Of a DNA stretch of 64,000 bases, positions 1 to 64,000 are shown in pieces. A program made the translations under genes and the position numbers. The stretch's first letter is position 1, and each line of letters begins with the position of its first letter. The notes under the pieces were generated by a model, which was not told the origin of the DNA, made no database searches, and was given only the letters and a program-made list of their open reading frames with translations. Location: NCBI GenBank assembly GCA_000687695.1, contig JHWZ01000004.1, positions 124,001-188,000 on the forward strand, in the 5' to 3' direction. The stretch comes from Lachnospiraceae bacterium P6B14 (GTDB taxonomy: Bacteria; Bacillota; Clostridia; Lachnospirales; Lachnospiraceae).

Positions 1-2021
1 ATCCCAACTGATTGTAACTCAACCTCAGAGTCAATCTCATTATATGATAATACATGGAGGTTTTTGAACTGTTCCTCCGTCAGTTTTTTTACATACATAC
101 GGACTATCGGCGAGGTGATAAGTATCGCCGCGCGTCCGAGCTCTTCGAGCTTGTTTATCTCAGTTCTGATAGACTCCATCAGACGCTGTGTGTATTCAGG
201 ATCCAGCGCAAGGTACGAGCCCTGCTCTGTCTGTTTTACCGAACCCATGATCTCCTGTTCCACCTTCGGATCGAGAGTGACCACGCTGGTAGGCTCATTA
301 CTGAAGAAGTACTGGTTCGAGATGGCACGCTTTAAGTTTTGGCGCACATACTCGGTAAGCACATCCGTATCGTGAGTGGTCGTCGCATAGTCGGCCAAAG
401 TCTCGAATATGGTAACGAGATCTCTGATCGAAATACCCTCCGCGAGCAGGTTTTGGAGGACCTTTTGTATCTCTCCGACGTTCAGCAGCTTCGGAACAAG
501 CTCCGATACCAGAGTCGTGTTTGCCTCCTGAACATTGTCGATGAGGTTCTGTACATCCTGACGTGTCAAAAGCTCTGCAAGATGCGAGCGGATAACCTCG
601 GTAAGGTGAGTCGCGATGATGGAAGGCGGATCCACAACGGTATAGCCAAGTGACTCCGCGCGCTCCCTCTGGCTCTCCGTGATCCAGATGGCAGGTAGGT
701 GGTATGAGGGCTCGAAAGTCGGAATACCCGAAATCTCCTCCTCAACATAACCCGGATTCATTGCCATATAGTGATCAAAAAGTATCTCACCCTCACTGAC
801 AGGCACACCCTTTATCTTTATCAGATACTGGTTCGGATTCAACTGGATGTTATCACGCAGTCGGATCATAGGCACCACGCATCCAAGCTCGAGAGCGATC
901 TGTCGCCTGATCATAACCACGCGGTCCAAAAGGTCTCCACCCTGGTTAACATCAGCCAACGGGATGATACCGTAACCGAACTCCAGCTCGATAGCATCCA
1001 CCTGCAAAAGCGAATTGACGTTCTCCGGCCGTCGTATCTCTTCGGCGGATTCTTCTTCCTCCGCGACGGCCTCCTCTATCTCGGCCTCCTCGAGTGTTCC
1101 GGCTATCATTCTTGATACTATTACAAATATCACACCATATCCGACGAATATGACAAGATTCAACGGTGTAAAAATACCAAGACCGATAAGCGCTATACCT
1201 ACTATAAGGAGAACCTTCGGTATAGAGAACAGCTGCTTCTGCAAAACGTTTCCGACATCGGCATCCTTTGATCCCTTCGTGACCAGAATACCTGTCGCAA
1301 GCGATATCATAAGTGACGGTATCTGTGATGTAAGTCCGTCACCTATTGTCAATATAGAATATCTCTGGATAGCGCCGGAAAAATCCATTCCGTTCATCAG
1401 CACTCCCAGAGCGATACCTCCGGCGAAGTTGATCATCGTGATGATCAGACCTGCCGTAGCGTCTCCCTTTACATACTTAGTCGCACCGTCCATGGCTCCG
1501 AAGAACGCGGATTCCTGTTGGATCTTTTCTCTTCGTTCCTTAGCCTCATCATCCGTGATGGCTCCGGTGTTTAGGTCCGCATCGATGGCCATCTGTTTAC
1601 CGGGCATGGCATCGAGGGTGAATCTCGCTGTTACCTCCGATACACGCTCGGAACCCTTGTTGATAACCATCAACTGCATGATCAAAAGGACGAAGAATAC
1701 GATCGCCCCGACGATCAGGTTACCTCCTCCGACGAAATTACCGAATGTGGAAACGACGTTTCCTGCCTCACCGTTGAGAAGGATATTACGTGTCGAGCTG
1801 ACATTAAGTGCCAGTCGAAACAGTGTTGTAAGCAAAAGCAATGTCGGAAACGAGGACATATCCAGCGCTTCCTTGGAAAACAGCGCGTTGAAAAGGATCA
1901 CCATTGCGATGGCGATGTTCAGCGCGAACATCAGGTCGAGCAGAAAGAGCGGGACCGGTATGATAAGGAATAGAATAGGGACGAGCACAAATGCGCCCAA
2001 CGCTATGTCGGACTTCTGCAT
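1..2021 (-). CDS. flhA: Flagellar export gate protein FlhA (3' end cut by window edge)
   Basis: FlhA is the large inner-membrane subunit of the flagellar type III export gate; its cytoplasmic ring docks chaperone-substrate complexes. ATG at 2021 is preceded by AGGAGG at 2031-2036. 673 residues are readable without a stop. The N-terminal half is hydrophobic, and the conserved family block starts at residue 69 (RLALNVSSTRN, later RFTLDAMPGKQMAIDAD). The readable end carries VLSYNEI, which lies very close to the usual FlhA C-terminus, so probably only a few residues are missing. It follows flhB by 71 bp in the same operon. A 413-codon open frame on the opposite strand is a shadow of this gene. 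Confidence 0.97.
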   Translation of the reverse strand, partial: MQKSDIALGAFVLVPILFLIIPVPLFLLDLMFALNIAIAMVILFNALFSKEALDMSSFPTLLLLTTLFRLALNVSSTRNILLNGEAGNVVSTFGNFVGGGNLIVGAIVFFVLLIMQLMVINKGSERVSEVTARFTLDAMPGKQMAIDADLNTGAITDDEAKERREKIQQESAFFGAMDGATKYVKGDATAGLIITMINFAGGIALGVLMNGMDFSGAIQRYSILTIGDGLTSQIPSLMISLATGILVTKGSKDADVGNVLQKQLFSIPKVLLIVGIALIGLGIFTPLNLVIFVGYGVIFVIVSRMIAGTLEEAEIEEAVAEEEESAEEIRRPENVNSLLQVDAIELEFGYGIIPLADVNQGGDLLDRVVMIRRQIALELGCVVPMIRLRDNIQLNPNQYLIKIKGVPVSEGEILFDHYMAMNPGYVEEEISGIPTFEPSYHLPAIWITESQRERAESLGYTVVDPPSIIATHLTEVIRSHLAELLTRQDVQNLIDNVQEANTTLVSELVPKLLNVGEIQKVLQNLLAEGISIRDLVTIFETLADYATTTHDTDVLTEYVRQNLKRAISNQYFFSNEPTSVVTLDPKVEQEIMGSVKQTEQGSYLALDPEYTQRLMESIRTEINKLEELGRAAILITSPIVRMYVKKLTEEQFKNLHVLSYNEIDSEVELQSVG

Positions 2022-2092
2022 ATTGGCTTACCTCCTATCTCAATCTGTGTTAGTGTCATGTGGCACAACCGGTGCCGGACGCGATCGGATTA

Positions 2093-3202
2093 TCATCCTG
2101 CTTGATCTAAGCTGTATACATAAGCTAGTATCTCTGCTACCATCTGGTAGAGTTCCGGAGGGATTTCCGCTCCTATATCTACGTTATGGTAGAGCATTCG
2201 GGCGAGTGGTTTGTTCTCGACGATTTGGACTCTGTTTGCGCGGGCGATTTCTTTGATTTTTTCTGCAAGGAAATCTGCTCCCTTTGCGATTACGATCGGT
2301 GCCTCTGCTGACTCCTTATCGTATTTGAGTGCTACCGCCAAATGCGTCGGGTTGGTGATGACCACGTCTGCCTCGGGCAGCTGTTGCATCATACGACGGC
2401 GGGATGCTTCCTGCATCTTTCGTCTGATGGCGCCCTTGATCTCAGGATTTCCTTCGGAGTTTTTGTACTCGTCTTTTACTTCCTGCTTGGTCATCTTCAT
2501 ATCTTTTCTGAACTTGCGTTTCTGATACATCCAGTCAGCAAACGCTATCAGCAAAAATACTATTGCTATTCGAAATGCTATGTCGAGAACAGTATCTATT
2601 ATCAGTCTTACTGCAGCTACTGTTTCAAGCTGATAAATATTGGTGATCATCCCCCACTCATCCTGTATGTATGAGAAGACCACCCAGAACAACACACCGA
2701 GTTTTACTAACGCTTTTAAAAGCTCAACAAGCTTGTCCTTTGAGAAGATTCTTTTCATTCCTTTTATCGGATTAAGCTTACTCGGTTTTGGCTTTAACGG
2801 CTTTGTAGTTATCTTCCATTTAACCTGTTTTACACCGACTACAAATGCGACCAAAACACCGATAAGCGATATCGGAAGTATCGTAAATAATACTTCTCTT
2901 AGTCCCAGTTGAAACAGGTTTTCCGATCTGCTTAAATTGAACTCATTTGTAGCATAATCAGCCATATTTGTCATGACATAATAATACGTCTCGTATATCC
3001 TGTCATATATAAATCCACCGAATATTTTTATTCCGAGTATCAACACCAGAAGCATCGAAGCCGTATTCAGATCCTGAGACCTCGGCGCCTGTCCTTCGTT
3101 ACGTGCATCACTCAGCTTTTTGGCTGTAGGCTCCTCCGTTTTTTCTCCGCCCTCATCTTTGGCGAAGAACTGGAGGTTATACTTTAATAATAAATCTTCC
3201 AC
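2093..3202 (-). CDS. flhB: Flagellar export switch protein FlhB
   Basis: FlhB is the autocleaving export-gate subunit that switches secretion from rod/hook to filament substrates. The 369-residue protein has a charged N-terminus, four hydrophobic segments between about residues 45 and 215, and a cytoplasmic domain with the NPTH autocleavage motif at residues 284-287. The start is GTG at 3202, with AGAGGT five bases upstream; no better ATG exists in frame. It lies 9 bp after fliR and 71 bp before flhA. Confidence 0.97.
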   Translation of the reverse strand: MEDLLLKYNLQFFAKDEGGEKTEEPTAKKLSDARNEGQAPRSQDLNTASMLLVLILGIKIFGGFIYDRIYETYYYVMTNMADYATNEFNLSRSENLFQLGLREVLFTILPISLIGVLVAFVVGVKQVKWKITTKPLKPKPSKLNPIKGMKRIFSKDKLVELLKALVKLGVLFWVVFSYIQDEWGMITNIYQLETVAAVRLIIDTVLDIAFRIAIVFLLIAFADWMYQKRKFRKDMKMTKQEVKDEYKNSEGNPEIKGAIRRKMQEASRRRMMQQLPEADVVITNPTHLAVALKYDKESAEAPIVIAKGADFLAEKIKEIARANRVQIVENKPLARMLYHNVDIGAEIPPELYQMVAEILAYVYSLDQAG

Positions 3203-3211
3203 TTTTTACCT

Positions 3212-3982
3212 CTACGGTGTGAAACCATGTACCACATCGGTGATCACATCCTTCATTTCCGTAAACACGAAATCCGAAACTGTCGGCAGGGTCTGCACCA
3301 AAAGCAAAAGAACAAAAAATCCAACTATCAGCTTTATCTGCATTCCCACGACGAACATATTCATCTGCGGAGCGATACGTGCAAGTATTCCGAGGATTAT
3401 ATTTATCAAAAACATCGCGCAAAACATCGGCAATGTTATCCTGAAACCAATGATGAAAAAATTGACAATAAAATCAATTCCTATCTGCACCATATCGCGC
3501 GGGAAAACTTCCTGTCCCACATTAAAATATTTAAAGGTATCGAGTATCGCACGTATTATATAATAGTGCATATTTGTCGCTACCAGAGTAAGCATAAATA
3601 ACGTGTTATAAATAAGACCTGTAACAGTTACCTGCTGGTTGTTGATCGGGTCAAAAGTTGATGCCATCGAAAGACCCATATCGATATCCATAAGCTGTCC
3701 TGCGAAGTTCAGTATATAAGTACAGCATGCACACATGAACCCCAGTGTAAGCCCGACAACCAGCTCCTTAACAATTAACGCAGTAAACCCGATTATACCC
3801 TGATACTGTAACTCAACAACAGGCGTCATCGGTATGACTATAGCCGAGAGCATGATACTGATCCCGACCTTCATCTGTGGCGAGAGCGACCTGATATTAA
3901 ACAGAGGCGCCACTCCCACGAAGCCGGCTATCCTTACAACAACGAGCATATAATACTCGAAGCTCTCAACTGTGAACTCCAA
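3212..3982 (-). CDS. fliR: Flagellar export gate protein FliR
   Basis: FliR is a core membrane subunit of the FliP-FliQ-FliR export pore. The 256-residue hydrophobic protein has about six predicted membrane segments and a family-typical start (MEFTVESFEYYMLVVVRIAG). The order fliP-fliQ-fliR-flhB-flhA matches other Firmicutes. It begins 12 bp after fliQ, and GGAGG-like bases precede the ATG. Confidence 0.96.
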   Translation of the reverse strand: MEFTVESFEYYMLVVVRIAGFVGVAPLFNIRSLSPQMKVGISIMLSAIVIPMTPVVELQYQGIIGFTALIVKELVVGLTLGFMCACCTYILNFAGQLMDIDMGLSMASTFDPINNQQVTVTGLIYNTLFMLTLVATNMHYYIIRAILDTFKYFNVGQEVFPRDMVQIGIDFIVNFFIIGFRITLPMFCAMFLINIILGILARIAPQMNMFVVGMQIKLIVGFFVLLLLVQTLPTVSDFVFTEMKDVITDVVHGFTP

Positions 3983-3994
3983 TTTAATCCTCCA

Positions 3995-4264
3995 CTAAAC
4001 AAAACTCGAGAATGAATTACACATTTGTTCCAAAAAATCCACGCAGCTTCCCATGATCCATCCGCCCAATAATAACAGCGCCAAAAATATCGCCAACAGT
4101 TTCGGAACAAACGTAAGTGTCTGCTCCTGGATCGATGTTATCGTCTGAAATATCGATATGATCAGACCGACGATCAACGATACCAAAAGTAACGGCATCG
4201 CACATCGTAACACGGTAAATATCATGTCGCGTGCTATATCCAGTATATCAGCATCAGTAAACAT
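3995..4264 (-). CDS. fliQ: Flagellar export gate protein FliQ
   Basis: An 89-residue protein with two hydrophobic segments (about residues 15-40 and 52-75), the normal FliQ size and layout. Four FliQ copies complete the FliP5Q4R1 export pore in characterised systems. The start ATG follows GGAG with normal spacing. The gap to fliP upstream is 86 bp, longer than its neighbours; it holds a weak inverted repeat (TCTCG/CGAGA) but no clear terminator. Confidence 0.96.
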   Translation of the reverse strand: MFTDADILDIARDMIFTVLRCAMPLLLVSLIVGLIISIFQTITSIQEQTLTFVPKLLAIFLALLLLGGWIMGSCVDFLEQMCNSFSSFV

Positions 4265-4350
4265 ATATTAACTCCAATCTAATATCTCTCGTCACTCGTT
4301 TTGCTGCGCGCGAGAAAAGCATGAATCTTTCCGGCAGTGCTATAACAACG

Positions 4351-5211
4351 CTAATAAAACGTCTTCACCACCTGACCGATCAACAGGTCCCATCCGTCAG
4401 CCAATACGAATAACAGCAACTTGAACGGCATCGATATCGTGGTTGGCGGTAGCATCATCATACCCATCGACATCAGCGTCGACGAGACGACCATATCTAT
4501 TACTATAAACGGCAGGTATAATAGGAATCCCATAATAAATGCCGCTCTTAGTTCGCTTATCATAAAGGCGGGGATCAGAACCGTCGAAGGAATCTCATCT
4601 ATATTCTCAACGGAGACCTCATCCTCTTTTTCCTGTATCTCCAAAAACAGCTTGATATCTTTTCTGTTCGTCTGCTTGAACATGAACTCCCTGAGAGGCG
4701 CCATACCTCGTTCGAGAGCTTCTTCCTGGGTGATCTCACCGGCATCAAACGGCTTGATCGCGTCATCATTTATCTGCACCATAACGGGCGACATTATGAA
4801 TAACGTCAAAAAGAGCGCCAACCCCAATAGCACCTGGTTAGGTGGCGAGGTTTGCGTTCCCAGAGCAGTACGAACAAAATGAAGCACCACAATTATTCTG
4901 GTGAACGATGTCATCATCAACAGAATAAACGGTGCTACTGATAAAACTGTCAATACAAGAAGAATTCTCAACGGCGCGGATAACCCCGTTGCTCCTGCAT
5001 TTGACGATATTGAAAACTGAAAATCCTCCGGGGAATCCGGATCCTGAACTTCTCCTACAGTACCGTTGCCCTCGATATGATCCTGATCGGCATCACTCTT
5101 TACGGCCGGTGCTGCATATGCCGTTGTACGACAAAAAAAGGTTGGCATCATAAGTACTATGATCAGAAGGCACAAGCGAACTACTGCTTTAACACCTTTC
5201 CGTCTGAACAT
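4351..5211 (-). CDS. fliP: Flagellar export gate protein FliP
   Basis: FliP is the main ring-forming subunit of the export pore. The 286-residue protein starts at ATG 5211, nine bases after AAGAGG; an in-frame TTG three codons earlier lacks that spacing. An N-terminal signal peptide ending near TTAYA is typical of FliP, followed by an acidic linker (about residues 37-70) and four hydrophobic segments. Signature stretches include LLMMTSFTRIIVVLHFVR and LGTQTSPPNQVLLGLALFLT. Confidence 0.97.
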   Translation of the reverse strand: MFRRKGVKAVVRLCLLIIVLMMPTFFCRTTAYAAPAVKSDADQDHIEGNGTVGEVQDPDSPEDFQFSISSNAGATGLSAPLRILLVLTVLSVAPFILLMMTSFTRIIVVLHFVRTALGTQTSPPNQVLLGLALFLTLFIMSPVMVQINDDAIKPFDAGEITQEEALERGMAPLREFMFKQTNRKDIKLFLEIQEKEDEVSVENIDEIPSTVLIPAFMISELRAAFIMGFLLYLPFIVIDMVVSSTLMSMGMMMLPPTTISMPFKLLLFVLADGWDLLIGQVVKTFY

Positions 5212-5239
5212 ACGTACCAACCTCTTAACTACATAAGTA

Positions 5240-5572
5240 TTAGTTTTTGCGGAATCTGTTCATCATATCCTTGAAAGATACCGCACCATGCTCCTTTTCA
5301 ACCGGCGTCAGATCTAGCTGGTCCTTGGATAATGCTGTCAAGAATGTAATATTGTCCTTTGCCACTCCGATCGCATAGTACTGATCGCCGAGTTCGATGA
5401 TTTGGATATATTTGTTCGGCGCAATCTTGAACGTCTCCTTCACATGAATGTTCGGTGAATGAGCCTGGATTGCTCCACTCTTTCCAATCCATCTTGTCGT
5501 AAAGTAAGTCGCCACCAAAACAAGAATAAAAATTACAATGATGACAACAAGCTGTATTACATTGGACAGCAT
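5240..5572 (-). CDS. fliO: Flagellar biosynthesis protein FliO (FliZ-type)
   Basis: A 110-residue protein with one N-terminal membrane segment (about residues 5-25) and a small cytoplasmic beta-rich domain containing the FliO-type stretch IQIIELGDQYYAIGV. FliO is a scaffold that helps assemble the FliP ring. It lies between cheY (3 bp upstream) and fliP (28 bp downstream), the standard Firmicutes place for the gene called fliO or fliZ. Sequence conservation is low in this family, so the call rests on layout and context as well. Confidence 0.88.
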   Translation of the reverse strand: MLSNVIQLVVIIVIFILVLVATYFTTRWIGKSGAIQAHSPNIHVKETFKIAPNKYIQIIELGDQYYAIGVAKDNITFLTALSKDQLDLTPVEKEHGAVSFKDMMNRFRKN

Positions 5573-5575
5573 AGA

Positions 5576-5938
5576 TTAACCAATCGCTTTCTTGACTGCC
5601 TCCAGAACACGGTCTGCCTGGAACGGCTTAACGATGAAGTCTTTAGCACCTGACTGGATCGACTCGATAACCATCGCCTGCTGACCCATTGCTGAGCACA
5701 TGATAACACAAGCGTTAGCATCTCCCTCTTTGATCTTTTTCAGGGCCTGGATTCCATCCATCTCCGGCATGGTGATATCCATCATAACCAGATCCGGATT
5801 GGTCTCGTTGTACTTCTCGACCGCCTTTGCGCCATTCTCTGCTTCTCCGGCTACTTCATAACCGTTTTTGGTCAGGATGTCTTTGATCATGACCCTCATG
5901 AACGCCGCATCATCGCAAATCAATACACTCTTAGCCAT
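5576..5938 (-). CDS. cheY: Chemotaxis response regulator CheY
   Basis: A single receiver domain of 120 residues. Acidic pocket D9/D10, phospho-acceptor D54, S82 at the switch Thr/Ser position and K104-P105 are all present. CheY-P binds FliM and FliY at the switch and is dephosphorylated by FliY/CheC-type phosphatases. The gene sits directly after fliY (16 bp), so the signal, its target and its phosphatase are co-transcribed. cheA and other che genes are not in this window. Confidence 0.96.
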   Translation of the reverse strand: MAKSVLICDDAAFMRVMIKDILTKNGYEVAGEAENGAKAVEKYNETNPDLVMMDITMPEMDGIQALKKIKEGDANACVIMCSAMGQQAMVIESIQSGAKDFIVKPFQADRVLEAVKKAIG

Positions 5939-5954
5939 TTTTTATCTCCTTTAA

Positions 5955-7157
5955 TCAAGATTCTTTGATAATCTCGGTCACTCGTATACCGAAGCTCTCC
6001 TCGATAACGACAACCTCGCCTTTAGCAACAAACTTCCCATTTACCAACACATCGATCGGTTCACCCGCCAGCTTATCCAGCTCTATGATCGTTCCCGGTG
6101 AGAAATCCAGGATCTCTTTGATGGATTTGCTGGTTCGTCCGAGCTCTACCGTGACTTCCAACGGAACATCCATGATCAGATCGATGTTCTCAGGCGCTAT
6201 ACCTGACAGATCCGGTGGAGCCATGAAACTCTGGAACTGAGCCGGTGCTATGTTGTAATCCTGCGGTGGCATCGCGTACATCGGTGGCGGTGCCATCTGG
6301 GGCTGCATTGGCGGCGGTGCCGCTTGGGGTGCAGCTTGCGGTACAGGTTGCGGTGCCGGTTCCGGTGCAGCTGCTGCAGGAGCCGGTGCAGGCTCAGGTG
6401 CTACCGTTGGTGCCGGTTCGGGTGCTGCAGGCTCGTCGTCGGTTATACCGGCAAACTGCTTGTAAACCCTCTTGGCAAAGTCTGTAGGATACAACTGCAT
6501 GATCTGTGAATCAACCAGATCACCGATCTCCATCCTAAATGACACCTGTACGAATGAGCTTTCAACCAACCCTTCCAGCTCACCCTTGATGTTCTCGGCA
6601 AGATCAACTCGGGTTGCCGTCGGTGGTGAGATATCCACCGTGTCATTGATCATGGAAGACATCGACGTAGCCGCCGATCCCATCATCTGGTTCATCGCCT
6701 CACAGATCGCACTTAGGTGCAACTCCGAAAGCTCCTGATCTGTGTTCGTCCCGTCTCCGCCCATCATCAGATCGGTGATGACCTTGACGTCATCCTCTTT
6801 CAGGATCAGGATATTTTTACCTTCCAGACCTTTGACATATGATATGTGAATAAACACACAAGGTGTTGGTTGTTCTCTCGAAAGATCGTCTATGGATATC
6901 GTCGTGACCTGTGGTGTCGTGATATCCACTCGATTATTAACCAGGATCGACAGCGTCGTCGCCGCCGTGCCCATGCTTATGTTGGCGATTTCGCCAAGTG
7001 CATCTGCCTCATCAGCTGAAAGTGCATCGCCTGAGGCCGAAGTTGCTCCCCCTCCGTCAGGAGCAGCTGCAGCGGCTTCCGCGTCATCGCTGCCTGAATC
7101 ATCTTCCATGCTGCCAAGAAGGGCGTTTATCTCTTCTTGCGAAAGCATTCCGTCCAT
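5955..7157 (-). CDS. fliY: Flagellar switch phosphatase FliY (CheC domain plus FliN-like SpoA domain)
   Basis: A 400-residue Firmicutes-type switch protein. Residues 4-15 ([12 protein letters not shown]) resemble the CheY-P binding peptide of FliM. Two CheC-family phosphatase half-sites are intact: E56/N59 with P82, and E153/N156 with P178. A long Pro/Ala/Gln-rich linker (about residues 238-305) leads to a C-terminal SpoA/FliN domain (about 325-400) that builds the C-ring. It should both form the switch and dephosphorylate CheY-P. It starts 4 bp after fliM and precedes cheY. Confidence 0.95.
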
Positions 7158-7161
7158 CGCG

Positions 7162-8139
7162 CTACTCCTCTCTGTAGATTGATTTTATCTTCACTGCGTA
7201 CGAGTCGTTATAAGCACCCGGAATAGCAGAGAATTTCTTTATATTACCCACATATACATCGAGCTCATCCTCGAGGTGGGTGTCGATTTTGATGATGTCA
7301 CCCGGCAACAAATGCATAAAATCGTTGACGGATATCGCCGATCGTCCCATGATCGCCCGCACAGGTATCGAAGCCTTTTGCAACGACTCCTCGATGACCT
7401 CCTTGTACGTACCGATCTCCGTAGTCTCGTTCGATGAATACCAGTTTTTCGTATTCAACTTATCGATGACCGGCTCGATAACATCGTATGGGATACAGAC
7501 GTTCATAAGTCCTTCCGCATTACCGATCCTGATGTTCATCGTGATGATCGATGTCATCTCATTCGGCGTTACGAACTGCGCGAACTGTGAGTTCGTCTCG
7601 ATACGATCAAGTATCGGTTCCAGCTGAGCCACCGTCTGCCACGGCTCAACCAACAGATTTACACAAACGACCATGATCCTCTCTATGATCGTAAGCTCTA
7701 TCTCGGTAAACTCTCGCGTCTTTTCGAGTGGTTGCCCATCGCCTCCCAGCATTCGGTCAACGATAGCATACCCGAGCCCCGTCGCCATCTCCATGATGAT
7801 GTTGCCATCGAGCGGTGCGAAGTTCACAACTCCCAACAGTACCGGGTTTGACAGCGAGTTCGAAAACTCCTGATATGTCGCGGCCTCGGAGTGCATTACC
7901 TCGACCTGGACATTTTTACGTAGATATACAGGAAGCGTCGTGGACAGCAGTCTCGCGTAGTGCTCATATATGAAGACCAGCGTCCTTAAGTGCTCCTTTG
8001 AAAACTTACTCGGTCTCGCAAAGTTGTAGTCTTTGACAGGCCTTTCGTCTTCTACCTCGGCGGCATTCGGGTCAAATTCTCCGCTGTTAAGAGCAGATAA
8101 TAGGTTATCTATCTCGCTCTGCGACAGCACATCACTCAT
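7162..8139 (-). CDS. fliM: Flagellar motor switch protein FliM
   Basis: FliM forms the middle of the C-ring and is the main CheY-P target. The 325-residue protein begins [17 protein letters not shown], the CheY-P binding N-terminus, followed by the CheC-like middle domain and a C-terminal SpoA domain. ATG at 8139 has a GAGG-type ribosome site. It is preceded by an unusually long 159 bp AT-rich gap after fliL that may hold an internal promoter. Confidence 0.97.
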
Positions 8140-8193
8140 AACGCCTCACCTCACAACTACCTAGTTTAGTCTCTGAAATATCAGTCAACCTAT

Positions 8194-8222
8194 ATCATAT
8201 CACATTTTTTCTGATATATAAA
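8194..8222 (-). promoter_or_regulatory. Possible internal SigA promoter before fliM
   Basis: On the minus strand TTTATA (8217-8222) is followed after 17 bp by an extended -10, TGA-TATGAT (core at 8194-8199). The gap around it (8140-8298) is AT-rich and far longer than other gaps of the operon. The -35 is poor, so this is only a candidate. Confidence 0.4.
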
Positions 8223-8298
8223 GGCTTTTTTTAAAAATACTCCGACACTCCCACATCATGTGATGCGATAATTATGAACCACATCATAATGCTGTTTA

Positions 8299-8811
8299 TC
8301 AGTTAAGGAGTGTTCCTACGAGGATAACCTCGACGATTGCCTTCGTATCATACATCTCCGAAAGCTTTTTAGCACATTCCTTGCAGGCCTTTACCTGATC
8401 GAAATCATCGATTGAGTAAGATGTTATGGTCTTCTTCACAAGATCCTTGGCATATACATCGTTGGTAGAAAGCTGCGTCTTTATGTTTTCGAAATCCTCA
8501 GCCTTTGTATTCAGTGAGATGGTGATTCCCTCTAACTGGATGTAATGCTTCTCATCACTTCCTTCAGCCATAGCGAGGTTCCATGTCTGCTTAGCATCGT
8601 AGGTCATGGACAACGGCTCAAGGTCGGCCATCGTGTACTCCTCATCCTTATTTTTATCCTCGATCTCCAGATCGATCACTGATGCGACCTTGTCGATAAG
8701 GTTTGAGGTCTTGTTCATCGCAGGCATCACGGAGAATACCAAAACGATCGTCAGCACGAGGTTTATAACCGTCGCTGCCATGATGACCACTGTAAGTATG
8801 TTCTTCTTCAT
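8299..8811 (-). CDS. fliL: Flagellar basal body-associated protein FliL
   Basis: FliL is a single-pass membrane protein that rings the stator and supports torque. The 170-residue product has a hydrophobic segment at about residues 5-27 and an extracytoplasmic domain. ATG at 8811 follows GAGGAG; an in-frame earlier start overlaps motB and is less well placed. It lies between motB and fliM, the usual place. Two Cys residues in KACKECAKK near the C-terminus are not a general FliL feature. Confidence 0.86.
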   Translation of the reverse strand: MKKNILTVVIMAATVINLVLTIVLVFSVMPAMNKTSNLIDKVASVIDLEIEDKNKDEEYTMADLEPLSMTYDAKQTWNLAMAEGSDEKHYIQLEGITISLNTKAEDFENIKTQLSTNDVYAKDLVKKTITSYSIDDFDQVKACKECAKKLSEMYDTKAIVEVILVGTLLN

Positions 8812-8822
8812 CGTCTGTCTCC

Positions 8823-9962
8823 TCACTTATTGGTATAGATGCGGAACTCAACTCTTCTGTTCTTCGCGCGTCCCTTTTCGGTCGCATTCGGTGCGACAGG
8901 ATCATATTCTCCTCTTCCTGTCGTCTCTAAGTTATGTGGCTCAAGCTTTTTCACATTGACCATGTAATCAAATACCGATGTTGCTCTGGCCATCGAAAGC
9001 CACATGTTATCCGGGAACTCTGCTGAATGCATCGGAACATTGTCTGTGTGTCCGAGAATCTGTATTCTGTTCCCCTTGTAAACTCTCAGGATATTTCCAA
9101 CCTTTGAAAGGATCGGCTTTACTGATCTTTTGATCGTTGCCTTTCCTGAATCAAACAGAAGTCCGCCGCTCATGGTAATCTGGACGTATTGGTTATTTTT
9201 GTCCATCTGCACGGTAATGTCGTCCTCGACATTTTTATCCTCGGCAGCCTTCATGATCTCCTCATAGACCTCTGTGTTTGCCTTCTTCTGTTCCTCAGCC
9301 TGCTGTGCTTCGACAGCAGCTACAGTTGCCTTGTCTATGTTGTCGCCGGGCTTGTTGTCATCATTCTGGCTGTGCGGGTTCTGGTCGGTGTTCTGACCTT
9401 CGTTACCCGTCTGGTCATCCTGTTGTTTTCCACCCTGCTGATCATCCTGGTTTTGATTCTGATTCTGGTTTTGTTGTCCGGGCTCAGCAGTCGTACCGGG
9501 CTTGTTTTGATCTGTCTGACCCTGGTTCTGATCCTGGTTTTGTGTATTATCCTTGTTTGCGGTGTCGTCGGACTTGTTTTGTCCGTCGTCACTCTTCATA
9601 CCACCCTGGTCGTTGTGCTCACCCTTTTGTGAAGCACTCTCGCCGGGGTTATACTGACTCTGGTCTTCGGTCGCGTCCGCGTCCTCGCCCGAGCTTTCAA
9701 ACTCATTAAAATACTGTGATATCGCCACAACCTGGTCGGTACCACTGTCGATGAAAGGTCCCTGCCCGATCGACTCTCCGCCGCCGTCAAAGATGTTGAT
9801 ACTTTCACTCATTGACTTAACGACTGCCTCATACTTCTGCGCGTCGACTGTTGACATCGAGAACAAAAGCACGAAGAAGCAAAGCAACAGGTTCATCAGA
9901 TCGGCGAAGGTGTTTATCCAACCACCGGTGTCGGCGGGTTCATCTTCTTCGATCTTCGCCAT
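8823..9962 (-). CDS. motB: Stator protein MotB with a long Gln/Asn/Asp-rich linker
   Basis: MotB anchors the stator to peptidoglycan and carries the ion-binding aspartate. The membrane helix covers about residues 14-36 with conserved D21 (FADLMNLLLCFFVLL). An OmpA/MotB peptidoglycan-binding domain spans about 250-379 (ILGHTDNVP, NRRVEFRI). Between them is an exceptional low-complexity insertion (about 96-208) rich in Gln, Asn, Asp and Gly, making the protein about 110 residues longer than usual. The LLCFFVLL stretch resembles sodium-type PomB more than proton-type MotB. The ATG overlaps the motA stop by one base (TAATG). Confidence 0.95.
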   Translation of the reverse strand: MAKIEEDEPADTGGWINTFADLMNLLLCFFVLLFSMSTVDAQKYEAVVKSMSESINIFDGGGESIGQGPFIDSGTDQVVAISQYFNEFESSGEDADATEDQSQYNPGESASQKGEHNDQGGMKSDDGQNKSDDTANKDNTQNQDQNQGQTDQNKPGTTAEPGQQNQNQNQNQDDQQGGKQQDDQTGNEGQNTDQNPHSQNDDNKPGDNIDKATVAAVEAQQAEEQKKANTEVYEEIMKAAEDKNVEDDITVQMDKNNQYVQITMSGGLLFDSGKATIKRSVKPILSKVGNILRVYKGNRIQILGHTDNVPMHSAEFPDNMWLSMARATSVFDYMVNVKKLEPHNLETTGRGEYDPVAPNATEKGRAKNRRVEFRIYTNK

Positions 9963-10768
9963 TAAGCCTCACCACCTGACCCGCCTTCCTCTTCACCCAT
10001 ACCGGAACGGTTCTCAGGTGACAGGAAGGATTTTAACTTCTCTTCGATGACACGCGGGTTCTCACCTGCCTGGATCGAGAGGATTCCTTCACTTATTACG
10101 CTCATCATCTGAATCTCTGATGAGTTGATCGCTCTGAGCTTGACTGAGATAGGGATACACAGCCAGTTAGCGATCAGTGAACCATACAGTGTCGTGATAA
10201 GGGCGACCGCCATGTTCGGTCCGATGGAACTCGGATCGTCGAGGAGCTTCAGCATGTTGATCAGTCCGATCAGGGTACCGATCATTCCCCAAGCAGGTCC
10301 CATGCCGGCGAACGCCTCCCAGAAAGCAGCCTTAGCGGAATGTCGTCCGTTTATGGCTCCGATCTCGGTTTCCAGGATCGAGCTGACCAGCTCCTGATCC
10401 GTACCGTCGACGATCAGCATGATGCCCTTTTTCATGAACTCATTATCAATATCGCCTGCTGCCTCCTCGAGCTGCAAAAGTCCCTCTTTACGGGCAACGT
10501 TGGCGAGTTCGATGACTTTATTGATTATCTCTGTAATATCGTAATGTGGTGACTTGATGGCTATCAGGAACGTTTTCAGTGAGCCGACCCATCCTCCGAT
10601 TCCGTCGGACTGGATCAACATACACATCAGCGCTCCGACGACCACGATAAGGAATGATGGCATATCCCAGAAGTTTCCGAGCGCCGCGAATCCCTGATCA
10701 CCGGATACGATACCGTATATAACGGCGGCCGCACATCCACCAAGACCACCGACTGTAGCTATATCCAC
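9962..10768 (-). CDS. motA: Stator protein MotA/PomA
   Basis: MotA forms the pentameric stator ring around the MotB dimer and contacts FliG. The 268-residue protein has four hydrophobic segments, a cytoplasmic loop between segments 2 and 3, and the conserved block AFAGMGPAWGMIGTLIGLI ahead of the third segment. The start MDIATVGGLGG resembles PomA. It is downstream of flbD and translationally coupled to motB by a one-base overlap. Confidence 0.96.
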   Translation of the reverse strand: MDIATVGGLGGCAAAVIYGIVSGDQGFAALGNFWDMPSFLIVVVGALMCMLIQSDGIGGWVGSLKTFLIAIKSPHYDITEIINKVIELANVARKEGLLQLEEAAGDIDNEFMKKGIMLIVDGTDQELVSSILETEIGAINGRHSAKAAFWEAFAGMGPAWGMIGTLIGLINMLKLLDDPSSIGPNMAVALITTLYGSLIANWLCIPISVKLRAINSSEIQMMSVISEGILSIQAGENPRVIEEKLKSFLSPENRSGMGEEEGGSGGEA

Positions 10769-10786
10769 TACACTGCACCTGCCTTT

Positions 10787-10972
10787 TTATGGAATATAGA
10801 TCTCTCTCCTCGCATTCTTCACGAGTTCTTTGATCTGTTGTCTGCTTTCTTTTACCACGACTTTTTTGCCGGTTGTGAGTGAGATCACAGTATCAGGAGT
10901 CTCCTCGACACTCTCAATGAGGTCGTCGTTTATGCTCACGATAGTCCCATTCATGCGGGTTACGTCAATCAT
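10787..10972 (-). CDS. flbD: FlbD/SwrD family flagellar protein
   Basis: A 61-residue protein matching the FlbD (PF06289; SwrD/YlzI in Bacillus) family: it begins MIDVTRMNGT and contains SINDDLIESVEETPDTVISLTTGKK in broken form. In Bacillus subtilis SwrD raises flagellar torque, which fits its place just before motA-motB. It is the first gene after a clear SigA promoter and follows flgE in gene order. Confidence 0.93.
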   Translation of the reverse strand: MIDVTRMNGTIVSINDDLIESVEETPDTVISLTTGKKVVVKESRQQIKELVKNARREIYIP

Positions 10973-11011
10973 GGCACACCTCCCCTGATGGCATAAGTCT
11001 GATAACTATCC

Positions 11012-11040
11012 TATTCTACCACAGAAATCAATACTTTTCA
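11012..11040 (-). promoter_or_regulatory. SigA promoter for flbD-motAB-fliLMY-cheY-fliOPQR-flhBA
   Basis: On the minus strand TTGAAA (11035-11040), a 17 bp spacer and TAGAAT (11012-11017), about 40 bp before the flbD start. It gives the second half of the flagellar cluster its own vegetative promoter after the flgE terminator. Confidence 0.8.
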
Positions 11041-11099
11041 AGCAAAAATCTTCATATTTTTATGTTTTGTCACATGTTTTGAGTGGAGTGGGTAAGTAT

Positions 11100-11166
11100 G
11101 CGCCATTTCATGGCGCTTTGTTCCGACTTTTCTTCTTTTCAAGGGCGAAGGCGTCAGCTTCCGCCC
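11100..11166 (-). other. Two further stem-loops in the flgE-flbD gap
   Basis: GCGCCAT/ATGGCGC (11100-11116) and a GC-rich stem with arms at 11143-11150 and 11158-11166 follow the flgE terminator. Neither has a run of T on the minus strand, so they may protect or process mRNA ends rather than terminate. The gap 10973-11236 holds no gene. Confidence 0.5.
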
Positions 11167-11173
11167 TCCTTGT

Positions 11174-11216
11174 AAAACGAAAACGAGAGCGTGCACCTTT
11201 GCAGGCGCACACCCTC
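11174..11216 (-). terminator. Terminator after flgE
   Basis: Ten-bp stem with G-U pairs (11185-11194 with 11207-11216), 20 bp after the flgE stop, followed on the minus strand by GTTTTCGTTTT. Confidence 0.6.
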
Positions 11217-11236
11217 TTTAACTATCTATGATCAAC

Positions 11237-12808
11237 TTATCGTTTCAGGTTTACGAGCTCCTCAAGCATCGAGTCTGATGTTGTGATAACTCGTGAGTTT
11301 GCCTGGAAACCACGCTGTGTGGTGATCATCGCGGTGAACTCGTTTGCGAGGTCTACATCGGACATCTCGAGTGCTCCGATACTGAACTTACCAACCTCTG
11401 AGATATCGATTCCGATACCGTCAAAGTCTCCTGAGTTCTTGGTTGCTGAAAACAGTGAGTTACCCGCTGCCTCAAGACCTGACGGGTTAGCGAATGTCGC
11501 AACCGCGATCTGTCCGAGAAGGTTCTTGTCACCGTTCGTATATACACCGAAGATCTTTCCGTCGTTCTGTACGGTAAATCCGGTAAGTGAACCTGCTGCG
11601 TTACCTGTTCCCTTTCCGTCATTGGTACCACGGGTAGGCTTTACGGAACTTACGCCATCCTGAGCGTACATGGTAAGGTTTGAAAAATCGATCTTAACTC
11701 CGTTCTCCACCAAACCACCGTTTGCATTAATTCCTCCCGGCAAATATGGGCTTTCAGCTGCAACCGGCGGAGTAGCTGTTGTTGTTGGGCCTTTGGTAAT
11801 ACCCAGCTGAAGGAACTTCTGAGCCTCTTTCGTGGTGGTTTTCGGAGAGTTGGTCGCATCACCAACCCACTCAAACTCACCTGTAGCTCCCGAGAACTTG
11901 ATCTGTGGCCATGCAACTGTGGTTCCGAAATTAATCTCTCCGGTCGATGTGACAGTATAACCCTTGAGATCAACACCATTCAGATTAAGTCCTGTTATCT
12001 CATTTAACGCACCCGATGCCGGTTTAGACCAGTTTCCTGTCGCAGCATCCTGAACCTTCAATATTGATTTTCCATCGGATCCAAGAATATCCGTCAACTT
12101 CATTACAAACTGTGATTCAGCTGTGGCAGTCGCTTTGTGAACAACAAACTTTGCTGTATTCAGTTCTCCGAGCTTATCATAAAAGCTTACTGAAAGCGGA
12201 TAACCTGTCTGCTGATTAGCAGATACGAAGTTTACCTGAACATCATTACTGTCGATATTACCCTTCAGAGTGATATCTGTTGTAGCATTCGGTGCTGAGT
12301 ATGAGTTCTCACCACCCATCAACTGAAGTGTTGTAGCTGTATCCTTACGGATCTCTCTCGTACCATCTCCGATATCTACTGCTCTCCAACCGAGGATTGC
12401 AGCACCGTTTGTTGTACAGTAAAGAGTTCCGTTCGCATCTACGTCAAGCGCTCCTGACTTGGTGAAGTAAGTCTGACCGTTCTGCTTTGCGATGAGGAAT
12501 GCGTCACCGTTGATCATAACGTCCATACCACGGTCAGTTCTCTGTGTAGCACCTGTACCTGAAAGGTCAACTGCGATAGCCGCAACGTTTGCACCCAGAC
12601 CGATCTGAGTAGCGTTGGTACCGGGAGCCTGTGTCTCGGCGTTCGGTCCTGATGCACCCTGTGTTGTCTGATAGAACACATCCGTGAAGTTTACGCTTGA
12701 TGCACGGAAACCTACGGTATTTACGTTTGAAATATTATTACCGATAACGTCCATCTTTGTCTGGTGTACCTTAAGTCCGGAAATACCGGAGAAAAGTGAT
12801 CTCATCAT
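11237..12808 (-). CDS. flgE: Flagellar hook protein FlgE
   Basis: Structural protein of the hook. The 523-residue sequence has the flagellar rod/hook N-terminal signature (MMRSLFSGISGLKVHQ, DVIGNNISNVNTVGF) and the matching C-terminal helix (ANEFTAMITTQRGFQANS, LEELVNLKR). The middle is the surface-exposed variable region. GGAGGG precedes the ATG by eight bases. It follows flgD and the flg_new gene, the standard hook gene order, and is closed by a terminator. Confidence 0.96.
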   Translation of the reverse strand: MMRSLFSGISGLKVHQTKMDVIGNNISNVNTVGFRASSVNFTDVFYQTTQGASGPNAETQAPGTNATQIGLGANVAAIAVDLSGTGATQRTDRGMDVMINGDAFLIAKQNGQTYFTKSGALDVDANGTLYCTTNGAAILGWRAVDIGDGTREIRKDTATTLQLMGGENSYSAPNATTDITLKGNIDSNDVQVNFVSANQQTGYPLSVSFYDKLGELNTAKFVVHKATATAESQFVMKLTDILGSDGKSILKVQDAATGNWSKPASGALNEITGLNLNGVDLKGYTVTSTGEINFGTTVAWPQIKFSGATGEFEWVGDATNSPKTTTKEAQKFLQLGITKGPTTTATPPVAAESPYLPGGINANGGLVENGVKIDFSNLTMYAQDGVSSVKPTRGTNDGKGTGNAAGSLTGFTVQNDGKIFGVYTNGDKNLLGQIAVATFANPSGLEAAGNSLFSATKNSGDFDGIGIDISEVGKFSIGALEMSDVDLANEFTAMITTQRGFQANSRVITTSDSMLEELVNLKR

Positions 12809-12827
12809 AATTTGGTCCCTCCATATG

Positions 12828-13205
12828 TTATCCGATGATCGCGCCGTCTATGTTCGTGAACACCGATCTCTCTGTATCATTTAATGCTGTTACTACTGTG
12901 TTACTTTTTACATTCACGATGAATGCGAGGTTATCAACCATTACGAGTGATTCTTTAAGTCCTTTGTCTCTCGCCTTGCCTGTAGCCTCATTAAGCCTTG
13001 TCCACTGTTCGTCCGACATCGAGATCTCTCTGGAGTCGAGCCTTTTACTTGCATGCTTCGAAAATCTCACATTGTCTGCGGCCTTCACATCTGAGAAGAT
13101 GTCGCCGAACGTTCTACCGGCTTTATCCTGTACGCCTTCCCGGCTACTGCCTGTATTCTTAAGAGCAGTGCCAAGATATTGATCGCGTATTTGCTCGATA
13201 TTCAT
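12828..13205 (-). CDS. Flagellar operon protein of the flg_new type (TIGR02530)
   Basis: A 125-residue protein conserved between flgD and flgE in Firmicutes and known as TIGR02530. The stretch NVRFSKHASKRLDSR and the later VDNLAFIVNVKSNTVVTAL are typical of the family. Its role is uncharacterised; context suggests hook assembly or control. ATG at 13205 follows GGAGG by five bases and is preferred over a GTG four codons upstream. The gap to flgD is 27 bp. Confidence 0.87.
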   Translation of the reverse strand: MNIEQIRDQYLGTALKNTGSSREGVQDKAGRTFGDIFSDVKAADNVRFSKHASKRLDSREISMSDEQWTRLNEATGKARDKGLKESLVMVDNLAFIVNVKSNTVVTALNDTERSVFTNIDGAIIG

Positions 13206-13232
13206 AGGCACCTCCATGTTCCTCCTGAGCTA

Positions 13233-13778
13233 TCAGGTTGTCGATGTATCTCCAGCTGTGGTATTTGCATTAGCCTGATTCCGTGCTGTCGCATCCTCAG
13301 CTGCCTTTGCCTGCGCCTGCGCGTTGAGCTTTGCTGCCCACTGCTCATCCGTCGGACTTGAAACCTTGTAAACGTCCTCGATGTCGAAGCTCTGTCCGTC
13401 GATGATGACCTGCGCGCCATTTTTATTTATCTTGACGCTGTCTACGATTCCCTCTGCTGACTTGTGCTCACCGTTTGCCTCGCTGTGCTCGATCTCAACA
13501 TACTTGTCAATCAGTGAGTAAGCTGATGTGTTGTTGAAAGTCGAGTTTAAGTTCTGCATCTGCTCAAGTGATGAGAACTGAGCCAGCTGTGCGATGAAGT
13601 CCTGATCTGACTGAGGATTCAGAGGATCCTGATACTGCATCTGTGTGGTGAGGAGCTTCATAAACTCGTCCTTGCCGAGGTCCGAGCTTCCTCTAACCTT
13701 GCTTACATTCTCTGAATCAAGATTCTTATATGTCAGTTCATCGAGCGCCGTTGAAAGGTCTGAACTTGTTATACCCAT
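13233..13778 (-). CDS. flgD: Hook-capping scaffold protein FlgD
   Basis: FlgD caps the growing hook and is needed for FlgE assembly. The 181-residue protein contains the FlgD N-terminal signature [20 protein letters not shown] and then [12 protein letters not shown]. The C-terminus is Ala/Gln/Thr-rich and probably disordered. It is co-transcribed with fliK upstream (28 bp) and the flg_new gene downstream. Confidence 0.96.
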
Positions 13779-13806
13779 ATGCGCCTCCTTGTTATTTTTA
13801 AAAATG

Positions 13807-15321
13807 TCAAGCAGTATAATCTACTGTACTGTTAATATCTCTTCTTGAAGCTGCTGTCTGATTACCCTCGGTAACCTCAGCTGCTTCCACGTTACCATCG
13901 GATGAGCCTCCCTGACTGCCGCGACCGTTTCCGTCGCCGTCTGCATCAGCCTCTCCTGCATTGCTCTGCTCAAGGCTCATATCGAAGCTTCCGATCGTAA
14001 CCTCGACTGCCTGTACCTTGATGCCTCTCTCTTCGAAGGCCTCCTGCAGTCTGATCATCCCTGCCTCGAGTGCTTCCTTCGCTGCCTGGTTTTCAACGAT
14101 CAGTCTTGCTGTCGTATCCTGTCCGGTCGCGTTGATCTGCACGTTAACTCTTCCGAGTGAAGCCGGATGAAGCTGTATCTCCATGTTGGTCGACTCAGGC
14201 ATCATTCTCACTCTCACCTGACGAACAACCTGCTCTACCATTTCTGTCATCTGTCTCTGTACATCCTGAACCTGAGTTGCCTCAGGTTCGAGGGCCTGCG
14301 TCAAAGACTCTGCAAATGCCTGTGCGTTGGTAGTCTGTGCATTCTTGCTCATCGCCTCGAGATCTGCTGCCGCGTCTCTCACACTGTCTGAACCAAGTCC
14401 TGTGCCCTGATTCGCATTCTGTCCGGTACCGCTTCCTGCCTGATCTGAAGTCTGATTCTCGATGATCACGCTCATATCAGGAGTTCCGTCTTCCTTGATT
14501 GGCTGTACGTCTGTTTCAACCTCGTTGTTTGTTGCCACCTGCTCAACCGGTGCTGCCTGTGTTTCTGCGACTGCCTTCAGAAGATTTCCTGCGAAGGTAC
14601 TGAATACTTCCTCATCGATCTGATCGATGTTTGTGATATCCATTCGCATCAGCTCCGAGAGGAGATTTTTCAGTCTGTCAAAAATGTCGTTCATCTCGGT
14701 TGTGAGAAGGTCGTTTGTAAGGAATGCGCTCGGATCTTCGATTCCGTGAACCTCCATCACGAAGGTCTGAACAGTCACGATCGAGAAGCTTTCGATCTCT
14801 CCGGTCTTAAGTCCCGTGAAGATCTCTGCCGGCTGCATCCCGAGTCCGTTGAAGATGTCTTCGAGATCCTGTGGAAGAAGTCCTAAGATATCCTGAAGGA
14901 TAGCCATCACTTCTTCGTTGACCTTTTCGATGTCTACCGAGCCGTCATCTTCTAAAAATGATCCCTCGCTCTTTACAACATCTGTTGTCTCTTTCGTGAC
15001 ATCGGTCTTGTCGGTCTTGTCGGTCTGAACAGATTTGTCAGGCTGTGTGTTATTTACTTGTCCTTTAGCATCCTTGCTCTGGGAAATGTTTGATGAGGAT
15101 CCGTCCTCAGATTTTTTAGAAGGTGTTACTTTCGACGATCGGGATTCCATGCTCTGCTTCGTATCCGCGATGTTTGCATTCTGTCCGGTGTTCTGCCGGC
15201 TCACTCCCGCTGCGTTATTCGCGATGAAGTTTTCGAAGGTGGAATCACTGGCATTCGTCTTTTTCTTAACCTTGACTTCCGTTGTCTGGGAAGTCATCAG
15301 GGTGATTCCCTGTGTCTTCAT
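13807..15321 (-). CDS. fliK: Hook-length control protein FliK
   Basis: FliK is the secreted ruler that senses hook length and triggers the FlhB switch. The 504-residue protein starts at ATG 15321 with AGGAGG seven bases upstream. A long Ser/Thr/Lys/Asp-rich N-terminus is followed by the conserved Flg_hook domain at about 375-460 ([16 protein letters not shown]) and an Asn/Gly-rich tail. A SigD-type promoter lies 67 bp upstream of the start, marking it as the head of a late transcript. Confidence 0.93.
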
Positions 15322-15387
15322 AGACAAGCCTCCTTTCTATGCGATTTTTTGCTAAGTGCATACACGTGCTACACTTAGCTGACATAT

Positions 15388-15415
15388 ATATCGGCATTTG
15401 TTGAAAGAAACTTAA
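15388..15415 (-). promoter_or_regulatory. SigD (sigma-28) type promoter before fliK
   Basis: On the minus strand TTAAGTTT (15408-15415), 12 bp spacer, GCCGATAT (15388-15395). This closely fits the flagellar sigma consensus TAAAGTTT-N11-GCCGATAA and suits the hook-length and hook genes that follow. A stem-loop, GCTAAGTG/CACTTAGC, lies in the leader at about 15350-15380. Confidence 0.72.
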
Positions 15416-15434
15416 CTATTATTATAAAACAGCG

Positions 15435-15468
15435 TGAGACCAACATACATACGTCATACGTTGGCCTC
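15435..15468 (-). terminator. Weak terminator-like stem-loop after the motE-like gene
   Basis: GAGGCCAAC pairs with GTTGGTCTC (one G-U pair) across a 16-base loop, 6 bp after the upstream stop; GTTTT follows five bases later on the minus strand. It lies just before the SigD promoter. Confidence 0.4.
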
Positions 15469-15474
15469 TTCAAC

Positions 15475-16254
15475 TCACCTTTTCTTTGAGTTTATCATCT
15501 TGGTTGAAATCTGAGCAATTACGCTTGCATCCATCTGATCCATTATAGGACCACGTTTGTTTTCAGGCATTGCATCAAATATCTTCGCTACAAGAGAAAG
15601 ATCCGCAGCTAATTCCGTCAATGCTTTTGCTGCATTAGCCGGTTGCATCTTAGTAAACGTATTCGCCTGATCCTGGATAGCCTGGTCATACTGATAATCC
15701 TTCGCAACCTCTTTGTATATCTTTTCGGCGTTGTCCGGATTTATCTCCTCGTAATACTTTTTGTATTCTTCAATCCCCGGACTATTCTTATTGTAAACAA
15801 CATTTTTATCGAAGTCGAGCTGACGTTTTGCGAAAGCTTCCTGAGCCTCCTCGAACTTCTTCAGTCTCTGGTTTTCTTTCTTCAGCTTCTCGATCTCATC
15901 GGAGTTTACGGTATCCGAGCTTGTCGTCGACGCGAGCTGAGCCTCGAGCTCTTTTATCCTTGCATTTGCATCGGCAAGGTTATCGTAGTAGGTCGAATCC
16001 GTAGTCGACTTATCAGGCTCGGGAAGGATCTTGTTCAGGACCGGCACGTCTTTCAGTACCGGATAGAGCACACCGCTACCAAAGCCTCCGACATCAAGCT
16101 TGACCAAAAGGCCGAATATCGCAAGCCAAATAGCCACGATCACCAAAACGATGATCATGGTCACTATCTTCGAACCTGTACCTTCTCCGGCATCGGCAGT
16201 GGCTTCGAGATCCTCTTCGTTTTCCGCTTCGTTGTTTTTATCTTTCTTAGCCAT
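15475..16254 (-). CDS. MotE/YlxF-like flagellar operon membrane protein (MgtE-N-like tail)
   Basis: A 259-residue protein: acidic cytoplasmic N-terminus, one membrane segment (about residues 30-52), a coiled-coil region (about 90-150) and a C-terminal MgtE N-domain-like helical module (MQPANAAKALTEL, IFDAMPENKRGPIMDQM). This is the layout of MotE of alpha-proteobacteria and YlxF of Bacillus, found between fliJ and fliK. A periplasmic or stator-associated chaperone role is known for MotE; here it is inferred. Confidence 0.8.
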   Translation of the reverse strand: MAKKDKNNEAENEEDLEATADAGEGTGSKIVTMIIVLVIVAIWLAIFGLLVKLDVGGFGSGVLYPVLKDVPVLNKILPEPDKSTTDSTYYDNLADANARIKELEAQLASTTSSDTVNSDEIEKLKKENQRLKKFEEAQEAFAKRQLDFDKNVVYNKNSPGIEEYKKYYEEINPDNAEKIYKEVAKDYQYDQAIQDQANTFTKMQPANAAKALTELAADLSLVAKIFDAMPENKRGPIMDQMDASVIAQISTKMINSKKR

Positions 16255-16265
16255 GTCTATTCTCC

Positions 16266-16706
16266 TTATACTCGTCCGTGTCGATAACTAACTAACTCAT
16301 CAATTTCTTTCTGCTCGATCTGATTTTGTTCCTTGACAAAATCTTCGAATGCATGCTCTCTTAATTTCTCAAAGGTTTTGCGCTCTTTCATCGCCTCATT
16401 AAGCTTCTCTCTTGCGATTTCAACATCTCTCGCGCACTTGATGACTACGAGGTGCTGCTCTTTTACGTAGACCTTGAGTATCTCCACAGCGTCCTCTTTT
16501 TTCTTTATCTCCATCACGTCGAGAGACTCGGCGAGGATGCTCTTCAGATCCTCTTCCGCATCTGATTCTCTCTGACGCAGTCTTTCTTCTTCGTCCTCTG
16601 CTTCATGAAGTCTCGCATTGGCCTGTGAGTATTCGTTTTTTGCCTGCTCTTCGAGCTTTTCCTTCATGTTGAGGATGTTCTGAAGAGGGAATATGAATCT
16701 AGCCAT
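16266..16706 (-). CDS. fliJ: Flagellar export protein FliJ
   Basis: FliJ is the coiled-coil stalk of the export ATPase, bridging FliI and FlhA. The 146-residue protein is almost entirely charged helix (EEQAKNEYSQANARLHEAE and similar heptads) and starts MARFIFPLQNILNMKEK, typical of FliJ. The ATG overlaps the end of fliI by 8 bp, so the two are probably translationally coupled. Confidence 0.93.
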   Translation of the reverse strand: MARFIFPLQNILNMKEKLEEQAKNEYSQANARLHEAEDEEERLRQRESDAEEDLKSILAESLDVMEIKKKEDAVEILKVYVKEQHLVVIKCARDVEIAREKLNEAMKERKTFEKLREHAFEDFVKEQNQIEQKEIDELVSYRHGRV

Positions 16707-18039
16707 CTATCTCCTCCGAATCACCGTCATCAAAAATCGCTTTCATCTGAGCAACGATATCGTCAAAGTCGAACTTCTCATCCGTCCCCTGCTTAAGGAA
16801 CGAGTTACATGCATCGATCTTAGAGATAGCGTAGTCGATGCTTTTATTGGAACCGGCGCGATATGCACCGATATTTATCAGATCCTCCGCGTCGCGATAG
16901 GTCGCAAGAACTTCTTTCATCTGACCTGCGACTGCCTTGTGTTCTTTTGTCGCAACTGCAGACATAACACGCGAGATGCTCGCGAGTACATCGATCGCGG
17001 GGTAGTGATTCTTCTGAGCCATATTACGTGATAAAACGATATGACCGTCGAGGATACCTCTGGCGGTATCGGCGATAGGCTCGTTGAAATCATCACCGTC
17101 TACAAGAACGGCATAAAGACCGGTGATGGAACCCTTGTCAGAGTTTCCGGCGCGTTCCAAAAGCTTTGGCATCTCAGAGTAAACACTTGGCGGATAGCCT
17201 CGTGATACGGGAGGCTCTCCCGATGCCAGACCGATCTCACGCTGCGCCATGGAAAAACGTGTCAGGTTGTCCATCATCAGAAGGACATCCTTTCCCTGAT
17301 CACGGAAATACTCGGCAATAGCCGTGGCGGTCTTCGCCGCCTTATTACGAATAAGAGCAGGACGGTCAGAGGTCGCGATCACGACAACCGATCGCTTCAT
17401 ACCCTCCGGGCCAAGATCCCTCTCGATAAACTCCCTAACCTCACGTCCACGCTCTCCGATCAGAGCGATAACGTTTATATCCGCTTTAGTGTTTCGGGCA
17501 AACATACCCATCAGCGTAGACTTTCCGACACCGGAACCTGCAAAAATACCTATACGCTGACCTTTTCCGACTGTGATCAGGCCGTCAACAGCCTTCACTC
17601 CCAAAGGAAGTGCATCAGTGATGATCTCACGCGCCAGAGGATCCGGCGGATCAGCTTCAACCGAATACTTCGGTGACTCATCGGGAAGTCCTTCAAAGCT
17701 CATCGGATTGCCGACTCCGTCCAAAGACTGTCCCAAAAGATCATCAGTAACCTTCACCATCAGAGGTGCACCCGTGTTCTCGACAAAGCTCCCGAGTCCC
17801 ACGCCCTCTACGTCATCATAGGGCATTAAAAGCACTCTGTCATCACGGAATCCTACAACCTCAGCCTTAACAGGATCAGGTCTTGCAGCAGAATAAATCA
17901 AACAAAGGTCATTAAGCTTCGCCTCCGGTCCAATGCTCTCAACCGTCAGCCCCACGACCTTTGCTACTTTTCCCAGCGCTCTCACATAGCTTTTTTCAAC
18001 AAGCGCTTGATATTTATTCATGGAAAACGGTACTTTCAT
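16699..18039 (-). CDS. fliI: Flagellum-specific ATPase FliI
   Basis: FliI is the F1-beta-like hexameric ATPase of flagellar export. The 446-residue protein has Walker A at residues 167-175 (AGSGVGKST), the RecA-like core with IGERGREVREF, and Walker B VLLMMDNLTRF. ATG at 18039 has GGAG five bases upstream. It sits between fliH and fliJ, its regulator and stalk. Confidence 0.98.
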   Translation of the reverse strand: MKVPFSMNKYQALVEKSYVRALGKVAKVVGLTVESIGPEAKLNDLCLIYSAARPDPVKAEVVGFRDDRVLLMPYDDVEGVGLGSFVENTGAPLMVKVTDDLLGQSLDGVGNPMSFEGLPDESPKYSVEADPPDPLAREIITDALPLGVKAVDGLITVGKGQRIGIFAGSGVGKSTLMGMFARNTKADINVIALIGERGREVREFIERDLGPEGMKRSVVVIATSDRPALIRNKAAKTATAIAEYFRDQGKDVLLMMDNLTRFSMAQREIGLASGEPPVSRGYPPSVYSEMPKLLERAGNSDKGSITGLYAVLVDGDDFNEPIADTARGILDGHIVLSRNMAQKNHYPAIDVLASISRVMSAVATKEHKAVAGQMKEVLATYRDAEDLINIGAYRAGSNKSIDYAISKIDACNSFLKQGTDEKFDFDDIVAQMKAIFDDGDSEEIDG

Positions 18040-18067
18040 AAATACTCCATCCGATTGCGCAGGGATG

Positions 18068-18961
18068 CTATGTAAGCATTCTTATCGCCATAAGCATATC
18101 TTCAAGTTGCGTATGTATCCCTGCATCGAGCATCTGATTATCCGTCTCTATGATGCAGTCATTTTTCTCCATCCCATCCTGAGGCATGATATCTATCGTC
18201 ACGCTCTCGGGTACCAATTCAAGCAGTTCTTTTTTTCGCTGCTCTACTGTCGGAGCATCCTCAGGTGATATCCTGACGATGATACGCTCAGCGGTCTTTC
18301 TTACATCCTCCATGCCTGCTTTTATCAGATGCATGATCAGATCCTGCTGTTCCTCAATGACAACTCCCGTGAGCTTCTCCATAAGGTCACACATCACTCG
18401 AACAAACTTCGGTTCCAGCTCAGCTACCAGGTTCTCATACTCCTGCTCGAGCTGCGTTCTCCGGCTCTCGATCTCCTCTCGGATCCTTGACACCTCTTCG
18501 TTCCCGGCCTGTATCCCTTCTTCCCTGCCGGCCTCAAAGCCTTCCTCATGAGCTTGAGCTCTCACATCATCAGCCTGACTTCTGGCGTCGATCACTATCT
18601 GATCTGCCTGCTCTCTTGCTGACTCGATTATCTCATCAGCCTCAGCCTGAGCTGCTTCCATTTTTTCTTTAAGATCGGCGGTGATGTCTACTGCGGGTAT
18701 ACCTTCCTCGAATCCGTCATCCTCTTCCTCGAACTCCGGTTCCTCTTCATCACCGCCAATCTTAACGACAGATTTATTAACCTGAAAAATCTCCTCGATG
18801 GAAAGGCCTTTGGCAAGCTCTGCCTCAACCTCGGCAGCGTCACGAACAACGACCTTCTGTTTATGCTCCATAGGCGTAAAGGCGCCCGGCTTCTCATAAG
18901 AGACCTTCCGGGCATCCTTTCCCTGCAAATTTACAAACGGGTATTTAACAATATTAGACAA
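18068..18961 (-). CDS. fliH: Flagellar assembly protein FliH
   Basis: FliH is the peripheral stalk and regulator of FliI. The 297-residue protein has an acidic region (about residues 70-95) and a long coiled coil (about 105-190) with Gly/Ala/Glu-rich repeats, then the FliH/HrpE C-terminal domain. The start is TTG at 18961, overlapping the fliG stop by eight bases; GGAGGT lies ten bases upstream inside fliG, and no in-frame ATG is near. Confidence 0.92.
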   Translation of the reverse strand: MSNIVKYPFVNLQGKDARKVSYEKPGAFTPMEHKQKVVVRDAAEVEAELAKGLSIEEIFQVNKSVVKIGGDEEEPEFEEEDDGFEEGIPAVDITADLKEKMEAAQAEADEIIESAREQADQIVIDARSQADDVRAQAHEEGFEAGREEGIQAGNEEVSRIREEIESRRTQLEQEYENLVAELEPKFVRVMCDLMEKLTGVVIEEQQDLIMHLIKAGMEDVRKTAERIIVRISPEDAPTVEQRKKELLELVPESVTIDIMPQDGMEKNDCIIETDNQMLDAGIHTQLEDMLMAIRMLT

Positions 18962-19979
18962 TTATCTCGTCACCTCCACCACGGGAAATAACAATCTCAG
19001 CGCTATCTTCAAGTTTTCTGATAACGTTAACGATCTTCTGCTGTGCCTCCTCAACATCCTTCAAACGTACAGGACCCATGTATTCCATATCCTCACGGAT
19101 CATGTCTGCAAGACGTGAAGACATATTGTTGAAGATGACATTCTGAACTTCCTCGTTGGCATTTTTAAGCGCAACGGCAAGTTCTGAGTTCTCGACTTCT
19201 CGGAGCACACGCTGGATGGATCTGTCGTCGAGCATAAGAATATCCTCGAACACGAACATCTTCTTTCTGATCTCGTCGGCAAGCTCCGGCTCCTCGATCT
19301 CCAAGTTCTCCATGATGTGTTTCTCTGTACCACGGTCGACTGTATTGAGGACTTCGACAACGGAATCGACACCACCGACGATGGTGTAATCCTGGCTGAC
19401 CAAAGATGACAACTTCTGCTCCAATATATTCTCGACCTCCTTGATGACATCCGGGCTTGTACGGTCCATCATGGCGATACGCTTTGCTACGTCTGTCTGC
19501 TTGTCCGGAGTCAGCGCCGAGATGATCGCCGCCGCCTGCTGGCTCGACAGATACGAAAGGATCAGGGCGATAGTCTGCGGATGCTCGTCCTGAATAAAGT
19601 TGAGGATCTGTGATGCCTCTGTCTTTCTGATAAACTCGAACGGACGAACCTGCAACGATGCAGTCAGCTTTCCGAGCACCTGCGCAGCCTTGTCGTCGCC
19701 AAGTGCCTTCTGCAAAAGATCCTTCGCATATCCGATACCACCCTCTGCGATGTACTGCTGAGCGAGGCAGACCTCATAGAACTCCTCAAGTACCGCTTCT
19801 TTTTGCGCGGGTGATACACTTCTTGTATTCGCGATCTCGAGCGTGAGCTGCTCGATCTCATCCTCCTTCAGGTGTTTGAACACCGTCGAAGCCTTCTCAG
19901 GGCCGATGGTGATCAGAAGGATCGCCGCTTTTTGTACACCATCAAGATCGGTCACTGCCGACGATGACTGTGCTGCCAT
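18954..19979 (-). CDS. fliG: Flagellar motor switch protein FliG
   Basis: FliG is the rotor protein that touches MotA and converts ion flow to torque. The 341-residue sequence shows the N-terminal FliF-binding domain (VQKAAILLITIGPEKAS), the middle domain with EHPQTIALILSYL, and the C-terminal torque domain with charged residues (RSIQRVLREV). ATG at 19979 is nine bases after GGGGAGG; an upstream GTG is less well spaced. It begins 2 bp after the fliF stop. Confidence 0.97.
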   Translation of the reverse strand: MAAQSSSAVTDLDGVQKAAILLITIGPEKASTVFKHLKEDEIEQLTLEIANTRSVSPAQKEAVLEEFYEVCLAQQYIAEGGIGYAKDLLQKALGDDKAAQVLGKLTASLQVRPFEFIRKTEASQILNFIQDEHPQTIALILSYLSSQQAAAIISALTPDKQTDVAKRIAMMDRTSPDVIKEVENILEQKLSSLVSQDYTIVGGVDSVVEVLNTVDRGTEKHIMENLEIEEPELADEIRKKMFVFEDILMLDDRSIQRVLREVENSELAVALKNANEEVQNVIFNNMSSRLADMIREDMEYMGPVRLKDVEEAQQKIVNVIRKLEDSAEIVISRGGGDEIIV

Positions 19980-19981
19980 GA

Positions 19982-21619
19982 TCACACACCTCCCCAGTCT
20001 TCATTTATCCAGTTACGCAGCAAAAGCGCAACTGCTTCGGGATTTTCGTCCACGAATTTTTCTATCATGATACGTGTCTCTGACTTGTCCTCGAGCTCGA
20101 TCTCCTCGAGAGCAGTTGTATCGTCTCTCGTTGTTTCCAAAAGATCCTCCACCGAAAGCTCCGGCTCTGTCTCCGTAACCTCAACAGGTGACGTACCTCT
20201 GATGATCACGAATATAAGCAGTGCCGCAATAAGTACCGTGAGAAGCACCATGAGATAGTTCGTGATATTGTCGAAAAATGATCCGGTCTCAGCCGCCTCA
20301 TATACCGGCTTGTCATACGCGATCACCTGGATGTTTCCTGTGGCGATTCCCGTTGCAGCTGCGATCAGCTCGACCAGCTCATCCCTGTTCTCGAGCTCGA
20401 TCTGTGTAGGCTGAGAGTTCTGCTCAACATAGTTCTCAAAGCTTATTTCATCGAGAAGTCCCTGCTCCTGCAGGCTTTCCTCGTGGATCACATTGTAGTG
20501 GGTAAGGATGAGTCCCATAGATGACTCGTCCGGTACGACAGCGCCTACCTCGTACGCGATATTTTTCACGGTCTCATTCGGCAGGTAATCGTACTTGTTA
20601 AGGGTTGTTTCCGTATTTGTCTGACCCGATCCCACCAAAGGATAATCAGTCAGATCACCATTCGAGTCGGTTCCCGGGATTCCACCCGAACCCGACTGTC
20701 CGGTTGACTTGTACTCGTAGGAATGTGAATAAAGTCCCTGCTCCATTCCTTCGTTCGCGGTATATGTCTTCACCAACTCATCGACCTTGTTCATATCGAA
20801 CTTGATCGCATTTCGGCTCACCTCGACATCATCCCATCCGGCTTTACGGAGCATCTCCTCGACATTTTTCGCGAACTGATTCTGCAGTTTCTGTCGATAA
20901 TCCGCATTTCCCGTGACAGCGCCACCGAGCGTATTGTCCTCTTTGCTTCCGTAGAGCAGGTTACCCTTTGTATCGGTTATGACGATGTTATCCGTCGTTT
21001 TGTTTCCGACTGCATTAGCGATGTAATAAGCGATACCCATCGCTACGTTTTCATCCATCTCATAGCCCTGTTTGAGTTTCAGGCTGGCACTGACGGATGC
21101 CTCCAGTCCCTCAGAGAAAATGGTGGTATCATCCTCGGGTTTATCGAGAAATACGGTAGCATCCTCCACCCCGTCGAAGGTGAGAAGTCCGGTACGGATC
21201 GATGCCTGCAATGCCAGATTTATCTTGGTGGTACGTACCTGGGAAGTAGTGGTCATATCCTCTTGGAGGGCATCTTTCCATGACATTCCCGTTTCGTCTG
21301 TCACCTGGTTTGCACCCATTACGACTACCGCGTCTGAGTACTCGTTCTGCTCAACCTTGAATCGAACTCTGTCGGTGGAGATAGCCTCCGCCTCATAGTC
21401 AACACCTGCCGCATCCAGCTGCTCACGGAAGCTCGATGCCGCTTCCGAGTTCAGTGTAACGAGATCTACATATACCGGCCTTGTGAGTAAATACGCCAAA
21501 AGGACGATCGCAAAAAATATCGCGAGCGTCACACAGATGATTATCGTCTTTTGTTTGGTCGTATAGCGATTCCAGAACGCGAGAATCTTGTCCCGGATCG
21601 CAATAAGTCGATCCATCAT
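19982..21619 (-). CDS. fliF: Flagellar MS-ring protein FliF
   Basis: FliF forms the MS ring and the housing of the export gate. The 545-residue protein has membrane segments at about residues 26-47 and 452-474, the ring-building motifs between them (DGVEDATVFLDKPE), and a C-terminal cytoplasmic FliG-binding tail. GGAGG lies about ten bases before the ATG. Its leader is not short: 276 bp of structured noncoding DNA separates it from fliE. Confidence 0.96.
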   Translation of the reverse strand: MMDRLIAIRDKILAFWNRYTTKQKTIIICVTLAIFFAIVLLAYLLTRPVYVDLVTLNSEAASSFREQLDAAGVDYEAEAISTDRVRFKVEQNEYSDAVVVMGANQVTDETGMSWKDALQEDMTTTSQVRTTKINLALQASIRTGLLTFDGVEDATVFLDKPEDDTTIFSEGLEASVSASLKLKQGYEMDENVAMGIAYYIANAVGNKTTDNIVITDTKGNLLYGSKEDNTLGGAVTGNADYRQKLQNQFAKNVEEMLRKAGWDDVEVSRNAIKFDMNKVDELVKTYTANEGMEQGLYSHSYEYKSTGQSGSGGIPGTDSNGDLTDYPLVGSGQTNTETTLNKYDYLPNETVKNIAYEVGAVVPDESSMGLILTHYNVIHEESLQEQGLLDEISFENYVEQNSQPTQIELENRDELVELIAAATGIATGNIQVIAYDKPVYEAAETGSFFDNITNYLMVLLTVLIAALLIFVIIRGTSPVEVTETEPELSVEDLLETTRDDTTALEEIELEDKSETRIMIEKFVDENPEAVALLLRNWINEDWGGV

Positions 21620-21670
21620 TTAGGCGCAACCTCCAACTACCATTTGTTTCAGAATTCCCATGCCTGCATT

Positions 21671-21888
21671 TGTTCCGGCGTCACCACTCCTGCATTCGGC
21701 ATCTACGTCTTCGTGCCCACATCTGTGCTCGAGCAAGCTCGGCACATCTGTGCACACGAGACTCTACTGTTGCTACGCAACAGATGCCTCATGTACGAGC
21801 GGTGACGACTTCGTCGCACGGGCCACTGTACGCATACGAATACGAGCGAGCTCGTATCGTCTGCGTCCTGTGTCCCTACGCCGGAACA
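21671..21888 (-). other. Multi-hairpin noncoding domain between fliE and fliF
   Basis: An 11 bp perfect inverted repeat, TGTTCCGGCGT (21671-21681) and ACGCCGGAACA (21878-21888), encloses several further stems: CTGTTG/CAACAG (21767-21783), GGCATCT/AGATGCC, CGAC/GTCG around 21804-21816, and TACGAG/CTCGTA (21841-21856) extended by ACGCA/TGCGT. CACATCTGTGC occurs twice. No gene fits: open frames here are short and lack ribosome sites. The sequence is not related to the other structured elements of this window. Confidence 0.65.
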
Positions 21889-21895
21889 CCTAACC

Positions 21896-22222
21896 TTAAA
21901 ACTGCATGTTCATTATAGTCTTATATGCTTCGACCACGGTATTTTTTACCGCTGCCGTATACTGCAGTGATACCGTAGCCTTCTGCTGTGCGATCATCAG
22001 ATCGTGAAGATTATCCGACTCACCCGTGGCGAACTTGATCTTCTCCTCCTCAGCCTTGTTGGAGTAGTCGTTTGTCTCTGTGATAAGTCCCATGGCATCG
22101 TCAAGCAACGCCTGGAATCCCTGTGACTTCTCAACATTGGTCTGAGGCGAAAGCGGATTTGCCGTGGAGTAACGGCTTACCTCTTCAAGCCCCTTTATAG
22201 CAGAAATATTAGTTATATTCAT
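21896..22222 (-). CDS. fliE: Flagellar hook-basal body protein FliE
   Basis: FliE joins the MS ring to the rod. The 108-residue protein ends with the family-typical helix VSLQYTAAVKNTVVEAYKTIMNMQF in broken form, and its middle has FQALLDDAMG. It follows flgC by 21 bp. The unusual feature is the long structured region directly after its stop. Confidence 0.94.
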   Translation of the reverse strand: MNITNISAIKGLEEVSRYSTANPLSPQTNVEKSQGFQALLDDAMGLITETNDYSNKAEEEKIKFATGESDNLHDLMIAQQKATVSLQYTAAVKNTVVEAYKTIMNMQF

Positions 22223-22243
22223 ATTCCCTCATCCTTTACTGTT

Positions 22244-22678
22244 TTACTGGCCGATCTGAAGCGCTCTCGTCGCCATGCTCTTTGACGCATTGAGCATAGT
22301 CACGTTTGCTTCATAGGCACGCGTCGCGTCGATCATGTTGGTCATCTCTGTTACGGTGTTGACATTCGGATACATTACATAACCGTCCTCGTTCGCATCC
22401 GGATGTGACGGATCATACACGAGGGAGCCTTCACTCGGATCCTCAACGATCCTTGTGACCTTAACACCCTTACCGATATACTGACCGGCGAGACCTAATG
22501 TCTCCTTGAATGTCGGATATGCCTTTTCCTCAAAGACAACCATTTTTCTTTTATAAACATTACCCTTGCCATCTCTTGTTGTGTTGATGTTTGCAAGGTT
22601 TTCGGATATCGTATCCATACGCAGCTGCTGCGCCGTAAGTCCGGTAGCGCTGACGTCAAAAGCTCCAAATACTGACAT
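22244..22678 (-). CDS. flgC: Flagellar basal-body rod protein FlgC
   Basis: Proximal rod subunit. It carries the rod N-terminal signature (FDVSATGLTAQQLRMDTI, ENLANINTTR) and the C-terminal helix (EMTNMIDATRAYEANVTML). Of two ATGs six bases apart, the second (22678) is better spaced from AGGA; the first at 22684 is only two bases from it. Length 144 residues, normal for FlgC. Confidence 0.95.
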   Translation of the reverse strand: MSVFGAFDVSATGLTAQQLRMDTISENLANINTTRDGKGNVYKRKMVVFEEKAYPTFKETLGLAGQYIGKGVKVTRIVEDPSEGSLVYDPSHPDANEDGYVMYPNVNTVTEMTNMIDATRAYEANVTMLNASKSMATRALQIGQ

Positions 22679-22749
22679 AGGCATCTTCCTTTCGTTTAAA
22701 AAACTACTCTTTTAGTGTCATGTCAAAAACAAACTACTTGCTGTTTTTA

Positions 22750-23145
22750 TTACTTACCACCGCCGCTGATAGCAGCCTTCAGATCCTGAAACTCGTGATT
22801 GATCGATGTCATCAGAGTATTGTAACGGATCTGGTTTTTTGCAAGCTCGACATTTTCCGTGGTGATGTCCACGTTGTTGCTGTCCATACGGTAGCTGAGT
22901 CCGGCCTGCTCCGTATAGGTAGTCGCATTCAGATCGGACAGATCAAGCTCTGAAACAGTCTTGTTCAGATCATCCGTACCCCCGATCGCCCCTATGAGAT
23001 AAGTCTCGAACTGCACATCCTTGCGCTTATATCCCGGCGTATCCGCATTTGCAATGTTGTTTGCGAGCACGTCGTTCCTTTTCCAACTGGCATCCGCTGC
23101 CTTGTCCAGGACATTCACATAGTTATAAGCTCCTGAAAGAATCAT
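22750..23145 (-). CDS. flgB: Flagellar basal-body rod protein FlgB
   Basis: Proximal rod subunit of 131 residues with the signature DVLANNIANADTPGYKRKDV and a C-terminal rod helix. First gene of the flagellar run. GGAGG precedes the ATG. There is no clear promoter in the 69 bp between it and codY, which instead hold a terminator-like stem-loop, so read-through from codY may supply its transcript. Confidence 0.95.
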   Translation of the reverse strand: MILSGAYNYVNVLDKAADASWKRNDVLANNIANADTPGYKRKDVQFETYLIGAIGGTDDLNKTVSELDLSDLNATTYTEQAGLSYRMDSNNVDITTENVELAKNQIRYNTLMTSINHEFQDLKAAISGGGK

Positions 23146-23170
23146 ACCGTCCCTCCTTTCTCATTTCTCA

Positions 23171-23216
23171 CAAAAACGCAAAGGCCTTCATGATCTCTCA
23201 CAAATCCCTTTGCGTT
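23171..23216 (-). terminator. Terminator/attenuator-like stem-loop between codY and flgB
   Basis: AACGCAAAGG pairs with CCTTTGCGTT across a 22-base loop (arms 23207-23216 and 23175-23184 on the plus strand). Five T follow on the minus strand. The upstream arm contains the codY stop codon. Confidence 0.6.
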
Positions 23217-24000
23217 ACGAATTCCATTTCTCTTTATAGATACGCTCAAACTCATCGTAAGCGATATCATTCAGCACCTCAATACGAGTACCCTTGACTC
23301 CCGCTGACTGTGTACGGATAAGTCTGGCACTCTCAAGCTTGCGAAGAGCGTTTACCATCACGGATCTGGTCACATGATACTCACTGGCCAGCTGTGATGT
23401 GATAACCCTTCCACTCATACCGTCAAGCGAATGAATAACAGCAGCAACAGACCTCTGCTCCAAATCTGACAGGGTCTTTATCGCTGACGATATAGCTTCT
23501 CTCTTGTTCATCTCCTCACCGGTCTCAGCGAGAAGTGAAGTGGTCATCACGAGACCTATCATCATGTTGCAGTACTCACACAGGATGATGTCATCGATGC
23601 GGAAGGTCTTGTCCTCGCGATACACGAAAAATGTTCCGAGTCTCTCGCCATTCACAAGAGTCGGAGCTATGAGCGCCGTAAGTCCTTCTGCCTCGTACTC
23701 GTCGAGTCCCAGGGTCTCAAGATTTACATTTTCCTTGGTTGAAAGCACGCTTAAAAAGCGGTCGTTAAGCCGCTCATCAGCGCATGCGCCAAGATCTACA
23801 TCCTTGAAGCCGTCTATACTTCTAACCTCAGGATTTCTATACATACCGAGGAGTTTCCCCCTGCGGCTGATAACATATACACTGCTATTCAAAAACCCTC
23901 CGACCATCTCACAGATGTCGGAAAAAGCTACCTTCTGACCACCGGTCTCAGTAAGCAGATGATTCACTTTTCGGGTTCTATCTAAAAGCTCAATACTCAT
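23215..24000 (-). CDS. codY: Global nutrient regulator CodY
   Basis: CodY is the GTP/branched-chain amino acid-sensing repressor of low-GC Gram-positives. The 261-residue protein has an N-terminal GAF domain (KVNHLLTETGGQKVAF) and a C-terminal winged helix (VITSQLASEYHVTRSVMVNA). It has its own SigA promoter and stands immediately before the flagellar operon, next to topA, an order common in Lachnospiraceae. The ilv and leu genes in this window are typical CodY targets in other Firmicutes, but no convincing CodY box was found by eye. Confidence 0.97.
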   Translation of the reverse strand: MSIELLDRTRKVNHLLTETGGQKVAFSDICEMVGGFLNSSVYVISRRGKLLGMYRNPEVRSIDGFKDVDLGACADERLNDRFLSVLSTKENVNLETLGLDEYEAEGLTALIAPTLVNGERLGTFFVYREDKTFRIDDIILCEYCNMMIGLVMTTSLLAETGEEMNKREAISSAIKTLSDLEQRSVAAVIHSLDGMSGRVITSQLASEYHVTRSVMVNALRKLESARLIRTQSAGVKGTRIEVLNDIAYDEFERIYKEKWNS

Positions 24001-24029
24001 TCAGCGTATACCCCTTCTGTGTCTTTGAT

Positions 24030-24058
24030 ATTCTACCACAAATTTCCAAAAATGACAA
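24030..24058 (-). promoter_or_regulatory. SigA promoter for codY
   Basis: On the minus strand TTGTCA (24053-24058), 17 bp, TAGAAT (24030-24035), thirty bases before the codY ATG and just after the topA stop. Confidence 0.8.
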
Positions 24059-24074
24059 GACATAATCTCACGAA

Positions 24075-26153
24075 TTAAGACTCGCGAGCCTCATCCTTTA
24101 CCTCCTCGAGGTATCCGCATTTTTCATCGGAACAGGATAATTTACTACCTTTGTAGACCAATAAGTTTTGGCATTTTGGACATGTTTTGCCAGATGGTCG
24201 CTGCCACGTCATAACCTCACACTCAGGGTTGTTCTCACAGCCGTAGTACGGACGTCCCTTACGTGTTCTCTTGATGACGATCTCACCACCGCACTTCGGA
24301 CACTTGACTCCGATCTTTTCGTAGTATGGTTTGGTGTTTCGACACTCCGGAAAACCGGGGCATGCGAGGAACTTTCCATGCGGTCCATACTTGATAACCA
24401 TATTACGACCGCAGTTCTCACATACTATATCGGTCACTTCGTCATGAATCTCAACCTTTTCAAGCGCATCTTCTGCTCTGTCTACGCTTTCTTTCAGATC
24501 GGGATAGAAATTTCTGATGACCGTCTTCCACTCCACGTTTCCTTCGGCGATGCCGTCGAGCAAAGCCTCCATGGTAGCGGTAAAGTTCACATCCACGATA
24601 CTCGGGAACTCGTCAACCATGATCTTGTTTACAACCTCACCGAGCTCGGTCAAAAATATATTCTTTTTCTCCTTGGTGACATATCGTCTCGAGATAAGAG
24701 TTGTGATCGTAGGAGCATATGTACTCGGACGACCGATTCCCAACTCCTCCAAAGCCTTTACCAGTGACGCCTCGGTATAGTGTGCCGGCGGCTGAGTAAA
24801 GTGTTGTTCATCACGAAGCTCCTTTAATGTCAGCTTTGCGTCTTCCTTAAGCTTTGACAATGCAGGATTGTTTTCAACCTTGTCCTCATCACTCTGGTAC
24901 ACCGACAGAAATCCCGGGAAAACAAGCTTGGATCCGGCCGATGTGAACACATGACCCTTTCCTACTATCTTCACGGAGACGGTCTCATACTTCGCCGAAC
25001 TCATACGGCTTGCGACAAATCTCTTCCAGATGAGCTGATAGAGTCTGTACTGATCTCTCGTAAGTGAATCCTTGACTTCAGCCGGAGTCAGATCAACATA
25101 TGTCGGACGGATAGCCTCATGTGCATCCTGGACATTTTTGCCCTGCTTGGTTGTATGCTCCTTCTCGATGACATACTCGTCACCATGAATTTGTCTGACA
25201 TATTCCTTGCACGCCTTATCAGCTTCGTCTGATATACGTGTCGAGTCAGTACGCAGATATGTGATAAGACCGATGGTTCCATGGCCTTTGACATTTACAC
25301 CCTCGTATAACTGCTGAGCGACCTGCATCGTTTTTCTGGTCGGATAGTTCAGCACTTTAGCGCATTCCTGCTGAAGAGTTGATGTCGTAAACGGCAGAGG
25401 CGGCTTTTTCATCCTCTCTCCGTTCTTTATCTCCTCTACCTGGTAGGTAGCGTTTTTCAGTTCTTTGAGTACTTTGTCAACCTCTGCCTTTGACGCAAGC
25501 TCATCCTTGCCGTCTTTACCGTAGTACTTGGCGGTCAGTGGCTTTTTCACACCGGGTACTGAGAAGTCTGCGTCGAGACTCCAGAACTCCTTCGGTATAA
25601 ACTCATCTATCTCTTTTTCCCTATCAGCGATGATCCTCAGCGCCACAGACTGAACTCGTCCCGCTGAAAGACCTCTCTTAACCTTTGCCCACAGAAGCGG
25701 CGAGATCGAATATCCCACCATACGATCCAACACACGTCTGGCCTGCTGGGCATCAACGAGTCCCATATCGATATCACGAGATTCCTTCAAAGACTGCTTT
25801 ACGGCGTTCTTTGTGATCTCGTTGAAGGTGATCCTGCTGGTTTTCTTCGGATCCAGATCAAGTGCCGCGGTCAGGTGCCATGATATAGCTTCACCCTCGC
25901 GGTCAGGGTCCGTTGCCAGGAATATCTTGTCAGCTTTCTTGACTTCCTTCCTGAGTGCTGCCAGGAGCTCTCCCTTTCCTCGGATAGTGATGTATTTGGG
26001 TTCGAAGTCATGCTCCGGATCAAAACCCATCTGACTTTTCGGCAAATCTCTTACATGGCCATTTGACGCCATTACTTCGTAGTTTTTGCCCAAAAAACGC
26101 TGAATCGTCTTTGATTTGGCAGGCGACTCCACGATGATCAGATTCTTTGACAT
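24075..26153 (-). CDS. topA: DNA topoisomerase I
   Basis: Type IA topoisomerase that relaxes negative supercoils. The 692-residue protein has the TOPRIM domain (TDPDREGE at 81-88), the active-site Tyr at 299 (GLITYLRTDSTRIS) and three C-terminal four-Cys zinc ribbons between about 575 and 680. ATG at 26153 gives the family start MSKNLIIVESPAKS; a frame extension 22 codons upstream has no ribosome site and overlaps the likely promoter. Confidence 0.97.
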   Translation of the reverse strand: MSKNLIIVESPAKSKTIQRFLGKNYEVMASNGHVRDLPKSQMGFDPEHDFEPKYITIRGKGELLAALRKEVKKADKIFLATDPDREGEAISWHLTAALDLDPKKTSRITFNEITKNAVKQSLKESRDIDMGLVDAQQARRVLDRMVGYSISPLLWAKVKRGLSAGRVQSVALRIIADREKEIDEFIPKEFWSLDADFSVPGVKKPLTAKYYGKDGKDELASKAEVDKVLKELKNATYQVEEIKNGERMKKPPLPFTTSTLQQECAKVLNYPTRKTMQVAQQLYEGVNVKGHGTIGLITYLRTDSTRISDEADKACKEYVRQIHGDEYVIEKEHTTKQGKNVQDAHEAIRPTYVDLTPAEVKDSLTRDQYRLYQLIWKRFVASRMSSAKYETVSVKIVGKGHVFTSAGSKLVFPGFLSVYQSDEDKVENNPALSKLKEDAKLTLKELRDEQHFTQPPAHYTEASLVKALEELGIGRPSTYAPTITTLISRRYVTKEKKNIFLTELGEVVNKIMVDEFPSIVDVNFTATMEALLDGIAEGNVEWKTVIRNFYPDLKESVDRAEDALEKVEIHDEVTDIVCENCGRNMVIKYGPHGKFLACPGFPECRNTKPYYEKIGVKCPKCGGEIVIKRTRKGRPYYGCENNPECEVMTWQRPSGKTCPKCQNLLVYKGSKLSCSDEKCGYLEEVKDEARES

Positions 26154-26190
26154 GTTGGTTCCCTCGCTTCGTTTTAGAGTTTCGATTAAT

Positions 26191-26219
26191 ACCATACAAC
26201 AAAATTTTTTTTGATGCAA
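26191..26219 (-). promoter_or_regulatory. Candidate promoter for topA
   Basis: On the minus strand TTGCAT (26214-26219), 17 bp containing an A/T tract, TATGGT (26191-26196). The -10 is weak. The surrounding DNA has several A/T tracts (26202-26213, 26284-26298), suggestive of curvature. Confidence 0.4.
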
Positions 26220-26319
26220 GAGGAAATTTTCATACGACTCGTCACGATGTCTGACAAGGTTCGAATTTTTCTAGACTTGAGCGACAAAAAATTTTTTTCG
26301 GCGCATTCTACAGCTGTCA

Positions 26320-26455
26320 GGCGATTTGATTATATATCCATCCGGGCACGCTTTCGCTTTTTTCCCGAGCGTCACGTTGTGCGCGCGGACAATACCCGCG
26401 CTGCGCAACGACGCTCGCGACACATCCCGGATGGTGATATATTTATCAAATCGCC
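26320..26455 (-). ncRNA. Candidate structured RNA element, copy 1
   Basis: One of three related elements. In minus-strand sense: outer helix GGCGATTTGAT/ATCAAATCGCC (plus 26320-26330 with 26445-26455), continued by CCATCCGGG/CCCGGATGG (26338-26346 with 26426-26434); then ATGTGTCG; helix CGAGCGTC/GACGCTCG (26366-26373 with 26410-26417); an inner hairpin GTTG..GCGCGG, loop GTATTGT; then AAAAAAGCGAAAGCGTGCC with a GAAA tetraloop. It lies in the 538 bp topA-dprA gap, which contains no gene. Expression is not shown. Confidence 0.55.
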
Positions 26456-26513
26456 TTTACGGCCCATGGTCAATCCATGAAAACATTTTGTATTCGCATT
26501 CAATAGTCTAGGG

Positions 26514-26674
26514 AGAGGTGGTTCGAGAAGCATATAACTGTCCGGGATGTGTCTTGAACGTCGGTGCGTAGGTGGCGTATTTTGCCACCATGCACCGCTA
26601 CGTTCAAGAAAAGAAGCGTAAAAAACTCTTCGAGTTTTCAGCGTGCCCGGACAGATATGCACTCGAACCACCTC
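26514..26674 (+). ncRNA. Candidate structured RNA element, copy 2
   Basis: Same family, opposite orientation, 58 bp from copy 1. Outer helix GAGGTGGTTCGAG/CTCGAACCACCTC (26514-26526 with 26662-26674), GCATAT/ATATGC, CTGTCCGGG/CCCGGACAG (26538-26546 with 26646-26654); then ATGTGT; helix CTTGAACG/CGTTCAAG (26553-26560 with 26601-26608); hairpin CGGTGC..GGTGGC with loop GTATTTT (26577-26583); then a stem AAAACTC/GAGTTTT and GCGTGCC before the closing arm. No promoter could be assigned in the 58 bp between the two copies. Confidence 0.55.
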
Positions 26675-26691
26675 GACAATAGTTGCAACAG

Positions 26692-27873
26692 CTAGACTCG
26701 TATAAAATGATCATGCGAACTTTCTCTAATATACCGATTCTTCCTTAGTCTGGTTACGATCCTTAACGTATTCGCATACGTCCCCTGCGCTTTGGCGGCC
26801 AACGTCGCCAGCGAAACAGGATTCGTCCCGACCATGGCTAGTATGGATGCCTCCTCATCAGTAAGTCCCGGCAAATTGTCTGACTCATTATGAGGTCTGA
26901 TATTATAGTACTCAAGTATATCATCAGGTGAGATGACAGGAATGGCACCCTGACGTATGAGCCGATTACAACCAACTGATAACTCGTCGCCTATACGCCC
27001 CGGTATAACAAAGACATCCTTGCCCTGATCGAGTGCTGCATCAACTGTAATCAGCGAACCGGAACGCTGACGTGCCTCGATAAGGAGGATTCCATCCGAC
27101 AGACCGCTGATGATGCGGTTGCGAAGAGGGAAGTTTTCAGAACGGGCTCCATAATTTGACGGATACTCGCTGATAAGGCCGCCTTTCTCCTTTAGGTTAT
27201 AGTAAATCTTTTCATTGCAATGTGGATAAACAACCTCTACCCCGCACCCAAGTATGGCGAATGTATCACCGCCTGCCTCGAGAGCACCTCTGTGACTCCA
27301 GCCATCGACCCCCTTTGCCATACCGCTGATGACGGCCATGCCTGCTTTCGCAAGACGGTAGCCAAACAGTCTCGCCATGTCTCTTCCATACGGCGTACAC
27401 TCCCTCGCTCCGACTATACCGATAGCCTTCTGCGTAGGGTCAGGCAGCCTGCCTAATACGAAGAGCTGCTCGGGTGCATCGATCAGGTTCATGAGTCTTT
27501 TCGGATAGTCAGGGTCTTTTTTTGTGATAAATCTAACCTCTTTTTTAGTGACCCTGTCATACTCATCGGAAATCTCCATCCTGCTCGATGGTTGCGCCAG
27601 TTTCTCCATGACGGAATGTGGGATATTATACTTTCTACTTTTAGGTTTTTCTTCTATATTATAACCCATATAATCACGAATACTAATCTGCTTATCATCA
27701 GACTTCATAATAAAGCCAAACTTATAATTCCTTATTCGGGTTTCAACCTCATCTGCAGAAGAAAGAAAAAGAGAAACAATATCACCGAATATCTCCTGAA
27801 GTATCTGCTTTCCCACGGGACCTATGCCGACTATCTGTGCTATCCAAAAGTCAGCTATTTTTTCAATATCCAT
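26692..27873 (-). CDS. dprA: DNA processing protein DprA (Smf)
   Basis: DprA binds incoming single-stranded DNA and loads RecA during transformation. The 393-residue protein has the Rossmann-like core (IGIVGARECTPYG, VISGMAKGVDGWSH, ENFPLRNRIISGLSD) and a C-terminal winged-helix-like domain (about 330-393). Its ATG overlaps the comM stop by one base, so they are coupled. The insertion around residues 50-95 is lineage-specific. DprA is widespread and does not alone prove competence. Confidence 0.95.
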   Translation of the reverse strand: MDIEKIADFWIAQIVGIGPVGKQILQEIFGDIVSLFLSSADEVETRIRNYKFGFIMKSDDKQISIRDYMGYNIEEKPKSRKYNIPHSVMEKLAQPSSRMEISDEYDRVTKKEVRFITKKDPDYPKRLMNLIDAPEQLFVLGRLPDPTQKAIGIVGARECTPYGRDMARLFGYRLAKAGMAVISGMAKGVDGWSHRGALEAGGDTFAILGCGVEVVYPHCNEKIYYNLKEKGGLISEYPSNYGARSENFPLRNRIISGLSDGILLIEARQRSGSLITVDAALDQGKDVFVIPGRIGDELSVGCNRLIRQGAIPVISPDDILEYYNIRPHNESDNLPGLTDEEASILAMVGTNPVSLATLAAKAQGTYANTLRIVTRLRKNRYIRESSHDHFIRV

Positions 27874-29402
27874 TAGCGCTCACCTCCCCAATATTTTTTA
27901 TTAATAGAACGGAGTGTGATCGCCTGAGCCAGATGGTCAGTCGTAATATCAGCCGACTGTTCACGATCAGCTATGGTACGGGCAACACGTATGATACGGG
28001 TGAGCCGCCTCATGCTGCACTCCTCTTCCTCGAAAAACTCCTTCAGATACTCCTCCTCCTCTGAACCCAGAGGACAATACTTCTCCATATCGTGACCGGA
28101 CAGCTCACTGTTATATGAAAAAGCTTCCGTACGATATCTCTTCTGCTGTATGGCTATCGTACGCTCGACGCGTTCTCTTATCTGTTCCGAGGTCTCTCCA
28201 TGCGAACCGTACAGACCGAACTTTGGCATCGCGAGCTCAACGCTCATATCCATACGATCAAGTAACGGCTCACTGATCTTGTCCAGATATCTGTGTATCT
28301 CTCCCACGGTACACCTGCACTTCTCCCTGTCCGGAAAATATCCGCATCGGCATGGATTCATAGCCGCCATAAAAATACAGTCACACGGATATCTCTGCGA
28401 ACCGTTTAGTCTGGAGACGGTGATATAACCCTCCTCCATAGGCTGGCGCAAAACCTCTATCGTTGATTTTGAATACTCAGGAAGTTCATCGAGAAAAAGA
28501 ATTCCTTTCGCTGCAAGCGTGATCTCTCCGGGGGTGGGTGTTCTGCCACCGCCTGTGAGCGCGGTCTGGGTACAAGTGTGATGAGGCGCACGAAACGGCC
28601 TGTCGATAATAATAGGTTGCTCCTTTGTGAGAAGTCCGCAGATGGAGTAAATCCTCGTGATCTCCAGACTCTCCTCCATAGTGAGCGCCGGCATGATAGT
28701 CGGGATCCTTTTTGCGAGCATCGTCTTTCCTGATCCGGGAGGACCTACCATGAGGAGATTGTGCATACCGCTTACTGCTATCTCAGCTGCAAACTTGCCC
28801 TGCTCCTGTCCGATGATATCAGAAAAATCATCCGAACTTCTTAATCTTTTTCTAAAGGATTCAAAAGACTCCCTCATGGGAGAGATGGGCCTGCTGCCAT
28901 CCAAATGAGCTATGGCATCCCGAAGATGTGATACACCTATCACCTCGACGTCACTTAAGACACTTCCCTCAAATGCGTTATCGTATGGAACGATAAACCT
29001 TTTTACCCCTTCCTCACGACCTTTGAGTATCATCGCGAGTACGCCGTTGACACTGTGGATCTCTCCGTCGAGACCCAGCTCACCTATGAACATGGTGTCA
29101 CGTGCTGCTTCCTCGGGAAGATAACCGAAGACAATCAAAAGAGAAACCGCGATCGCCAGATCGAAGCTGTTGCCTTCTTTTTTCAGATTTGCCGGGGATA
29201 AATTGATGGTGATCCTTTTGGCCGGAAACTTGAAGCCGAGATTTCCTACGGCGATGCGAACGCGTTCTCTGGCCTCCTTCACCGCAGAAGCCAGATACCC
29301 GACCATTTCGAAGACCGGCAGACCATCCCTGACATCGACCTCGATCCGTATGGATCTGGCCGTGAATCCGGATACATCTGCCGCCTGAACATAAGTATAC
29401 AT
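27873..29402 (-). CDS. comM: YifB/ComM family Mg-chelatase-like AAA+ ATPase
   Basis: A 509-residue protein with an N-terminal Lon-protease-like domain (residues 1-170, TINLSPANLKKEGNSFDLAI) and an AAA+ core with Walker A GPPGSGKT and LFLDELPEYS, then a four-Cys region (CRCGYFPDREKC). ComM is a branch-migration helicase that helps integrate transforming DNA in Haemophilus and Vibrio. It lies between nrdR and dprA, so a DNA-uptake or repair role is likely. Confidence 0.94.
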   Translation of the reverse strand: MYTYVQAADVSGFTARSIRIEVDVRDGLPVFEMVGYLASAVKEARERVRIAVGNLGFKFPAKRITINLSPANLKKEGNSFDLAIAVSLLIVFGYLPEEAARDTMFIGELGLDGEIHSVNGVLAMILKGREEGVKRFIVPYDNAFEGSVLSDVEVIGVSHLRDAIAHLDGSRPISPMRESFESFRKRLRSSDDFSDIIGQEQGKFAAEIAVSGMHNLLMVGPPGSGKTMLAKRIPTIMPALTMEESLEITRIYSICGLLTKEQPIIIDRPFRAPHHTCTQTALTGGGRTPTPGEITLAAKGILFLDELPEYSKSTIEVLRQPMEEGYITVSRLNGSQRYPCDCIFMAAMNPCRCGYFPDREKCRCTVGEIHRYLDKISEPLLDRMDMSVELAMPKFGLYGSHGETSEQIRERVERTIAIQQKRYRTEAFSYNSELSGHDMEKYCPLGSEEEEYLKEFFEEEECSMRRLTRIIRVARTIADREQSADITTDHLAQAITLRSINKKYWGGER

Positions 29403-29440
29403 ATTTCCCTCCTTACCGGAGGGTCTTTGTTGCTATATCA

Positions 29441-29911
29441 TCATATCGCAGTTAACTTCTGCTTGTCAAGGATTTTCTTGATCTCATCCATGAAAGTATT
29501 CACATCCTTAAACTCACGATATACGGATGCGAAACGAACATACGCGACAGGATCAAGCTCCTGAAGCTTGTCCATGAGGATCTCTCCGATCATAGAGCTG
29601 GGCACTTCTTTCTTTCCGAGATTAAAGATAGTGCTCTCAACAGAATCAACCAAAGCATTGATCTGATCAACCGAGATAGGTCTTTTGATACATGAACGGA
29701 AAACACCCTTCTCCACTTTTACACGATCATATGGCTCTCTCTCTTCATTCTTCTTGACGATGAGAAGAGGCATAGCCTCAAGCTTCTCATAGGTAGTGAA
29801 ACGCTTCCCACATGCCAAACACTCTCTACGTCTGCGGATAGAGCTGTTGTCATCCGCCGGACGTGAATCGATAACCTTGGTATCCAAGGCTCCACAAACC
29901 GGACACTTCAT
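29441..29911 (-). CDS. nrdR: Ribonucleotide reductase repressor NrdR
   Basis: A 156-residue protein with an N-terminal zinc ribbon (CPVCGALDTKVIDSR, CLACGKRFTTYE) and an ATP-cone (about residues 49-139), the NrdR layout. It represses nrd genes in response to dATP/ATP. First gene of nrdR-comM-dprA, behind a strong SigA promoter. No nrd gene is present in the window. Confidence 0.97.
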   Translation of the reverse strand: MKCPVCGALDTKVIDSRPADDNSSIRRRRECLACGKRFTTYEKLEAMPLLIVKKNEEREPYDRVKVEKGVFRSCIKRPISVDQINALVDSVESTIFNLGKKEVPSSMIGEILMDKLQELDPVAYVRFASVYREFKDVNTFMDEIKKILDKQKLTAI

Positions 29912-30023
29912 TCTTTGATCTCCTTCACTGTCATAGTATGAACAGGACGTATCGATGAGTGCTTTTCACTCAAAAGACACAAGATGCTCATGAATTTTGT
30001 TTTGAATCTACTAGATATATTAC

Positions 30024-30053
30024 ATTATAATCCGAAAAGTATCGATTTGTCAA
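30024..30053 (-). promoter_or_regulatory. SigA promoter for nrdR-comM-dprA
   Basis: On the minus strand TTGACA (30048-30053), 18 bp, TATAAT (30024-30029), directly after the miaB stop. The leader to nrdR is about 105 bases and contains GAGTGAAAAGCACTC, a small hairpin. Confidence 0.8.
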
Positions 30054-30059
30054 GTATTT

Positions 30060-31556
30060 TTACACTTTTTCTCCTATATAATAGAAACCTCTGCTCTCTT
30101 TTAGTACCACATCCACATATTTACCGATGAGCGAGCTGTCTCCGGGCAGGTGCACAAGGGCATTATTCGATAGTCTGGCGGTAACCATGGACGGATCATG
30201 ATCATTGATCTCCTCTATCAGAGCCTCATACGTTTTCCCTACACGTGAAGCAAATATCGACTCAGACTTATCATGTATCAAAGACAGCAATCTGTCAAAA
30301 CGATCCTTTACCACATCATCGGGAACCTCATCCGGATACCTTGCAGCCGGTGTTCCCGTTCGCTTTGAGTATATAAATGTGTACGCACTGTCGTAGCCCA
30401 CACGATCGACCACGTCGAGTGTTTCAGCGAAATCCTCCTCCGTCTCTCCCGGGAATCCGACGATGATATCCGTCGTCAGAGCTATGTCCGGTACCCTCGC
30501 TCTGATTTTATCCACGAGCGAAAGATATGATTCTTTATCATACTTGCGATTCATTTTTCTGAGGATGTCACTACTACCCGACTGAAGCGGGAGATGCAGA
30601 TGATCACATACTTTATCACAGGTCGCCATCGCATCTATCAGCTCATCGGACAGATCCTTCGGATGAGATGTCATAAATCGTATACGGCGAAGTCCCTCTA
30701 TCTCATTTACCTTCCGAAGCAAATCTGCAAACGCAGCCGAATCCGCATCGGGGTTCGGCACAGCCTCAGCTCCGAACGTCTTTCCGTACGAATTCACGTT
30801 CTGCCCCAAAAGCATCACCTCAGTCACTCCGTCAGATACCAGATCGCGGATCTCAGCGATTATGTCCTCGGGTCTGCGGCTCCTCTCACGTCCCCTCACA
30901 TATGGCACTATACAGTACGAGCAGAAATTGTTGCAGCCGTACATTATATTTACACCCGTTTTAAAAGAATAGACCCTTTTCCCGGGCAAATCCTCCACGA
31001 TATCCTTAGCCTTATCCCACACATCGATCACACGTTTATTTGAACGTATCTCTTCATATAATAATTCAGCCAGCTTATATATATTGAAGGTTCCGAATAC
31101 AAGATTGACAAACGGATAGCTTTTTTTGATCTTTTCGATCTCATCCTCCTCCTGCATCATACAGCCACACAGAGCTATCTTCATCGAAGGATGCTTTTCC
31201 TTTTGATTTTTCAAAAATCCCAAGTGACCGTATATCTTCTGGTTCGCATTCTCCCTGACGGTACACGTATTATACAGAACGAAATCAGCATCGATGCTCT
31301 TTCCGTCCTTCTTCTCATGCTCACCTCCGGGCACATAGCCTATGTACTCGAGGATGGCCGTCATCTTTTCCGAATCCTTGGCATTCATCTGGCATCCCAA
31401 AGTCTCAGCGAGATATGTAAGAGGTCTGCCGCACCTCTCCTTCTCGGCATCCGCCCACTCTCTGCATTTTTTCATATAATAAAACTGTCTGGCAGGCTCT
31501 GACTCGGGTGCAGGGCCTGTTATATCGATCTCATTCAAAAGTGTTTCATTCCACAT
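30060..31556 (-). CDS. miaB: tRNA-2-methylthio-N6-isopentenyladenosine synthase MiaB
   Basis: Radical-SAM methylthiotransferase that modifies A37 of tRNAs reading UNN codons. The 498-residue protein has the N-terminal UPF0004 domain with three cluster Cys (first in ETLGCQMN, residue 55), the radical-SAM motif CNNFCSYC, and a C-terminal TRAM domain. ATG at 31556 follows GGAG by eight bases; a TTG eleven codons upstream lacks a ribosome site. An N-terminal extension of about 45 residues before the UPF0004 domain is typical of clostridial members. Confidence 0.95.
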   Translation of the reverse strand: MWNETLLNEIDITGPAPESEPARQFYYMKKCREWADAEKERCGRPLTYLAETLGCQMNAKDSEKMTAILEYIGYVPGGEHEKKDGKSIDADFVLYNTCTVRENANQKIYGHLGFLKNQKEKHPSMKIALCGCMMQEEDEIEKIKKSYPFVNLVFGTFNIYKLAELLYEEIRSNKRVIDVWDKAKDIVEDLPGKRVYSFKTGVNIMYGCNNFCSYCIVPYVRGRERSRRPEDIIAEIRDLVSDGVTEVMLLGQNVNSYGKTFGAEAVPNPDADSAAFADLLRKVNEIEGLRRIRFMTSHPKDLSDELIDAMATCDKVCDHLHLPLQSGSSDILRKMNRKYDKESYLSLVDKIRARVPDIALTTDIIVGFPGETEEDFAETLDVVDRVGYDSAYTFIYSKRTGTPAARYPDEVPDDVVKDRFDRLLSLIHDKSESIFASRVGKTYEALIEEINDHDPSMVTARLSNNALVHLPGDSSLIGKYVDVVLKESRGFYYIGEKV

Positions 31557-31614
31557 ATATTTTTCTCCGATGATTTGATTTATGTCCAATTCATACGTTA
31601 CTCCAACTTAAGCT

Positions 31615-31643
31615 ATTCTATCACACACCGTCTCACAATACAA
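31615..31643 (-). promoter_or_regulatory. SigA promoter for miaB
   Basis: On the minus strand TTGTAT (31638-31643), 17 bp, TAGAAT (31615-31620). It diverges from the promoter of the GGDEF-EAL gene; an A/T-flanked stem (31645-31671, AAAAATATGC/GCATATATTTTT) lies between the two. Confidence 0.7.
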
Positions 31644-31674
31644 GAAAAATATGCTTACAGCATATATTTTTGTG

Positions 31675-31703
31675 TTGTAATCCATGATGATTTATGTTAG
31701 AAT
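31675..31703 (+). promoter_or_regulatory. SigA promoter for the GGDEF-EAL gene, with leader stem-loop
   Basis: TTGTAA (31675-31680), 17 bp, TAGAAT (31698-31703). A perfect hairpin CTGTCC-TCAAA-GGACAG (31711-31727) lies at the expected start of the transcript. Confidence 0.7.
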
Positions 31704-31768
31704 ATTAATACTGTCCTCAAAGGACAGATCAAAGCTTATATCGTGGGAGATATCAGGGGGAGAACAAA

Positions 31769-33595
31769 ATGAGAACTACAGGTTCATTGGCGTGTAGCTG
31801 GATAACGGTTGAGGCCGCTAAAAAGATTACTCAGGAGCACACGCTGCCGTCAGAGATAATACATAAGCTAATGGTATTCATGGTTGACGAGCTGGGATTA
31901 TCAGCCATCCGAATCCATCAGCCGGCGGATCGTTCCGTCAATTCAACTCAGATCACTCACGAGCGACTGATGACCAAGGATATTCCGCGTCGTCTGAATC
32001 AGGTGATCATCTTTTCGCCTGAGTTCGTACGTTATATGAAACAGAGTGACAGCACCTGTCGTATTTTTGACAGCGAGAGCGAGCCTAACCCCGTAAACGG
32101 CGAGGTAAATCAGGGCACACTCTCCCTTTTCATGCGTCAGGCTTCCGGTGACGAGTTCCAGGGTCTGTTGGAGCTTACTTTCCCCAGCGAGAACCGCTAT
32201 CCGAGCGAAAAGGATATGGACGTATTAAAAGCTCTCAAGGAGCTTCTCTTCGAGCAGATCGCAATCTATGAGAGCAAAAGGCGTGCCGAATCTAACAAGG
32301 ATTCCGGAGAGGTTCTTGACTACCTTTCAGGCCTGCACCGTTATGAAACCTTCCTTGAGAACATCGATCGCGCCATCCCGAAATATGTTGACGAAAACCA
32401 TCAGATCGTCATCATCTGCTCCGATATAAACCACTTCAAACTGGTTAACGAAAACTTCGGTTACAGAAAAGGTGATGAGCTTTTGCGCGCTTCGGGTCAG
32501 CTTATTTCCGCGGCTGATAATCTGATCGACGCCTGCAGATTTTATTCGGATAACTTCATATTTGCCACCATCACCGAAAACTCAAAGGACGAGCAAATCC
32601 GTGCAAAACTCGAGAGCATGAATAAAAAGAACGCAGGCATACTTCAGAATATAGTAAGCGACGTCCAGGTCAGAGTAAACTCCGGAGTATATGTTATCCG
32701 TGATGTTAAAATGGACGCAGCCTCAGCAATAAGCTATGCCAACTCCGCCCGTAAAAAAGCAAAGGTTTTCAACGGCATGCACTGTGTTATTTTTACCGAG
32801 GAAATGATCGAGGAGATGCGTCGCGCAGACGAGCTGAACGACGAGCTTCCGAACGCTATAAAGAACAAAAACCTTATGGTCTACTATCAGCCGAAGATCT
32901 CCTGTGAGAGCGAAAAGATCACGGGCGCAGAGGCTCTGATCCGTTGGAAGCGCGAAAACGGAACCTTTGTTTATCCGGACCAGTTCATATCCGAATTTGA
33001 GAATAACGGAAATATAATCCGACTTGATTATTATGTATATGATGAGGTCTTCCAGTTCATTCGCAAACGCCTTGATGAGGGGCTGCCGGTCGTACCGATC
33101 TCGATGAATGTCTCACGCAGACACCTTGAGAACGAAGACATCATGTTCTACATCGAGCATCTGATCGACAAGTATGATATGCCGACCGAATACATCGAGT
33201 TCGAGCTGACTGAGAGCATCTACATCGACAATGTAGAGACCGCCCTCCACTTCATCTCCCGATGCAACCAGATGGGCATCAAGATCTCAATGGACGATTT
33301 CGGAAGCGGCTACTCATCACTTAACATGATCTCTTCGATCCCGATCGATGTCCTGAAGATCGACGGAGTGTTCATGCATCGCGGTAAAGACTTAAATAAA
33401 AATGACAAGATAGTCCTTAATAATGTGATTAAAATGGCCAAAGAGCTTAACATGGCCGTACTGTGTGAAGGCGTGGAAACCAGAGAACAGGTCGACTTTT
33501 TGAAGGATGCCGGATGCGATGTGATCCAGGGATTCTACTTCGGAAAGCCGATGCCTGAGCCTGCATTTGAAGATTTTATAAGACAATACTCCTGA
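31769..33595 (+). CDS. Cyclic-di-GMP phosphodiesterase with degenerate GGDEF and intact EAL domain
   Basis: 608 residues with no membrane segment: an N-terminal GAF-like region (1-170), a GGDEF-type domain (about 185-345) and an EAL domain (about 355-605). The diguanylate cyclase signature is replaced by YSDNF (259-263), so synthesis is unlikely. The EAL catalytic set is present: E388 in EAL, N447, E479, D509-D510, K530, E567 and Q587. It should degrade c-di-GMP, promoting motility over surface growth in characterised systems. GGGGGAG precedes the ATG. It is one of two plus-strand genes and ends exactly where the convergent chorismate mutase gene ends. Confidence 0.93.
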   Translation: MRTTGSLACSWITVEAAKKITQEHTLPSEIIHKLMVFMVDELGLSAIRIHQPADRSVNSTQITHERLMTKDIPRRLNQVIIFSPEFVRYMKQSDSTCRIFDSESEPNPVNGEVNQGTLSLFMRQASGDEFQGLLELTFPSENRYPSEKDMDVLKALKELLFEQIAIYESKRRAESNKDSGEVLDYLSGLHRYETFLENIDRAIPKYVDENHQIVIICSDINHFKLVNENFGYRKGDELLRASGQLISAADNLIDACRFYSDNFIFATITENSKDEQIRAKLESMNKKNAGILQNIVSDVQVRVNSGVYVIRDVKMDAASAISYANSARKKAKVFNGMHCVIFTEEMIEEMRRADELNDELPNAIKNKNLMVYYQPKISCESEKITGAEALIRWKRENGTFVYPDQFISEFENNGNIIRLDYYVYDEVFQFIRKRLDEGLPVVPISMNVSRRHLENEDIMFYIEHLIDKYDMPTEYIEFELTESIYIDNVETALHFISRCNQMGIKISMDDFGSGYSSLNMISSIPIDVLKIDGVFMHRGKDLNKNDKIVLNNVIKMAKELNMAVLCEGVETREQVDFLKDAGCDVIQGFYFGKPMPEPAFEDFIRQYS

Positions 33596-33877
33596 TCATT
33601 TTTTCAGATCATCCATAAAGCCGTACTGATATTCACGGGATTCATTCAGAATCTGCTTAAAAATATCACGTATGGCTTTTTTATTATACTCCTTCTGTGT
33701 CAGGGATTCTACCGACGCAAGCTTCTCCATCTCGCGCCCCGGATCATGCACCTCGATGCCCGCATCAGCCTTAAAAACAGCTATATCCTTTGACACTGAC
33801 ATGCGATCCTCGATAAGCTTAACAAGCTTCTCATCGATCTCATCTATTTTCTTTCTGTACTCATTTAATTCCGGCAT
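33596..33877 (-). CDS. Chorismate mutase (AroQ type)
   Basis: A 93-residue all-helical protein with the AroQ signature: LNEYRKKIDEIDEKLVKLIEDR, here in two parts, VSKDIAVFKADAG, and a conserved second half. It converts chorismate to prephenate for Phe/Tyr. GGAGG precedes the ATG. It is the last gene of the long biosynthetic run that also holds the DAHP synthase gene. Its stop codon abuts that of the convergent GGDEF-EAL gene with no gap. Confidence 0.9.
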   Translation of the reverse strand: MPELNEYRKKIDEIDEKLVKLIEDRMSVSKDIAVFKADAGIEVHDPGREMEKLASVESLTQKEYNKKAIRDIFKQILNESREYQYGFMDDLKK

Positions 33878-33897
33878 ATTAATCCTCCACTTTATTA

Positions 33898-35313
33898 TCA
33901 GAAGTCTGCAAGTTCCTTTTCAACCTCACTCCACTGCTCATCGACCACAGCATGCCTGATACGCTCGTATCTGGTTACATGGATTCCCGAGATTCTGTAT
34001 TCACTCATCTCCGACATGATCTCAAGACATGTGTCATAGTCTTTGCCAGTCACGGCCTGCTTCATCTTGTGATAATACTCATTCAGATCCTTTTCAAGGA
34101 TGAGCGGACGATAGTGGATTGTCTCAGCCACGGACTCCTCTGAATTCTGAATGATCTGGATCGCGCTCTCCTGCTTGCTGTCATTCTCAGCCGTAAGCAC
34201 GGTAGCTGCGATGATCTGATCTATCGGCGAAGGCTCTACTGCCTGCATTCCCGTAGCAGCCATACCCTGCTGCTGCATCTGCGGAAGCGGCTGGGTATAT
34301 CCGGTATGCAAAGCCTCTTTGCGCATCGGCTCAGGCGTTAACGGACCCTGCTCTGTGCTAAACGCGGCACTGACATTCGGTCGGAACATATCTGCCCTGT
34401 CCACAGGCCCACTCTCTCCCGCAGCCACATCGGCACCATATCCGGCAGTCTCTACAGCATCATCAGTAAGCTCAGCTACCTCATCACCGATCGACAGTTT
34501 TTCCTTCTTTGACGAGCTCTCCCTCATCATCTTCTCAAGCTCAGACGGCTCAGCCTCAACTCCAGGCCTGTCAGTATAGATAATGGTCGTTGCCTTCTCG
34601 CCATCCGCTGTCTCATATACCTCGTCAGTCTCGATCCCGACATAACCTTTTTCCTGCAGTCTCTCGAGCTCCTCCTCAGTAACATTTGCTATGATGAGCT
34701 CTCCTCTGCCTGCCCATGAAAAAGCGATAACTACCAAAAGCACCAAAACAAGCATCGGTACGCTTGCTATCTCGAATACGGAGTTCACCACGAAAACAAG
34801 GATGCATCCCACCATGGATGAGATGATGCCCACACGTACTCCCTTATCAAGCTTATCAAAATACCAAACCAGACAGAAGAACAAAATCAGCGCGTATAAA
34901 AGCGGCATGTATTTGAAAAGTGTCTGCAAAAATGTCCCCTTGACCATCACACCGGCTACGATCAGACCTACGGACGGCAGCTGCAGTATGAAAGCCACAC
35001 CGCCCTTTACCTTCTCTCTGGTCTGCACCCACACGATATCAAAAGCAATCTGCAGTACCACGATCATTCCGCCGAGGTATGTCATATAGCAGAAAACTCC
35101 CGCTGTATTTAACGAGTTCAGGGAAAGCTTCATCGGATCATCCGCGAGCGCGCGTAAAAATCCGTCGCCTACCAGATGCACGATGGCAAAGAATACCAAA
35201 AGAGCATACAGAGCCCTTCCCTTCGGTTTTCGTGCCGGTACTGTATAGTAGCCCCACGCCATCACCAGTACCAAAAGCACACCTATGATAGATATTGTTG
35301 CCTGCGTTATCAT
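33898..35313 (-). CDS. Membrane protein of unknown function in the folate/aromatic gene run
   Basis: I do not recognise a family. The 471-residue protein has about seven hydrophobic segments in residues 1-205, followed by a long cytoplasmic tail: an acidic region (about 210-260), a Met/Gln/Pro-rich stretch near 330-355 and a helical C-terminus. The start overlaps the folBK stop by four bases (ATGA), which suggests translational coupling. The C-terminal tail ends in a charged helix of the kind seen in protein-protein contacts. Any link to folate or aromatic metabolism is from position only. Confidence 0.8.
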   Translation of the reverse strand: MITQATISIIGVLLVLVMAWGYYTVPARKPKGRALYALLVFFAIVHLVGDGFLRALADDPMKLSLNSLNTAGVFCYMTYLGGMIVVLQIAFDIVWVQTREKVKGGVAFILQLPSVGLIVAGVMVKGTFLQTLFKYMPLLYALILFFCLVWYFDKLDKGVRVGIISSMVGCILVFVVNSVFEIASVPMLVLVLLVVIAFSWAGRGELIIANVTEEELERLQEKGYVGIETDEVYETADGEKATTIIYTDRPGVEAEPSELEKMMRESSSKKEKLSIGDEVAELTDDAVETAGYGADVAAGESGPVDRADMFRPNVSAAFSTEQGPLTPEPMRKEALHTGYTQPLPQMQQQGMAATGMQAVEPSPIDQIIAATVLTAENDSKQESAIQIIQNSEESVAETIHYRPLILEKDLNEYYHKMKQAVTGKDYDTCLEIMSEMSEYRISGIHVTRYERIRHAVVDEQWSEVEKELADF

Positions 35314-36125
35314 TGATCCATATCCTCCAACATCTCTTTAGTAGTTCTTCCTGTCACCGGATGCTTTTTCCACGGTGCTATCTCACATAACGGTTTCAAA
35401 ACAAACTCCCTTTTTTCAATCTCGATATGCGGCACCGTGAGTTCCTCACTCTCGATAATATCATCATCATAATAAAGTATATCCAGATCTATCGTTCTCG
35501 GTCCCCAATGTTTTTTTCTCTCGCGACCGAGTTTATTCTCTATCTCATGAAGCTTATTCAGTAACTCATAAGCATCATATAACGTCCTTATAAAAATACA
35601 CCCATTCAGAAAATCAGGCTGATCCGTAACACCATACGGTTTCGTTTCAATAAGCTCTGATACTCTTACAACAGAGATCTTTTCATCACTGTTTAAAAGC
35701 TCTATCGCGTCCTCGATATTTTTCTTTTTATCACCGAGATTCGCTCCCACCGAAAGGTATACATCATGGCGGGATCGCTCCAGCTTTACACTCACTGTTT
35801 CCAACGGAAGAAGTATCGGTGCCCACGGCTTTTTGAGTTCCATGGTAATGGATCCGACCTGCGGGAACGCTTTAAGGATCGCGTCACACAGATGCTCGGC
35901 GAGCGCCTCGATCAGCTGAAAGGTGGTCTTTTCCATCTCCTCCTTGACAAGGTGTGACACCTTCGCATAGTCTATGGAATCAGCTATATCATCACTGTAT
36001 CCTGCTTTTCGCAAGGGCAGTGAAAGGCTCATCGACACCAGGAACTTCTGACCAAGGACATTCTCCTCTTTGAGAACACCATGGTGACCGTAAACCTCCA
36101 AATCCTTTATTATGATCTGATCCAT
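35310..36125 (-). CDS. folK: Bifunctional dihydroneopterin aldolase / HPPK (FolB-FolK fusion)
   Basis: Two consecutive enzymes of folate synthesis in one chain of 271 residues. Residues 1-118 are FolB (IIIKDLEVYGHHGVLKEE, SIDYAKV). Residues 119-271 are FolK (YLSVGANLGDKKKNIEDAI, then GPRTIDLDILYYDD with the magnesium-binding Asp pair). It converts dihydroneopterin to hydroxymethyl-dihydropterin and pyrophosphorylates it. folE lies 23 bp upstream. The usual partner folP is not in this cluster. Confidence 0.95.
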   Translation of the reverse strand: MDQIIIKDLEVYGHHGVLKEENVLGQKFLVSMSLSLPLRKAGYSDDIADSIDYAKVSHLVKEEMEKTTFQLIEALAEHLCDAILKAFPQVGSITMELKKPWAPILLPLETVSVKLERSRHDVYLSVGANLGDKKKNIEDAIELLNSDEKISVVRVSELIETKPYGVTDQPDFLNGCIFIRTLYDAYELLNKLHEIENKLGRERKKHWGPRTIDLDILYYDDDIIESEELTVPHIEIEKREFVLKPLCEIAPWKKHPVTGRTTKEMLEDMDQ

Positions 36126-36148
36126 TTTTTACCCCCTACCTTACCGGA

Positions 36149-36724
36149 TTATGAAATTCCATTGGATAATCCGGTCCGCAACATCGAGAAGAACAGCTTT
36201 CTCAGCTCCTCATCCTCCGTAAAACAACCTGTTGTCTTGTATGTCATCGTTTCTGTTCCGGGCTTTTGTACACCGCGCATGGACATGCACATGTGCTCTG
36301 CCTTTGCGACTACTATAACACCCTTTGGCTTTAAGTTTTCCTGTATAGCCTCGGCAATCTGCGTTGTCATCTTTTCCTGTATCTGTGCACGTCTGGCAAA
36401 GACTTCTACGGTACGGGCAAGCTTACTGAGTCCCACTACCTTTCCGTCGGGAACATATCCAATTGAAACAGTTCCGAAGAAGGGCAAAAGATGATGCTCA
36501 CATACCGAATAAAAACGGATGTTTTTTTCTATAACAACATCCCCTGTCTCAGATGTAAATGTACGACTGAGCGGTTCAGCAGCATCCTTAGTGTAACCGC
36601 CGAATATCTCCTCGCACATATTGCTGACTCTAAACGGAGTATCTGTGAGACCTTCTCTGTTTCCGTCCTCACCTATACCCTCGAGAATGAGTCTTACTCC
36701 CTCTTCTATCTTTTGCTTGTCCAT
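36149..36724 (-). CDS. folE: GTP cyclohydrolase I
   Basis: First enzyme of folate synthesis, GTP to dihydroneopterin triphosphate. The 191-residue protein has the zinc site SVCEHHLLPF and MCMSMRG, and the substrate motif GLSKLARTVEVFARR. ATG at 36724 has GGAGG ten bases upstream; the GTG four codons earlier overlaps that site. It is followed directly by the FolB-FolK fusion. Confidence 0.97.
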   Translation of the reverse strand: MDKQKIEEGVRLILEGIGEDGNREGLTDTPFRVSNMCEEIFGGYTKDAAEPLSRTFTSETGDVVIEKNIRFYSVCEHHLLPFFGTVSIGYVPDGKVVGLSKLARTVEVFARRAQIQEKMTTQIAEAIQENLKPKGVIVVAKAEHMCMSMRGVQKPGTETMTYKTTGCFTEDEELRKLFFSMLRTGLSNGIS

Positions 36725-36765
36725 GCAGTCCTCCACGATGAGCTTTTTACATAATTATTCTGTTA

Positions 36766-39459
36766 CTATTTTACAGTTACCTGACAGAACATATACTTAC
36801 CTGAAGCATTGACTACTATCATACTCTTTCCCTTTTTCAGAGCATGAAGCACTCCGTTACTGTCAACTTCGACAACCTTTTCATTCTGAGATATCATAAA
36901 TGAATCCATAAATCCGTAAGTATAACTATTCTTCGGATAATAGTTTATCTTAAGCACCTTATAGGTACCCTTTTTCATGGTTATCTTTTTCTTTGAAAGC
37001 GTTGCATAATGCACCGAATCCAGCTTTTCCCACGGTACAATATGCACCTTACATTTGATCTTGCATTTTTTGTATTTTGCGGTGATGGTAGCTATAGCTT
37101 TCAGTCCGTTCTCATACGCAAGCATGCCATCAGTTACTCTTACTTTTTTGTTACTTGATGACCACTTGATCATATCAGCAGTCACATTCTCAGGATAGCT
37201 TCCGAACAATATGCTATTTCCGTCGCATCCACCCTCAGACGGTATGTACATTTCTTTTTTCAGGAAGAATATCTTCGATCCTCCCTTTACCTTATCCACC
37301 TTTGAAAAGCGAGCGTATGCGGTCGTATTTTTCAGGATGACGACACTTGAAAGATCTGTTTCCTGACCGCCCTCTATCTTCACATACCAACCTCTAAAGG
37401 AATAACCCTTTTTCTTTGGCGCCCTCGGATAATCCTCATCAGTCATATAATCCTGCATCACCTTTACCTTTTTATAAACCTTCTTTCCAACCTTGAAGGT
37501 TACGGTATGGGAAGCCGTATCCATGGATTTGTTGATGTTTGCATCAACCCAGGCAACACGTTCGGAAATCCATCTCTTCAGTCTTGCAACCTCACTATCA
37601 TATGAGATTCCCTCTTCACCGGTATCGCACGAGCTTCCGACAGACATCTCCTCTATTCCCACGGTAGTAGTGACAGCGTAGTTTGCCTTTTGGGACAGAT
37701 ACTGCTGCTTTGACATTTTATCAATAGCTCCGCCATCTTTAACCGAATCAAGCAGTATGGTCTTGAGCTCCTTCCAACGGGCGATAAGCTTGTTTTTAAA
37801 GGTCTTGTCCTGCAGCATGCGATGATACCAAACCTGTCCGCTATGCATGAAGCCTTCTATTTGGTTATTATTAAACTCCGTAGCGCCCCATGCCACATAG
37901 TCAAAATCCCAAAGCGGTCCCCAATAGAGCTTATCGTCGCGTTTTTTATAGAGATATGAGGAGTTCGACATAAATCCATCACCGTTCAGAGAAAACTCCT
38001 GAATCAGATAATAATCTATCGCGGACTTTACATCCATATAATCGGTGTAAGATTTACCGCTCTTATCTTTAAATCCCGAGCCGAATAATGCGTCTTCATA
38101 TGACTGAACATATCCACTTATATAGTCATACTGCGCCTGATTGAAATCAACCTCTGTGAAGTCCGGACTCTCGATGAGCATTGTCTGGCCTTTGCTCGTT
38201 GTGAAGAATCCCTGATTGCCCATATTGCTGTCCATGGACAGCAGATATCCGCCTGTCACCGCGCTTCCGCTCGTTGCCTCAGGCTCCTCCTCGAGATCGT
38301 CAATATCAACTCTCGACTTTCCGACTCTCACATGCTCACACAGATAATAGCTTCCGAGATACTCTCCGTTCATCACGAAGTTTACAAAAATACACTGGGG
38401 CGTGAACTCCATTCCGAGCTGATCACCGAGCCAGTAAGTATATTTGTTTCTGAGCATGGTATAGTCGAAATAATTGGCCAACATTACCCAATGCTTATTT
38501 GCGCCCATACCAAACAGATCGGCCTTTTTATCAAGCTTTATTTTATACGGTTTTTTTCTCGGACCCCAGGTAGAGTTTCCTCTTCCTCTGATATACTCCA
38601 TCTCATATGTTCCCGATGTATCGCCTGCACCATACTCTGAAACATAGCCAGACGGAGACTGGATAGTCACGTTTCCGTAGCACTCGGTCAGATGTCTCTC
38701 GTCGTTATTCATCTCGGCGATGGTGCCCTCTGACTCATCGATATTTACACTGACTGTAGGAATATCAAAAGCCGTAAAAAGCACGGAACGTATGAGCACC
38801 TCCGTCTTTTTCTTTTTCTCGTCGGCTGAAAGTCCCGAATAACTGATCTTCAGTTTTACCTTGTGTTTTCCTGTTATATTTTTCGAAGAAATATCCGCAC
38901 TGTAATTCTTCGAAAAATCCCACTTATCCTTTCCCCTCTGCTTCGGGATGGAGATGCTTCCGACAGGTGATGAATCATTATCCAGATATACACTCACCTT
39001 TGCCGGCTTCTTTCTCTCGGACAGTCCGTTTACAATAACAAAGCCCGGCTTTGCAGCTGAGAAATCGAACTCCTGATCAAAGCTTATCTCACCCTTTTCG
39101 ATAGCGTCGGCAGTAGCTTTTATTCTGATGCCTTCAGCATCACAGTCATCAGTGACCTTGGCATCCGCTACGTCTATCTTCATTTTCTCATACGTGTAGA
39201 TAGTCTCACAGTCACGCTTATCATATGCATCGTATGAGGTCACATTCGGATCGTAATTAGGATCCGGCGCGCAGTTGGATTCGTCCGGTGGACATGTTAC
39301 ACCCGGAGCTATATCCGCAAGCTGAGTTTCAGCGACTTTTTTTACGGCATTTTTATCATTTTTAGCAATCGATACCTGTGGTCCGAAGCCAGCAAAGCAT
39401 GACAGGGTCATAGCCATAACAAGTTTGAGCGCGATAGCTCTTTTTTTATTGTTCTTCAT
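36766..39459 (-). CDS. Secreted CotH-kinase-family protein with InlB-type and Ig-like C-terminal modules
   Basis: 897 residues: signal peptide (about 1-30), a region of unknown fold (about 90-260), a CotH domain (about 270-600; GRGNSTWGPRKKPYKIKL, RNKYTYWLGDQLG, and WDFDYVAWG near its end), an InlB/Listeria-Bacteroides-type repeat (about 655-720, KKKGYSFRGWYV) and a C-terminal Lys-rich Ig-like module. CotH proteins phosphorylate spore-coat or other surface proteins, and related clostridial proteins lie on the cell surface. ATG at 39459 is preferred over an upstream start without a ribosome site. It is out of place between aroF and folE. Confidence 0.88.
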   Translation of the reverse strand: MKNNKKRAIALKLVMAMTLSCFAGFGPQVSIAKNDKNAVKKVAETQLADIAPGVTCPPDESNCAPDPNYDPNVTSYDAYDKRDCETIYTYEKMKIDVADAKVTDDCDAEGIRIKATADAIEKGEISFDQEFDFSAAKPGFVIVNGLSERKKPAKVSVYLDNDSSPVGSISIPKQRGKDKWDFSKNYSADISSKNITGKHKVKLKISYSGLSADEKKKKTEVLIRSVLFTAFDIPTVSVNIDESEGTIAEMNNDERHLTECYGNVTIQSPSGYVSEYGAGDTSGTYEMEYIRGRGNSTWGPRKKPYKIKLDKKADLFGMGANKHWVMLANYFDYTMLRNKYTYWLGDQLGMEFTPQCIFVNFVMNGEYLGSYYLCEHVRVGKSRVDIDDLEEEPEATSGSAVTGGYLLSMDSNMGNQGFFTTSKGQTMLIESPDFTEVDFNQAQYDYISGYVQSYEDALFGSGFKDKSGKSYTDYMDVKSAIDYYLIQEFSLNGDGFMSNSSYLYKKRDDKLYWGPLWDFDYVAWGATEFNNNQIEGFMHSGQVWYHRMLQDKTFKNKLIARWKELKTILLDSVKDGGAIDKMSKQQYLSQKANYAVTTTVGIEEMSVGSSCDTGEEGISYDSEVARLKRWISERVAWVDANINKSMDTASHTVTFKVGKKVYKKVKVMQDYMTDEDYPRAPKKKGYSFRGWYVKIEGGQETDLSSVVILKNTTAYARFSKVDKVKGGSKIFFLKKEMYIPSEGGCDGNSILFGSYPENVTADMIKWSSSNKKVRVTDGMLAYENGLKAIATITAKYKKCKIKCKVHIVPWEKLDSVHYATLSKKKITMKKGTYKVLKINYYPKNSYTYGFMDSFMISQNEKVVEVDSNGVLHALKKGKSMIVVNASGKYMFCQVTVK

Positions 39460-39506
39460 AATCTCGCCCTTCTTTATCTGCCGGTGCAAACAACATCACA
39501 CAAAAA

Positions 39507-40541
39507 CTACAGCAGATCATACAACTCATGAATAAGCTTTTCAGTCTTGTCCCATCCAAGGCATGGATCAGTGATCGACTTTCCATACACACCCTCGCCG
39601 ATCTTTTGCGCTCCGTCTTCAATATAACTCTCTATCATCAAGCCTTTTACGATCTTTTTGATCTCATCCGAATGGTTGCGTGAGTAGATAACATCCTTCG
39701 CAATACGGATCTGCTGCATCGGATCTTTGTCCGAGTTTGAGTGATTCGTATCGATGATGACAGCCGGATTCTCAATCTCTCTCTCCATATAGCTGTCATA
39801 CAGATGGATCAGATCCTCAAAGTGATAGTTAGGAATATTGCGTCCGAACTTGTCAACATATCCTCTGAGGATGGAGTGTACGAGCGGATTACCCGTGGTC
39901 TGAACCTCCCATCCGCGGTATACAAAACGCTGCGGATTCTGAGCCGCAACTATTGAGTTCATCATTACGGAGATATCGCCTCCGGTCGGATTTTTCATTC
40001 CGGCAGGGATACCGAGACCCGATGCTACGAGTCGATGTCCCTGATCCTCTACAGATCTCGCACCGATGGCAACATAAGCCAAAAGATCAGAAAGATATCT
40101 GTGGTTCTCGGGATAAAGCATCTCCTCCGCGCAGGTAAATCCTGTCTCCTCGACAACTCTTGTATGCATCTGTCTGATAGCGATCAGTCCTGCAAGCAGA
40201 TCCTCATCCGCCTCAGGATCCGGCTGATGAAGCATTCCCTTGTATCCGAGTCCCACGGTTCTCGGCTTATTTGTATACACTCTCGGGATGATATAAAGCT
40301 TGTCCGAGACACCGGCATTCACCTTTGCGAGGCGGTTCATATAATCGAGGACAGCTTCCTCATTATCCGCGGAGCACGGACCGATGATGAGCAGGAATCT
40401 GTCATCCTTACTCTCAAAAATACTCTTGATCTCCTCGTCTCTTTTTTCTTTGATCTGTGCTATCTTTTCCGACAGCGGGAACTTCTCTTTGATCTCCTGT
40501 GGCGACGGCATCTGTCGCACGAACTCCATCTGCATTTCCAT
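39507..40541 (-). CDS. aroF: 3-deoxy-7-phosphoheptulonate synthase (class I DAHP synthase)
   Basis: First step of the shikimate pathway. The 344-residue protein matches the class I AroF/G/H family: LLIIGPCSADNEEAV, the metal-binding Cys in GPCS, PRVYTNKPRTVGLGYKG in two parts, and IIDTNHSNSDKDP. Which regulatory type (Phe, Tyr or Trp) cannot be told from the sequence by eye, so the symbol is generic. It is in line with the chorismate mutase at the end of the run. Confidence 0.94.
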   Translation of the reverse strand: MEMQMEFVRQMPSPQEIKEKFPLSEKIAQIKEKRDEEIKSIFESKDDRFLLIIGPCSADNEEAVLDYMNRLAKVNAGVSDKLYIIPRVYTNKPRTVGLGYKGMLHQPDPEADEDLLAGLIAIRQMHTRVVEETGFTCAEEMLYPENHRYLSDLLAYVAIGARSVEDQGHRLVASGLGIPAGMKNPTGGDISVMMNSIVAAQNPQRFVYRGWEVQTTGNPLVHSILRGYVDKFGRNIPNYHFEDLIHLYDSYMEREIENPAVIIDTNHSNSDKDPMQQIRIAKDVIYSRNHSDEIKKIVKGLMIESYIEDGAQKIGEGVYGKSITDPCLGWDKTEKLIHELYDLL

Positions 40542-40589
40542 TTGTTTATCTTCTCTTTCTCCGATGTATCACACCGATTTATTTGATCA

Positions 40590-41972
40590 TTATTCAATAC
40601 TTTTATAAACTGCCTCAGCCATAGACAGGCTTCCGAATATCAACACACACGCGCCGTCTTTTTTTGCTCTCTCCTGTACACTCTTAACACAGGCAGCCAC
40701 ATCATCCCCCATAGCCTCGACAGTGACCCATGGGTTGATCTTTCTGAATGCTTCCTTCAGCTCTTCTGCTTCCACACCGCGCTCTCCGGGCGCCTTTACC
40801 GTAGTCACATCAGTCAGATACGGAAGCACTATTCGGATGATCTCCTCCACGGCTTTATCCTTGAACACACCCATGATACCGTATATCTTTTTACCGGGCA
40901 AAAGCTCCTTCAGACTCTTATTCAGAGCCATGGCTCCGTCCGGGTTGTGAGCACCGTCATATATTGTCAGCGGATCCTTACATATAACATCAAATCTCGC
41001 CGGCCAGACCGCACTCTCAATACCCTTTTTAATAGTATCAGGTTGTATATCAAGTCTCATTGCCGCCTCTATGGCAAGCGCAGCATTTCCTGGCTGATAC
41101 ACACCTAACATACGGGTTTTATAAGTCTCTTTTTTGTAATTAAAAACAGTCTCGTTAAGGTCCATACTTTCTACCGAAAGCGCGTTAGCATCGACCATAA
41201 AAAGTCCTGCTTCCTTGACCGTTACCTCTTCACGTAAAGTTGCTATGATCCTGTCACGTATACGCTGTTTCCTCTTGTCGGCACGCGTGCCTCCACCGGA
41301 CTCCAGCTTGACACCGGGCTGATAAGTAACAGCCTTTCCGCCCTGCTTTATGATCCCGGCCTTCTCCCCGGCGATCATGGATATGGAGCCTCCGAGATAC
41401 TGCATATGATCCATACTGATCGGAGTGATCACGGAAAGCAGAGACTTACTTACAATATTAGTAGCGTCTCCTCTGCCTCCCATTCCCACCTCAACGAGTG
41501 CAACATCCACGCCTTCTTTTTTGAAAGCTAAAAATGCTCCGGCGGTTTTTATTTCATATGCCGAAGGCTTCTCAAACCCTTCATTAACCATTGCTTCTGA
41601 AGCATCGATAGCCTCCGTCATCGACTCCTCATACACTTCATCAGACAGATAAAAACTCTGATACAATTCAGTTGTTTTTCGACTGAAATCAAACGAATTA
41701 TAACTGTCTTTTTTTATGATGAGTATCTCTTCTTTTTCATTGATAACAGCAGGTGAGACGAACCATCCTACCTTATTATAGACGCACGAAAGGATCGACG
41801 AAAGATACGCACCCGTCGATCCCTTTCCGTTTGTTCCGGCGATATGGATGATCTGCAGGCTCTCCTGCGGATCATCCAACCTCCGACACAACTCTTTTAT
41901 TCTGTCCAGCCCCGGGAGGATCCCCTGGGCTGATTCTGTAGCAAGATACTTCTTTATCTCATCTCTGTTCAT
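40590..41972 (-). CDS. folC: Bifunctional folylpolyglutamate / dihydrofolate synthase
   Basis: Adds glutamate to dihydropteroate and folates. The 460-residue protein has the ATP loop GTNGKGST (residues 45-52) and the Mur-ligase-like core (VEVGMGGRGDATNIV, SMDHMQYLG, DGAHNPDG). Continues the folate theme of folE and folBK a few genes downstream. Gap to serA upstream is 25 bp. Confidence 0.96.
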   Translation of the reverse strand: MNRDEIKKYLATESAQGILPGLDRIKELCRRLDDPQESLQIIHIAGTNGKGSTGAYLSSILSCVYNKVGWFVSPAVINEKEEILIIKKDSYNSFDFSRKTTELYQSFYLSDEVYEESMTEAIDASEAMVNEGFEKPSAYEIKTAGAFLAFKKEGVDVALVEVGMGGRGDATNIVSKSLLSVITPISMDHMQYLGGSISMIAGEKAGIIKQGGKAVTYQPGVKLESGGGTRADKRKQRIRDRIIATLREEVTVKEAGLFMVDANALSVESMDLNETVFNYKKETYKTRMLGVYQPGNAALAIEAAMRLDIQPDTIKKGIESAVWPARFDVICKDPLTIYDGAHNPDGAMALNKSLKELLPGKKIYGIMGVFKDKAVEEIIRIVLPYLTDVTTVKAPGERGVEAEELKEAFRKINPWVTVEAMGDDVAACVKSVQERAKKDGACVLIFGSLSMAEAVYKSIE

Positions 41973-41997
41973 AATGGTTATTACACTTGCCTTTTCA

Positions 41998-43164
41998 TTA
42001 CTTTATTGTTCTTACACGAATAACCTCAGGTATAGCTTCGAGATCTTTTACTACCTGCTCCGAAATCGGAGAACATACATCGAGTACCGAGTAAGCAAAA
42101 TTGCCCTTTGATTTATTCCACATGTTCTCGATGTTTACATCATCCTTAGCGAACACATTTGTGAACTGAGTCAGCATTTTCGGAAGATTCTTATGAAGGA
42201 TAGTGATACGTCCCTCTGTCTGGCAGATACCTGCATCTGTATTCGGATAGTTCACTGAGTTTCTGATATTTCCGTTGTCGATAAAGTCTCTGATCTCACG
42301 AGCAGCCATCTTTGCACAGTTATCCTCAGACTCCTGAGTAGATGCTCCGAGATGCGGAGTGACTGTAGTATTCGGAAGGTTTACTGTAGTCGGGTTCGGG
42401 AAGTCAACGAAGTAGTGACCTACCTTGCCGCTCTCAAGTGCAGCCTTCATATCATCCTCATTTACCAGAGTGTCTCGTGAGAGATTCAGAATAACAACTC
42501 CGTCCTTCATCTTGTCAAATGCTTCCTTATTGAGCATGCCCTTGGTAGCGTCAAGGAGAGGCACATGGATAGTGATATAATCACAGATCTCATAGAGCTC
42601 TTCGTTTGACTTAACCATAGTCACGTCTCTGGTCATGTTTACGGCGTTCTCTATGGAGATGTAAGGATCACATCCGTATACATCCATACCAAGACGGTTA
42701 GCGGCATTTGCCACGATAACACCGATGGCACCGAGGCCGATGATACCCAGCTTTTTACCCTTGATCTCAGTACCGGCAAACGACTTCTTTGCCTTTTCGG
42801 CAGACTTCGCGATATCCGGATCATCCTTGTTATCCTTGCACCATCTGATACCGCCTGCGATATCACGTGCTGACAGAAGAAGCGCTGCGATCGTCAGTTC
42901 CTTAACTCCATTTGCATTTGCACCCGGAGTATTGAATACTACGATACCCTGCTCAGCGCACTTCTCAAGCGGGATATTGTTTACACCGGCACCTGCACGG
43001 GCCACTGCCAAAAGGCTGTCCGGCAGATCCATATCATGCATAACTGCGGATCTGACCAAAACCGCTGTGGCCTCATCGAGGTTTTCGGTGATCTCATAAT
43101 CATCAGGCAACATCTCCAAACCGCACTCTGCGATCGGATTTAAGCATTTAACTTTAACACTCAT
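41998..43164 (-). CDS. serA: D-3-phosphoglycerate dehydrogenase
   Basis: First step of serine synthesis. The 388-residue protein is the short type: NAD-binding GLGAIG motif (about residues 143-148), catalytic RAGAGVNNI and HLGASTQES regions, and a C-terminal ACT domain (about 320-388) likely to mediate serine feedback. serC is directly upstream, giving two consecutive pathway steps. Confidence 0.95.
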   Translation of the reverse strand: MSVKVKCLNPIAECGLEMLPDDYEITENLDEATAVLVRSAVMHDMDLPDSLLAVARAGAGVNNIPLEKCAEQGIVVFNTPGANANGVKELTIAALLLSARDIAGGIRWCKDNKDDPDIAKSAEKAKKSFAGTEIKGKKLGIIGLGAIGVIVANAANRLGMDVYGCDPYISIENAVNMTRDVTMVKSNEELYEICDYITIHVPLLDATKGMLNKEAFDKMKDGVVILNLSRDTLVNEDDMKAALESGKVGHYFVDFPNPTTVNLPNTTVTPHLGASTQESEDNCAKMAAREIRDFIDNGNIRNSVNYPNTDAGICQTEGRITILHKNLPKMLTQFTNVFAKDDVNIENMWNKSKGNFAYSVLDVCSPISEQVVKDLEAIPEVIRVRTIK

Positions 43165-43202
43165 TTCATATAACCTACTTTCTATAATGTTTTATGATAT
43201 AC

Positions 43203-43227
43203 AGGGGCATGCGGTTCAGCCGCCCCT
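43203..43227 (-). other. Stem-loop between serC and serA
   Basis: AGGGGC/GCCCCT with a 13-base interior, four bases after the serC stop. No T run follows on the minus strand, so it may tune relative expression or mRNA stability rather than terminate. Confidence 0.4.
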
Positions 43228-43230
43228 ATT

Positions 43231-44313
43231 TTACTTGTTGGCTTTCTCAAACTCTGTCATAAACTCTACGAGCTTCTCGACACCCGCCTTCGGCATAGCG
43301 TTGTAGATACTTGCGCGCATACCGCCAACTGAACGATGTCCCTTGAGGTTCTCTAATCCTGCTGCCTTGGACTCTGCAACAAACTTAGCATCAAGCTCAT
43401 CGTTACCGGTGATGAAAGGAACATTCATAAGTGATCTGTCTTCCTTACGAACAGTACCCTTGAACATATCAGACTGGTCGAGGAAGTCATAAAGGATCTT
43501 TGCCTTCTCCTCGTTTCTGGTCTTCATTGCAGCAAGTCCACCGTTAGCCTTCAACCACTTGAATACCTTACCGCAGATGTAGATACCATAGCACGGCGGA
43601 GTATTGAAAAGTGATCCTGCGTCTGCCTGAGTTTTGTACTTCAGCATTGTCGGTACATACTCAGCGAGGTCATCGCGGATAAGATCCTTTCTGATAATAA
43701 CGATCGTCACACCTGCAGGTCCGATGTTCTTCTGAACACCACCGTAGATCACGGCGTACTTGTTTACATCTACAGGCTCCGAAAGGAAGCATGAAGAAAC
43801 ATCAGCTACGAGATCTTTTCCTTTGGTATTTGGCAGATTCCAGAACTTTGTTCCATAAATCGTATTATTCTCACAGATATATACATAGTCTGCATCGTCA
43901 TCGATCGGCAGATCAGAGCAGTCCGGAATGTATGAGAATGTCTCATCCTCTGAGGAAGCAACCTTTACGGCTTTACCGTATTTCTGAGCCTCCTGCCATG
44001 CCTTCTTTGCCCACTGTCCTGTTACGATATAGTCTGCAACTCCGTTTTTCATCAGATTCATCGGAATAGCTGAGAACTGTGTCCAGGCACCTCCCTGTAA
44101 AAAGAGCACCTCGTAATTCTCCGGAATTCCCATCAGCTCACGAAGATCAGCCTCAGCGGTCTTGATGATATCATCGTATACCTTTGAACGATGACTCATC
44201 TCCATAACAGACATACCTGATCCCTGATAATCAAGCATCTCCGCTGCTGCTTCCTTCAGAACCTCCTCCGGCAGTACGGCCGGACCTGCTGAAAAGTTGT
44301 ACACTCTACCCAT
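43231..44313 (-). CDS. serC: Phosphoserine aminotransferase
   Basis: Second step of serine synthesis, also used for vitamin B6. The 360-residue protein begins VYNFSAGPAVLPEEVL, typical of SerC, has the PLP-lysine region YGGVQKNIGPAGV, and ends with GGMRASIYNAMP. Ribosome site AGGTAGG-like precedes the ATG. Confidence 0.97.
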   Translation of the reverse strand: MGRVYNFSAGPAVLPEEVLKEAAAEMLDYQGSGMSVMEMSHRSKVYDDIIKTAEADLRELMGIPENYEVLFLQGGAWTQFSAIPMNLMKNGVADYIVTGQWAKKAWQEAQKYGKAVKVASSEDETFSYIPDCSDLPIDDDADYVYICENNTIYGTKFWNLPNTKGKDLVADVSSCFLSEPVDVNKYAVIYGGVQKNIGPAGVTIVIIRKDLIRDDLAEYVPTMLKYKTQADAGSLFNTPPCYGIYICGKVFKWLKANGGLAAMKTRNEEKAKILYDFLDQSDMFKGTVRKEDRSLMNVPFITGNDELDAKFVAESKAAGLENLKGHRSVGGMRASIYNAMPKAGVEKLVEFMTEFEKANK

Positions 44314-44333
44314 TTTTTCTCTCCTACCTTTCC

Positions 44334-46025
44334 TTATGAGTTTTCTTTTTCTTTATTCAGATCTTTTTCATCGAAAGAGCTGTCGATCGGCTTTCCCGGT
44401 GCGACCATCGGCCACACCTTTTCATCCTGATCTATCAGAACCTCGATCAGTGTCGGTGCCGTGCCATCAGCTGCAAGCCTTATGGCATCGTCAAGCTCTT
44501 CTCTTTTTGTGACGCGGATGGCTCTCGCCCCCATCGCCTCGGCTACCTTGCAGTAGTCGACTTTATCCTCAAGCACTGTCTGGGAATAATGCTTGTTGTA
44601 GAACAGTGTCTGCCACTGTCTGACCATCCCAAGTGCATGATTGTTAAACACAACCTCGATGATCGGAATATCATAACGTGTCGCTGTCGCGATCTCGTTC
44701 ATGTTCATCCTGAAACATCCGTCTCCCGCGAAGTTGACCACTATGTTATCAGGACATCCGACCTTCGCCCCTATCGCGGCTCCGAGTCCGTAACCCATGG
44801 TACCCATACCGCCTGATGTCAGCAGATGACGTGGTTTGCGGTATTTGTAGAACTGCGCTGCCCACATCTGATGCTGTCCGACGTCTGTCGCGATGATCGC
44901 ATCCGATCCAAGTATCTCCGAGAATCTCTCAACCACATACGGTCCCGAGAGTCCCTCGTCAGGATAGGTCATCGGAAGCGCTTCCTTGCGCGCGAACACC
45001 TTATCCATCCATTCTTTATGATACTGATCCTCGAGCTTATCATTCAGCTTCTGCAGTGCGACCTTCAGGTCTCCTATCACTGCATGGTCGACGAGGAGAT
45101 TTTTATCTATCTCAACCTCATCGACATCTATCTGAAGCTTGTCAGCCATCGGTGCAAACTTAGACGCGTCTCCGAGCACCCTGTCTGAGAACCTGGTTCC
45201 GAGCGCGATCAAAAGATCACATTCCGTTACACACAGGTTTGACGTTTTGGTTCCGTGCATTCCGAGCATTCCCGTGTACCTAGGGTCATCTCCGTCAAAT
45301 GCACCCTTGCCCATAAGTGTATCCGTGACAGGTGCGTCGACTTTTTTAACAAACTCGCGAAGCTCTTCATCAGCCTCCGATATTACAGCTCCACCGCCGA
45401 CAAATATCATCGGCTTTTTGGACTTGTGGATCATATCGATCGCTTTGTCTATCGCCTCATCCGTGATACCCACAGACTTTCTTTCAACCTGCTCGGGCTT
45501 CATCGGTGAGAACTCGGCGAGCGCCGCTGTTACATCCTTCGTGATATCTACGAGCACAGGCCCCGGCCTTCCGGTCTTCGCTATCGTAAATGCTCTGCGG
45601 ATACAGTCCGCAAGCTGTGTTACATCCTTTACAATAAAGCTGTGCTTGGTGATCGGCATCGTGATACCCGCTATATCGACCTCCTGGAAGCTGTCCTTCC
45701 CGAGAAGCGACAGCGTCACGTTTGCGGTGATCGCCACCATCGGTACCGAATCCATATAGGCGGTTCCGATTCCCGTTACCAGATTCATCGCTCCGGGTCC
45801 GCTTGTCGCCATACAGACGCCTACCTTTCCCGTCGCTCTCGCATATCCGTCAGCCGCATGCGCCGCTCCCTGTTCGTGGGATGTGAGCACATGTCTTATC
45901 TGCTGCTTGTAACGATACAGCTCATCGTATATATTCAGGATCGCGCCACCGGGATAACCGAACACCGTATCCACGCCCTGCTCTAACAGGCACTCGATGA
46001 CGATCTGAGATCCGTTTAACTGCAT
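44334..46025 (-). CDS. ilvB: Acetolactate synthase large subunit
   Basis: ThDP-dependent first common step of branched-chain amino acid synthesis. The 563-residue protein has the N-terminal catalytic Glu region (TVFGYPGGAILNIYDEL, TSHEQGAAHAADGYAR) and ThDP motif GDGCFRMNMNEIATA. No regulatory small subunit (ilvN/ilvH) lies next to it. The 71 bp upstream gap has a weak stem-loop followed by ATTTTTG (46030-46070), possibly an attenuator. Confidence 0.96.
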   Translation of the reverse strand: MQLNGSQIVIECLLEQGVDTVFGYPGGAILNIYDELYRYKQQIRHVLTSHEQGAAHAADGYARATGKVGVCMATSGPGAMNLVTGIGTAYMDSVPMVAITANVTLSLLGKDSFQEVDIAGITMPITKHSFIVKDVTQLADCIRRAFTIAKTGRPGPVLVDITKDVTAALAEFSPMKPEQVERKSVGITDEAIDKAIDMIHKSKKPMIFVGGGAVISEADEELREFVKKVDAPVTDTLMGKGAFDGDDPRYTGMLGMHGTKTSNLCVTECDLLIALGTRFSDRVLGDASKFAPMADKLQIDVDEVEIDKNLLVDHAVIGDLKVALQKLNDKLEDQYHKEWMDKVFARKEALPMTYPDEGLSGPYVVERFSEILGSDAIIATDVGQHQMWAAQFYKYRKPRHLLTSGGMGTMGYGLGAAIGAKVGCPDNIVVNFAGDGCFRMNMNEIATATRYDIPIIEVVFNNHALGMVRQWQTLFYNKHYSQTVLEDKVDYCKVAEAMGARAIRVTKREELDDAIRLAADGTAPTLIEVLIDQDEKVWPMVAPGKPIDSSFDEKDLNKEKENS

Positions 46026-46096
46026 TATTATTACTCCTTACAAAAATGCCACGACACAAAACCCGTGTCTTCACATTTTTCTGTATTTCTGTTTGA

Positions 46097-47755
46097 TCAC
46101 TTGAGTATAGCACCCTCGCTGCCGCTTGTTACCATGTTTGCGTAACGGGCGAGGTATCCGTCCTTCACTCGAGGCTCACGAGGCGTCCATGCTGCTCTTC
46201 TCTTCTCCAGCTCTTCATCTGATACCTTTACATTCAGAGTATTTGCCGGAATATCAACTGCTATGATATCGCCTTCCTCGATTAGAGCGATCGGTCCGCC
46301 CACAGCTGCCTCAGGTGAGATATGTCCGATGGAAGCTCCACGGCTTGCGCCGGAGAAACGTCCGTCCGTGATCAGTGCCACGCTGGAGCCGAGTCCCATT
46401 CCTGCAATAGCGGATGTCGGGTTCAGCATCTCTCTCATTCCCGGACCACCCTTCGGTCCCTCGTAACGGATGACTACCACGTCACCCTCAACTATCTTTC
46501 CGCCCTTGATAGCGTCGATAGCATCCTCCTCGCAATCAAACACTCTTGCCGGTCCCTCATGCACCATCATCTCAGGCACAACTGCGGAACGCTTAACCAC
46601 GCCACCATCCGGTGCGATATTTCCTTTAAGCACTGCGATACCGCCTGTCTCAGAGTAAGGATTATCAATCGGGCGGATAACCTCAGGATCGAGGTTGATC
46701 GCATTTGCTATATTTTCCTTAACGGTCTTTCCTGTTGCTGTCATACAGTCAGTGTTCAAAAGACCCTTCTTATCAAGCTCATTCATTACAGCGTACACAC
46801 CGCCTGCCTCGTTGAGCTGCTCCATGTAGGTGTGTCCTGCCGGAGCAAGGTGGCAAAGGTTAGGTGTCTTTGCTGAGATATCATTTGCGATATCGAGATC
46901 AAGCTTTACTCCTGCCTCATGTGCGATAGCCGGGAGATGAAGCATTGTATTTGTCGAGCATCCGAGCGCCATATCTACTGTCATCGCGTTCATAAACGCT
47001 TTCTCGGTCATGATATCACGCGGACGGATATTTTTCTTATACAGATCCATAACCGCCATACCTGCGTGCTTTGCAAGCTTGATCCTGTCTGAGTATACTG
47101 CAGGGATGGTTCCGTTTCCTCTGAGTCCCATTCCGATAGCCTCAGTCAGGCAGTTCATGGAGTTTGCGGTGTACATACCCGAGCAGGATCCGCATGTCGG
47201 GCAGGCATGCTGTACGAAATCGTCAACCTGCTCCTCTGTCATCTTTCCTGCTGCGTGAGCACCTACCGCCTCAAACATACTTGAGAGTGATGTGCGCTTG
47301 CCCTGTACGTGACCGGCGAGCATCGGACCGCCGCTGACGAATACTGTCGGGACATTTACTCTGGCTGCTGCCATAAGAAGTCCCGGAACATTTTTATCAC
47401 AGTTAGGGATCATAACGAGTGCGTCGAAAGCATGTGCTCTCGCCATACACTCGGTGGAGTCGGCGATGAGGTCACGGGTTACCAGTGAGTATTTCATGCC
47501 GACGTGTCCCATGGCGATTCCATCGCAGACCGCGATAGCCGGGAACACGATCGGTGTTCCGCCTGCCATTGCTACTCCCTGCTTTACGGCTTCTGTTATC
47601 TTGTCAAGGTTCATATGGCCCGGTACGATCTCGTTGTAGGAGCTGACGATGCCGACGAGCGGACGATCAAGTTCCTCTTTGGTCATTCCCAGCGCGTTGA
47701 AAAGTGAACGCTGAGGTGCTGTGGCCATACCCTGTTTTACTGAATCACTATTCAT
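46097..47755 (-). CDS. ilvD: Dihydroxy-acid dehydratase
   Basis: Third step of Val/Ile synthesis, an Fe-S enzyme. The 552-residue protein has the cluster Cys regions [23 protein letters not shown] and [10 protein letters not shown], and the late [10 protein letters not shown] motif. Gap to leuB is 21 bp. Confidence 0.97.
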
Positions 47756-47776
47756 GATATCCTCCTTCCGAAATCA

Positions 47777-48859
47777 CTATATATTTGATGTGATGATATC
47801 GCCCATTTCGATGCAGCCAACCTTCTTCATACCATCGCTGTAAATATCACCTGTTCTGTAACCATCCTTGAGAACTGCCTTAACCGCATTCTCAATGGCA
47901 TCTGCCTCAGCTTGTAAATCAAAGCTGTAACGAAGCATCATTGCGACTGAAAGGATGGTCGCGATCGGATTTGCTTTATCCTGGCCTGCGATGTCAGGAG
48001 CTGATCCGTGGCTCGGCTCGTAGAGACCGAACGTTCCCTCGGCGAGTGAAGCTGACGGAAGCATACCGAGTGAACCGGTTGTCATCGATGCCTCATCCGA
48101 GAGGATATCACCGAACATGTTCTCGGTAACAACTACATCGAACTGCTTCGGATCACTGACAAGCTCCATAGCACACGCGTCAACGAGCATGTCACTGAGT
48201 TCCACCTCAGGATAGTCCTTTGCGACATCTGCTACCACCTTACGCCACAGGCGGGAGGTATCGAGCACGTTTGCCTTGTCGACGCTGCAAACCTTCTTGT
48301 CACGCTTCATGGCAATCTCGAAGGCCTTCTTTGCGATACGTCTGATCTCTGATTCAGCGTAGATGCAGGTATCAGCTGCAGTCATCTCACCATTTACCTC
48401 TTTTGTATATCTGTCACCGAAGTAAAGGCCCCCGGTGAGCTCTCTTACGATCACATAGTCAAAACCACCTTTTGATCTGTCATCCTTCAGAGGACACGCA
48501 CCTGCGAGCTCCTCAAAAAGGATCGCAGGACGAAGATTACAGAAAAGGCCCAAGCCCTTACGTATCTTCAAAAGTCCAGCCTCAGGACGCTTTTCCGGCG
48601 GAAGCTCATACCAGCTGTCCACTCCGACCCTTCCGCCTACCGCACCAAGCAGTACGGCGTCAGCAGCCTTTGCGCGCTCCAAGGTCTCATCTGTCAAAGG
48701 ATCTCCGAACTTGTCGATCGAGCATCCGCCCATATAGAGCTCCTCATACTCAAACTCATGTCCGTAGACTGTTCCTATCTTGTCCAGAACCTTTTTCGCC
48801 TCTCTGACGATCTCAGGTCCGATCCCGTCGCCCGGAATCACAGCAATATGGTATTTCAT
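47777..48859 (-). CDS. leuB: 3-isopropylmalate dehydrogenase
   Basis: Third step of leucine synthesis. The 360-residue protein has [18 protein letters not shown], the substrate Arg motifs, [16 protein letters not shown], and [14 protein letters not shown]. It is the first annotated gene of the 12-gene run and has a strong promoter. leuA, leuC and leuD are not present. GGAGGA lies eight bases before the ATG. Confidence 0.97.
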
Positions 48860-48939
48860 CGGTTATTCCTCCATTTTTCGGGGGTGCCGCTGTTTTCCGG
48901 CAACCCGTCTCCGATAAGTCTTTTCTTATATTTATGCAT
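48856..48939 (-). CDS. Possible 27-codon leader peptide overlapping leuB
   Basis: In the leuB leader an ATG at 48939, four bases after GGAG, opens a 27-codon frame ([18 protein letters not shown] and nine more residues) that ends in TGA overlapping the leuB ATG (ATGA). Lys/Arg-rich start. It is not Leu-rich, so classical leu attenuation is unlikely; translational coupling is possible. A GGGTTGCCG/CGGCACCC stem lies inside it. The coding claim rests only on spacing and overlap. Confidence 0.35.
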
Positions 48940-48960
48940 GATACTCCATACTGAAACAAA

Positions 48961-48989
48961 ATTATATAATAAACCACGCCTTATGTCAA
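48961..48989 (-). promoter_or_regulatory. Strong SigA promoter for the leuB-ilvD-ilvB-ser-fol-aro run
   Basis: On the minus strand TTGACA (48984-48989), 17 bp, TATAAT (48961-48966), both perfect. The -35 overlaps the stop codon of the upstream gene. The leader to leuB is about 95 bases. Confidence 0.88.
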
Positions 48990-49765
48990 CTGCCAAATAT
49001 CTTCTGCAATACGTCAAATCCTGACTTTATATCCAGATCAGAGAGGTCATCTCCGTCCCTGGCAAGTATCAATGCACCCATGGTGCCGACTTTACCTCCG
49101 TTGTCATCTACTATACACCAGATCCGGCCATCCCTGTACTCCAGTCTTTCGCCAATGGATCCGCCAATGAAATCATCGAGCGGCTTTCCGTTTTTGCCCG
49201 TGATCGTAAGATTGATCCCATCCAATTTCCAGTTGATATCCTGGGAATTACCGGAATAAAAGATCAAACCATCTCCGTCATACATAATATCGATCTCAAC
49301 GGTATCACCCAGACTCCCATCCGGATCACCAAGCTTAGGATCAATATTATACCCCATAATATTTACGGCAACAACCTTATAATTACCGACTATCTCATCC
49401 TTTGGTTTTTTAATAAATGCAAAGTACGCCATCACCAGGCCGCCTATCACAAGCAGCGAAATAAATCCGATAAGAATAAAAGCAAGTGGCGATTTCTTTT
49501 TCTTCTGCAGCTCCTGCGTCTGAGCATACGACATATACTCCTGTCCATAGTTTGGCTGCGTATATGCGCTCTCCTGTCCATACGGACTCTCCTGCACAGA
49601 CTCCACGGTAGACTCCTGTCCGTACGGGCTCTCCTGCGCAGGCTCCACCTGTGGCTGGTGCAGCTGCTCCTCCATCGGACTTGGTACTACCGGCTGCCTG
49701 CTCCCACACATACTGCAGAAAGCCGACCCATCGGCAATCTTCGCTCCACAATTAGTACAAAACAT
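48986..49765 (-). CDS. Zinc-ribbon membrane-anchored protein of unknown function
   Basis: 259 residues: an N-terminal zinc ribbon (MFCTNCGAKI, FCSMCGS), a disordered Gln/Pro/Tyr/Glu stretch with SPYGQES repeats (about 28-90), one membrane segment (about 100-120) and an outside domain with no family I recognise. The same plan recurs in the protein at 55401-56156. ATG at 49765 follows GGAGG and starts at the ribbon; upstream in-frame codons include the promoter region. Role unknown. Confidence 0.85.
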   Translation of the reverse strand: MFCTNCGAKIADGSAFCSMCGSRQPVVPSPMEEQLHQPQVEPAQESPYGQESTVESVQESPYGQESAYTQPNYGQEYMSYAQTQELQKKKKSPLAFILIGFISLLVIGGLVMAYFAFIKKPKDEIVGNYKVVAVNIMGYNIDPKLGDPDGSLGDTVEIDIMYDGDGLIFYSGNSQDINWKLDGINLTITGKNGKPLDDFIGGSIGERLEYRDGRIWCIVDDNGGKVGTMGALILARDGDDLSDLDIKSGFDVLQKIFGS

Positions 49766-49811
49766 ATCAAAACTCCTCCATTGATTGCAATTTACACGCG
49801 TCAACATGCTA

Positions 49812-49840
49812 ATTTTATCAGATTTGCAACTTTTTAGCAA
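49812..49840 (-). promoter_or_regulatory. SigA promoter for the zinc-ribbon gene
   Basis: On the minus strand TTGCTA (49835-49840), 17 bp, TAAAAT (49812-49817). It lies back to back with the exporter promoter. Confidence 0.6.
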
Positions 49841-49848
49841 GTTTTTCC

Positions 49849-49877
49849 TTGACAAGTGTATCCGCCTGAGTTATAAT
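49849..49877 (+). promoter_or_regulatory. SigA promoter for the putative metal exporter
   Basis: TTGACA (49849-49854), 17 bp, TATAAT (49872-49877), both perfect. Confidence 0.85.
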
Positions 49878-49893
49878 CTCATCCATGATCGTA

Positions 49894-49905
49894 CTACATG
49901 TGTAG
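49894..49905 (+). promoter_or_regulatory. Possible operator CTACATGTGTAG
   Basis: A 5-2-5 palindrome about ten bases after the expected transcription start. It contains TACA-NN-TGTA, the core of CopY/BlaI-type operators. A second small palindrome, CATATGTTCATATG, follows at about 49917. No CopY-like regulator is encoded nearby. Confidence 0.35.
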
Positions 49906-49953
49906 AAAATATTGAGCATATGTTCATATGTTAAAAAGAGAGAGGAGAAAACA

Positions 49954-50841
49954 ATGTGGGACACAATCTGTGATATACTTTTAGACGCGGGATTGGATAC
50001 GCTGAAGCTGATACCATTCCTGTTTGTAACCTATCTAATAATGGAGTGGTTCGAGCACAGGATGGAGACAAAATCTCAGTCTGCCGTCCTGAAGGCAGGT
50101 CGCCTCGGCCCTCTGATCGGTGGTCTCGTCGGCGCGGCTCCGCAATGCGGATTCTCAGCCGCAGCATCCAGCCTTTTTTCAGGTGGCATGATCACAGCCG
50201 GAACGCTTATCGCGGTATTTTTATCAACCTCAGATGAGATGCTTCCGATATTTATCTCTGAGCAGGTTCCGGTGCCTACCATGATAAAGATCCTTGCGAC
50301 AAAGGCTGTGATGGGTATCGTATTCGGATTCCTATTGGATCTCGTCTACCATGGCATGATGAAACGACCTCTCAGATATAAAAATATCACGAACCCTCAT
50401 TCGGTTCATGATGTCTGCGAGAACGAGCATTGCAAATGTGAGGAAGGCATATTCAAATCCGCCATCTTCCACACTCTGCAGATAACTCTGTTTATATTTA
50501 TATTCAGTCTGATAATCGGAGGAATAGTTGAGGGAGTCGGCGAGGATGCAATCTCCGGAATATTTACCGGCATCCCTGTCGTCGGAGAACTGATCGCCGG
50601 ATTGGTGGGACTCATCCCGAACTGCGCGGCATCAGTCGTTATCACCGAGCTCTACTTAGATGGCGTCATCGGAGCAGGCCCGATGATCACAGGCCTTCTG
50701 GTCAGTGCCGGCGTTGGACTTTTGGTCCTCTTCCGCCTGAACAGAAAGCACCTGAAACAGAACCTCGCCATAGTCGGCTATCTCTATATCATAGGAGTAC
50801 TATTAGGAATAGTTGTAGATCTGTTGCATCTGAAATTCTAA
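49954..50841 (+). CDS. Putative ten-TM metal/arsenic-type exporter (ArsP_2-like)
   Basis: 295 residues with about eight to ten membrane segments and two related blocks: GLVGAAPQCGFSAAAS with LFSGGMI, and GLVGLIPNCAASVVITELYL with GVIGAG, a duplicated inverted-repeat transporter fold. This matches the family annotated as putative manganese/arsenic efflux (PF11449-like). A central loop with ENEHCKCEEG could bind metal. ATG at 49954 follows AGAGGAG; earlier in-frame codons lack a site. Substrate is not determined. One of two plus-strand genes. Confidence 0.75.
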   Translation: MWDTICDILLDAGLDTLKLIPFLFVTYLIMEWFEHRMETKSQSAVLKAGRLGPLIGGLVGAAPQCGFSAAASSLFSGGMITAGTLIAVFLSTSDEMLPIFISEQVPVPTMIKILATKAVMGIVFGFLLDLVYHGMMKRPLRYKNITNPHSVHDVCENEHCKCEEGIFKSAIFHTLQITLFIFIFSLIIGGIVEGVGEDAISGIFTGIPVVGELIAGLVGLIPNCAASVVITELYLDGVIGAGPMITGLLVSAGVGLLVLFRLNRKHLKQNLAIVGYLYIIGVLLGIVVDLLHLKF

Positions 50842-50843
50842 AA

Positions 50844-51057
50844 GAGCAATTCGAGATGCATATCACTGATCACATTCGGAATACTAAACGAGCAATTCGA
50901 GATGCATATCAACGTACAGGATGTATATCATACGTCGTTGCGCAGCGTGTGTATTTTACACGCGCACAACGTGACGTATGATAAAAAAGCGCAAGCGTGC
51001 CTGTACGTATATGCACTCGAATTGCTCGAATTAAAATCCATGCACTCGAACTGCTCG
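50844..51057 (+). ncRNA. Candidate structured RNA element, copy 3, with a second nested pair of arms
   Basis: Core 50889-51028: helix CGAGCAATTCGAG/CTCGAATTGCTCG (50889-50901 with 51016-51028), TGCATAT/ATATGCA, ACGTACAGG/CCTGTACGT (50912-50920 with 51000-51008); then ATGTAT; ATCATACGTC/GACGTATGAT (50927-50936 with 50973-50982); GTTG/CAAC; GCGTGT/ACACGC with loop GTATTTT; A-run and a GCAA tetraloop before GCGTGCC. The outer arms recur at 50844-50865 and 51040-51057. TTTTGTTT after the right outer arm and TTTTAG on the other strand could make it a bidirectional terminator between convergent genes. Confidence 0.55.
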
Positions 51058-51064
51058 ATTTTGT

Positions 51065-51502
51065 TTAACCTTCGATGGCAATATACTTCTTCGTCTCCAC
51101 CTCAGGCTTCTTCTCCATCTTCGGCACCTCGAGGCACAGGACTCCATCCTTGAACTTCGCCTTGATATCCTTTTCAGTGACAGCCTCTCCAACATAGAAG
51201 CTTCTTCTGCATACGCCCTGGAAACGCTCCCTGCGGATAACCTTACCTTCCGTATTCTTCTCCTCGTTCTGGTTACTCTTTTCAGCGGTGATCGTCATAT
51301 AGCCGTCCTTCAATTCAGCCTGAACATCCTTCTTTGAGTAACCCGGCAGATCCATCTCGATAAGATATGACTTATCATTCTCGGTGATATCAGCCTTCAT
51401 TGAATTCGTCGCAGTAGTATGCGCGTGAGGGATCGGAGCTCCAAAGAAGTCATCAAATACATCATCCACAAAACTTGTTCCGAAAATACTTGGCATCAAC
51501 AT
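51065..51502 (-). CDS. Small heat-shock protein Hsp20
   Basis: A 145-residue alpha-crystallin-domain chaperone (about residues 35-135) with the family stretches LIEMDLPGYSKKDV and FKDGVLCLEVPK. It holds unfolding proteins without ATP. The N-terminus MLMPSIFGTSFVDDVFDDFF is typical of clostridial Hsp18. It is controlled by a CIRCE operator, so HrcA repression is expected; hrcA itself is not in the window. Confidence 0.95.
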   Translation of the reverse strand: MLMPSIFGTSFVDDVFDDFFGAPIPHAHTTATNSMKADITENDKSYLIEMDLPGYSKKDVQAELKDGYMTITAEKSNQNEEKNTEGKVIRRERFQGVCRRSFYVGEAVTEKDIKAKFKDGVLCLEVPKMEKKPEVETKKYIAIEG

Positions 51503-51610
51503 AAGTCATTCCTTCTTTCTCTGTACACGTGGCATCGTCATGCTCACGGTGATGGGTTATGACGCCTGAAATCCTCAGGGTCATGCACCCTTTTCCTTGA
51601 TTTCGAGGTC

Positions 51611-51639
51611 ATTATATCACTTTGTTAGCACTCTGTCAA
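51611..51639 (-). promoter_or_regulatory. SigA promoter for hsp20
   Basis: On the minus strand TTGACA (51634-51639), 17 bp, TATAAT (51611-51616), both perfect. The -35 lies inside the CIRCE operator. The leader to the ATG is about 100 bases. Confidence 0.88.
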
Positions 51640-51651
51640 GTCGAGTGCTAA
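51625..51651 (-). promoter_or_regulatory. CIRCE operator (HrcA box)
   Basis: TTAGCACTC-N9-GAGTGCTAA, a perfect copy of the consensus (51625-51633 and 51643-51651). It overlaps the -35 and spacer of the hsp20 promoter. Confidence 0.95.
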
Positions 51652-51677
51652 CATTTTTTTGTGAAAGTTTTGTGAAC

Positions 51678-51708
51678 AAAAAAAGAGCCGATGCTTTCGC
51701 ATCGGCTC
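51678..51708 (-). terminator. Rho-independent terminator after the lipoprotein gene
   Basis: GAGCCGATGC/GCATCGGCTC (51685-51708) followed by TTTTTTT on the minus strand, 12 bp after the stop. Confidence 0.92.
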
Positions 51709-51719
51709 CGCAGTTTTAC

Positions 51720-52379
51720 TCATTCGAGTCGCAGATTCGGGAAGACCTCATCTGAGAGCTTTCCTGCGTCATCCTCGGCATCAATAGGTGTGCATATACC
51801 ATACAGATATGCTTTACTGTCTGTGAATGTTACAAATACCCACCACTGAGCAGTATCTTCATTACCACCCGAAGTGAACGAAGCCACATAAACAGGATAG
51901 CTGATATTCTCACTGTACTCATTTGCCGGCTTTACTCTTGCATCATCATTTGCGCCTCTTTTAGGAAGTCCGGTAGCCAGATTCAGTGCGTACTCCTCTT
52001 CTGATACATCATCTCCGGGAAGGCTGAGTCCACCCTGCTGGTATACAGCGAGCATACCACCTTCTCCCTCGCTATGGATGAAATAGCTTCCATCATCATT
52101 TGTCTCCTCCTCAACGGTCTCTGTACCTTCAAGAATAGACTCTCCTCCTACCAGCTTGAGGCTCTCGGATGCAGCTGCCGCATCCTCCTTCTCAGCTTCT
52201 GCCGAGTCATCCTGCGCAGGCTCTTCATTCTTGGTAACATCTGCTGCAGGTGCTTCCGCTGCAGGTGCATCTCCTACATCCTTAGCTACCTGTTTGTCAT
52301 CATCACCACATGCTGTCATTGCGAACGCGAGTACCAGTATCATGCATACTGATAACAGTTTTTTCAAACTCTTTTTCAT
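51720..52379 (-). CDS. Lipoprotein of unknown function
   Basis: 219 residues with a lipoprotein signal peptide (residues 1-24; lipobox LAFAMTAC, Cys24) and an Asp/Ala/Glu-rich linker (about 25-75). The remaining domain (about 75-219) has no family I recognise. It probably faces the outside, attached to the membrane. GGAGAG precedes the ATG. It lies 46 bp after the wall-anchor-like gene and may be co-transcribed with it. Confidence 0.85.
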   Translation of the reverse strand: MKKSLKKLLSVCMILVLAFAMTACGDDDKQVAKDVGDAPAAEAPAADVTKNEEPAQDDSAEAEKEDAAAASESLKLVGGESILEGTETVEEETNDDGSYFIHSEGEGGMLAVYQQGGLSLPGDDVSEEEYALNLATGLPKRGANDDARVKPANEYSENISYPVYVASFTSGGNEDTAQWWVFVTFTDSKAYLYGICTPIDAEDDAGKLSDEVFPNLRLE

Positions 52380-52425
52380 ATCTTTCTCTCCTTTGATTTA
52401 TACTTTATGCTGTGTTTACAATTCT

Positions 52426-53397
52426 TTACTTTTTCAGTTCACTTCTTTTCCTGCGATACATAACTATCGTAAATAAAGCAAACATCGACATTCCCATGCC
52501 TGCAACCGGGATGGCCGGATCCATCGGATCTCCCGTCTCCGGTGTCTCGTCTGTTACGTCATCTGACAACGGAACCTTCTCCTCTACTTCAACCGTATCA
52601 GGCTCTTCGGTCTCGTCATCAGTCGGAACGATCTCCGTCAAAGGTACTTTCTCATCCTGAACCTCAGCCGTAGCGATCGGTGTAGCGGTCGGTGTCGGTG
52701 TTATCTCCGGCGTCTGAGTCGGAGCTACAGTCGGATCAGGCGTCGGTGTCGAATAGTTTATTACCGGTGATACCGGATATACCGGCTCCTGTGTCGGAGG
52801 CGTAGTGGTTGGCACCGGACGGCTACACAAGACTCCTCTATAGAGCCAATCTCCGAAACCGACTATTATAGTAAGACTATCCGGCATAGAATTAAGATCA
52901 CCTATAACATCGCTACCATATACAAATACCCAACCATCAACACCTTTTTTATAAATAGACAACTGACCGGTGACATTCTCACGAACTTCACCATCTTCGC
53001 CACCTATAGCAAAACACTGTTCGCCTTCTACGGAAAGCGTTCCATTAAACCCATTTTCACCATCAGGTACAAACTTGATAGTTTCCGGATTTTCAAGATC
53101 GAAACTGATATTAGCCGTTCCCGCAAATCGACCCGGATCATCCGTCGATGTATTCGTCGATGTATCCGTTGGCTCTTCCGGTGAAGTTATTGTCGGTGTT
53201 GTAGGATCAGTCGGCTCCACTGACTCCGTCGGCTCAGACGCCGGTGTTGGCTCAACAGCCTCAACCGGGTCAGTAGTATATCCATCCGCCTCCTCAGCAA
53301 GGCTCACCGTAGACCCATTAGCGAAACCGAACACCGTCAGCGCGAGCACGCTTGCAGCCACTATGATTCGATTCCTGGTCCTTTTGTTTATTCTCAT
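52426..53397 (-). CDS. Secreted Pro/Thr/Glu-rich protein with a PETGD sorting-like C-terminus
   Basis: 323 residues: signal peptide (about 1-35), a Pro/Thr/Ser/Glu-rich stretch (about 40-88), a small globular region (about 89-195), a second Pro/Thr-rich stretch (about 198-290), then PETGD, a hydrophobic segment (about 295-313) and RRKRSELKK. That is the plan of a sortase substrate, although the motif is PETGD, not LPXTG. The globular part is not recognised. No sortase is in the window. Confidence 0.8.
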   Translation of the reverse strand: MRINKRTRNRIIVAASVLALTVFGFANGSTVSLAEEADGYTTDPVEAVEPTPASEPTESVEPTDPTTPTITSPEEPTDTSTNTSTDDPGRFAGTANISFDLENPETIKFVPDGENGFNGTLSVEGEQCFAIGGEDGEVRENVTGQLSIYKKGVDGWVFVYGSDVIGDLNSMPDSLTIIVGFGDWLYRGVLCSRPVPTTTPPTQEPVYPVSPVINYSTPTPDPTVAPTQTPEITPTPTATPIATAEVQDEKVPLTEIVPTDDETEEPDTVEVEEKVPLSDDVTDETPETGDPMDPAIPVAGMGMSMFALFTIVMYRRKRSELKK

Positions 53398-53424
53398 AAC
53401 TTCTTCCTCCCTCTCAATTACAAC

Positions 53425-53460
53425 AAAAAGCCACTACATAACACATTATATAGTGGCTTT
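53425..53460 (-). terminator. Terminator after the DUF2207 gene
   Basis: AAAGCCACTA/TAGTGGCTTT stem with T run on the minus strand, 50 bp after the DUF2207 stop and 28 bp before the next gene start. Confidence 0.75.
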
Positions 53461-53509
53461 GTATTTATTTATACTAACTAAAGGTTACTATTTTTGAAAA
53501 ACAATGGCA

Positions 53510-55369
53510 TCACCAGCTACCGCCGCCTCCGCCGCCTCCGCCTCCGCCGGAGAATCCTCCTCCGCTGTCAGAGCCTCCCGGCGAAGATGTCATAGCGCTC
53601 TGTGCCGACGATATCGTATCGTTCATAAAATGATTGAACACATAAAGATCAAAAGCTATATTCACATCATCCCGGTACCAGCTCGGCGGTTCCATCACGA
53701 TACCCTCAAACCTCTTTACCCAGGCATCGGTGATCCCCAGAACATATGTAAATGGCAGTATCCTGTAATAATACTCAGGATCCGACTCCACACGTGCCTC
53801 AAGCTGGGCTTTTTCCGCTGTCATAAGATAGTTTCTGAATCCTCTGACCTTGCCGGTAATCTCGGTTCCATAGTCCGTTCTTCTCTCCATGATACGGAAA
53901 AACATGAACTGCAGGATCTCTCCCAGCGTTGTCACGCCGAATACGATCCAGCAAAACCATCCCGTGTAGGTAATCGCAGGCGCTATGATAATAATGTAAA
54001 GAGCGATCACAACAATTCCTATCGTACCTGAAATTGCCTTCGAAACCACTTTATGCCTCTCGTTAAACACGAACAACACCATGGGCATCAGAAGGAAAAA
54101 CAGCAGACTCTGCGCCAAAAAGGCAATACCATCATCCCAGTAGCCTGATATCACTCCAAACATACCTAAGTATACGGGAACGATGGCAAAAGGGATAGTG
54201 ATCAAACGCAACCAGTGTGAGTTCCTGAAGAAAACCTTTTTATTCATGGTTTGCCTGATTTGAGTTGTTATCTTGCCTATCGTGGTATAGAATTTATTTT
54301 TTATCTCCTCTTCGGTGACAGTCTCACCGTATTTGCTAAGCTCCTCCAACATAGTCCGCTTAGCTTCATCTTCTCCCTCATAGGATTTCAATATACGGAA
54401 CATGAAACCCTTTCCATTTTTGTCGTTTTGAACTATCTCGATACAGCCTTCCTCTGCCAGCTCGATGATCAAGGGGATTACATCTTTAACACCACACTCC
54501 CCCTTATAAACATAAGCGATCTCGGCGCAGTTCAGACCGTCCGGCGGATAGAACTCCACAACCTCAACGATAGGCTTGTCTCGTCCAAACTTGCTCCATA
54601 TCAGGAACGATACAAGCAAAAAGACGATAGACAAGATAACTGCTATAAGTCCCGAAGTCGGGAACTCACTTTCCCTTTGCAAAAAATATCCATCCTCAAG
54701 CTGAATCCTTACCGTGAAGAATTCGCCGGGATTTATATCATTATCTTTAAGCTCACCCCTTATAGTCTTTCCGTCAAAGGAATAGAGTATCCCATCGATC
54801 TTTGATTCTTTGGTCGCACCATAATAGAATCCGATATTGTCTCCGGTATCACTAAACTCCTTTGGCATCTCGATGGTAAAGCTCAGATTTCTCACCGGCA
54901 CATCCCAGCCGTCACCAACGAGATTCACATAGAACTCATCAGCACCCTCTACTCGGTCATTCCCCCACTTCATGTCATACGATATGGTGTAGGTATGCTG
55001 ACCGGTGATCTCCTTATCGGCATCACCAATCCTAATTGTCTCGTTATCACTCACATCGCCCTCGAGCACATAAGGATCAGAACATGACTTAACATCTATC
55101 TCTGCCTTTATCATGTCCTTCGTTCCATCCAGGCGCTCAATCTCGTTTCTCCGGGGGATATAGCGGTAGATACCGTGTCTGGGTTCATTGAATGTCACAT
55201 CTATGGTTTCCTCGACATGAAAAATGTTGTCCTCGGAAACTTTATAGTGACAGTCATATGAGTTGATCTCATAGCCACCCCTTGACTCCGCGCTTGACGG
55301 CTTAACAAACCCCAATACGCAGAGAGAAAGCATCATAAGACCAAATATACATACTCTAAACCGGCGCAT
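53510..55369 (-). CDS. DUF2207 family membrane protein with Gly-rich tail
   Basis: 619 residues: signal peptide (1-27), extracytoplasmic DUF2207 domain (about 30-230; HGIYRYIPRRNEIER), one membrane segment (about 240-262), a cytoplasmic domain (about 270-365), further membrane segments (about 385-480), and a tail made almost only of Gly and Ser ending in SW. This is the plan of the widespread DUF2207 (YciQ-like) family, whose function is unknown. It follows the second zinc-ribbon gene by 31 bp. Confidence 0.88.
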   Translation of the reverse strand: MRRFRVCIFGLMMLSLCVLGFVKPSSAESRGGYEINSYDCHYKVSEDNIFHVEETIDVTFNEPRHGIYRYIPRRNEIERLDGTKDMIKAEIDVKSCSDPYVLEGDVSDNETIRIGDADKEITGQHTYTISYDMKWGNDRVEGADEFYVNLVGDGWDVPVRNLSFTIEMPKEFSDTGDNIGFYYGATKESKIDGILYSFDGKTIRGELKDNDINPGEFFTVRIQLEDGYFLQRESEFPTSGLIAVILSIVFLLVSFLIWSKFGRDKPIVEVVEFYPPDGLNCAEIAYVYKGECGVKDVIPLIIELAEEGCIEIVQNDKNGKGFMFRILKSYEGEDEAKRTMLEELSKYGETVTEEEIKNKFYTTIGKITTQIRQTMNKKVFFRNSHWLRLITIPFAIVPVYLGMFGVISGYWDDGIAFLAQSLLFFLLMPMVLFVFNERHKVVSKAISGTIGIVVIALYIIIIAPAITYTGWFCWIVFGVTTLGEILQFMFFRIMERRTDYGTEITGKVRGFRNYLMTAEKAQLEARVESDPEYYYRILPFTYVLGITDAWVKRFEGIVMEPPSWYRDDVNIAFDLYVFNHFMNDTISSAQSAMTSSPGGSDSGGGFSGGGGGGGGGGSW

Positions 55370-55400
55370 AATTTGACTCCTTGTCAGTTTTAAAAAATGA

Positions 55401-56156
55401 TCAGGTCAACTTTTTCAAGTTGTATTTCGCGATCTGGTCAAACTTTTTGGAGATAGTATCCTGATCTCCCGGCTCAACACTCATATCCGGCTCGTACCAC
55501 TCCTGAGAGTCAAAGAACTCCTGCATCTGATTATTTTTAAATCGATATCCATAGTAAGCATAAAGAGTGTTTACATAATACCTTTTGTCTTCCTTTGAAA
55601 GATTAGCGACTGTTGCATCATCGAGCTTCTCCATAACTACGAAAACATAGGTCTCGTTGTCGTGATCGTTTGGCATTTCATCCGGATCGAAATCATCCTC
55701 ATCCACGAACTCACCCTCTGAGTTTCCGCCACCCGGAGGCATCGTCCACTCCTCTTCGGCATCACTATTCTTTGCCTTATCGTCTTTCTTCTCCTCAGTC
55801 TGGGTCTGCTGTGGTGCCTGCTTGGGCTCATCCTTCTTTGTCAGTACCAATACCAGGACTATGACAACCGCAACCAAAAGTACAGCGATCACTCCGCACA
55901 AGATCGGTACTGTCGAAGACTTTTTCTTCTTCGGCGGCTGGTTCCTCTGCGGTGCCTGATTCTGGAAAGATGTCTGGGTCTGCTGTGGTGCCTGGTTCTG
56001 GAAAGATGTCTGGTTCTGCTGTGGTGCCTGAGTATACATCGGTTCCTGGTTCTGCACAGGTGTCTGCTCCTGGCCCACGCCCGGTATCTCCGCGCCGCAG
56101 TTCATACAGAACTGAACGCCCGGTGCGATTTCTTTCCCGCATTTAGGACAAAACAT
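55401..56156 (-). CDS. Second zinc-ribbon membrane-anchored protein with Gln-rich repeats
   Basis: 251 residues with the same plan as the gene at 48986: zinc ribbon (MFCPKCGKEI, FCMNCGAEI), Gln/Asn/Pro-rich repeats SFQNQAPQQ (about 38-75), Lys-rich stop, membrane segment (about 82-105), acidic linker, and a C-terminal domain not recognised (about 165-251). ATG at 56156 follows a GGGGA site and begins at the ribbon; 28 further upstream codons overlap DUF2442 and are excluded. Both ends of this accessory region carry one such gene. Confidence 0.85.
   Translation of the reverse strand: MFCPKCGKEIAPGVQFCMNCGAEIPGVGQEQTPVQNQEPMYTQAPQQNQTSFQNQAPQQTQTSFQNQAPQRNQPPKKKKSSTVPILCGVIAVLLVAVVIVLVLVLTKKDEPKQAPQQTQTEEKKDDKAKNSDAEEEWTMPPGGGNSEGEFVDEDDFDPDEMPNDHDNETYVFVVMEKLDDATVANLSKEDKRYYVNTLYAYYGYRFKNNQMQEFFDSQEWYEPDMSVEPGDQDTISKKFDQIAKYNLKKLT
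55951..56030 (-). repeat. 36 bp tandem repeat in the zinc-ribbon gene
   Basis: Two 36 bp units (55951-55986 and 55987-56022) with about two mismatches plus a partial third, encoding the Gln-rich linker. Prone to length variation. Confidence 0.8.
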
Positions 56157-56181
56157 ATTGTAATCCCCTTTCTTGGTTTTT

Positions 56182-56427
56182 TTAGGTTTGCGGCTCCTCA
56201 TAAGCCATCCGCAACAGCTCATCGTACGACAGCTCGGCATCCTTCCAACGAACGTAAATGCCGTTTGTCACGGCACCGTTCCACACTTCAGGATCCTTTA
56301 GCGGACGGAATCTGAGTCCGTCAAGTCTGTGAGACATATCCAGCAAAAGAACACTTCCCGTGTTGAACTCCACGCGAAGAATATGATTATCACCGGGTAT
56401 TACCTTGCTGATACATCCTTTACCCAA
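56182..56427 (-). CDS. DUF2442 domain protein
   Basis: An 81-residue protein with the DUF2442 plan (VEFNTGSVLLLDMS, GAVTNGIYVRWKDAELSYDE in two parts). Function unknown; it is often found with toxin-antitoxin-like or regulatory genes, but no partner is seen here. Start TTG at 56427, seven bases after GGAGG. 25 bp before the zinc-ribbon gene. Confidence 0.85.
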   Translation of the reverse strand: MGKGCISKVIPGDNHILRVEFNTGSVLLLDMSHRLDGLRFRPLKDPEVWNGAVTNGIYVRWKDAELSYDELLRMAYEEPQT

Positions 56428-56462
56428 TATGCCACCTCCCTGTACGACTCACTTCTGAAATA

Positions 56463-56497
56463 TAAAAGAGCCACCATACTAAATTGTACGGCGACTC
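56463..56497 (-). terminator. Terminator after the LuxR-type gene
   Basis: Twelve-bp stem with G-U pairs (56486-56497 with 56468-56479) followed by TTTTAT on the minus strand, 26 bp after the stop. Confidence 0.65.
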
Positions 56498-56522
56498 TGC
56501 TTCTTTATCTAGTAACTAAAAG

Positions 56523-59039
56523 TTAGTTTTTCAGTAATTCCGTTAGCTTTTCCCTCTTCTCGGCCGAAGTTCCGGTGAGCTCTAACTTACCGTAAATACG
56601 ATTGATGTACTGTTTCAGGGTTCCCTCGCCCAAAAATAATCCCTCGGCGATCTCTTTGTTTTTCTTTCCCTGAGCCATGAGAATGGCAACCTGCTGCTCC
56701 TTTGCGGTCAGGTCCTTCAGTGCCTGAGGTGTGGTGAGCTTGGCGCGATTTTTGTTAACAACCTTGTCGAAGCGCTCATGCCACGGTTTCACTCTTTCCT
56801 TCATTTCCTCAGGCAACAAACTATAAGCCCCCGGATAAAATGCGAATGGCATGATCAGATCATCCGGCAAAGCCAATGCCACAGCGACCGCTATGTGCTC
56901 CTTTGCCTCATCAGTTTGTTCAAGACTGTAGTAGCTCTCTGCCAGCTGCAACTCCAGGATCAAATTACAGAGTGTGTAGGGATAAACCTGACACAGGCCT
57001 GCTACTCTGTCCTTACCCGCGATCACCGCAGCGTAATCTCCCTTTGCCAAATATACCTGGTTCTGTATGATTTCGGCAACAGGCTTTGCAGGGAAAAGGA
57101 GGTTGGCCTGCTCGACTCCTCCTTCACGGATCCACTCGGGTATTCTCTCCGGCACTCCTACCATTGAATAGTACCATGCCGCGATCAGATCAAGCGTAGT
57201 AACAAGCATCGGTGAACGGAATCTCCTGAGTGCCTCGTACTCAACTGCGTACCAGTCAGACTTGTCTTCACCGTCACTGTCGTTTTCATTTTTCTCACCC
57301 AAAAGTGATAAAAGCATATCAACAAACAGACAGCACAAAAGGATAGATCTCATTTCCTTTTCCTTATCGGTGATGCTTTCTGCTTTTAACCTGGCTTCTT
57401 CTATCGCTACTCTCGCTTTTTTCAGATCGCCACGCATGATCAGAGCTTCTGCTTCCATTATGTACTCAGCACCCATTCCATGGTTCTGAGTCAGAGCGTA
57501 GTAATACGGCATCGAGCGATGCATAGCCGCGAGCTCATCATCCAGACGTCCGAGCTCTCTGTGGTACATGGCAAGAATAGCGGGGCTTCCGAATGTCCAC
57601 GTCCCTCGCCTTCCCATCGTTATAGCCGGTCGGCTCATTTTTTTTCTGGCTGACTGGTGATACTCACTCATCTTTTCTATACTGTTATACGCAGTGAAGC
57701 TCATCACCATCTCGCACTCGCCGAGAAGGTTGTTTTTCTCCTCCTCGGATAGAGTTTTATTGTTCTCTACCGCCTGCAAAAAAACCTGGCGAAGCCTTTG
57801 CATCTCAGGCATGAGCCTCCAACTGAAAAACTGCTTCATCAGTACGAGCAGCGCCAAAGGATCACTGCCCAGTTTATCCTCGGGACAGTCATCTATCCAC
57901 TCCTTCACGATGTCCTGTGTGAAGTATGTAAGCTCCATTCCCTGATCCTTGCCGATCACATGGAACAGTCCTTCCCAATCCTCACATCCGCGATAAGCTT
58001 CCATCGCTTTTACATACAGCATATGATCCTCGTACCACTTCGCATAGCGGGTGAGGATCTTTTTCTTTTCTTCCGGCGGGAGTGCTTCAAATCGTCTGCT
58101 TGTGCACTCCTTGAGGATGTGATGAAAACGGTAGTGTGTAAGATCCGGAAGCAACGTGATAAACGCATTTTCACTGATCGCATCAGCGAGCATTTTTTTT
58201 GCGTCATTTTTTCCGGAGAGATATTCGGCCATCTCCTCAGTGAACTCGTCCGCCTTACACAGTGATAGCAAGAACATACGCTTCTTCTCTGTGATAGGCT
58301 CGAGCAGCACCTCGTCCATCATGTCGTAGATACTTCCTGTCTGTGTTGGGATGTAACCCAACTCGAGGTAGCCGCGCAGGCACAAATACAGACCGGAGAA
58401 CCATCCCTCCGATATCTCGAAGAGCTGATCCTTCAGTTCCTCGGTTAAAACAACACCACAGCCTTTACAGTAAGCGACCATCTCGGTGTAGTTTAAACGC
58501 AGGTCGTCCTGACTGATCATATAGTAACGCGATCCCAGCTCAACCTCAGCTCGTCTTCCAATAAACTTGTTTCTCCCTGCCACGATCAGATGAAAGTTCG
58601 ACGGAAGATTTTTCGAAACCTCTACCAAAAACCTTACCGCCTTCTCGGAAGCAAGCAAATGAAAGTCGTCAATAAACATGAAATGCTCCTGAGTATGTTC
58701 TGAAAGGTACTCCTCCACTATTTCCATAAAGAAGAAAAGCCCGGTCTTACTCTCAGGAAGCTCCATAGCCTTTAACGCGTCATATATTTCTGTTTTTGAA
58801 AATGCATTTTGAAACTGATGCCAGAATAAACGGATACTATCAGAGTAGATACTTAAACGGAAGACCTCTGCCCCATGCTCCTCCCGCTGTTCATCCAGAT
58901 ATCTGTTCAGAGCGGTGGTCTTGCCATAGCCCATGGGGGCCACCACTGTGGTCAGGGCATGCGTGCGGATATGACGAAAGGTCTCACTGATTCTTTCCGA
59001 CAGATATAATGTCTGAAGATTTGGTTTCTGTCTGGCCAT
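56523..59039 (-). CDS. MalT-type LuxR family transcriptional regulator (STAND ATPase)
   Basis: 839 residues: N-terminal NTPase with Walker A APMGYGKTT (34-42) and Walker B FMFIDDFHLL, a winged-helix/helical linker, a long TPR-like region (about 360-760) and a LuxR HTH (about 775-835, LTAKEQQVAILMAQG, NKEIAEGLFLGEGTLKQYIN). MalT-like proteins are ligand-activated transcription activators. ATG at 59039 follows GGAGGA by five bases and lies downstream of the promoter; a longer frame would start before the expected transcript start. Ligand and targets unknown. Confidence 0.93.
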   Translation of the reverse strand: MARQKPNLQTLYLSERISETFRHIRTHALTTVVAPMGYGKTTALNRYLDEQREEHGAEVFRLSIYSDSIRLFWHQFQNAFSKTEIYDALKAMELPESKTGLFFFMEIVEEYLSEHTQEHFMFIDDFHLLASEKAVRFLVEVSKNLPSNFHLIVAGRNKFIGRRAEVELGSRYYMISQDDLRLNYTEMVAYCKGCGVVLTEELKDQLFEISEGWFSGLYLCLRGYLELGYIPTQTGSIYDMMDEVLLEPITEKKRMFLLSLCKADEFTEEMAEYLSGKNDAKKMLADAISENAFITLLPDLTHYRFHHILKECTSRRFEALPPEEKKKILTRYAKWYEDHMLYVKAMEAYRGCEDWEGLFHVIGKDQGMELTYFTQDIVKEWIDDCPEDKLGSDPLALLVLMKQFFSWRLMPEMQRLRQVFLQAVENNKTLSEEEKNNLLGECEMVMSFTAYNSIEKMSEYHQSARKKMSRPAITMGRRGTWTFGSPAILAMYHRELGRLDDELAAMHRSMPYYYALTQNHGMGAEYIMEAEALIMRGDLKKARVAIEEARLKAESITDKEKEMRSILLCCLFVDMLLSLLGEKNENDSDGEDKSDWYAVEYEALRRFRSPMLVTTLDLIAAWYYSMVGVPERIPEWIREGGVEQANLLFPAKPVAEIIQNQVYLAKGDYAAVIAGKDRVAGLCQVYPYTLCNLILELQLAESYYSLEQTDEAKEHIAVAVALALPDDLIMPFAFYPGAYSLLPEEMKERVKPWHERFDKVVNKNRAKLTTPQALKDLTAKEQQVAILMAQGKKNKEIAEGLFLGEGTLKQYINRIYGKLELTGTSAEKREKLTELLKN

Positions 59040-59068
59040 ATCTATCCTCCGTGTTTCAAAGTGTTTAT

Positions 59069-59097
59069 ATTCTACCATAGTGCTAGGAAAAAGTCAA
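59069..59097 (-). promoter_or_regulatory. SigA promoter for the LuxR-type gene
   Basis: On the minus strand TTGACT (59092-59097), 17 bp, TAGAAT (59069-59074), directly after the upstream terminator. Confidence 0.78.
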
Positions 59098-59099
59098 CG

Positions 59100-59129
59100 A
59101 AAAAAGGGCCGGCGCATAAGCACCGGCCC
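59100..59129 (-). terminator. Rho-independent terminator after the AT-hook protein gene
   Basis: GGGCCGGTGC/GCGCCGGCCC stem (59106-59129) followed by six T on the minus strand, 19 bp after the stop. Confidence 0.93.
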
Positions 59130-59148
59130 CTCGGATATTCGCTTCGAA

Positions 59149-59655
59149 TTACAGATCGATAACGTTCTGCTCATCCTGCTTGTCATTGATCACATAGTAA
59201 GCCTTGCGATCGTTAACGTTGATGTAGATGCGAAGAGATTTGATGTTTCCGATACGATGACCTGAGTTCTTGTATGCCTCCTTAACGCGAGTTACAAGTG
59301 TCTCAGCTACAGCGATATCTACGCCATCAACCTGTACGATTGTCTCCTGTACGCTCTCTACTACCTTGTTCTTTGAACCAGGCTTACGACCTCTCTTAGT
59401 AGTGGTCTTCTTTGCAGGTGCCTTCTTAGCTACAGGCTTCTTAGCTGCTGCTGTCTTTTTAGCTGCAGGCTTCTTTGCTGCAGGCTTCTTTGCTGCAGGT
59501 TTCTTTGCTGCAGGCTTCTTTGCTGCCGGCTTAGCTGCAGGCTTAGCTGCAGGTTTAGCTGCTGCTGTAGATGTTGTAGCTGCAGTAGTTGCAGTCTTAG
59601 CTGCCTCTGTAGTCTTTGCTACAGGCGCCTTGGATGTGGTTGTTTTGATATCCAT
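59149..59655 (-). CDS. Histone H1-like Ala/Lys/Pro-rich protein with AT-hook (DUF6465-like)
   Basis: 168 residues. After MDIKTTTSKAPVAKTTEAAK comes a run of AKKPA-type pentapeptides (about 35-75), then an AT-hook-like core KRGRKPGSKNK, and a C-terminal folded domain (about 100-168; VKEAYKNSGHRIGNIKSL) of a Lachnospiraceae-typical kind annotated as DUF6465. The basic tail and AT-hook suggest nucleoid or DNA binding; this is inferred. ATG at 59655 is eight bases after AGGAG. Confidence 0.85.
   Translation of the reverse strand: MDIKTTTSKAPVAKTTEAAKTATTAATTSTAAAKPAAKPAAKPAAKKPAAKKPAAKKPAAKKPAAKKTAAAKKPVAKKAPAKKTTTKRGRKPGSKNKVVESVQETIVQVDGVDIAVAETLVTRVKEAYKNSGHRIGNIKSLRIYINVNDRKAYYVINDKQDEQNVIDL
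59465..59560 (-). repeat. 15 bp and 12 bp tandem repeats in the AT-hook gene
   Basis: Four 15 bp units (59465-59524; GCAGGCTTCTTTGCT with one mismatch in the third) and three 12 bp units (59525-59560), encoding AKKPA and AKPA. Confidence 0.9.
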
Positions 59656-59708
59656 GCTCATTTCTCCTTTTATGAATCGAACAAAAAATCTATACGTTGC
59701 ATACATTA

Positions 59709-59737
59709 ATATAATACTATTCACACGTAATTGCAAG
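59709..59737 (-). promoter_or_regulatory. SigA promoter for the AT-hook gene
   Basis: On the minus strand TTGCAA (59732-59737), 17 bp, TATATT (59709-59714). Confidence 0.7.
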
Positions 59738-59796
59738 CCTTTTTTGAAAAAAAATTAAATTTTTGTTATTTTTCTTCAAAAAAACGGTCATTTCTT

Positions 59797-59846
59797 CACA
59801 AAAATAAGTGGCAAAAACAGGCTGCAAAGAACGTGTTTTCGCCACT
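59797..59846 (-). terminator. Terminator-like stem after capA-like gene
   Basis: AGTGGC/GCCACT (59841-59846 with 59807-59812), extended by AAAACA/TGTTTT, then TATTTTTG on the minus strand. It lies 120 bp after the stop. Confidence 0.5.
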
Positions 59847-59862
59847 TCTGTTCAAATTCAGT

Positions 59863-59929
59863 GAAATAGTAAGTGATTCGCACTTTTTTTTATCAAAAAA
59901 CGTCATTCATGATACAAAATCACTATTTC
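59863..59929. other. Imperfect inverted repeat in the 310 bp gap after the capA-like gene
   Basis: GAAATAG..TGATT pairs with AATCACTATTTC (59863-59878 and 59918-59929). The gap 59656-59965 is AT-rich and otherwise holds only the terminator-like stem and the AT-hook gene promoter; no gene was seen. Confidence 0.4.
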
Positions 59930-59965
59930 GACCTCATTTTGGAGCAATAACATATGAATAATAAC

Positions 59966-61186
59966 TCACTTTTTCATACAAGTTGTCGTCAGCTTTCCGG
60001 AACTGTTTTTGAGAGTAGTTCCGAGCGCCTCACACATGTTATTTATCTTTTTAAGAACTCTTTTTTTCTCCGCACCCTTCTTCGGAGTAGGCTGATAGTT
60101 GTTGTATGCAGTCGTAGATGACAGGCAACACGGGATAAGTCTGAGTGTTGTTTTCTTTTTCTGAAGCACTCCGTTTTTGAAGGTAAACTGCGGTCTCGCG
60201 ATCATCGTATCCTTGTCTGCCGGATTTGAGTTTCCTCCGAAACAGAAGTTACCCAGACTGTAAACGATATACACACCCTTGTACTTTTCCACCCCATGGA
60301 GAACGTGCGGATGATGACCGAGTACGAGATCTGCTCCCTGATCTATGGCATAATGAGCGATGCTTTTTTGATTCCCGTCAGGTGTGTACTGTCTCTCTAT
60401 ACCGGCATGCATACTCACTATGATCATATTGCATTTTTTCTTTTTGAGTTTTTTGATTCCGTTCTTTATGTGATTTGCCGATGACTGATATCCCTCGAGT
60501 CCGTTCACCGAGATCATCCCGATCTTGATCTTTGTGTGATTCTTTTTCACATTATATGCGCAGACCTTCGCGTAAGATGAGTATTTAACTCCCTTGTTTT
60601 TAAACACCTTGATGGTGTCTTCATAACTCCCCTGTCCGAAATCCCTGCAGTGATTATTAGCAAATGCTACCGCTTCAATATTTCCTTTTTTTATAATATT
60701 GATGTATGAAGCGGGACCTTTGAATGTAAACTTTTTGTCTGCACGTGTAGTTCTGGATGTGAGTGTTCCCTCGAAATTTACGAGCGTCATATCATCCTTT
60801 GCAAAGTACTTCTGAACATTTTTAAAGAAATAACTTTTGTCCTTTACCTTGTTGACCATCGCGTTCAGACTGGTCGACCAGTTAAATGCGGGATCAGTTC
60901 CGATCGTGCAGTCACCGGCGCAGCTGAGTACTACCTTTGTAACGTTCGGTGTAGGCTTGGGTGTTTTGGTCGGCTTAGGTGTTTTGGTCGGCTTGGGTGT
61001 GGCTGTCGGAGCTGCAGTAGGTTCTACTGTCGCCTCCGCTCCCGGTCCGGTTACACTGTCACCGACTGCATCGGTTTTTGTGACGGCCACTGCGATCATA
61101 TCTTTACAACCGGTTACGCCGGTCATGCTCAGTACCAATGCAAACAAAATAGTCATGACCAAAAGCTTTCTTTGTTTAGTACTCAT
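59966..61186 (-). CDS. CapA-family (PgsA-like) metallophosphatase lipoprotein
   Basis: 406 residues: lipoprotein-like signal peptide with TGVTGC (Cys27), a Thr/Pro/Lys-rich linker with TKTPKP repeats (about 55-82), then the CapA domain (about 85-350) with LSCAGDCTIG, FANNHCRDFG, SMHAGIERQY and GHHPHVLHGVE. Family members act in poly-gamma-glutamate capsule or cell-wall phosphate chemistry; no pgsBC genes are near. Lys-rich C-terminus. GAGGAGG precedes the ATG. Confidence 0.88.
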   Translation of the reverse strand: MSTKQRKLLVMTILFALVLSMTGVTGCKDMIAVAVTKTDAVGDSVTGPGAEATVEPTAAPTATPKPTKTPKPTKTPKPTPNVTKVVLSCAGDCTIGTDPAFNWSTSLNAMVNKVKDKSYFFKNVQKYFAKDDMTLVNFEGTLTSRTTRADKKFTFKGPASYINIIKKGNIEAVAFANNHCRDFGQGSYEDTIKVFKNKGVKYSSYAKVCAYNVKKNHTKIKIGMISVNGLEGYQSSANHIKNGIKKLKKKKCNMIIVSMHAGIERQYTPDGNQKSIAHYAIDQGADLVLGHHPHVLHGVEKYKGVYIVYSLGNFCFGGNSNPADKDTMIARPQFTFKNGVLQKKKTTLRLIPCCLSSTTAYNNYQPTPKKGAEKKRVLKKINNMCEALGTTLKNSSGKLTTTCMKK

Positions 61187-61247
61187 TATCGTTTTCCTCC
61201 TCTTCTTTCAATTGTGATGTCCATATCGATCTCCAAACGAATAATAA

Positions 61248-62282
61248 TCAGTCCTTCCTCTTATTTACATAGTAAGAATAACAGCTCCCCTCAGTGGAAA
61301 CCATACACGCACCCTGGGGGTTCTGTGGATTGCAGATGCGACCATACAACGGACAATCATATGGCCTCATACGACCCGTAAGAACGCTTGCACATGAGCA
61401 TGCAGGATTCATCTTTTCATCCGAATCGAGCCCGGAGCTTCCGGCATCGTAACCGGCATACTTTTCTCTTAGTCTCATTCCGGAACCGGGTACTATCCCG
61501 AGTCCTCTCCAGGCTGCATCACATTTTTCAAAATAATTATTTATCTTTTCTTTTGCTACTGTATTACCCACAGCGGAAACAACCTTCGGATAACAGTTTT
61601 TTATTACACCTTTTCCTCTGTTTGAAACCACCTCATATAATGCGAGCAGTATCTCCTCTCCTTCAAAGCCTGATACCGCAAATGGAATATCATATTTTTT
61701 TGCTATAGGTTCGAACACCTCATATCCCGTGACCACTGACACGTGTCCCGGTGCCAAAAACCCATCTATCGGCGCGCCCTTTGAAAGCATCTCTTCTACT
61801 ACCTCGGGCATCGTTTTCAAAGCCGTGAGTAGATTTATATTCTTTATATTCCGCTCGATGATCTCCTCCATCAGAAGAGCGTATACGGGTGTCGTTGTCT
61901 CAAATCCGACAGCGGCAAATACAAACTCCTTATCCGGTTCACCCTCAGCCAGGTCTACCACATCGAGTGGCGAATAAACCATGCGTATATCCGCGCCTTC
62001 ACCCTTCGCATCAGACAGCGAATCATGACTGCCCGGCACCCTGATAAGATCACCGAAAGTAGCAATCACTTTACCCTCTCTCGCAAGAGATAACAACCTG
62101 TCAATATACGCCGATGTCGTCACGCATACGGGACACCCCGGCCCCGATATCAGCTTGATCTTATCCGATATGAGTGACGGGATCCCAAATCTCGCCACCG
62201 CTTCGGTATGACTCCCGCATATCTCCATGATGTTCACCGGCGGGCCATCGTAACCGACCAGGTATTCCTTGATACTTTCCAT
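61248..62282 (-). CDS. hypD: Hydrogenase maturation protein HypD
   Basis: HypD is the Fe-S scaffold on which HypC receives Fe(CN)2CO for NiFe hydrogenases. The protein has ICGSHTEAVARFG, GPGCPVCVT, NPACSCASVLTGRMRP and the late Cys cluster (CPLYGRIC). ATG at 62282 uses GGAG located in the preceding bases; another ATG at 62294 is in frame but has no site. 344 residues. It follows hypE by 35 bp. Confidence 0.95.
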   Translation of the reverse strand: MESIKEYLVGYDGPPVNIMEICGSHTEAVARFGIPSLISDKIKLISGPGCPVCVTTSAYIDRLLSLAREGKVIATFGDLIRVPGSHDSLSDAKGEGADIRMVYSPLDVVDLAEGEPDKEFVFAAVGFETTTPVYALLMEEIIERNIKNINLLTALKTMPEVVEEMLSKGAPIDGFLAPGHVSVVTGYEVFEPIAKKYDIPFAVSGFEGEEILLALYEVVSNRGKGVIKNCYPKVVSAVGNTVAKEKINNYFEKCDAAWRGLGIVPGSGMRLREKYAGYDAGSSGLDSDEKMNPACSCASVLTGRMRPYDCPLYGRICNPQNPQGACMVSTEGSCYSYYVNKRKD

Positions 62283-62317
62283 ATTATTCTCCATATGAAT
62301 CTGTCCGACGTGCTACG

Positions 62318-63337
62318 CTAGCATATCCTTGGCAGCCCTTCACCCTGCAATACATCCAACTCTCTTATCCCGCCTATTGATGTCCTGGCATAAAGTGATC
62401 CCGCAGGCTTCTTCTCATCCGGCGCAGCGACTATACCGATCCTCGCAGCGTCCTGCCCATACCTTGAGTTTCTCATGATCTCCAAAGCCTTCGCCTCATC
62501 GTCAGGATGAACGATCGCCACCATCTTTCCTTCATTGCCCATATACATCGGGTCGAGTCCCAAAAGCCCACAGAACTCACGTACCTTTTCGCTCACGGGT
62601 ATCAGTCCGTCTTCTACCTCAAACACTGTCCCGGATGCGAGTGCGAGCTCCTTTAGCACGGTTCCGAGTCCGCCGCGAGTCACATCACGCATCGTGTGTA
62701 CTCGTAGCCTCCTCAGTCCCTCGCACATCTCGCACAAAGGCGCTACATCGCTTCGTATATCCGTCTCTATCGACATCCTCTCTGACAGTATCGCCGCATG
62801 GTGATCTCCCATAGTACCGGATACCAAAATCACATCACCGGGCTTTGCTCCGCCGGCTCTGATATCAACGTCCTTTGGCACAAAACCGACGCCGGTCGTA
62901 TTTACATAGATACCGCCCTGACCCTCGATGACCTTCGTATCACCGCAGATCACCTGCACTCCGGCCTCACCGGCAGTCTCCGCCATGGATTTTACAACCC
63001 GTTTCAGAAGATCGATATTCACGCCCGTTTCAAGTATCCATGCCGAGGTGATATACTTCGGCACGGCACCTCTCATCAAAAGATCATTCACAGTTCCGCA
63101 TACGGCAAGTCTTCCGATATCACCACCGCGAAACTCCACGGGTGTCACAACAAAGCTGTCGGTAGTCACCGCAAACCTTGCTCCTGCTCCCTCAGAACCG
63201 CTCGCAGGATCAAGAACAGCGGCATCCTCCATCGCATCAAGTACGGTATTATTAAAGGCGGACGCAAACACCTCGTGAATAAGTTCACCGGTGGCCGCTC
63301 CGCCGCTTCCGTGTATCATTGTGATATTAGTATTCAT
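62318..63337 (-). CDS. hypE: Hydrogenase maturation protein HypE
   Basis: HypE dehydrates a carbamoyl group on its C-terminal Cys to cyanide for the NiFe centre. The 339-residue protein has the PurM-like ATP-binding plan (GSGGAATGELI, MRDVTRGGLGTVLKELA) and ends PRIC with the acceptor Cys. Its ATG overlaps the hypC stop by four bases (ATGA). Confidence 0.97.
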   Translation of the reverse strand: MNTNITMIHGSGGAATGELIHEVFASAFNNTVLDAMEDAAVLDPASGSEGAGARFAVTTDSFVVTPVEFRGGDIGRLAVCGTVNDLLMRGAVPKYITSAWILETGVNIDLLKRVVKSMAETAGEAGVQVICGDTKVIEGQGGIYVNTTGVGFVPKDVDIRAGGAKPGDVILVSGTMGDHHAAILSERMSIETDIRSDVAPLCEMCEGLRRLRVHTMRDVTRGGLGTVLKELALASGTVFEVEDGLIPVSEKVREFCGLLGLDPMYMGNEGKMVAIVHPDDEAKALEIMRNSRYGQDAARIGIVAAPDEKKPAGSLYARTSIGGIRELDVLQGEGLPRIC

Positions 63338-63552
63338 TCTGCTGCCTCCGTAACCTCCAAAAACAGCCTTTCCAACTCCAGAGCCTCCTCCTCAGACACC
63401 TTCTGAAGGATACAGCCTGCATGGACCAAAACACGGTCTCCGGGCTTGACATCCACCAGGCCTGATCTGGCCTCCACTCTGTTGCCGCCGAAATCAACGA
63501 TTGATTTTTTGCTTCCGGCTTCTATAACCGTTCCCGGTAATGCTACACACAT
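63334..63552 (-). CDS. hypC: Hydrogenase maturation chaperone HypC
   Basis: A 72-residue HypC/HupF protein. It starts MCVALPGTV with the catalytic Cys2, and has the OB-fold stretch VKPGDRVLVHAGCILQKV. GGAG precedes the ATG. hypC-hypE-hypD are coupled; hypA, hypB, hypF and hydrogenase structural genes are not in this window. Confidence 0.95.
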   Translation of the reverse strand: MCVALPGTVIEAGSKKSIVDFGGNRVEARSGLVDVKPGDRVLVHAGCILQKVSEEEALELERLFLEVTEAAE

Positions 63553-63565
63553 TTTTTATCTCCTG

Positions 63566-64000
63566 TTAAAACGTCTCAAACTTAACCTTTGCACGAGGCA
63601 GGTATCTGAGCAACATACTCTCGATCCTGTCCTTGTTGACCGGCTTTGAAAGATAAGCATCAAATCCGACCTTCAGGTATTCCTCACGCGCACCCTCCAT
63701 CGCGTTCGCAGTGAGCACGATACAAGGCACTACACAGTTCGGATTGTCGCGGTTCTCTCTTACCAATCGGAGAAGCTCCACGCCGTCAATCTCTCTCATA
63801 AGATGATCGAATATAAGCACATCATATGTATTCTCTGCCATCAGCTCCAGAGCCTCGGCTCCGCTCATGGTCGTATCGATCTGAACCTGTGTCGACTGAA
63901 GAAGAGTCTTCACCACCGCCAGATTCATCTTCTCATCATCCACAAGAAGAATCCTGGCATCGGGTGCTATATATTTTTTCTTTTCTTCCTGATCTTCGGT
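63566..64000 (-). CDS. Receiver-domain protein, C-terminal part (5' end beyond window)
   Basis: 145 readable residues. A response-regulator receiver begins near the window edge (ARILLVDDEKMNLAVVKTLL), with the phospho-acceptor Asp in LIFDHLM, Thr in LTANAM and Lys-Pro in LSKPVN. The open frame continues through the window end. The lead-in is linker-like (EEKKKYIAPD), so this is probably the C-terminal receiver of a hybrid sensor kinase. It lies 13 bp before hypC, which may be co-transcribed. Confidence 0.85.
   Translation of the reverse strand, partial: TEDQEEKKKYIAPDARILLVDDEKMNLAVVKTLLQSTQVQIDTTMSGAEALELMAENTYDVLIFDHLMREIDGVELLRLVRENRDNPNCVVPCIVLTANAMEGAREEYLKVGFDAYLSKPVNKDRIESMLLRYLPRAKVKFETF

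Follow-up and report, generated by a model that had tools for sequence, protein, structure and literature searches.

The three structured elements of the window (the whole 64,000-nucleotide stretch of Lachnospiraceae bacterium P6B14 DNA that was analysed) belong to an abundant family of dispersed hairpins, found tens of times per genome in several genera of a single bacterial family and without a match in Rfam. The family is probably made of short, non-autonomous mobile hairpins, which share one fold with a free stem sequence and whose shape would be read by a protein acting in trans. It is best read as a previously unseen variant of the dispersed mobile hairpins (REPIN- or MITE-like), its main rival being a functional RNA.

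Two of the elements (c1 and c2, Table 1) are placed head to head between the genes of a type I topoisomerase and a DprA-type protein (the topA-dprA gap), and the third (c3) is flanked by the genes of an ArsP_2-like exporter and of HSP20. The places, strands and common plan that a first-pass annotation, made from the letters of the DNA, had proposed for them were borne out by the limits of the covariance model, and the arms, the GTATTNT loop and the GCGTGCC strand that it described are all present; it was also right in giving GNRA loops to two copies, the third (c2) having a longer hairpin at that place. In a three-row alignment of c1, c2 and c3, 27 of the 59 predicted pairs show a two-sided change that keeps the pair. 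As RNA, each of them folds better than 200 of 200 dinucleotide shuffles (z scores in Table 1), and as DNA both strands of each also beat the shuffles (z -8.9 to -11.7), so that fold energy alone cannot tell which molecule matters. The small hairpin of c2 belongs to a type (AAAACTC-GAA-GAGTTTT, its variants or its reverse complement) that occurs in two different loops of the elements and in both orientations, being also found in the inner-arm loops of L015, L019, L021, L022, L025 and L031 and in L160 (positions 104-280), a distribution resembling that of a nested unit which inserts by itself.

Table 1. Hairpin elements in the window, their small hairpins and neighbouring arm remnants.
Feature	Positions	Strand	Basis and context
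Copy c1, whole hairpin element (P1, P2, P3-P5 inner arm, small P6 hairpin)	26317..26455	-	topA-dprA gap; covariance model R1 match, 151.6 bits; RNA fold z -8.4
c1 P6, 2-bp hairpin GC-GAAA-GC	26350..26357	-	pattern match, alignment
Copy c2, whole hairpin element	26517..26675	+	head to head with c1, 61-base spacer; R1 130.4 bits; RNA fold z -11.5; pair geometry
c2 hairpin AAAACTC-TTC-GAGTTTT, replacing the P6 tetraloop	26622..26638	+	sequence, fold, alignment
Copy c3, whole hairpin element	50891..51029	+	ArsP_2-like / HSP20 gap; R1 149.6 bits; RNA fold z -10.4; neighbours
c3 P6, 2-bp hairpin GC-GCAA-GC	50989..50996	+	pattern match, alignment
5'-arm remnant, AAGAGCAATTCGAGATGCATATCA-like, upstream of c3, whose 5' arm it duplicates	50842..50865	+	by eye
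3'-arm remnant, CATGCACTCGAACTGCTCGA-like, downstream of c3	51037..51063	+	by eye

The family is far larger than the three copies first noticed. Its core motif, AAGCGNAAGCGTGCC, has 29 exact matches in the 2.69-Mb genome (none for the reversed-pattern control). A covariance model (R1), built from 28 of these 29 copies and c2 of the window (L017, nearly identical to L014, was omitted), finds 61 copies in the same genome, and a broader one (R2), built from 108 matches, one of them a reverse-strand artefact, finds 64. R2 matches are present in 20 of 39 genomes of the same genus, own included, with 59 copies in G061, 55 in G002, 45 in G023, 30 in G022, 24 in G015 and 21 in G008. In an order-wide sample, 27 of 295 genomes (own included) and 13 of 129 genera have matches, all 27 genomes falling in one family; these counts are lower bounds, at most 11 candidates of each genome having been scored. 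A phylum-wide sample gave matches in 4 of 398 genomes, namely the own genome and three already found, all of the same family. One genome of another genus (G271) carries three nearly identical copies (L335, L336 and L337) whose outer arms are related and finish close to CAGGCC and CCTG, which suggests recent spread there too. Two exact-pattern scans of viral sequences gave no match, nor did blastn searches of viruses, phages and plasmids, which have low sensitivity; a pattern scan of named genomes, a collection that may omit near relatives, gave a single match in a Citreicella contig, taken as chance.

Each copy is a single long hairpin of 139 model positions (about 210 nt in one other genus, G326, when the outer helix is included), composed of outer helices (P1 and P2), an inner arm (P3-P4-P5) and a small helix, P6, at the junction. 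The junction strand reads ATGTG in one subfamily and CCTG in another, the inner arm bears a bulge of two bases and a loop of the GTNTTNT type, and P6 is a 2-bp hairpin with a GNRA-type loop, followed by a short conserved strand that leads into P2. Terminal inverted repeats are present (CAGGCG...CGCCT in G326 and CAGGCC...GGCCGT in a subfamily of the own genome). The G326 loci (L326, L324 and others) have outer arms that enclose an internal loop, approximately CAGTGCGAG versus CGCATGTGC, which may be a further conserved recognition part. Over 108 rows, two-sided changes occur at 47 of 51 pairs, 93.7% of the cells are able to pair (60.1% when shuffled, at most 45.5% when slid) and the covariation score is 0.791 versus 0.189 for shuffled rows, all these values coming from rows aligned to the covariance model, so that the alignment leans towards the model structure. 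The further copies with compensatory changes that were to be expected of a covarying family are thus at hand.

Some features of this fold would suit a true multi-copy functional RNA (a 3' UTR stabiliser, a terminator-like element or a trans-acting RNA), whose transcribed fold would keep the copies, their spread being secondary; as an account of the family this is rather unlikely, for reasons given below. The first of these features is the P6 loop, which has a purine at the third place in 226 of 227 readable copies (239 distinct copies, 12 of them not readable) when read by a script that required a 2-bp stem and a loop starting with G and ending with A. The loops are GCAA (111 copies), GAAA (80), GCGA (12), GAGA (10), GGAA (10), GGGA, GTAA and GTGA (1 each) and a single GCCA. 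A looser reading gives 234 of 238, 17 of 255 being unread and some duplicate and artefact rows still included. Moreover, in many copies two Watson-Crick pairs of P2 and P5 are swapped for tandem G.A pairs, and the unpaired core is kept across genera.

The window has no match in Rfam 15 at the gathering score, and permissive thresholds give either nothing or chance matches, none of them plausible, in agreement with the first-pass annotation, which could not assign the elements to a named family. In the published literature searched, mostly open-access, nothing was recognised as this hairpin repeat family, which is apparently undescribed. A kinship to IscB-linked RNAs, which had been offered as one idea, is not supported: no Rfam family scores, the TnpB domain (PF07282) is over cut-off in 2 of the 39 same-genus genomes, neither of them a carrier, and the flanking ORFs in other genera vary.

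The copies lie mostly just behind genes. As classified with a simple ORF caller, a gene 3' end faces 56 of the 57 classifiable copies of the own genome (61 in total), at a median distance of 20 nt and within 60 nt in 44 of them, and two of the 61 lie inside a mechanical ORF. A position right behind stop codons is also what a functional RNA of the 3' UTR could have, but the orientation to the neighbouring genes varies (both antisense to the element in 34 of the 57 copies, both sense in 14, convergent in 8 and divergent in 1), and in the topA-dprA gap neither a promoter nor a terminator rises above chance. Among the pairs of elements less than 400 bases apart in the fetched loci, 19 of 20 are head to head, one is tandem and none is tail to tail, some of these pairs being mutually orthologous and, therefore, not all independent.

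Mobility had been suggested for the three original elements, and several observations make it probable. Two copies at unrelated loci, L111 and L112, do not differ in any of 135 bases, and the identity ends sharply at ATCAGGCC and GTGGC(C/T)GT. In the topA-dprA gap (30 loci fetched, 26 readable), elements are found in four genomes, own included, and the site is empty in the other 22, a comparison of occupied and empty sites that the first-pass annotation had called for; there are two elements in the own genome (G000), two in G061, one in G002 and one in G015. By eye, the gap of G002 contains a 3'-half remnant at the place of c2, and in G015 the element is accompanied by three additional arm units arranged in tandem. 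The empty topA-dprA gaps that were inspected showed, by eye, no palindrome that could have served as a pre-existing insertion site. L055 is enclosed by the arms of an older element, which belongs to another subfamily. This copy and L057 (both in C3 of the own genome) are nearly identical, with flanks that are partly common. In seven copies of one subfamily, L111 and L112 among them, no target-site duplication was seen by eye.

The orthologous sites of G061 are occupied for 31 of the 61 own copies (44 of the 59 G061 copies were examined), and the identity between the orthologous elements falls into two groups, 95.5-100% at 18 sites and 57-86% at 13. Within the second group, P1 may be kept around a new core (c3 versus L291) or nearly everything differs (c1 versus L232). 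The elements are inverted at 4 of the 31 sites, one of them (L092/L319) being flipped and yet 95.5% identical. Inversions are also seen with G002, where the pair L046/L134 has related arms and is flipped, and the pairs L054/L141 and L097/L140 are both inverted and replaced. In addition, the P3-P5 arm of c2 reappears letter for letter in c1 of G061. Because most of the loci were retrieved through the element itself, turnover of the sites is visible from one side. The inversion of some orthologous copies relative to the genes is easier to reconcile with palindromic mobile DNA than with an RNA gene of fixed orientation. On the other hand, the 18 kept copies, a class picked by high identity itself, match or exceed the conservation of their near flanks (66-99%) and exceed that of nearby genes (82-96%), and copies so conserved do not simply decay; this counts against the mobile reading and fits an in-place function, as a functional RNA would have.

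Wobble and compensation were compared with those of an RNA of the same genomes, the SRP RNA (RF01854; matches in 36 of 39 same-genus genomes, 30 loci used), which is single-copy and less divergent than the hairpin family; the counts come from pairs with under 30% G-U. The SRP RNA has 80 G-U versus 9 A-C cells and 70 one-sided versus 197 two-sided standard changes. In the hairpin family (107 rows), 54 G-U stand against 43 A-C cells and 35 one-sided against 1809 two-sided standard cells, and in its copies from other genera (34 rows) the counts are 37 versus 17 and 22 versus 636. The ratio of G-U to A-C is 1.26 for the family and 8.9 for SRP RNA. From copy to copy, then, the arms vary as matched units and wobble is hardly favoured, unlike in SRP RNA, which weighs against a functional RNA.

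The near absence of one-sided states across the family could also be explained by mutation, if in a copied palindrome one arm templated the other and produced covariation without any selection on the fold. The in-place inversions and the tandem arm remnants would agree with such a process, although it leaves the conservation of the unpaired core and the loops across genera unaccounted for, and it is also at odds with the changes between the closest species, so it appears highly improbable. In 16 close orthologue pairs between G000 and G061 (950 stem pairs; only pairs with at least 80% identity were counted here and below), 14 changes are one-sided and 1 is two-sided, so that fast arm-to-arm correction is not supported. 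The one-sided changes include 2 to G-U, 4 to A-C and 4 from G-U, with 13 of 461 loop positions changed; going to A-C no less than to G-U, they speak against a functional RNA as well. The six more distant orthologue pairs, formed with G002 or G010 (348 stem pairs), behave differently, with 11 one-sided and 12 two-sided kept changes, 6 of the one-sided ones to G-U and 2 to A-C, and 11 of 174 loop positions changed. This set resembles ordinary compensation, step by step at one site, and favours an RNA-like helix, which speaks against the mobile reading; together with the GNRA-type loop, these stepwise changes keep an RNA role possible. On our reading, single mutations hit the copies, and those that are well paired persist or spread.

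The covariation had been presented in the first-pass annotation as direct evidence of a functional RNA. The covarying fold is real, but the RNA function does not follow, as the arms are matched almost without wobble and orthologous copies may be inverted. Strong covariation among repeated copies, then, need not prove a functional RNA, and wobble depletion, measured against an RNA of the same genomes, suggests itself as a test.

If the hairpins are mobile and non-autonomous, a mover should be encoded elsewhere. Four candidate families (Y1/RAYT, RVT_1, IS110 and TnpB) were searched in the 39 same-genus genomes, which are drafts, and none of them tracks the copies. Y1_Tnp (PF01797) is found in 10 of the 39 and in none of the carriers G000, G002, G061, G015, G008, G022, G023 and G026. 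That the family consists of REPINs moved by a Y1 (RAYT) transposase is, consequently, the least probable of the explanations considered, its absence from these eight draft assemblies weighing against the inverted pairs, the hairpin, the compensatory changes and the insertion into older copies that it would share with the REPINs of the accessible text of PMC3116915. Reverse transcriptase (RVT_1) is present in 17 of the 39 genomes and missing from G015, G008, G010, G022 and G061. IS110 is over cut-off in 20 of 39, with no match in G002 and G026 and matches below cut-off in G008, G010, G022 and G023. Around the copies of other genera the ORFs varied by eye from copy to copy, with no constant neighbour, and an ORF between two copies in L082, a candidate for an autonomous copy, reads by eye as a PHP-type phosphoesterase. 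The only copy found in G012 (L079/L343, G012:C26; L079:1501-1627) lies about 350 bases upstream of an IS110-type transposase gene, on the opposite strand, and one of the two G013 copies (L196/L128, G013:C43) is on a 4.2-kb contig that also bears a reverse-transcriptase ORF with a group II maturase-like look.

For a mobile hairpin family, the following mechanism can be proposed. The folded single strand, which is most likely ssDNA but could be RNA, would probably be recognised by a trans-acting protein through its shape and unpaired core, almost any pairing stem sequence being sufficient. New copies would insert shortly after stop codons, frequently onto or next to older copies, and there the core would be replaced, the arms exchanged or the element inverted. 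We infer the single-stranded intermediate, the recognition by shape and the protein itself, the mover not having been found among the four families searched. A bolder version, which is put forward tentatively, is that of a mobile class read purely by its folded shape, in which an enzyme unrelated to the tested hairpin transposases moves a three-way hairpin with free stems and a fixed unpaired core, targets older copies and swaps or flips their core, possibly via a folded RNA. An enzyme able to read hairpins by shape alone would handle DNA or RNA with tolerance of sequence, and its way of acting would have left a natural record in the swaps and flips seen at orthologous sites.

Several known systems resemble this family in part. 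The attC sites of integrons are read as folded single-stranded DNA, with a conserved shape and a variable stem sequence, and the hairpin family also keeps its shape while the stem sequence varies, although it occurs as dispersed single copies or pairs and not in cassette arrays. The guide RNAs of IscB and TnpB are structured, RNA-like repeats too, and the first-pass annotation had offered, as one idea, a kinship of the three copies to IscB-linked RNAs of mobile elements; unlike them, the hairpin family is without an Rfam match, its carriers have no TnpB over cut-off and no constant neighbour gene was seen. ERIC, YPAL/RU-2, RPE and Correia elements, according to the portions of PMC2229807 and PMC2267715 available, are mostly intergenic palindromes of about 100-170 bp, with tens of copies per genome and an unknown mover. 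Size, palindromy, copy number and intergenic placement are common to both, as far as those portions go, but these elements belong to other bacterial groups and have conserved terminal inverted repeats, whereas the arms are the most variable part here, where there is also a GNRA-type three-way junction and no target-site duplication seen by eye. REPINs, as the accessible text of PMC3116915 describes them, are dispersed, extragenic, inverted pairs that form hairpins, with two-sided compensatory changes and insertion into or next to older copies; the hairpin family is likewise dispersed, extragenic and covarying, and inserts in older copies. REPINs have two conserved 16-mers, and here there is a 139-nt three-way fold with a free stem sequence, which exchanges its core and flips in place, and no Y1 transposase was found in the copy-rich genomes. 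Nearly all close pairs are inverted (19 of 20) and the stems covary, yet the hairpin is formed within each unit and most of the copies are single.
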